From: an uncultured Victivallales bacterium
GTDB taxonomy: Bacteria; Verrucomicrobiota; Lentisphaeria; Oligosphaerales; JAFGRS01
NCBI GenBank assembly: GCA_903834675.1
Contig: CAILKC010000046.1
Span: 1-24,463 of the forward strand
DNA length: 24,463 nucleotides
Direction of reading: 5' to 3'
Part shown: piece by piece, positions 1-24,463 of the stretch
How positions within the stretch are numbered: the first letter of the stretch is position 1
Layout of the letters: each line of letters opens with the position of its first letter
The notes under the pieces: model-generated
Database searches by the model: none
Seen by the model: the letters and a program-made list of their open reading frames with translations, nothing else
What the model was told of the DNA's origin: nothing
Translations under genes and position numbers: made by a program

Positions 1-27
1 CGGCGCCGACGCAGCGGCGCCCTCCAA

Positions 28-59
28 CGCCCTTCGTCCGCCGCGGCGGACGAGGGGCG
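28..59. repeat. Long perfect inverted repeat upstream of aroQ
   Basis: Two 16-base arms meet with no spacer at 43/44; the core 35-52 (CGTCCGCCGCGGCGGACG) is perfectly self-complementary. The outer arms extend it to 28-59 with one G-T pair (33/54). As RNA it would be a very strong GC hairpin. No T-run follows on the plus strand, so it is not a textbook terminator for an upstream gene, though it may act as a 3' stabiliser or a Rho-type termination structure. The rest of 1-153 shows no supportable gene. Confidence 0.6.
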
Positions 60-153
60 GAATGGGAAGCGGTTTGGGTCATACGAGGTTGCTGCAAGTC
101 TCATACAAGCAAACCCCTACGGAGCTGACTTGCGCCCCTTGCCGGAGCCTGGC

Positions 154-183
154 TTGGCCAGGGTCGGGAGTTCGTGCTATAGT
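154..183 (+). promoter_or_regulatory. Probable sigma-70-type promoter for the aroQ-acc operon
   Basis: TTGGCC at 154-159 is followed after 18 bases by TATAGT at 178-183. The latter is preceded by TGC (175-177), the extended -10 signature. Initiation would fall near 190, leaving a short leader before the aroQ starts at 237 or 249. Motif matching only. Confidence 0.45.
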
Positions 184-248
184 GTGCCGAACGGCGGCGC
201 CGGGTGGCGGTACTGAACCGTAGGCATGGTGAGGCGATGGAAGGCTCG

Positions 249-701
249 ATGGAACAGCGACTGCGCATCTTGGTGTTGAACGGTCCCAACCTGAACTTGC
301 TGGGACGTCGGTCTCCCGAGATATACGGGAACCGTACTCTGGCGGAGGTCGAGAGTTTGCTGCGTCAGGCGGCCGACGAACTCGGCTGTGAGGTGGACTG
401 TCGGCAGAGCAATCATGAAGGCGATCTGGTGGGCTGGATCGGCGAGGCCATGGGGGTGATGGACGGGCTGATCATCAATGCCGGCGCCTACACTCACACC
501 AGCGTGGCATTGCGCGACGCCATCGAGGGGACCGGCATCCCGGCCGTGGAAGTACACATCAGCAACGTCCTGGCGAGGGAAGAGTTTCGGCAGCGGTCTT
601 TGACGGCTCCTGTGTGTGTCGGACAGGTCTGTGGCTTTGGCGTTTCGGGGTACGTTCTGGCGTTGCGGGCTCTGACCCAGTGGTTGCGGGAGCACGCATG
701 A
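249..701 (+). CDS. aroQ: Type II 3-dehydroquinate dehydratase
   Basis: Converts 3-dehydroquinate to 3-dehydroshikimate, the third step of the shikimate pathway, as a cytosolic dodecamer of the small type II family. The protein carries the family blocks in order: [10 protein letters not shown] near the N-terminus, then RRSPEIYG with the catalytic lid Arg and Tyr, [10 protein letters not shown], the substrate-binding EVHISN, and AREEFR before a conserved GQVCGFG turn. From this ATG it has 150 residues, the usual family length. The frame stays open to a GTG at 204 and an ATG at 237. I prefer 249 because GGAAGG lies at 239-244 and the protein then begins just before the first beta strand; 237 is the main alternative. 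The stop overlaps an upstream in-frame ATG of accB (ATGA, 698-701), so the genes are coupled. aroQ beside accB-accC is a common bacterial arrangement. Confidence 0.95.
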
Positions 702-724
702 ACAGTGGAAGGAAGTGGGGTCCC

Positions 725-1162
725 ATGGACATTCGCAAGATTTCCCAGCTTGCCCAGTTGATGAGCACGCACGATCTGTCCGAGGTCAGCTTCGAAAGTG
801 CGGAGGTGAAGCTGACGTTGAAGCGTGGTCGGTTGCTTGACGCGGTGGCGTCTGCGGCGTCGGCCGTTGCTGGACCGCCGGCGTCGGCCGTGGTGGTGGC
901 CCCCCCGGCGGAGGCGCCCGCCGCGGCCGCGATCACCTCGCCGATCGTCGGCACATTTTACTTCGCTCCGGCCCCCGATGCGCCGCCTTTCGTGCGGCCT
1001 GGCGATACGGTGGGACCGGAGACGGTGGTGTGCATTGTCGAGGCGATGAAGGTCATGAACGAAGTCAAGGCGGAACTGAGCGGGGTGATCCGTCGTGTAC
1101 TGGTCGAGAACGGCACTCCGGTTGAGTTTGGCCAGCCGCTGTTCGAGCTGGAGTCGGCGTAG
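725..1162 (+). CDS. accB: Biotin carboxyl carrier protein of acetyl-CoA carboxylase
   Basis: Carries the covalently bound biotin that shuttles carboxyl groups between biotin carboxylase (AccC) and the carboxyltransferase, in the first committed step of fatty-acid synthesis. The 145-residue protein has the N-terminal helical segment ([12 protein letters not shown]), an Ala/Pro/Val-rich linker at about 42-69, and a biotinyl domain at about 70-145. The biotinylation motif EAMKVMNEV places the acceptor at Lys109, where E. coli has EAMKMMNQI; the family thumb region is present before it. I chose ATG 725 because a strong purine-rich ribosome site (GGAAGGAAG, 707-715) precedes it. The in-frame ATG at 698, overlapping the aroQ stop, would add nine residues (MNSGRKWGP) not typical of AccB. 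accC follows after 133 bases. Confidence 0.95.
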
Positions 1163-1295
1163 GAGCGGTGGGTTGCAGGTCGACCGGGGAGCGGCTGAGG
1201 TGCCGGGGGGTATCGGTGTGGCCGGCGGTCGGCGGTGAGGGCAGGCGTTGGGGAGGCCTGACCGGTGGTCTGGTGTTCTGGTGTGGGGCGAATTC

Positions 1296-2648
1296 ATGTT
1301 TTCACGGATACTAATAGCGAACCGCGGGGAGATCGCGCTGCGCGTTGTGCGTGCCTGCCGCGAGATGGGCATCAGCAGTGTTGTGGTGTACTCGGAAGCT
1401 GACGAGCGGACGCTGGCGGTTCAGGAGGCTGACGAAGCGGTGTGCATTGGCCCGGCTCCCGCCAAAGAGAGCTACCTGCGGATTGACCGGATTGTGGCGG
1501 CGGCGGAGATCTGTGATGTGGACGCCATCCATCCGGGGTACGGTTTTCTGGCCGAGAATGCGCACTTTGCCGAGGTCTGCGAGAGCTGCAACATCGGCTT
1601 TATCGGCCCCAGTCCAGACGCCATCCGTCGCATGGGAGACAAGGCTGAGGCGCGCAAGACCATGACCGCGGTTGGGGTGCCGGTGACTCCCGGTAGTGAG
1701 GGCATCATCGCCAACGAAGCAGAGGCCTTGAGGCTGGCCCACGAGATGGACTATCCGGTCATCATCAAGGCGGTGGCTGGCGGTGGCGGTAAGGGCATGC
1801 GGGTGGTGCATAATGATGGTAGTCTGGTGCGGAGTTACCACGCCGCCCGCAACGAAGCTGAGCGGGCCTTTGCCTGTGGCGATGTCTACATGGAGAAGTT
1901 CATCGTCCACCCGCGCCACGTGGAGTTCCAGATTTTGGCGGACCGGCACGGTAACGTCATTCACCTGGGGGAACGCGACTGCAGTTTGCAGCGTCGGCAT
2001 CAGAAACTCATTGAGGAATCGCCCTGCATCGCTCTGGACGAGGGTACGCGTCAGGCGATGGGGCAGGCGGCGGTGAAAGCGGCGCGGGCCGTGAACTATG
2101 CGACGGCGGGGACGATCGAGTTCTTGTTGAGCGCCGACGGGTCCTTCTACTTCATGGAGATGAACACTCGTATCCAGGTGGAGCATCCGGTGACGGAGAT
2201 GGTGACGGGCATTGACCTGGTCAAGGAGCAGATCCGCTGTGCCGCGGGCGAGCCTCTGCGTTTTCGCCAGGAGGACATTCACTTCCGGGGTCACGCCATC
2301 GAAGTGCGCATCAACGCCGAGAATCCAGCGCGCAACTTTGCGCCGTGTCCGGGCCGGATTGAGGTGTACAATCCTCCCGGCGGTCCCGGGGTTCGGGTGG
2401 ATTCGCACGCCTATGCGGGATACGTGATTCCGCCTTACTACGACAGTATGATTGGCAAGCTCATCGTCCACGGTGAGGACCGGCAAGAGGCGCTGGCGCG
2501 TTGTGTGCGAGCGCTGCAGGAGTTCACCATTGAGGGGGTGTCGACCACCATCGACTTCGCGGTCCATCTTTTGCACCACGAGGGTGTCCGCCGCGGGGAG
2601 TACCATACGGGCTACATCGAAAAGCTGCTGGAGGCGGAGCCGCTGTGA
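1296..2648 (+). CDS. accC: Biotin carboxylase subunit of acetyl-CoA carboxylase
   Basis: ATP-dependent carboxylation of the biotin on AccB. At 450 residues it is nearly the E. coli length (449). The N-terminal domain starts [15 protein letters not shown]. The ATP-grasp region has the glycine-rich loop [11 protein letters not shown] (about 161-171), [12 protein letters not shown] (about 205-216) and the catalytic stretch [16 protein letters not shown], with Glu288, Asn290 and Arg292 at the E. coli positions. The C-terminal domain contains the usual [10 protein letters not shown] segment. The frame is open back to 1248, but the sequence before [11 protein letters not shown] does not resemble the family, so ATG 1296 is the start; the ribosome site is weak (GGGG about six bases upstream). 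The 133-base accB-accC gap is G-rich, with no recognisable promoter or terminator. Confidence 0.97.
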
Positions 2649-2688
2649 TGGGCTGGCGCCAAACGGTCGAGGATAAGGAGGCACTGTG

Positions 2689-3147
2689 ATGAACGGCGGG
2701 CGAATGACGGAGGCCCAGCGTCTGGAGGATGCGGAGCGTCTGCGTTCTCAGGTCTTGGGGACACGCGACCTCTCCATGGACGAGGAGACCGAGGGTGGCA
2801 CCATCAAGATCAGCGAGAATGTGATCGCGGCGGTGGTGCGGAAGTATTCTCTCGAGGTCGACGGGGTGGTACGCTTTGCCAGCGGCAGCCTGGTCGGCGG
2901 CATCGCCGGCATGATTGCAAAGCGCAGCTACGAAAGCAGCATGGTGATCGACCTGGACGAGGACTCGGTCAACATCTCGGTCACCCTGGTCTTTCGTTTC
3001 GGCGTGCGCATTCCAGGTGTGGCGCAGGCGGTTCAGGAGGTGGTTCGGCTCCGGGTGGAGGAGCTTACCGGCAAGCACGTGAACCGCGTCAACGTGCTGG
3101 TGCATGACCTGGAGGACGCCGTTCCCTCGCGCAAGGGTGAGGCCTGA
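2689..3147 (+). CDS. Asp23/Gls24 (DUF322) family protein, YqhY-like
   Basis: A 152-residue soluble protein of the Asp23/Gls24 family. An acidic, poorly conserved N-terminus (about 1-40) is followed by the family core: GTIKISENVIAAVVRKYSLEVDGVV, a glycine-rich stretch, then alternating strands ending VNRVNVLVHDL. The start is set by a perfect TAAGGAGG at 2674-2681, seven bases before ATG 2689; the overlapping GTG at 2686 is too close. It lies 40 bases after accC. In Bacillus the family member YqhY is encoded directly downstream of accB-accC and is genetically linked to acetyl-CoA carboxylase activity; in Staphylococcus, Asp23 is held at the membrane by AmaP. The gene order here therefore suggests a role tied to ACC or the membrane, but no biochemical activity can be read from the sequence. 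Confidence 0.88.
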   Translation: MNGGRMTEAQRLEDAERLRSQVLGTRDLSMDEETEGGTIKISENVIAAVVRKYSLEVDGVVRFASGSLVGGIAGMIAKRSYESSMVIDLDEDSVNISVTLVFRFGVRIPGVAQAVQEVVRLRVEELTGKHVNRVNVLVHDLEDAVPSRKGEA

Positions 3148-3221
3148 GTGTCCGCTGGGGGCGGAGTGGCGCGGGCTCCCGGTCGCCCGGCTTGCGCCGG
3201 GACATGCAAGGAGTGTTTGAC

Positions 3222-3818
3222 ATGCTGACGATGGCCGATGTGACCACATGGTACAAGGGTTTTTGGGGCGAGTGTACGGAGCGGGCGATCGGCGAGGGCT
3301 TCATGTGTGGGCTGGGGCTTGGCCTGGTCCTGCCGTTGGGCCTACTGCTCCTCGCCTGGATGATCCTGCACCGGCGCCGGGCGTGCCGTTCGATGTGTAT
3401 CGAGAGCGAGGGTGGTAACCTGATCATCGCCGCTTCGGCGATCCGGGATTTTCTGCAGCGGATCGTGGCGGAGTTCCGCGATGTGGAGCTCTTGAGCGTG
3501 GTATTGCTGCGTCGCAAGCGGGTTACCGACATCCGCCTGCGCGTGAATGCCGTACCGATGGCGAGTGTGCGTCATCTGAAGGACGGACTGAAGGAACGCG
3601 TGCGTAGCGAGATGGCCGACAAGCTGGGGTTGGAGGAGTTACTAGGCGACGTGCATATTGACGTCGTGAGGTACTCGGCGGACGAGAAGCGGATTGCCCG
3701 CAAAGCCGCCAAGTGTCGGCGGGGTGATACGCAGACACGCCGTCCGTCGACCACCTACCCGCCCTATGCTACAGGGATGGGGTTCAGTGGTCGCGGCGAG
3801 GACGACGGCGTCGTTTGA
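3222..3818 (+). CDS. AmaP-like single-span membrane protein with Asp23-like domain
   Basis: A 198-residue protein with one clear transmembrane helix (about 28-49, GLGLGLVLPLGLLLLAWMIL) followed by the Arg cluster HRRRACR, predicting a cytosolic C-terminus. Residues about 65-155 (GNLIIAASAIRDFLQRIVAEF to VHIDVVRY) have the rhythm of an Asp23/AmaP core: a helix, then two strand-like segments with a helix between. The tail is basic and then low-complexity. AAGGAG at 3208-3213 lies eight bases before ATG 3222, which decides the start over ATG 3204. By analogy with Firmicute AmaP it may anchor the preceding Asp23-family protein to the membrane. That role is inferred from architecture and adjacency; sequence similarity is only moderate. 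Only 16 bases separate its stop from the stop of the converging gene. Confidence 0.68.
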   Translation: MLTMADVTTWYKGFWGECTERAIGEGFMCGLGLGLVLPLGLLLLAWMILHRRRACRSMCIESEGGNLIIAASAIRDFLQRIVAEFRDVELLSVVLLRRKRVTDIRLRVNAVPMASVRHLKDGLKERVRSEMADKLGLEELLGDVHIDVVRYSADEKRIARKAAKCRRGDTQTRRPSTTYPPYATGMGFSGRGEDDGVV

Positions 3819-3834
3819 CCCGCGGGTTGACGGT

Positions 3835-4530
3835 TCAGGCCTGCGCCAAGAACTCGTCGCGCTCTGATTCCATCACCAGCCGCATGACGTCCTGAGGCGT
3901 GGCGGAGGTCAGGCACTGCGCGATGAAGTCGTCTTGCCTCAGCAGGCGTGCCATGCGTCCCATGAGGTGCAGATGAAGCTCAATGCTCTGTGAGCACATC
4001 AGGAAGAACAAATGGACGGGCTTGCCATCGGCCGCCTTGAAATCGACGCCCTCCGCGGAGCGGCCGAAGACGATGACGGCCGGTGCCCGCAGCGTCGTCA
4101 CCGGATCGCGGGGGTGAGGTAGCGCCACGCCCCTGCCCACGCCTGTGCTCAGCAGTTCTTCCCGCGCCACGCACTTCAGGCGCAGGTCGGAGACGTCCAG
4201 AAGGACAGGGTTCAGCATGCGTGGGTTGGTCAGTTCCTCGATCACCGTTTCGGGGTTGCGCCCCGTGAGCGAGAGCACCATACGGGTGTCGCTCATCACC
4301 CGGCTGATGGGGATGCCGATGTGTGAGCGCGTCAACTCCGCCAGGGGGATGTCCTCGGCATTCTCGCGCGGCGGTTCTCCAGGGAAGAAAAGGCCGTCGA
4401 TCTGGCTGCTGTTGAACCGCCATTGTCCGCCGATCTTGGCGCCCTGCAGTTGGCCGCTCTTCAGCATTCGCAGAATAGTGCGCTCATTCACCCGCAGCAT
4501 CTGCGCCAGTTCACGGAGGGTTAGAATCAT
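3835..4530 (-). CDS. Excisionase/MerR-type HTH protein fused to a PTS EIIA (fructose/nitrogen type) domain
   Basis: A 231-residue fusion. Residues 1-50 form a compact helix-turn-helix of the excisionase/HTH_17 kind (LTLRELAQMLRVNERTILRMLKSGQL, then KIGGQWRF and a short recognition tail). After a linker, residues about 72-226 are an EIIA type-2 domain. GRGVALPHPRDP puts the phospho-accepting histidine at 139, and the family's HLHLMGRMARLL helix follows. No EIIB or EIIC is nearby, so this looks regulatory rather than a sugar-transport component, with phosphorylation state probably tuning DNA binding (inference). Start: ATG 4530, preceded on its strand by AGGAG about ten bases upstream; the frame extends to a TTG at 4584 with no support. 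It diverges from the gspE-like gene across a region rich in TGACA half-sites, the natural candidate operator. Confidence 0.82.
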   Translation of the reverse strand: MILTLRELAQMLRVNERTILRMLKSGQLQGAKIGGQWRFNSSQIDGLFFPGEPPRENAEDIPLAELTRSHIGIPISRVMSDTRMVLSLTGRNPETVIEELTNPRMLNPVLLDVSDLRLKCVAREELLSTGVGRGVALPHPRDPVTTLRAPAVIVFGRSAEGVDFKAADGKPVHLFFLMCSQSIELHLHLMGRMARLLRQDDFIAQCLTSATPQDVMRLVMESERDEFLAQA

Positions 4531-4578
4531 GGTCTTGCTGCTCCTGTTTCCCAAGCTACCGCGAAGTAGACACGCTAA

Positions 4579-4649
4579 TGACAACGGTTGACAGACATGT
4601 AAAAATTGTCACGTTGTATGACAATAAGCGTATGGTTAGTACCTGTCAA
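4579..4649. promoter_or_regulatory. Divergent control region: cluster of TGACA half-sites with a 7-7-7 inverted repeat
   Basis: Five TGACA/TGTCA pentamers occur in 71 bases: TGACAA 4579-4584, TTGACA 4588-4593, ATTGTCA 4605-4611, TGACAAT 4619-4625 and TGTCAA 4644-4649. The third and fourth form a perfect inverted repeat, ATTGTCA-N7-TGACAAT. The region is locally AT-rich, unlike its flanks. TTGACA at 4588 is also a consensus -35 for plus-strand transcription, although the best -10-like TTGTAT (4614-4619) is 20 bases away. It separates the HTH-EIIA gene from the gspE-like gene. Confidence 0.55.
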
Positions 4650-4652
4650 CCC

Positions 4653-6491
4653 ATGCCTACTGGTTTTTCGTGGTCAAGCGGCGCCGGTTGTGGTCTCGGG
4701 GCTCGGTTCGTCGTGTTGCTGGGTGCGCTGCTGGTTATGCTGGCCGCGCGGGTTACGGCGGAGCGCATTCCTCTGTACAACGGCGAAGTGGCGGAGTTTG
4801 AGGTGGTCGGGCGCAGCGCCAAGGGGTTGGACGTGCGCACGCACGACGGCAGTACGCGCCGCTTGCGCTGGGATCAGGTGGACCGGTCGTATCCGCAGCA
4901 CCCCATGCACGGCCGTAAGTATCGCTACGAGGGCGGCGTGGGGGGGGGTGAGGTTGGGGCACGGCCGGGGCTGGCGGTACGGGGCCGCAGTGGACACTTC
5001 ACGGCGCTGCTGGCCCTGACGGCCTGCATGTTCTGGCTGTGGGTGTACAGCCTCTGGCGCCTGGGGATCTCGGGAATCTACGACACTGAGCGTCAGCGCT
5101 GGGTGAACTTGGGGACTGTGTTTCTCGGGCCCTGGCTGGCGCTCCCCGTGGTGCTTCGGCACCGGGGCCTTGCCGGCCTGGGGGGATTTTCGCGACAAAA
5201 GGAGCCAAGCTTCACGGAGCCAGGGGTCCCCGCCTGTCGCTTTTCCACCTGGGACGGCGAGCCCTTGGTTGCCACGGCGAAGCGGCGGTTTGGTTCGGGT
5301 CTGGCCCTGGCCGAGTTGGTGATGGCGCGGGCGGTCAAGGCAGGCGCAAGTGACGTACACTTCGACGTATCGCCCCAGGGGGTCAGGATGGCGTTGCGGG
5401 TGGATGGCGTTCTGCGGGCGCCGGAGATACTGGACGCGGACTATGGCCGGAAGGCGATGACGGCGATCAAGATGGCCGCCGGCATGGATCTTGCGAAGAT
5501 GCAGGAGACGCAGGATGGGGCCTGCCATCTGGAGTCAGAGGGCCGACCCTTCGATCTGCGTGTGGCCCGCGCCTGGGCTGTCAACGGCGAGACCTTGGTC
5601 GTGCGTTTGCTGCGGGCAGGGGGCGCGGGCGAGAACCTGGCCGACATGGGCATGCCGATGGACCTGGCCGTGGTGGCGCAGGGCCTGACCAAAGAGACGG
5701 CGGGGCTGGTCATCATGTGCGGTCCTACAGGGTCAGGGAAGACCTCCACCATCTACGCGCTGCTGCGGCGCATTCAGGGTACGGGCAGGAACATTCTGAC
5801 CATCGAGGATCCGGTCGAGTATCGGCTTGAGCACGCCACGCAGATCAGTCTGAACGCGGCGTTGGGCACGACCTTCGCGAGCGCCCTGAAGGCCTCGATG
5901 CGGCATGATCCGGATGTTATCCTTGTCGGTGAGATCCGCGACCGCGACGCCATGAACGTCGCCTTCCAGGCGGCCTTGACCGGGCATCTGGTGTTTACGA
6001 CGATTCACGCGACCTCGGTTTTGGCTGCCTTTGGCCGGTTGAAAGAACTCGGGTTGAGCGCCTACATGATTAATACCGGCCTGAAGGTGATTGTCTGCCA
6101 GCGCCTCATCCGCCTGCTTTGTCCGGAGTGCCGCGAAGCCTATGTGCCGGACGTGGCGGAGATGCGTTTCTGGGGCATTTCGCCGCGCCCCACTGATCCC
6201 GCGCCTGTGTTTTACCGGCCGGCCGGCTGCAGGATGTGCGAGCAGTCCGGCTATCGTGGCCGTCGCGGGGTGTACCGCATGCTGGTGATGAACAACGCGG
6301 TGCGGTCGGTCATCCGCGACGATATGGCAACGGGCGACTTGCAGGGGGCCGTCGAGCAGGCCGCCATGGGAACCGTGGCGGAGTACGCTGCGGCCCTGCT
6401 GTGGGACGGGGTAACCTCGCCTGATGAGATACTCAAGACCTTGGATATGTTTGACTTCGGAAAGAAGTTGAGTCATGAACATTCGCTGTGA
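4653..6491 (+). CDS. Membrane-anchored GspE/PilB-type secretion ATPase
   Basis: A 612-residue protein (from ATG 4653) with an unusual front end. Residues about 18-36 form a signal-like hydrophobic segment ending RVTA. About 37-85 look like a small beta-rich domain (IPLYNGEVAEFEVVGRSAKGLDVRTHDG in two pieces), and two further hydrophobic segments follow at about 116-138 and 152-170. From about 205 it is a complete type II secretion/type IV pilus ATPase: SDVHF, Walker A GPTGSGKTS (357-365), Asp box IEDPVEY, Walker B DPDVILVGE (419-427), His box TGHLVFTTIHA, and the zinc tetrad CPEC (490/493) and CRMC (526/529). The usual soluble N-terminal GspE domain is absent. Other starts are 4632 and 4578; 4578 lies inside the putative operator. 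No pilin, GspF or GspD gene is in the window, so its machine is unknown. Confidence 0.85.
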   Translation: MPTGFSWSSGAGCGLGARFVVLLGALLVMLAARVTAERIPLYNGEVAEFEVVGRSAKGLDVRTHDGSTRRLRWDQVDRSYPQHPMHGRKYRYEGGVGGGEVGARPGLAVRGRSGHFTALLALTACMFWLWVYSLWRLGISGIYDTERQRWVNLGTVFLGPWLALPVVLRHRGLAGLGGFSRQKEPSFTEPGVPACRFSTWDGEPLVATAKRRFGSGLALAELVMARAVKAGASDVHFDVSPQGVRMALRVDGVLRAPEILDADYGRKAMTAIKMAAGMDLAKMQETQDGACHLESEGRPFDLRVARAWAVNGETLVVRLLRAGGAGENLADMGMPMDLAVVAQGLTKETAGLVIMCGPTGSGKTSTIYALLRRIQGTGRNILTIEDPVEYRLEHATQISLNAALGTTFASALKASMRHDPDVILVGEIRDRDAMNVAFQAALTGHLVFTTIHATSVLAAFGRLKELGLSAYMINTGLKVIVCQRLIRLLCPECREAYVPDVAEMRFWGISPRPTDPAPVFYRPAGCRMCEQSGYRGRRGVYRMLVMNNAVRSVIRDDMATGDLQGAVEQAAMGTVAEYAAALLWDGVTSPDEILKTLDMFDFGKKLSHEHSL

Positions 6492-7077
6492 ACTGGTGCT
6501 TGGCGGCGTGCTGCTGCTGGGGTGCATCCTGGTGGTCAAGGTGGTGTGGGACTTGCAGACGCTGCCGCGTCTGACCGTCTGCCTGAACTTACTGTGGGCC
6601 ATGTTCGCGGCCTTCCATGCGTGGCCGGTGTTTCTCGAGTGGACGGCGGGACTGGCCCTGGTCTGGGACGGGTTTCCGGTGGAGGCGGCGGCGTTCTGGT
6701 TTGCGTTCATGGTGGCCGCGCTGCCGGGCGCGGTCATCTACCGTTTGACGGTGCGTGGTGCGCCGGTGGATTTTCCGGTATTTTTTGACTGGCTGAGCGG
6801 GCTGGTATGCACGGCGCTGGGCGTGTGGCTGGTTCCGTGTCTGGTGGTCATGACGGTGTCCATCACCCCCGCCAGCGCGCACAACGTGTTGCCCGAGGAC
6901 GGGGTTGCCGGGCGTCTTGCCGAGGTCATGCGGGCGACCCCACTGCAGCTCTATCTGGGTTTGGCTGAAACCGTGGGGGGGGAACAGCGCGCGACGTTGC
7001 TGGCGGAGCGGATTCCGAAGTCGCTCAAGGATCAGGTTTTTCCGCCCGCTCCTCGGCGTACGGGTAAGCGTCCCTGA
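6475..7077 (+). CDS. Small multi-pass membrane protein of unknown function
   Basis: I do not recognise this protein. It has 200 residues with four likely transmembrane helices (about 5-24, 36-56, 68-92 and 103-128), followed by a soluble C-terminal third of about 70 residues that ends in a basic, Pro-rich tail (PPAPRRTGKRP). The layout (membrane part, then a short amphipathic tail with EDGVAGRLAEVM) recalls CvpA/colicin-V-production-like proteins, but no diagnostic motif confirms this. The ATG lies 17 bases inside the end of the gspE-like gene, so the two are translationally coupled and probably work together. It might supply the membrane platform that GspF/PilC would give a conventional system, but it shows no GspF similarity by eye. 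The 109 bases to the next (converging) gene hold no clear terminator. Confidence 0.75.
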   Translation: MNIRCELVLGGVLLLGCILVVKVVWDLQTLPRLTVCLNLLWAMFAAFHAWPVFLEWTAGLALVWDGFPVEAAAFWFAFMVAALPGAVIYRLTVRGAPVDFPVFFDWLSGLVCTALGVWLVPCLVVMTVSITPASAHNVLPEDGVAGRLAEVMRATPLQLYLGLAETVGGEQRATLLAERIPKSLKDQVFPPAPRRTGKRP

Positions 7078-7186
7078 GTTTCGGCGGGGGGGGCACGTCA
7101 CGCTGGCCAGGCCGCGCCCACGTGGCGGGGTGAGGTCGTTGTCAAGGGCCTAGGGCGTATGGCGTTATATCGCGCTCTGGCCGGGG

Positions 7187-8281
7187 TCAGGCGAGGTTGT
7201 CCAGGATGTGCTGCTGCTTATTGATAGACTCTTCGTGGATGGCCTTGAAGAGAATATCGATGAATTCGTGACTGAGCCCATACTCTGTGCCTCGCTGGTG
7301 CACCCGTTTGACGATCTGGTCCCAACGACCCGCCTGGAGCACCGTGATGCCGTTTTCCTTCTTGATGCGTCCGATATGCTCGACTACGTCCATGCGGCGG
7401 GCCAGGATTGAGAGCAGGTCACCGTCAAGTTGGTCGATGGCCTCACGCAGTTCGCTGAGCTGGCGTTGGTAGTCGGAATCGACGCTGTTGGCCTGGCGCA
7501 GGACGAGGGCGCGGAGGATGTTGCCAAGCTCCTGGGGGGTTACCTGTTGGGCCGCATCGCTCTGGGCGCTGTCGGGGTCGCAGTGAGCCTCGATCATCAG
7601 GCCGTCGAAGTCGAGGTTCACGGCTCGTTGCGCGATGTCGTGCAGGAGGTCACGGCGGCCGGCGATGTGGCTGGGGTCGCAGAACATGGGCAGGTTCGGC
7701 AGGCGGCGCCTGACCTCGATCGGAATCTGCCATTGGGGTTCGTTCCGTAGGGTGGACTTCTCGACCCCCGAGAAGCCGCGGTGGAGGGCGGCGATGCGGC
7801 TGATTCCGGCCTTGTTCAGGCGCTCGATCGCGCCGAGCCACAGCTCCACGTCCGGATTGACCGGGTTCTTCACCAGCACCGGGATATCCACGCCAGCCAG
7901 GGCATCGGCGATCTCCTGGATGGCAAAGGGGTTGACACTGGTCCGAGCGCCGACCCAGAGGAAGTCGATGCCGGCCTTCAGGGCTTCGTACACGTGCTTC
8001 ACGTTGGCGACCTCGATGGCGGTCAGCAGGCCCGTTTCGGCCTTGACGCGCTGCAGCCAGCGCAGGCCGATCGAACCGACGCCCTCGAAACAGCCTGGAC
8101 GGGTACGGGGTTTCCAGATGCCGGCGCGGTAGATTTCAATCCCGAGTTCTTTGAGGCCGCGGGCGGTGTTTATGACCTGGTCCTCAGTCTCGGCACTGCA
8201 CGGACCGGCGATGATGATCGGCTTGCGGGTGTTGCGTAGGCCCCAGGTGCTGAGGGGCGCGATCTTGAGTTCAGTGGCCAT
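7187..8281 (-). CDS. aroF: Bifunctional DAHP synthase / chorismate mutase
   Basis: A 364-residue fusion. Residues about 1-262 are a type I-beta (KDO8PS-like) DAHP synthase joining phosphoenolpyruvate and erythrose-4-phosphate: GPCSAE (26-31), KPRTRPGCFEGVG, LHRGF (metal/phosphate binding), FCDPSHIAGRRD and MIEAHCDPDSAQSD. Residues about 268-362 form an all-helical AroQ-class chorismate mutase (LREAIDQLDGDLLSILARRM, then IGRIKKENG and a C-terminal HEESINKQQ helix), which makes prephenate. The C-terminal mutase order matches that of Bacteroidetes such as Porphyromonas, where prephenate binding to the mutase domain inhibits the synthase; similar feedback is likely here but not shown. Start ATG 8281 has AGGAA upstream. 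It is the last gene of the pheA-tyrA-aroF unit, 53 bases after tyrA, and no clear intrinsic terminator follows. Confidence 0.93.
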   Translation of the reverse strand: MATELKIAPLSTWGLRNTRKPIIIAGPCSAETEDQVINTARGLKELGIEIYRAGIWKPRTRPGCFEGVGSIGLRWLQRVKAETGLLTAIEVANVKHVYEALKAGIDFLWVGARTSVNPFAIQEIADALAGVDIPVLVKNPVNPDVELWLGAIERLNKAGISRIAALHRGFSGVEKSTLRNEPQWQIPIEVRRRLPNLPMFCDPSHIAGRRDLLHDIAQRAVNLDFDGLMIEAHCDPDSAQSDAAQQVTPQELGNILRALVLRQANSVDSDYQRQLSELREAIDQLDGDLLSILARRMDVVEHIGRIKKENGITVLQAGRWDQIVKRVHQRGTEYGLSHEFIDILFKAIHEESINKQQHILDNLA

Positions 8282-8334
8282 GGTGGCGGTTCCTGCTTGG
8301 GTTTCGGGTCGTAGGCGCCGGCGCTGCGGCGGAC

Positions 8335-9228
8335 TCAGCCATTGAGTACGCGACGGATGCGATTGGCGTCGCTGATGAGGTCATGGAGTGGCTTCTCTGC
8401 CCGGTCGGCGATGTGTCGGCGGAACTCCTGGAGTTTACGGATATAGGCATCCAGGACGTTGACTACGTTCTCGCTGTTATTCTGGAATATGGGGGTCCAC
8501 ATGTCGGCGGAACTCTTGGCGAGGCGTGCCGTGGAGCTGAAGCCGCCGCTGGCCAGATCGAAAATGGCCTTCTCATCCTTTTCCTTGTCCAGCACGGTGA
8601 GGGCCAGCGCGAAGCTGGTGACGTGCGAGATATGGGACACATAGGCAACATGCATATCGTGCCGCTCGGCCTGCATGTGAACCATGCGCATGTTCAGCGT
8701 GGCGTATAGACGTTCGATCCGATCGACCGCATCATCGGCGCTGTCTTCCCGGTCGCAGATGATGGCGGCCTTGCTGTCGAAGAGCCCGGAGAACGCCGCC
8801 CAGGGCCCGGAGAACTCGGTGCCGGCCATGGGGTGGGACGACACAAAACGGCGGCGGCGGGGGTGTTGGCGGACCGTCTCGACCAGCGTCTTCTTGGTGG
8901 ACGCGACGTCGGTCACGACCTGATGATCGCCGAGGTGGTCCAGGACGCTGGGCAGCAGGCCGATGGTCGCGTCCACCGGGATCGCCAGCAGGATGACATC
9001 CGCCTTAGCCATGGCCTCGCCGAGTTCGGCCGTTTCGTCCACCAGGCCGATGCGCAAGGCGGTGGCCGCATGCAGGCGATCGCGGTCGACGCCGATCACG
9101 TGCCGCGCGTAGCCACGGCGCTTCAGGTCAATGGCCATGGAGCCGCCGATGAGGCCGAGGCCGACGACCGCCAGCACGACTCCGCTGGCGGGCAGGGTAG
9201 AGGATGGGGTTGGGGTCGCGTTGTCCAT
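8335..9228 (-). CDS. tyrA: Prephenate dehydrogenase
   Basis: NAD(P)-dependent oxidative decarboxylation of prephenate to 4-hydroxyphenylpyruvate, the Tyr branch. The 297-residue protein has the nucleotide-binding fold with GLGLIGGS (about 23-30), then DVASTKK, the family signature SSHPMAGTE with the catalytic-region His, and a helical C-terminal dimer domain containing HMHVAYVSHISH-type histidines (written here as two overlapping parts, HDMHVAYVSHISH). No ACT domain is appended. The start ATG is only six bases beyond the pheA stop, with no convincing ribosome site of its own, which argues for translational coupling to pheA. The first 15 residues are Thr/Ser/Pro-rich and not part of the fold. 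Confidence 0.93.
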   Translation of the reverse strand: MDNATPTPSSTLPASGVVLAVVGLGLIGGSMAIDLKRRGYARHVIGVDRDRLHAATALRIGLVDETAELGEAMAKADVILLAIPVDATIGLLPSVLDHLGDHQVVTDVASTKKTLVETVRQHPRRRRFVSSHPMAGTEFSGPWAAFSGLFDSKAAIICDREDSADDAVDRIERLYATLNMRMVHMQAERHDMHVAYVSHISHVTSFALALTVLDKEKDEKAIFDLASGGFSSTARLAKSSADMWTPIFQNNSENVVNVLDAYIRKLQEFRRHIADRAEKPLHDLISDANRIRRVLNG

Positions 9229-9234
9229 GGAGTT

Positions 9235-10137
9235 TCAGCAGGGCACTTCAACGCCTGCCCCTTTGGGTTGTCCGATATTCTGTTTGTACATACTCTCGAA
9301 GGACTTCTGGCCCTGTTTGTACTCGCCCAGCACCTCGAAGATATCGGTGAGAGGACGGATGGCCGACAGGGCCTGCCGATAGCGGACGAAGTCGCTGAAG
9401 CAGACGTCCACATAGAAGAGGTAGCGCCACTCTTCGCCGATGATAGGGAGGCTCTGGATCTTGGTCAGGTTCATCCCGTAGAAGGCCAGGACGCTGAGGA
9501 CCTGGGAGAGGCAGCCGACCTGGTGTTGCAGCGAGAAGCAGATGCTGGCCTTGTCGGCGTCGCGGATGCCGACCGCGTTCAGCTCGTCGGTCAGGATGAG
9601 GAAGCGGGTGTAGTTGACCTTGTTCGCTTCAATCTCGTCAGCGAGGACCTCGAGGCCGTACAACTCTGCCGCGCGAGCGTTGGCGATGGCGGCGGTGCCG
9701 GGGCGCTGTTCATCGGCGATACGCTTGGCGCTGGTGGCCGTATCTCCGGCGGCGATCAGTTTGATCTTGGGCAGGGACTTGAAGAAGGTGCGGCACTGGT
9801 TGATGGCCATCGGGTGGGAGTACACTTCGGTGAGGTCTGCCAGCTTTTGCCCCTTGAGTCCGAGCAGGCTGAGGGCAATGCGCAAGTAGGACTCGCCGAC
9901 GACCCGCAGTTTCGACTCGCGCAGCAGGGCGTAGTTGGGCAGAATGCTGCCTGCCACGGTATTCTCGATCGCCATGACGCCGTAGTCTGCGTCGCGGCGC
10001 TCCAGGGCCGCAAAGAGTTCATCAAAGGTCTCGGTGGTGACCAGTTGCACCGGCTGCTCGAAATAGCTGACGGCAGCCATCTCGTGAAAGGATCCGCTGA
10101 TCCCCTGGATGGCGACTCGCGCGGGACGGTTTGCCAT
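9235..10137 (-). CDS. pheA: Prephenate dehydratase with C-terminal ACT domain
   Basis: Converts prephenate to phenylpyruvate, the Phe branch. The 300-residue protein starts VAIQGISGSFHEMAA and has the two periplasmic-binding-like lobes (ENTVAGSI; YSHPMAINQC) and the catalytic Thr-Arg-Phe at 177-179 (NYTRF). Residues about 195-275 are an ACT domain. The allosteric ESRP motif of well-studied enzymes is here IQSLP (KIQSLPIIGEEW, 226-237), a form I associate with Bacteroidetes-type enzymes, so Phe feedback may differ. A chorismate mutase domain is absent and is supplied instead by the fusion protein downstream. GGTGAG precedes the start by about eight bases. The gene is first in the operon, immediately after a terminator hairpin and a Tyr/Phe-rich leader ORF on the same strand, so its transcription is predicted to be attenuated. 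Confidence 0.94.
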   Translation of the reverse strand: MANRPARVAIQGISGSFHEMAAVSYFEQPVQLVTTETFDELFAALERRDADYGVMAIENTVAGSILPNYALLRESKLRVVGESYLRIALSLLGLKGQKLADLTEVYSHPMAINQCRTFFKSLPKIKLIAAGDTATSAKRIADEQRPGTAAIANARAAELYGLEVLADEIEANKVNYTRFLILTDELNAVGIRDADKASICFSLQHQVGCLSQVLSVLAFYGMNLTKIQSLPIIGEEWRYLFYVDVCFSDFVRYRQALSAIRPLTDIFEVLGEYKQGQKSFESMYKQNIGQPKGAGVEVPC

Positions 10138-10162
10138 GGCGACATCTCACCGGTTGCGGTCC

Positions 10163-10201
10163 ACAAGAACAGAAAACCGACCTCGTTTTCGCGAGGCCGG
10201 T
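10163..10201 (-). terminator. Attenuator terminator upstream of pheA
   Basis: On the minus strand, ACCGGCCTCG (10201-10192) pairs with CGAGGTCGGT (10185-10176): ten pairs including one G-U, with a six-base CGAAAA loop. TTTCTGTTCTT follows directly. This is a strong intrinsic terminator. It ends about 25 bases before the pheA ATG and sits after a leader ORF rather than after a gene, so it would block pheA unless bypassed. Confidence 0.88.
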
Positions 10202-10262
10202 CGTTGTTCGGGCATCGGTGCAGGCAACCACGACCACGCCTCAGCCGCCGAAGCGGAAGGCG
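10193..10262 (-). promoter_or_regulatory. Alternative leader RNA folds (protector and antiterminator) of the pheA attenuator
   Basis: Two mutually exclusive helices precede the terminator. Protector: CGCCT (10262-10258) with AGGCG (10241-10237), plus CCGC-UUCG-GCGG (10256-10245) closed by a stable UUCG tetraloop. Antiterminator: GAGGCGUGGUCGU (10242-10230) with ACGACCGGCCUC (10204-10193), eleven Watson-Crick pairs, one G-U and one bulged G. The antiterminator takes the whole 5' arm of the terminator but one base. Its 5' strand begins inside the leader stop codon, so a ribosome at the stop would mask it. A ribosome stalled on the Tyr/Phe codons would instead disrupt the protector and free it. 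Confidence 0.75.
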
Positions 10263-10294
10263 AAGTAATAGCTACCGTAAGGCACCGTGTTCAT
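10241..10294 (-). CDS. Tyr/Phe-rich leader peptide of the pheA-tyrA-aroF operon
   Basis: A 17-codon ORF reading MNTVPYGSYYFAFRFGG, then TGA. Three Tyr (6, 9, 10) and three Phe (11, 13, 15) make up over a third of it, with YYF in a row. It lies between a predicted promoter and the pheA terminator, and its coding sequence forms one arm of the protector hairpin. This is the layout of classical ribosome-mediated attenuators such as enterobacterial pheL. Unlike PheL it contains Tyr as well as Phe, which suits an operon serving both branches. The ribosome site is weak (AGAG about eight bases upstream). An in-frame ATG ten codons upstream (at 10324) overlaps the predicted -10 box, so it is unlikely to be used from that promoter. 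The same frame stays open upstream inside the Cys-rich gene but has no other support there. Confidence 0.82.
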   Translation of the reverse strand: MNTVPYGSYYFAFRFGG

Positions 10295-10322
10295 CGTCGA
10301 CTCTGGATTCTGCGGCCTATCC

Positions 10323-10380
10323 ATGATAACCGAACCGCAATAAACACTCAAACCGTATCCTCTCGCGCTGCCCCTGTCAA
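10323..10380 (-). promoter_or_regulatory. Overlapping candidate promoters for the pheA leader
   Basis: Two 17-base-spaced pairs on the minus strand. The better one is TTGAGT (10351-10346) with TATCAT (10328-10323), predicting initiation near 10316, about 22 bases before the leader ATG. The other is TTGACA (10380-10375) with the weaker TACGGT (10357-10352). The TTGACA overlaps the stop codon of the upstream Cys-rich gene and lies between CCCC and GGGG, a small hairpin. The stretch is AT-richer than its surroundings. Confidence 0.6.
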
Positions 10381-11594
10381 GGGGCTGGGTCGGTCTTCGC
10401 GGAGGGCAGGCCGGCCATGACGTTTGCCCTGAAGGTCTCGACGTCGGCCACGCCGCACTGCACATAGCGTCCGTGGCTGACGCGGCGGTCGAACTCATCG
10501 CCCGCGAGCATCAGGCTGGTGATGTGTCTGCCATCGCGGCTGAAGGCGTGGATGCGTCCGCTGCGGCCGGCGACGATCACGGACTGTTTGAAGCGGTCGG
10601 TGTAGACATCCTGCGCCGCGGCTGCGATCAGGTCATCGAAGGCTTTATGGACCGGGCGGTTCTGGCCGGCTCTGATCTCTGCGTGGGGGGTTCGGCGCCA
10701 CTGTTGCCGACCTTTCTGCTCGATGGAGTGCGCCAGATGGCGAAGGATGGCAAAGGCCTTCTCGTGCGTCTGCTCGTCCTGTTCTCGGCGGTTGGCGTGT
10801 TGCCAGGTATCGCTGAGCGAGGCTGTCTGGCGTCTTGCCTCCGCGATGGCATCGTACACCCGGGCGCAGGCGGAGCGCTGGTCCGCGGGAGCATCGGCCA
10901 GGGCCTCCCGCAGGAGCGGGGCTGAGATGACCTGCAGGTGCAACTGGTGGCGCTTGTTCTCGACGATCTGCACACTGAGGGCCGCCCGCGTACCCCTGAC
11001 CTGCAGGTAGCCGGCCACGACCTGGCCCCAGACGCGGTAGGTGAAGGAATTGCGCCCGAAGCTGCGCAGCTGCGCGGCGACGAGACGGGTTCTGCCCAGC
11101 ACCCGCGCCAGCAACTCGGGGTGGTCATCGAACAACCTGTCGGTGCGGTCGTCGCTCAGTACCAGCAGGAAACTGAAAAACTCCTGCCAGCCCGGCCGAC
11201 CGGTAGACTCGTAGCCGGTGAAGACCTCTCCGGGGAGGGCGGGTATCGCGTGGTCGCAGTCCGAGCTAGCACAGGCGTAACAGTAGGCGCGACCGGCGGT
11301 GAAAGCATGCGTTGCCGAGGCGGCCTCCGAGAAATGCCTGAAGGCTTCCTCTGCCAGTTCGGTGGGTGAGAGTTCAGGATGCCAGTGTAAGCAGAGTCCC
11401 GCGGCACTGGGCCGATCCGCCTCACGACCGTTGCTCTCGAGCGCCGCGGCCTGAACCAGCTCTTGCAGCGCCTGGTGTGCGGCGGCGGCGGCCTGGACGA
11501 GGTGTGCCGGGCAGGCCGGGCAGGCGGCGCTGTCGTCCGGGGTCTCCGCGGGGTGCTCTTGGCGTGGGGCCATGGCGCGAACGGCTCCCATCAT
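10377..11594 (-). CDS. Conserved-looking Cys-rich protein of unknown function
   Basis: I do not recognise this 405-residue protein. It has two potential metal sites: CPACP at about 25-29, and CYACASSDCDH at about 105-115 with an HWH at 70-72 before it. The middle (about 135-225) has hydrophobic, beta/alpha-like spacing (EFFSFLLVLSDDR, LLARVLGRTRLVAAQLRSFG). About 235-310 is helical and charged, and the C-terminal 90 residues include strand-like VIVAGRSGRIHAF and HITSLMLAGDEF. There is no signal peptide or membrane span. It starts one base after the parC stop (TGA-T-ATGATG), so it is probably co-translated with parC; ATG 11573 is an alternative start with GGGAG before it. Placement suggests a topoisomerase-linked or housekeeping role, but nothing in the sequence fixes a function. 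Confidence 0.8.
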   Translation of the reverse strand: MMGAVRAMAPRQEHPAETPDDSAACPACPAHLVQAAAAAHQALQELVQAAALESNGREADRPSAAGLCLHWHPELSPTELAEEAFRHFSEAASATHAFTAGRAYCYACASSDCDHAIPALPGEVFTGYESTGRPGWQEFFSFLLVLSDDRTDRLFDDHPELLARVLGRTRLVAAQLRSFGRNSFTYRVWGQVVAGYLQVRGTRAALSVQIVENKRHQLHLQVISAPLLREALADAPADQRSACARVYDAIAEARRQTASLSDTWQHANRREQDEQTHEKAFAILRHLAHSIEQKGRQQWRRTPHAEIRAGQNRPVHKAFDDLIAAAAQDVYTDRFKQSVIVAGRSGRIHAFSRDGRHITSLMLAGDEFDRRVSHGRYVQCGVADVETFRANVMAGLPSAKTDPAP

Positions 11595-11595
11595 A

Positions 11596-14184
11596 TCACT
11601 CGAGGAAGAAAGGGGTTTCCTCGTCAATCAGGCGGTGTGCCGGATCGCGTTTCGGCGGTTTCTCGGGGGGAACTGCCGTGCCGACTGGAGGACGGCGGCT
11701 CTTGGGCTGTGGGGCGTTGGTATCGGTCGGCTTTGGGGTGACGGTTTCGGGCGCCTGGGGGGCATCGGCGGGACGCTTGCTCTTCCCTGGCTTGGGGACA
11801 GGGGTGGGCGGCGGTGGCTCGGCCTCGTGGTCCAGCGCTGGGTCGGCGGCCTTAACTTTCGCGGCCGCGACCGTCCCCTCGGGCGGCGGCGCGCCCGAGG
11901 CCGTCAATTTGCCGGTTCTGCCGGTTGGCGCAGGGACGGTGCCCGGCCGCGAAGCGAGCTTGCTGCCGGGCTTGGGCATTGGCTCCCCTGACTCACTGGC
12001 GCCGTGCGCAGCTGGAGGAGCGGCCACCAAGGCGGCGGCAGGGGGCGGCGCGAGCTCTGGGTTCGGCGTCTCTGCGGTTGACGGAAGCTCGGCCGGCGGC
12101 ACCGGGGCGTCGGCCGTGGCGGGGGGCGTTACGTCCTCTACCGGGGCAGCCCCACGGTCCACCAGCACGACGGTGTCAACGGGGTGGCTGCTGACCTTGA
12201 AACCGCGAGCCGTGGCTGAGCGCATCTCGATCTCAGCGAAGGCTACCCGGATGCTGTCGACCTGGAGTCGCGGGTTCGGGGTGAGGACGAGATCCAGGAC
12301 CACACCTTGGTTGGTGTAGAGGGCCTCGATAAGGCTGTTCTTGGGCAGGGAGGCGTACTCTTTCTCCATGATGTACCGGTCGATGCGGAAGCGCTTGGCG
12401 TAGTGGGCGTTGGTGTGCCGGTCACGGTAGAGGATGGAGTACACCTGGTCGCGCTCGGCGCGCAGGAGGTACTTGACCGGCCCGACGTAGAGCTTCGGGG
12501 GGATCGGGACCACCTGGTAGACGCCGTCGTTACGCAGCAGCACCAGCCGGTCAAACTCGCTGCACAACAGCGGTGACTCGGTCTTGCTAGAGTTGCGGAT
12601 TTCGCTGCCCACAAAGTGATTGGCTCGATCATGGCCGACCTTGACATTACGCAGCGCCACATCGCGGGCGTCAACCTGTTCCAGATCCGTGATCTGGGTG
12701 CGCCGGGGGAACTGGCTGCCGTGCTTAGCGAGGAGTTCTTCGAGGTACGCCACGGCGTACTCCACGAGGTGCTTGAGGTGATGGCGCGCCTGTTTCAGGC
12801 CCGCCTCGATCTTCTCAAGTTCCTCGCGGTTGCGGCCGAGGTCGAAGCGGGAGATGCGGCGAATCTGGATCTGGAGAAGCTTGTCGATATCGTCGTCGGT
12901 GAGGTCACGCCTGAGCTGGTCGCGGAAGGGTTCCAGGCCGGCGCGGACTTCGGCGACAACGGTCTCGTAGGTCTCGGCTTCCTCAATGCGCTTGTAGACC
13001 CGGTGCTCGATGAAGAGCTGGACGAGGGTGCGCTCATGGAAGCGTTCGCCGAGCTTGCCCACCTCGAGCTCGAGTTCGCGACGCAGGTAGAGGAGCAGCT
13101 TCTCGGTGTTGCGCCGAACCACTTCGCTGACGGTCATCTCCACGGGGGTCTTGTCGCGGATGACCATGATGGTAGAGGACACGCTGACCTGGCAGTCCGT
13201 ATAGGCGTAGAGCTGCTTGATGGCCTCCTCGGCGTAGACTCCACGAGGCAGGAGAATCTCAATTTCGACATTTTCGGCGGTGTAGTCGTTGATGCCGGCG
13301 ATCTTGATCTTGTTACGCCGGGCGGCCTCCTCGATGGAGGCCATGAGGGATTCCGTGGTCGTGGTTGCCGGGACTTCGCGGATGATAAGACGTTTGTCGG
13401 AATCCGCTTCGATCCGGGCCCGCAGGACAATGCGGCCCCTGCCGTCGGCGTACTCGCTGACGTCCATAAGACCGCCCTGGCGGAAGTCGGGAAAGAGACG
13501 GAACGGCCGGTTTCGCAGAATGGCGATCTGTGCTTGCAGCAGTTCGTTGAAGTTGTGCGGCATGATGTGCGTGGTCATGCCGACCGCGATGCCTTCAGCC
13601 CCCAGCAGCAGCAGGGCTGGCACCTTGGCGGGAAGGGTCACCGGCTCACGGTTACGACCGTCGTAACTGTCGATGTATTCGGTGATTTCGGGGTTGAACA
13701 TGACCTCACGTGCGAGGGGCGTCAGACGGCATTCGATATAGCGCGCGGCGGAGGCTGGGTCGCCGGTGAGGATGTTGCCAAAATTCCCCTGGCGGTCGAT
13801 GAAGTATTCCTTGCAGGCCAGTCCGACCAGGGCGCTGCCGATAGAGGCGTCGCCGTGCGGATGGTACTGCATGGTGTGGCCGATGACATTGGCCACTTTG
13901 TGGAAGCGGCCGTCGTCCATGACCTGCAGGGAGTGCAGGATCCGGCGTTGGACGGGCTTGAGCCCGTCGTCCACATCCGGTATCGCCCGGTCTTTGATCA
14001 CATAGCTGGCATACTCGATGAAGTTCTGCGCCATGAGTTGCCGCAGGCCATCGGGGTCGGCCGCCGGGTGGGCCGGCATGGCGATGGGGGTAGACGCATC
14101 GCCGTCACTGCCGGCGGCGTCGTCCTCGTCACCGCTGGGTCTGGCGTCGGCGCTGGAGGGGGTGTTGGTGGTGTCATCGGCCAT
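11596..14184 (-). CDS. parC: Type IIA topoisomerase subunit A (ParC/GyrA family)
   Basis: Breakage-reunion subunit that forms the transient protein-DNA link while passing a duplex through a break. The 862-residue protein has a disordered acidic N-terminus (1-45), the winged-helix domain (DDGLKPVQRRILHSL, HPHGDASIG), catalytic Tyr149 in ARYIECR, the tower and coiled-coil region to about 490, and a short partial C-terminal domain (about 530-675). There is no GyrA-box (QRRGGKG), so this is topoisomerase IV-like rather than gyrase. The sequence resembles Bacteroidetes ParC. Residues about 678-862 form a Pro/Ala/Lys-rich low-complexity tail ending RLIDEETPFFLE. The quinolone-contact positions after HPHGD read A-S-I-G-S, lacking the usual Ser and acidic residue. 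It lies 32 bases downstream of parE and overlaps no neighbour. Confidence 0.93.
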   Translation of the reverse strand: MADDTTNTPSSADARPSGDEDDAAGSDGDASTPIAMPAHPAADPDGLRQLMAQNFIEYASYVIKDRAIPDVDDGLKPVQRRILHSLQVMDDGRFHKVANVIGHTMQYHPHGDASIGSALVGLACKEYFIDRQGNFGNILTGDPASAARYIECRLTPLAREVMFNPEITEYIDSYDGRNREPVTLPAKVPALLLLGAEGIAVGMTTHIMPHNFNELLQAQIAILRNRPFRLFPDFRQGGLMDVSEYADGRGRIVLRARIEADSDKRLIIREVPATTTTESLMASIEEAARRNKIKIAGINDYTAENVEIEILLPRGVYAEEAIKQLYAYTDCQVSVSSTIMVIRDKTPVEMTVSEVVRRNTEKLLLYLRRELELEVGKLGERFHERTLVQLFIEHRVYKRIEEAETYETVVAEVRAGLEPFRDQLRRDLTDDDIDKLLQIQIRRISRFDLGRNREELEKIEAGLKQARHHLKHLVEYAVAYLEELLAKHGSQFPRRTQITDLEQVDARDVALRNVKVGHDRANHFVGSEIRNSSKTESPLLCSEFDRLVLLRNDGVYQVVPIPPKLYVGPVKYLLRAERDQVYSILYRDRHTNAHYAKRFRIDRYIMEKEYASLPKNSLIEALYTNQGVVLDLVLTPNPRLQVDSIRVAFAEIEMRSATARGFKVSSHPVDTVVLVDRGAAPVEDVTPPATADAPVPPAELPSTAETPNPELAPPPAAALVAAPPAAHGASESGEPMPKPGSKLASRPGTVPAPTGRTGKLTASGAPPPEGTVAAAKVKAADPALDHEAEPPPPTPVPKPGKSKRPADAPQAPETVTPKPTDTNAPQPKSRRPPVGTAVPPEKPPKRDPAHRLIDEETPFFLE

Positions 14185-14216
14185 GGGCGATTCCGGCAGT
14201 TGACGCGGCTTCGGCG

Positions 14217-16049
14217 TCAGACCAGGTTCTGCATGATGTAACTGCGCCGTTCGGGGGTGTTCTTCCCCATGAAGAACTCCAGCATGGAAGGCACGGTTCG
14301 CTGGTTTTCCACGGTGACTTTCAACAGTCGTATGTCGTTGCCGATGAACTGTCCGAACTCATGAGGCGAGATCTCGCCAAGGCCCTTGAAGCGGGTTACT
14401 TCGCAAGCGCGGCCCAGCTTGGCGCAGGCCTGGTCGCGCTCCCTGGCGTCATAGCAGTAAACGGTGTCACGCTTGTTCCGTACGCGGAACAGCGGGGTCT
14501 CGAGAATGAAGAGGTGTTCGGACAGAGCCAGTTGCTCGAAGAAGGTCAGGAAAAAGGTCACCAGCAGGTTGCGAATGTGCATGCCGTCGACATCCGCGTC
14601 CGTGGCGATGATGACCTTCGAGTAGCGCAAACCTTCCAGGCCGTCCTCGATGCCCAAGGCGCGCATGATGAAGTAGAGTTCCTCGTTGCTGTACATGGTC
14701 TTGCGCAGATGGCCGTGACAGTTCAGGGGCTTGCCTTTGAGGGAGAAGATGGCCTGGGTCTCGACGTCACGGCAACTGATCATGGAACCCGAGGCCGACT
14801 GGCCTTCGGTGAGGAACACCATGGACTCGCCTCCGCGCCACTCTTTGGCCTTGCGGCCGTGGGTCGGGACGTCGTCGCTGAGGTGATAGCGGCAGTCGCG
14901 CAGTTTCGGGATCTTGAAGCTGGCCTTGCGCGCGTTTTCCTTGGCTTCCTTCTTGACCAGTTGGATCTCTTTACGGACTTTCTCGTTCTGCTCGATCTTG
15001 GCGAGCAGTTTTTCGCGGACCTCGTGATTCTGGTAGAGATACCGGGCGACCACATCCTTGACCTTGGCCACGATTTCCGCGCGGATCTCGGTATTGCCCA
15101 GCTTGTTCTTGGTCTGGGACTCGAACACCGGGTCCTTGAGTTTCAGCGCCACCGCTCCGACCACGCCGTTGCGGACGTCGTCGGCATCCAAGGTCCGGCC
15201 GGCCACGTCATTGACGCCCTTCAGGATACCTTCCCGGAAGGCCGACTCATGGGTCCCGCCGTCGTTGGTGTACTGGCCATTGACGAACGAGTAGTAGGTC
15301 TCTCCGAAGCTGTTGGTATGGCAGAAGGCGAACTCCAGGAATTCTTCCTTGTGAGAAATGATGTCGTACAGCATCTCCTCGTTGACCTTCTCGCGGAGAA
15401 GATCGAGGATCCCGTCGCGGGAATAGAAGCGTTCGCCATTGAGGTAGAGGGACAGTCCGCTGTTCAGGTAGGCGTAGTTCTGCAGCCGCCGCCGCACGAA
15501 CTTGTCTTCGAAGTGAAAGCCGGGGAAGTGTTCGGCGCTCGGGATGAACGACACGTGGGTTCCGGCGGGCTCGTCAGAGGCGCCTTCGCTGTCGGCCTCC
15601 ATGATGCCGTTGGCGAAGGCGACCACGCGAAAGCGGCCATCGCGCATGGACCGGACGGTAAAGTGGTCGGCCAGTGCGTTGACAGCCTTGAGCCCGACCC
15701 CGTTCAGGCCGACCGAGTACTGGAAGGCCTCCGTGTTGTACTTGCCGCCGGTGTTGATCTGCGAGACGCACTCGGCGAGCTTGCCGAGGGGGATGCCGCG
15801 ACCGTAGTCGCGGACGGCAGCTGTCCCGTCGGGACTGAGGGTAACCTCGATTCGTCGGCCCTGCTTCATGATGAACTCATCGACGCTGTTGTCGATGACT
15901 TCCTTCAGAAGCAGGTAGATGCCATCATCGGGGTGCTCGCCATTTCCCAGTCGGCCGACGTACATCCCTGGCCGCGTACGGATATGCTCCAGGGAACTGA
16001 GGGTCTTGATGTGGCTTTCGTCGTAACGGACGTCGTTTGCCTTCGTCAT
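14217..16049 (-). CDS. parE: Type IIA topoisomerase subunit B (ParE/GyrB family)
   Basis: ATPase and TOPRIM subunit partnering ParC. The 610-residue protein runs through the GHKL ATPase (LEHIRTRPGMYVG; EVIDNSVDE; RDYGRGIPLG; VGLNGVGLKAVNAL), the transducer (about 220-390, with QTKNKLGN) and TOPRIM: TEGQSASGSM, RGKPLN-like KGKPLN, DADVDGMHIRNLL. It ends TRFKGLGEISPHEF and RRSYIMQNLV without a long insertion. In TOPRIM the near-universal EGDSA is EGQSA; the catalytic Glu and the DADVDG aspartates are intact. Overall it reads like Bacteroidetes ParE. It follows the zinc-ribbon gene by 18 bases and precedes parC by 32, so the two subunits are probably made from one message. Confidence 0.94.
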   Translation of the reverse strand: MTKANDVRYDESHIKTLSSLEHIRTRPGMYVGRLGNGEHPDDGIYLLLKEVIDNSVDEFIMKQGRRIEVTLSPDGTAAVRDYGRGIPLGKLAECVSQINTGGKYNTEAFQYSVGLNGVGLKAVNALADHFTVRSMRDGRFRVVAFANGIMEADSEGASDEPAGTHVSFIPSAEHFPGFHFEDKFVRRRLQNYAYLNSGLSLYLNGERFYSRDGILDLLREKVNEEMLYDIISHKEEFLEFAFCHTNSFGETYYSFVNGQYTNDGGTHESAFREGILKGVNDVAGRTLDADDVRNGVVGAVALKLKDPVFESQTKNKLGNTEIRAEIVAKVKDVVARYLYQNHEVREKLLAKIEQNEKVRKEIQLVKKEAKENARKASFKIPKLRDCRYHLSDDVPTHGRKAKEWRGGESMVFLTEGQSASGSMISCRDVETQAIFSLKGKPLNCHGHLRKTMYSNEELYFIMRALGIEDGLEGLRYSKVIIATDADVDGMHIRNLLVTFFLTFFEQLALSEHLFILETPLFRVRNKRDTVYCYDARERDQACAKLGRACEVTRFKGLGEISPHEFGQFIGNDIRLLKVTVENQRTVPSMLEFFMGKNTPERRSYIMQNLV

Positions 16050-16067
16050 CTCGGTCTCTGACCGCTC

Positions 16068-16322
16068 CTACGGGTCCAGGAATTCATCGTCCTCGTCGTC
16101 GAGGTCCTCGTCAGTTTCCAGATTGTGTCCATGCAGAGCCACGGGCAGATCGGCATCGGCGTCGATCTCGGCTTCGGTCGCGTCTCCGGGCTCGTCCGCA
16201 AAATCGTCCATGAACTGCGAGCCGAGCAGAGGGGCGCCGCACTCTGGACAGGCGCCATCATCGACCTCGACATCGCTCATCAGGACCTTACACTCGCAAT
16301 AAGGGCAACGTATAGTTTCCAT
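16068..16322 (-). CDS. Small zinc-ribbon protein with acidic tail
   Basis: An 84-residue protein. Residues 1-32 form a four-cysteine zinc ribbon (METIRCPYCECKVL; CPECGAPL), with ligands Cys6, Cys9, Cys25 and Cys28 and a further Cys at 11. The remainder is strongly acidic (for example TDEDLDDEDDEFLDP) and probably disordered. GGGAGAA about nine bases upstream supports ATG 16322; the frame extends 12 codons further without a ribosome site. The fold is shared by many small rubredoxin-like or LysW-like proteins, but the terminal EDWGE of LysW is missing, so no amino-group-carrier role is claimed. It lies between rho and parE on the same strand. Function unknown. Confidence 0.75.
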   Translation of the reverse strand: METIRCPYCECKVLMSDVEVDDGACPECGAPLLGSQFMDDFADEPGDATEAEIDADADLPVALHGHNLETDEDLDDEDDEFLDP

Positions 16323-16379
16323 AATAGGGTTCTCCCGCGTCTTGGTCCGGGCCTCCATTCTGCCGGTTCCTGGGCCCGT

Positions 16380-16415
16380 CTGCCGTGCTTGGGTAGACAG
16401 GTCGCCGCACGGCAG
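16380..16415 (-). other. Stem-loop between rho and the zinc-ribbon gene
   Basis: CTGCCGTGC (16380-16388) and GCACGGCAG (16407-16415) form a perfect nine-base-pair stem with an 18-base loop, 37 bases past the rho stop. No T-run follows on the minus strand, so it is not a standard intrinsic terminator; processing, Rho-linked attenuation or chance are all possible. Confidence 0.4.
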
Positions 16416-16451
16416 CGCCCTCGATGGTGATACGATACACCACTCCCGCCA

Positions 16452-18383
16452 CTACATCTGCAGCGACAGCAGAAACTCGATGTTGTTGTTGGTTTTCTTC
16501 AGTTTGTTGATGAGCAGTTCCATGGCTTCAACGGGCGGCACTCCATTGAGCGCCCGGCGCAGGGTCCAGACGCGCTCCAGTTCGTCCGGGTGCAGGAGCA
16601 GTTCTTCCCGGCGCGTGCCGCTGCGTTCGATACTGATGGAAGGGTAGATGCGCTTGTCGACCAGGTGTCGGTCGAGGTGCAGTTCCATGTTGCCGGTTCC
16701 CTTGAACTCCTCGAAGATCACCTCGTCCATGCGGCTGCCGGTATCGACGAGAGCCGTAGCCAGGATGGTCAGGCTGCCGCCTTCTTCGATGTTGCGGGCC
16801 GCCCCAAAGAAGCGTTTGGGTTTGTGCAGGGCGTTGGCGTCCACCCCGCCCGAGAGGATACGTCCGCTGTGGGGCTCGATGGTGTTATAGGCGCGCGCCA
16901 GGCGAGTGATGCTGTCGAGCAGAATGACCACATGCCGTCCGTGTTCCACCTGGCGTTTGGCCTTCTCGATGACCATTTCAGCCACCTGTACATGGCGGTC
17001 CGGCGGCTCGTCAAAGGTGCTGCTTACGACCTCGCCTTTGACCATGCGCCGCATATCGGTCACCTCTTCGGGACGCTCATCGATAAGCAGCACGATCAGG
17101 ATGATATCGGTATTGTTCTCGGTGACGCTGTTGGCGATCTTTTGCAGCAGGACGGTCTTACCGGTGCGCGGCGGGGCGACGATGAGGCCGCGCTGGCCGC
17201 GCCCCACGGGGGTCACGATGTCCACCACACGCATGCTGATCTCGTCCTTACCGCGCTCGAGGATCAGGCGTTGCGTCGGGAAGAAGGGGGTGAGGTTCTC
17301 GTAGGGGACTTTGCCTTTCTTCAACTCAGGCGCTTCGCCGTTGATGGATTCGACCTTCAACAAGGCAAAGAAACGCTCCTTTTCGCGCGGCTGACGGATG
17401 GCCCCCATGACCGTGTCGCCGGTACGCAGGGAGAAGCGCCGGATTTGCGACGGGCTCATGTAAATGTCTTCGGGACACGGCAAGTAACTGTAGCTGGGGC
17501 TCCGCAGGAAGCCGAAGCCATCAGGGAGAACTTCGAGGGCGCCCCCGCCATACATGACGCCATTCTTTTCGTTGCTGGTCTTCAGTATCTCGAAAATCAG
17601 ATCGTGCTTGCTCAACGAGCCCACGCCCTCGACATTCAGCCCCAGCGCCATCTGGGTAAGCTGGGTCATCTCCGTGTTCTGGAGGACTCGCAGGTCCAGG
17701 TTGGGGTTGACGATGGGGGTGGCCTCGATAGGGGCCGAGTCCGTGACCGTGGGTTCCGCGGCGAGCTGCGGCACCGGACTGCTGACGGGTTCGGACGCCG
17801 GGGGCTGAACGAGCGGCTGAGCGGGGGGCTGGACGGGAGGCTGATTGAGCGGCTGGATGAGCCGTGGTGTGACACTGGGCACCTGGGCGCTGCAATTGCC
17901 ATCGACATCGCCGAGGCGTGGGGCGCCCGCGGCAGAGGATCCTGGGCGCCCGGCGTCCGCCGACGGGTCGCTGTCCTGTCGGGGCTCGACCCGGACGCGC
18001 CGGAAGCCACGGTTGTGGGGGCTATCGCCGCGGTTCTTGCCGTCAGTTCCCCGGCCTCCAGGCCCTTGGCGTCGGCCGCGTGGATCCGGGTGACCGCTGC
18101 CGCGCTCCTGGGCCGCCGGGGCCCGGCCCTGATGTCCGCGGCGCTCCCGCGGAGCGCTATGCTTCTGCTGCTGGGCGCGCTCGGACGGGGCGGGATGAGC
18201 CCCAGTCTGGGGGGCGCGTTCAGGCCCGGCGGGCGGAGCCCCGCTCTGGGGGGCGCGTTCAGGCACGGCGGCTGGAGCCTCGTTCTGAGGAGCGCGCTCA
18301 GGGGGAAGCGAATTCCCTTCCTGGGGGCCGGGGTCTCGGTTTGGTGCCACTGTGCCGGTGTTGTTCTCTGAGGACTTCGCCAT
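16452..18383 (-). CDS. rho: Transcription termination factor Rho with long disordered N-terminal extension
   Basis: Hexameric RNA helicase that terminates transcription. At 643 residues it is over 200 longer than E. coli Rho (419). Residues 1-230 are Pro/Ala/Gln/Arg-rich low complexity with a 13-residue repeat (ERAPQ...) at 29-67, an Arg/Gly-rich stretch (about 78-136) and a Pro/Gln segment (about 175-215). The conserved part begins at about 236 ([11 protein letters not shown]...). It then has the cold-shock RNA-binding domain ([18 protein letters not shown], 285-302) and the RecA-like motor with P-loop APPRTGKT (403-410), [21 protein letters not shown] and the Q/R-loop region SGGVDANAL. It ends [11 protein letters not shown] as in the family. 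AGAGGA lies about nine bases before the start. It follows coaE by 80 bases, the usual pairing in PVC-type genomes as I recall it. Confidence 0.95.
18183..18299 (-). repeat. 39-bp in-frame tandem repeat inside rho
   Basis: Three adjacent 39-bp units encode three 13-residue repeats: [26 protein letters not shown] and [14 protein letters not shown] degenerate fourth begins ERAQQQ. Nucleotide identity between neighbours is high and the phase is exact (GAGC-starting blocks at 18197, 18236 and 18275), consistent with recent slippage or unequal exchange that keeps the frame. Confidence 0.8.
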
Positions 18384-18463
18384 GTCCCTGTTCCTCTGCT
18401 CATACCTCGACCGTCGAGGCGGTTGTTCCCTGGCGGTCTCGCCCGGAGTGCAGGCGCGCCCCT

Positions 18464-19045
18464 TCAGGAGGTGAACACATCATACAGCCAACGGCACTGT
18501 TGCCGCAGCATCTCGAAAGACCCCGTGTTGATCAGGCCATAGGTCGCGCGATTCAATTTTTCATCCATCGTCATCTGGCGGGCCTGGCGGATGCGGATGT
18601 CGTTCTCCGACCATCCCCGGCTCAGCAGGCGCGTTTTCTGGATGGACGGATCGCACCAGACTGCAACGGTAGGGGCAAAGGCTCGGTCCCATCCCGCTTC
18701 GAACAGCAGCGGCACGCCGCAGCACAGGACCCCATTCGTCATTGCCGCGGCCATATCAAGCACTTGTCGCTGGACCAGAGGGTGTAGCAAGTCGTTGAGC
18801 CACTGCATCTCGCGGTCGTCGCAGAACACTCGTTTCGCGATGGCCGCACGGTTGACGGTCCCGTCCGGGTTGAGGATCTCTTCGGCCCAGCGCTCGACCA
18901 CAGCCTGATAAACGACCTGCCCGGGCAGGTAAAGCCCATGCACCACGTCGTCGGCATCCACCACAGAGGCGCCTAACGCCTTGAAACAGCTTAGGGCTGT
19001 CGACTTGCCGGCAGCCATGCCGCCGGTCACTCCAACCAGAGTCAT
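18464..19045 (-). CDS. coaE: Dephospho-CoA kinase
   Basis: Phosphorylates the 3'-hydroxyl of dephospho-CoA, the last step of coenzyme A synthesis. From this ATG it is 193 residues, close to the usual length of about 200. It starts [16 protein letters not shown], with the P-loop at 8-16, then the family's VVDADDVVH and the lid and acceptor region [21 protein letters not shown] and [20 protein letters not shown]. The frame remains open to ATG 19111, which would add 22 residues (MGMRQTVPS...) lacking family similarity. AAGAG nine bases before 19045 is a modest ribosome site, so the start is likely but not certain. It is followed by rho on the same strand. Confidence 0.92.
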
Positions 19046-19231
19046 CGCTGGAAAGCTCTTGCCATTGTCAGAGGCTGAAACCGGGGAAGGCACAGTCTGC
19101 CGCATGCCCATGACCCCGCAACAGACAGACCATCAGCCTAGGAATATCGGACTTCAGGGGAGAAGCTACCCGTGGCCAGGCCCGGGTTCTCGATCAGGGA
19201 TCAGCCCCAAGAGGATACCGCTTCGGCCAGT

Positions 19232-19260
19232 ACCATAGCACCCCGTCGGGGGCGGTTCAA
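19232..19260 (-). promoter_or_regulatory. Probable promoter for coaE-rho
   Basis: On the minus strand, TTGAAC (19260-19255), 17 bases, then TATGGT (19237-19232), the latter preceded by TGC as an extended -10. Initiation near 19225 gives a leader of about 180 bases to coaE start 19045, with a GATCAGGGATC near-palindrome inside it. The remaining gap to hflX (19261-19336) contains only a GGCCGA/TCGGCC stem-loop near 19300-19323. Confidence 0.5.
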
Positions 19261-19336
19261 GCTCAGTGCAAAACAAGGGCGCGAACCCCTGCGACGACGG
19301 CCGACGTGAACGCATCGGCCCCGGTCGTGCGTGTGG

Positions 19337-19365
19337 CCGACCGGCGGGCAGCCCGCCGGACTCGG
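19337..19365 (-). terminator. Possible terminator hairpin after hflX
   Basis: CCGGCGGGC (19341-19349) and GCCCGCCGG (19351-19359) are perfectly complementary. An outer CCGA/TCGG extends the stem beyond a two-base bulge. It starts 22 bases past the hflX stop. There is no T-run, so efficient intrinsic termination is doubtful; a 3'-end stabiliser is the alternative. Confidence 0.45.
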
Positions 19366-19386
19366 TCTGGCGCCCCTGGCTAGACC

Positions 19387-20688
19387 TCAGGTCGTGCTGA
19401 TGAAGGCCGCAAGCGTGGGGGCCAAGTCCGCCGGGACCCGGGCGCGCAGGTACACCCCGACGTCCTCAGACTTCTCGGTGATCACGGCGCTGCGGCGGCG
19501 CAACAGGGCAACCAGGTCGTAGCGATCATGGGGGATCAGCAGATCCTGCTCCTTGAGGGTGGCGTCGAGCGCCTTGCCCAGGGTCTCGGTCAGTTGGGCC
19601 AGGCCCTCCCCCGTAAGAGCGGAAATGGGGATAGCTTCAGGGTAGGCGTGCTGGAGACGTCGCCGGACCAGTTCGTCGGGCAGGCGGTCGATCTTGTTGA
19701 GGGCAGAGATGACGGGCTTCTCGCCGGCGCCGATCTCGGCCAGCACCGTGCGGGTGGTCCGCCGATGCTCCTCGATCTGATCACTGGTCACGTCGATAAC
19801 CTCGATCAGGATATCGGCCATGAGGGTTTCCTCGAGAGTCGACTTAAAGGCGTCCACGAGCATGTGGGGGAGTTTGCGGATGAAGCCGACGGTGTCGACC
19901 AGCAGCAGCTCTTGGTGGTTGGCCAGGACCAGTCGTCGAACCGTCGCGTCCAAGGTGGCAAAAAGTTTGTCCTCGACAAAGACGTTGGTTCCGGTCAGGG
20001 CGTTCAACAGGCTGGACTTGCCGGCGTTGGTGTAGCCCACGATGGCAGCCACCGGGAGCGGCCGTTTGAGTCGCTGGCTGCGTTGGACGCGGCGGTGCTT
20101 CTTGACCTCCTCGATCTGCTCTTTGAGCCGCGTGATCTGGACCCGTACCATGCGTGAATCGAGTTCGAGCTGCTGTTCGCCCTCTCCGCGCGCTCCCTGT
20201 CCGCCGGCGGCGCCACGTTGGCGGTGCAGATGGGTCCAGCGGCGCTGGAGCCTGGGGAGTGCGTAGGTGGCCCGGGCGAGAGCGACCTGCAAGGCGGCTT
20301 CGCGCGTGTGGGCTCGTTCCGCGAAGATGTCGAGGATGACCTCCTGCCGGTCGATGACCGCCAGGTCGGCCAGTTCCTCCCAGTTGCGCTGCTGTGATGG
20401 GCTCAGCGGGTCGTCGAAGACCAGGACATCCGCCTCGACGGCACGAGCCAGGCCGATGATTTCAGCGGCTTTGCCCGTGCCAATCAGAAGGCGCGGGTGC
20501 GGCGAGCGCAGCCTGACCATGTTGGAACCGACCACGCTGACGCCGAGCGTGCGGCATAATTCTTCCAATTCCGCGAGTAGTTCGCGAGAGGTTTCGGGTG
20601 CCGTGCCAGCCCGCTGGACGCCTACCAGGAAGGCCCGTTCCGGCTTGCCGGCGGTGTCGACACCTGCGCCTGATTGATGGACACTCAC
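19387..20688 (-). CDS. hflX: Ribosome-associated GTPase HflX
   Basis: GTPase that splits or rescues stalled and heat-damaged 70S ribosomes. From GTG 20688 it has 433 residues, a normal length. The N-terminal nucleotide-binding domain (about 20-150) has the block VFDDPLSPSQQRNWEE and RQEVILDIFAERAHT. A helical linker carries the Gly-rich loop and GEGEQQLELDSR, where the family has GPGETQLE-D-R. The G domain has G1 GYTNAGKS (218-225), G3 DTVGF (265-269), G4 NKID (331-334) and G5 SALTGEG. A C-terminal domain ends FISTT. GAAGGGA about nine bases upstream supports the GTG; an ATG at 20811 would add 41 basic residues with no family match. It stands alone between two intergenic regions. Confidence 0.92.
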   Translation of the reverse strand: MSVHQSGAGVDTAGKPERAFLVGVQRAGTAPETSRELLAELEELCRTLGVSVVGSNMVRLRSPHPRLLIGTGKAAEIIGLARAVEADVLVFDDPLSPSQQRNWEELADLAVIDRQEVILDIFAERAHTREAALQVALARATYALPRLQRRWTHLHRQRGAAGGQGARGEGEQQLELDSRMVRVQITRLKEQIEEVKKHRRVQRSQRLKRPLPVAAIVGYTNAGKSSLLNALTGTNVFVEDKLFATLDATVRRLVLANHQELLLVDTVGFIRKLPHMLVDAFKSTLEETLMADILIEVIDVTSDQIEEHRRTTRTVLAEIGAGEKPVISALNKIDRLPDELVRRRLQHAYPEAIPISALTGEGLAQLTETLGKALDATLKEQDLLIPHDRYDLVALLRRRSAVITEKSEDVGVYLRARVPADLAPTLAAFISTT

Positions 20689-21270
20689 GTGGTGGGTCCC
20701 TTCGTTGCGGGGCACTGCGGGATGGGGGCGACAGGCAACCCATGGTCTGATCCGTTTACGGCCGCCTGACTGCCGGTCGCCGCGGTCTGCAGACTCACGA
20801 GTTCTCACCATAGCGCCGCGGAGCCTGGGTTACTACCTCATCCCCTGACCTCCCAGGGCTGTTCCAAGAAAGAGCCCCCGCCAGATCATGGCAGGCGTCT
20901 GCCCCGATTCCGCTCGCCTCCCTGGAGCCCGCGATGCCCAGCCCGTTCCGGGCGGGTTCGCGGTGCCCGCCGTCTGCAAGACCCCCATGTACGGCGGAAG
21001 CCCCGGCAGGGCCGGTGCGGACCGCCGGCTCCAGCGTGCCTACCACCCGGAAAAAGAAACAGCCCTGCCTGACCTCAGGATTCTGGCTGCCTTGAGGGTT
21101 GAACCTCGAGAGTTGACCCGCTGGGGCGACTATAGGGTGGTGCGATTATATGGTAGGCGCAGGCTATAGGGCTACAACCCTGAGAGGCGAATCCGGAAGC
21201 GCAGGCGGCCCTGAAGCAGTAACCGGACAGCCTTAGCGTCCTGCGGGACGCCGTTAAAAGGAGTCGGCAA
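20689..21270. other. Divergent intergenic region between hflX and the deacetylase gene
   Basis: About 580 bases without a supportable gene; short open frames on both strands lack ribosome sites and family features. The right end is the informative part. A local AT-rich island has TATA-like cores at 21131 (TATAGG), 21148 (TATATG) and 21165 (TATAGG), exactly 17 bases apart. A TTGACC at 21113-21118 lies 12 bases before the first core, too close for a standard promoter. A six-pair hairpin GCGTCC-TGCG-GGACGC (21236-21251) sits just before the deacetylase ribosome site AAAAGGAG. I could not identify an hflX promoter. Confidence 0.45.
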
Positions 21271-22743
21271 ATGTTGCGCGGAATGCTGCTGGCGGGCGGT
21301 GGAGTGCCACTCTTGGTGTGTGCGGTAGCGGCGGCTCCAGCCGCGCCGTCGTTGCGCCTGTATTCGCAGTCTCTTGAAGTGGAGTACGCGACGGCCGACG
21401 AGGCCGGGCGAGCGAGGGTGGAGTTTGCGCCGGTCTATGATGGACGCGAGTGGGCCTTCTCGGCGCGCTGGGACGATTGCAGCCAAAACAGCCTGCAGAT
21501 GCGGCAGCACATGGCCAAGTTTGGGCTGAAAGGCACGTTCTACCTGACGCAGAACGATGGCAAGAAGAGCTTTGGCCCAGAGTACTGCAAGCAGCTCATG
21601 GAGGGCGGGTTCTCCATTGGTGGCCACACCATGACGCACCCGAAGCTGCCGGAGCTGAATGCCGGCGCGATCTGGTGGGAACTGTGCGCCAACCGCGTGG
21701 CTCGCGAGGACGACACGGAAACGCCGTTGAACTCGCTGGCTTTCTCGTACGGGCAATTCCGCGGCGGCAAGCCGGAGGCATTTCTGGCGATCTCCGAGGC
21801 GGTGCGCCGCACGGGGTATCACCACTGTGTGTACGCCGATTTCGTCCGCGGCAATCCGAATTTGGCGGCGGGGGAGTTTTCTACCGGCTGCCAGGTTGTG
21901 CCGGGCGACCGGGTGGTCGACGCGAAGGCGTTTCAGGAGCAACTCGATAAGCCGGTTTCCAAGCAGTCTCAGGCCTACCGAGCGTGGTCGCACTGCATTT
22001 TTCTGGGCGTGCATGCCTGGCAGGCGGGCGAGGAGTGGAACAAACTGGAGGCCGTCTTCCAGACGATCGCGGGCAAGTCTGAGTGGTGGTACTGCAACCA
22101 GACGGAGTGGGCGGCATATGCGCGGCAGGTGTCGGGCTCGGAACTGACCGGAGAGGCGGTCGCTGCCGCGGCCAGCGCACGGCGCTACACGCTGACCCGA
22201 CCGGCGCCAGGCGACCTCGGCGCCATGGTGCCGCTGACCTGCGTGATTGACCAGGTTAGCGTGCGGGGCATCAAGCTGGATGGCCAACCGGTAGCGTTTG
22301 AGCGGCGCGGCGACAAGACCGTCGTCAACCTGCCGCACGGGCAGGCACAGGCACTGCCTCAACGTATCGGTCACCTCGAGATGCCGAGCGACGCTCAGGC
22401 GCTGACGGACAGCCTGCAGTGCGAGGACTTCCCGGGGCTGAAAGGTCTACTGGTCACCGATCTGACCCGGCAGAAGGTGAGCCTGACCCTGGAGGCGCCC
22501 GCCGCGGCAGAACTGCGCAACCTGCATATCCGTTTTCGGCTGCCGCTGCGGTACGAGTCAGGGATCATCACCAGGACCCTCGACGACGTCAAGGCGGGCG
22601 CGCCGCAAACGGTGGAGATCGCCTTGCCCACGCCCAAGGCCGAGGCGTTCTGGGCAGAGGGACCGCAGTACTGGGTGGCCGAGATCGACTTCACCGGCCC
22701 GGCCGGGGCCGGGCGGTTGTTCGTGACCCGGCTGGTGCCATGA
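21271..22743 (+). CDS. Secreted polysaccharide deacetylase-family protein
   Basis: A 490-residue exported protein. A signal peptide covers about 1-22 (LLAGGGVPLLVCAVAAA), and residues about 60-290 are a NodB/CE4-like barrel. The first motif is RWDDC, with the aspartate pair at 68-69; the second is GHTMTHPKL, with metal-binding His119 and His123; a later SYGQF occupies the place of the family's third motif. The C-terminal 200 residues look like beta-sandwich modules (VSLTLEAPAAAELRNLHI; YWVAEIDFTG), possibly for carbohydrate binding or cell-surface association. Deacetylation of an N- or O-acetylated glycan in the envelope or outside the cell is the likely role; the substrate cannot be inferred. 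Start: AAAAGGAG lies seven bases before the ATG. The carrier gene follows 154 bases later; co-transcription is possible but unproven. Confidence 0.85.
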   Translation: MLRGMLLAGGGVPLLVCAVAAAPAAPSLRLYSQSLEVEYATADEAGRARVEFAPVYDGREWAFSARWDDCSQNSLQMRQHMAKFGLKGTFYLTQNDGKKSFGPEYCKQLMEGGFSIGGHTMTHPKLPELNAGAIWWELCANRVAREDDTETPLNSLAFSYGQFRGGKPEAFLAISEAVRRTGYHHCVYADFVRGNPNLAAGEFSTGCQVVPGDRVVDAKAFQEQLDKPVSKQSQAYRAWSHCIFLGVHAWQAGEEWNKLEAVFQTIAGKSEWWYCNQTEWAAYARQVSGSELTGEAVAAAASARRYTLTRPAPGDLGAMVPLTCVIDQVSVRGIKLDGQPVAFERRGDKTVVNLPHGQAQALPQRIGHLEMPSDAQALTDSLQCEDFPGLKGLLVTDLTRQKVSLTLEAPAAAELRNLHIRFRLPLRYESGIITRTLDDVKAGAPQTVEIALPTPKAEAFWAEGPQYWVAEIDFTGPAGAGRLFVTRLVP

Positions 22744-22897
22744 GGCGCCTGGGCGCTAGGCTTCAGGATTGGCGACCGTGCCCCGATGCGCTCTGCGGCG
22801 GGGCCGGTTCGGTTCGGTGTAGCGGCTTTCCAGCCATCGGCGTGGCCGTCGGCAAAGGTGAACGCCGGAATCCTCTGTCCAGAAGAGAGTAAGACCC

Positions 22898-24184
22898 ATG
22901 CAAGCTGACTCGGCAGGCAGCGTCGCGACTCTTCCCACGGCGCATCCGTGGAGGACCGTCTTGGCGATTGGCGGCGCGGCCGCCTTCCTTCTGTTCGGTT
23001 ACGAGTTTGTCAGGAGCGTCTCGACCTCCTTGTTTATCGGCGCCTACGGCGCGAAGCATCTGCCGGTCGTGATGGCGTTGGGGCCGGTTGGCACGATCCT
23101 GATCGTGTACATGTATGGCTTTCTGCTCTCGCGGCTTGGTCCCGAGCGCGCCCTGTTGGCGACGTCGGCGATCTCGGCGGTGGTGATTGTGCTGTGCTAC
23201 GTGGCCCTGAGGCAAGGCTTTGCCTTGGCTGCGGGGGTGCTGTACGTCTTCCGCGAGGCCTACATCGTCGTGTTGGTGGAGCAGTACTGGTCCTTCATCA
23301 ACAGCACCTTTCAGACGACCGAGGCCCGCAAGGTGAACGGTCCGATCACGGGTCTGGGGTCTGCCGGCGCGGTGCTGGGCGGTCTGACGGTCAGTCTCTA
23401 TGCGAAGCAACTGGGGTCGGAGACGCTGTTGCTGTTCGCGGCGGGTTCGCTGATTCCGGCCGGTATCCTCTCCTGGCTGGCCTATACCTCGGCAGGCGAG
23501 CCGAAGCCGACCCCGGAGGAAGCTGGCGGTCGTCAAGGCCATCTGGCGCTTGGGCTGTTCGCCCGCTCGCCGTACCTGATCTACCTGGCCTGCCTGATCG
23601 CGACGACCCAGGTGGTGTCCACGGTGCTGGACCTACGCTTCTCCGGCCTGGTCGAGGCGGCGATGCCGCTGAAGGACGCCCGCACGGCCTACCTGGGCGG
23701 GTTCTACGCCAAGCTCAACGTGGCCTCGTTCCTGATGCAGTTTATGGCCACGCCGCTGCTGCTGAGGGCGGTGGCTCTGCCGGTGCTTCATGGCGCCATC
23801 CCCCTGGTGCATATGGTCGCCTGTCTGTTCCTGCTCTTCCGGCCGTCGCTCACCAGCGGAGCACTCGCCTATAGTGTATTTAAGGTCCTGGACTACTCCG
23901 TCTTCCGGGCCGCCAAGGAGATGTTCTACATTCCGCTCTCCTTCGACGCACGCTACCGCGCCAAGTCGGTCATCGATGCCTTCGGTTACCGCTTCGCCAA
24001 GGGCGGCGCCTCGATGCTGCTGGGGGTGGCCGGCAAGTTCTTCGACAAGCTGCCTGGGGCACTCTACCCGGCACTGGCATTGGTGGCGAGTGCCGTCTGG
24101 CTCCCGCTGGTACTGCGGCTCACTCTGGGCCGGCCTCCGGATAACTCCGCCGCCCTCCAGCAGCCGCGCTCCAAGTCCGAGTGA
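22898..24184 (+). CDS. NTT/Npt1-like (ADP/ATP translocase-related) MFS membrane carrier
   Basis: A 428-residue integral membrane protein with about 11-12 hydrophobic helices, beginning at residue 17 (WRTVLAIGGAAAFLLFGYEFVR) and running to about 410. The second half carries the segment typical of the Npt1/TlcC-like group: YSVFRAAKEMFYIPLSFDARYRAKSVIDAF (a run given here only as its recognisable parts, YSVFRAAKEMFYIPL and RYRAKSVIDAFGYR). In chlamydiae and rickettsiae, family members exchange ATP/ADP or import nucleotides. Relatives in free-living bacteria are mostly uncharacterised, and this one is shorter than classic NTTs (about 500), so the substrate is open. AAGAGAG lies about nine bases before the ATG. 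The basic, Ser-rich tail (PRSKSE) ends 40 bases before a tandem repeat array. Confidence 0.8.
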   Translation: MQADSAGSVATLPTAHPWRTVLAIGGAAAFLLFGYEFVRSVSTSLFIGAYGAKHLPVVMALGPVGTILIVYMYGFLLSRLGPERALLATSAISAVVIVLCYVALRQGFALAAGVLYVFREAYIVVLVEQYWSFINSTFQTTEARKVNGPITGLGSAGAVLGGLTVSLYAKQLGSETLLLFAAGSLIPAGILSWLAYTSAGEPKPTPEEAGGRQGHLALGLFARSPYLIYLACLIATTQVVSTVLDLRFSGLVEAAMPLKDARTAYLGGFYAKLNVASFLMQFMATPLLLRAVALPVLHGAIPLVHMVACLFLLFRPSLTSGALAYSVFKVLDYSVFRAAKEMFYIPLSFDARYRAKSVIDAFGYRFAKGGASMLLGVAGKFFDKLPGALYPALALVASAVWLPLVLRLTLGRPPDNSAALQQPRSKSE

Positions 24185-24223
24185 GCTCAAGCCCGGCCCG
24201 CGAGCTGTGGCCACTCCGTTCCG

Positions 24224-24463
24224 CTGGAGAGGCGCCTGGCCTCAGGCGCGGCGGTGGAGCCCACCGCATCTCCACCACATTCCCCTGGAGAGGCGCCTGG
24301 CCTCAGGCGGGCGGTGGAGCCCACCGCATCTCCACCACATTCCCCTGGAGAGACGCCTGGCCTCAGGCGGGCGGTGGAGCCCACCGCATCTCCAGCGCAG
24401 TCCCCTGGAGAGACGCCTGGCCTCAGGCGGGCGGTGGAGCCCCCCGCATCTCCACCACAGGCC
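24224..24463. repeat. 60-bp tandem repeat array, each unit a potential three-way junction
   Basis: Four units start at 24224, 24285, 24345 and 24405 (periods 61, 60, 60); the array runs off the window end. Within a unit, for example 24286-24334, TGGAGA pairs with TCTCCA as an outer stem. It encloses CGCCTG-GCCT-CAGGCG (24294-24309) and GCGGTGG-AGC-CCACCGC (24311-24327). The remaining 10-11 bases (CCACATTCCC-like) are a spacer. Most differences between copies fall in unpaired or spacer positions (GG/GA at 24292 and its equivalents, the spacer of unit 3); one C in unit 4 breaks a pair. Sixty is a multiple of three and the array lacks stops in some frames, but no start or ribosome site supports coding. 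Confidence 0.9.

Follow-up and report, generated by a model that had tools for sequence, protein, structure and literature searches.

A predicted Tyr/Phe leader-peptide attenuator before pheA-tyrA-aroF in a Victivallales bacterium, and the codon mix of related leaders in Bacteroidota

The leader of the enterobacterial pheA attenuator, pheL, carries regulatory codons for phenylalanine only, and ilvGMEDA and thrABC are preceded by multi-amino-acid leaders. Leader-peptide attenuation of pheA in enterobacteria is mentioned in PMC2659441. For Bacteroides thetaiotaomicron, Table 7 of PMC1173090 (2005) lists a putative attenuator before pheA > hisHb > aroAIbeta-aroQ > tyrA, an entry drawn from Merino's database of predicted attenuators, and the passages of PMC7366714 on leader-like small ORFs in the same organism do not name pheA. 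In Flavobacterium psychrophilum, a transcribed, structured 5' element without an Rfam hit was reported upstream of pheA, with occurrences in other Flavobacteriaceae genera, and the authors regarded attenuation by leader peptides as strongly indicated in front of amino acid operons (PMC9723704, 2021). The uORFC-13-1 motif before aroF of Acholeplasma comprises a Phe-containing uORF followed by a terminator (PMC8632094). PMC3766115, which examined the four amino acid leader families present in Rfam at the time, considered that these motifs may stem from gamma-proteobacteria and have seldom been transferred.

The DNA analyzed here, termed the window, is a stretch of 24,463 nucleotides from an uncultured Victivallales bacterium (contig CAILKC010000046.1). 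As in pheL, a leader ORF, a protector, an antiterminator and a terminator are found before pheA; pheL controls pheA, whereas the window element places Tyr and Phe codons before pheA, tyrA and aroF. The element very probably acts as a ribosome-mediated transcription attenuator that serves the entire Phe/Tyr operon and responds to charged tRNA-Tyr and tRNA-Phe. Computation brings out its parts, their conservation and covariation, the geometry of the switch, and a codon mix that tracks the gene content of the operon.

Leader, RNA helices and operon in the window

The features are compiled in Table 1. The pheA-tyrA-aroF operon named in an earlier note on this DNA is borne out by domain matches in Pfam and NCBIfam; prephenate dehydratase is the sole Pfam domain of the window PheA, in which the search found no chorismate mutase domain. 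A reading of the ORF likewise agrees with the 17-codon leader with three Tyr and three Phe codons described there, and the Tyr/Phe density of this leader reaches p = 0.005, the floor of a test with 200 dinucleotide shuffles of the 300 bp upstream of pheA. None of 200 dinucleotide shuffles folds as well as 10300-10163 (z = -4.66), whose fold contains the protector hairpin closed by UUCG, as had been proposed. Terminator and antiterminator are present too, with pair counts that differ from those given before: the terminator stem has 11 pairs instead of ten, and the antiterminator 15 instead of 12, with one mismatch and one bulged base, sharing ten bases instead of nine with the terminator. Against dinucleotide shuffles, the terminator reaches p = 0.024 (again the floor of the test, with 40 shuffles of the 300 bp upstream). 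The antiterminator was scored three times, with region 2 cut differently or the sequence reshuffled, and gave p = 0.020, 0.003 and 0.015.

Table 1. Attenuator and operon features, in window coordinates
Feature	Position	Strand	Basis
Candidate promoter TTGACA (10380-10375), 17-base spacer, TACGGT (10357-10352)	10352..10380	-	Counterparts among relatives
TTGAGT-17-TATCAT, promoter of the earlier note; alternative or accidental	10323..10351	-	9/12 consensus matches
Leader peptide ORF MNTVPYGSYYFAFRFGG, 17 codons	10241..10294	-	ATG 10294-10292, TGA 10243-10241; Tyr/Phe density beyond shuffles
Regulatory codons Tyr6, Tyr9, Tyr10, Phe11, Phe13, Phe15	10250..10279	-	ORF reading and ribosome-masking test
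Protector helix (1:2), hides antiterminator 5' arm without ribosome; UUCG loop 10253-10250	10224..10277	-	MFE and centroid fold; free-RNA state in masking test
Antiterminator 5' arm (region 2), starts inside leader stop codon	10226..10242	-	Pairing scan and covariation
Antiterminator 3' arm (region 3), ten bases common to terminator	10193..10208	-	Pairing scan and covariation
Intrinsic terminator, stem 10202-10192 with 10185-10175, T-rich tail to 10165	10165..10202	-	Terminator scan and covariation
pheA, prephenate dehydratase, Bacteroidota type	9235..10137	-	Pfam PDT match only; tree placement
tyrA, prephenate dehydrogenase	8335..9228	-	NCBIfam NF006307 above cut-off
aroF, DAHP synthase fused to chorismate mutase type II	7187..8281	-	Pfam DAHP_synth_1 and CM_2

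The promoter was revised. The hexamers TTGAGT-17-TATCAT, earlier taken for the promoter, were set aside since they have no counterpart in locus L003, whose PheA is 94% identical, whereas TTGACA-17-TACGGT has counterparts with a 17-base spacer in all seven Lentisphaerota-type loci, matching 8-11 of 12 consensus bases and beginning 59-102 bases 5' of the leader ATG. In L001 the counterpart reads TTGACA-TATAGT, and in L003 a candidate with 15-base spacing scores one better than the 17-base counterpart. The window candidate itself fits 9 of 12 consensus bases and has a weak -10 hexamer, with just 3 of 6.

Its -35 hexamer TTGACA overlaps the stop codon of a 416-residue ORF (10377-11627, minus strand), which lies directly upstream of the attenuator region and has no match in Pfam or NCBIfam. 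Elsewhere in the window, a protein encoded at 22898-24184 (plus strand) partially matches the TLC ATP/ADP transporters (54 residues, E 3e-10), which are known chiefly from intracellular bacteria, and a PTS EIIA-like domain is fused to a helix-turn-helix domain at 3835-4584 (minus strand).

Close relatives, covariation and the position of the ribosome

A PheA protein search of genome contigs and of 47 genomes of the order yielded six further loci with the PheA type of the window (L001, L002, L003, L063, L085 and L086; PheA identity 57-94%). Three of the records are titled Lentisphaerae, Lentisphaeria or Victivallales, that of L063 is titled Verrucomicrobia, and two come from the same order; a class-level search, in which 180 of 197 genomes matched, returned close PheA proteins (E below 1e-100) only from the six genomes already found. 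The earlier note had proposed looking in related genomes for a conserved Tyr/Phe-rich mini-ORF and covarying stems, and these are indeed present: leader and terminator occur in all six close relatives, the antiterminator is significant in five (p = 0.12 in L086), and both helices show compensatory changes. The leaders end in ALRYYGTSYAFRFSG (L001, L063), RFEYGYAYVFAF (L002), VRYYRYDFAFRFSG (L003), RYYEFSYFYP (L085) and YSFAFYFYRFYR (L086), such that the Tyr/Phe composition is kept and the sequence varies. In L085 two units stand in series before pheA (1118-1491 in L085 coordinates, plus strand), a Tyr/Phe leader with its terminator and then a second short ORF, MTQSITSGKEARLNARGKRTLAFGGFYAAGPGGSVRARILG, with a strong terminator-like hairpin directly before pheA; because of the two units this locus was scored on its own upstream stretch.

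The variation of the peptides bears on how the ribosome would be stalled. In TnaC-like systems an arrest peptide stalls the ribosome on a free amino acid, and an aromatic-rich nascent peptide that bound free Phe or Tyr, in place of a sensor of tRNA charging, would look alike beside the same RNA switch. Since the peptide sequences vary freely among relatives while their Tyr/Phe richness is kept, and since codon identity follows gene content (see below), sensing by an arrest peptide is very unlikely.

In the seven-row alignment, compensatory changes on both sides were found in 4 of the 11 terminator pairs and 7 of the 15 antiterminator pairs, with covariation scores reached by 1 and 0 of 500 shuffles, respectively; slid versions of both helices score lower, and 86% (terminator) and 75% (antiterminator) of the cells are able to pair. 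With so few rows, all of them related, and with structures taken from the window itself, the covariation of both helices is to be taken as support and not as proof. Conservation of the terminator and antiterminator also speaks against a leader that merely aids pheA translation by reinitiation or coupling, with the terminator hairpin incidental. Leader genes near structural genes have been proposed to help reinitiation (PMC4833913); the present leader stop, however, is separated by 103 bases from the pheA ATG, against the peak of 11-14 bases given for Bacteroidetes in the same source, and this explanation is thus extremely unlikely.

Attenuation through the ribosome was modeled by masking a ribosome at each leader codon and computing the antiterminator probability in the nascent RNA, before the last terminator arm is made. 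In the window this probability is 0.00 with the RNA free or the ribosome at the stop codon, and 0.67-0.97 with the ribosome at Tyr/Phe codons 6-15. For L003, L001, L063, L002 and L085 it amounts to 0.00-0.04 in the free state, 0.65-0.98 at most Tyr/Phe codons and 0.00-0.03 at the stop; the last one or two Tyr/Phe codons open the antiterminator little (0.35 at Phe18 of L001, 0.14 at Phe15 of L063, 0.34 at Phe15 of L002, 0.07 at Phe15 and 0.00 at Tyr16 of L085). L086 is without a closed free state, with 0.58 in free RNA, 0.62 at most codons and 0.02 at the stop. The rise from free to stalled is thus seen in six of the seven loci and the fall from stalled to stop in all seven, and switching by ribosome position, in the nascent RNA as distinct from the full RNA at equilibrium, is clear in the window and five of six relatives and partial in L086. 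The test bears out the geometry put forward in the earlier note, in which a stall at the Tyr/Phe codons frees the antiterminator arm and a ribosome at the stop codon covers it. With the full RNA at equilibrium the terminator mostly wins despite the stalled ribosome (P(term) 0.36-0.89 in the window and, in L001, 0.93-0.95 whichever codon is occupied); a working switch therefore has to be kinetic, deciding during transcription. Such a kinetic decision is accepted for classical attenuators.

Spread in Bacteroidota and the codon mix of the leaders

A total of 195 pheA loci with enough upstream sequence, mostly from Bacteroidota and many of them close kin, was scored against shuffles; L035, L070 and L187 were left out of scoring, as were L073 and L262, with too little upstream sequence. 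Extra genomes from the class or orders of the Bacteroidota loci matched in 52 of 198, 49 of 119 and 70 of 168 cases, with overlap, and stretches were taken from 51 of 52, 47 of 49 (the other two were already in) and 20 of 21 new matched genomes. A significant leader precedes pheA in 155 loci, of which 130 have a terminator; 112 of these have an antiterminator as well, giving the full triad in 112 of 195, and no significant leader was detected in 40. Four pairs of loci share identical upstream stretches; with the four duplicates removed, the figures are 150 leaders, 127 with terminator and 110 full triads among 191. In 103 significant units, the first base of the antiterminator 5' arm ranges from 35 bases upstream to 2 bases downstream of the end of the leader stop codon. 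A first antiterminator scan, with region 2 taken from near the stop codon, gave 22 of 45 loci at p<=0.05, and a second, with region 2 taken from after the last clustered Tyr/Phe codon, a cut chosen after the first result, gave 40 of 45. The element had been presented earlier as one of the present lineage: its presence there holds, its peculiarity to the lineage does not, as many members lie in Bacteroidota. These findings suggest that aromatic amino acid synthesis is commonly under ribosome-mediated attenuation in Bacteroidota, and that such control extends to Lentisphaerota.

Leaders beyond shuffles in 155 of 195 loci are difficult to reconcile with a Tyr/Phe ORF that is a by-product of a T-box, a riboswitch or a protein-bound leader, although a structured 5' leader with a terminator would be common to all of these. 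Rfam holds a T-box covariance model; neither the window nor any of 20 related loci matched a family at gathering score, and window 10100-10420 gave no match up to E=5, the T-box model and the amino acid leader families included, which renders this class of regulators exceedingly improbable here.

As controls, 651 stretches were scored: the reverse complement of the upstream stretch (195), far upstream (72), downstream forward (192) and downstream reverse (192). They gave 19 leaders, one terminator and no triad, to which the reverse complement, the fairest control owing to its complementary base make-up, contributed nine leaders, one terminator and no triad in 195. Although terminator-like sites do arise by chance (3 found against 1.3 expected in 2.7 kb), the probability that a Tyr/Phe mini-ORF lies by accident next to an ordinary terminator belonging to the upstream gene is practically negligible in view of the covariation and of 112 triads in 195 pheA loci against none in 651 controls.

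The longer PheA type of Victivallales, a chorismate mutase fusion as inferred from frame length, showed no Tyr/Phe mini-ORF in 23 of 24 loci (L087-L110; one in L109), a rough negative, as the 700 bases before the PheA match include the fused domain; L107 and L110 have short upstream stretches, and in L090 and L098 an open frame covers the whole stretch. In L037-L039, L156 and L161 (three titled Algoriphagus), with the same PheA and with tyrA downstream, no leader was detected, and these are places where loss of the attenuator could be studied. A plasmid search with pheA and the leader region gave no match.

Tyr codons were counted in the densest 12-codon stretch of leaders at p<=0.05; presence of tyrA or aroF was determined by tblastn on the same strand within 5.2 kb, and a gene was scored as absent only if 3.3 kb or more of sequence was available. 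Of the 11 leaders with neither gene nearby, ten are rich in Phe and have one clustered Tyr codon or none, namely seven from Marinifilum (e.g. MRTIFSFSFFFSFFFFGDEKDRILMV, no Tyr), L192 and L193 (none) and L198 (one). With tyrA or aroF near, 138 of 140 leaders have at least two Tyr codons, L167 and L173 having a single clustered one. Before the last 20 loci the four counts were 10, 0, 123 and 2 (Fisher p=1.7e-13, ignoring kinship), and without repeated loci they are 9, 1, 135 and 2. The eleventh lone-pheA case, L257 with two Tyr, looks like a false call: no plausible leader is seen in its sequence, and the ORF that was called begins 320 bases upstream, at a point that may lie within the preceding gene. 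Outside the tabulation stand L195, where a lone pheA follows a leader with six Phe codons and no Tyr codon (p=0.07), and L013, L031 and L063, which have leaders and a downstream stretch or protein that is too short.

On the tree, the lone-pheA state changed four times, corresponding to four independent lineages. Over 200 random pairings, 3.9 of 4 independent pairs (3.4 with L257) showed the leader changing in step, and it never changed in the opposite way; with only four independent pairs the sign test cannot reach significance, its floor being 0.125 (with L257 counted, the test gives 0.125-0.5). The codon mix tracks operon gene content and, as a natural experiment, supports function. It is a repeated experiment on the specificity of a translation-coupled sensor, in which the controlled genes change and the codons change along with them.

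The detached genes were sought in nine lone-pheA genomes (five Marinifilum, G414, G424, G434 and G494); aroF was found in all nine and tyrA in eight, G424 being the genome in which it was not found. In the five Marinifilum, two leaders in series (e.g. MKTVSTYISNFYYFWFYFYPIR then MSNRAFTYRFYFYYFWFNTNRAGCLIH) precede a putative aminotransferase gene, followed by tyrA and aroF. G414 has the leader MNNTFGYYAFYYYFFYNN, G434 has MAPVHTYYAWSFFFFYFQNKRGHAV before tyrA, in G424 a large ORF and aroF follow MIKNISVFAYFYYYFYFSKK, and G494 has two leaders. Among the detached tyrA/aroF units, scored at seven of the nine loci, a terminator was found in 11 of 11 and an antiterminator in 10 of 11 at p<=0.05. 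Tandem Tyr/Phe(/Trp) leaders before tyrA-aroF occur in L244-L248 (Marinifilum) and L250 (G494), each unit with its own terminator where scored (L244, L245, L247, L250), and in several of them Trp codons adjoin Tyr/Phe. Upstream of second aroF copies (L253-L256) only weaker candidate Tyr/Phe mini-ORFs were seen.

Proposed mechanism, origin and relation to described systems

The Tyr and Phe codons of the leader correspond to the products of the operon, and we infer a response to tRNA charging. Transcription would start a few bases downstream of the 10357-10352 hexamer. When tRNA-Tyr or tRNA-Phe is low in charge, the ribosome would wait at codons 6-15 and break the protector helix; judging from sequence and folding, 10242-10226 would then be free to capture 10208-10193 before the second arm of the terminator is made, and RNA polymerase would read through into pheA-tyrA-aroF. 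With both tRNAs charged, the ribosome would reach the stop codon and cover region 2, allowing the terminator to form. If the leader is not translated, the protector helix would favor termination as well.

The origin of the operon was addressed by a PheA tree of 58 rows (12 of 34 Victivallales, 40 of 173 Bacteroidota-type and six Lentisphaerota-type; six long-branched rows were omitted). In a single clade (99/97), the window PheA and five relatives lie among Bacteroidota-type PheA, apart from that of the other Victivallales (100/99). In 0 of 200 bootstrap trees do the Bacteroidota rows fall on one side of a branch, and rooting on the Victivallales rows, which is an assumption, puts the window clade among the Bacteroidota rows. 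Operon and attenuator probably moved together between phyla, in one direction or the other. It appears rather likely that a multi-amino-acid attenuator family, still unnamed, is spread in Bacteroidota and entered one Lentisphaerota clade together with a Bacteroidota-type operon. Its codon repertoire would have been retuned at each operon rearrangement: a lone pheA would have a Phe-dominated leader, control of tyrA or the DAHP synthase-mutase would go with Tyr plus Phe codons, in some cases joined by Trp, and some split operons would carry tandem units.

In the portions of the literature covered by the search, no description was found of a mixed Tyr/Phe leader in these lineages or of a link between codon mix and gene content; an earlier description is possible. 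As in ilvGMEDA and thrABC, one leader carries codons for several amino acids; the window element differs in serving the aromatic branch and in a codon mix that varies with operon content. The putative B. thetaiotaomicron attenuator probably belongs to the same element family; the entry in PMC1173090 names no leader peptide, codon content or Lentisphaerota member. For the Flavobacterium element, the sections of PMC9723704 on it give no codon content, phylum-wide spread or link to operon content. The uORFC-13-1 motif resembles the window element in having a Phe uORF and a terminator before a DAHP synthase gene, and differs in its lineage and in being described, in the relevant part of PMC8632094, only as a U run coding for at least one Phe. 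What is contributed here is the breadth of the element and the match of its codon mix to operon content, and the loci supply a set from which an RNA family could be built. Their spread in Bacteroidota and Lentisphaerota contrasts with the possible gamma-proteobacterial origin put forward in PMC3766115.
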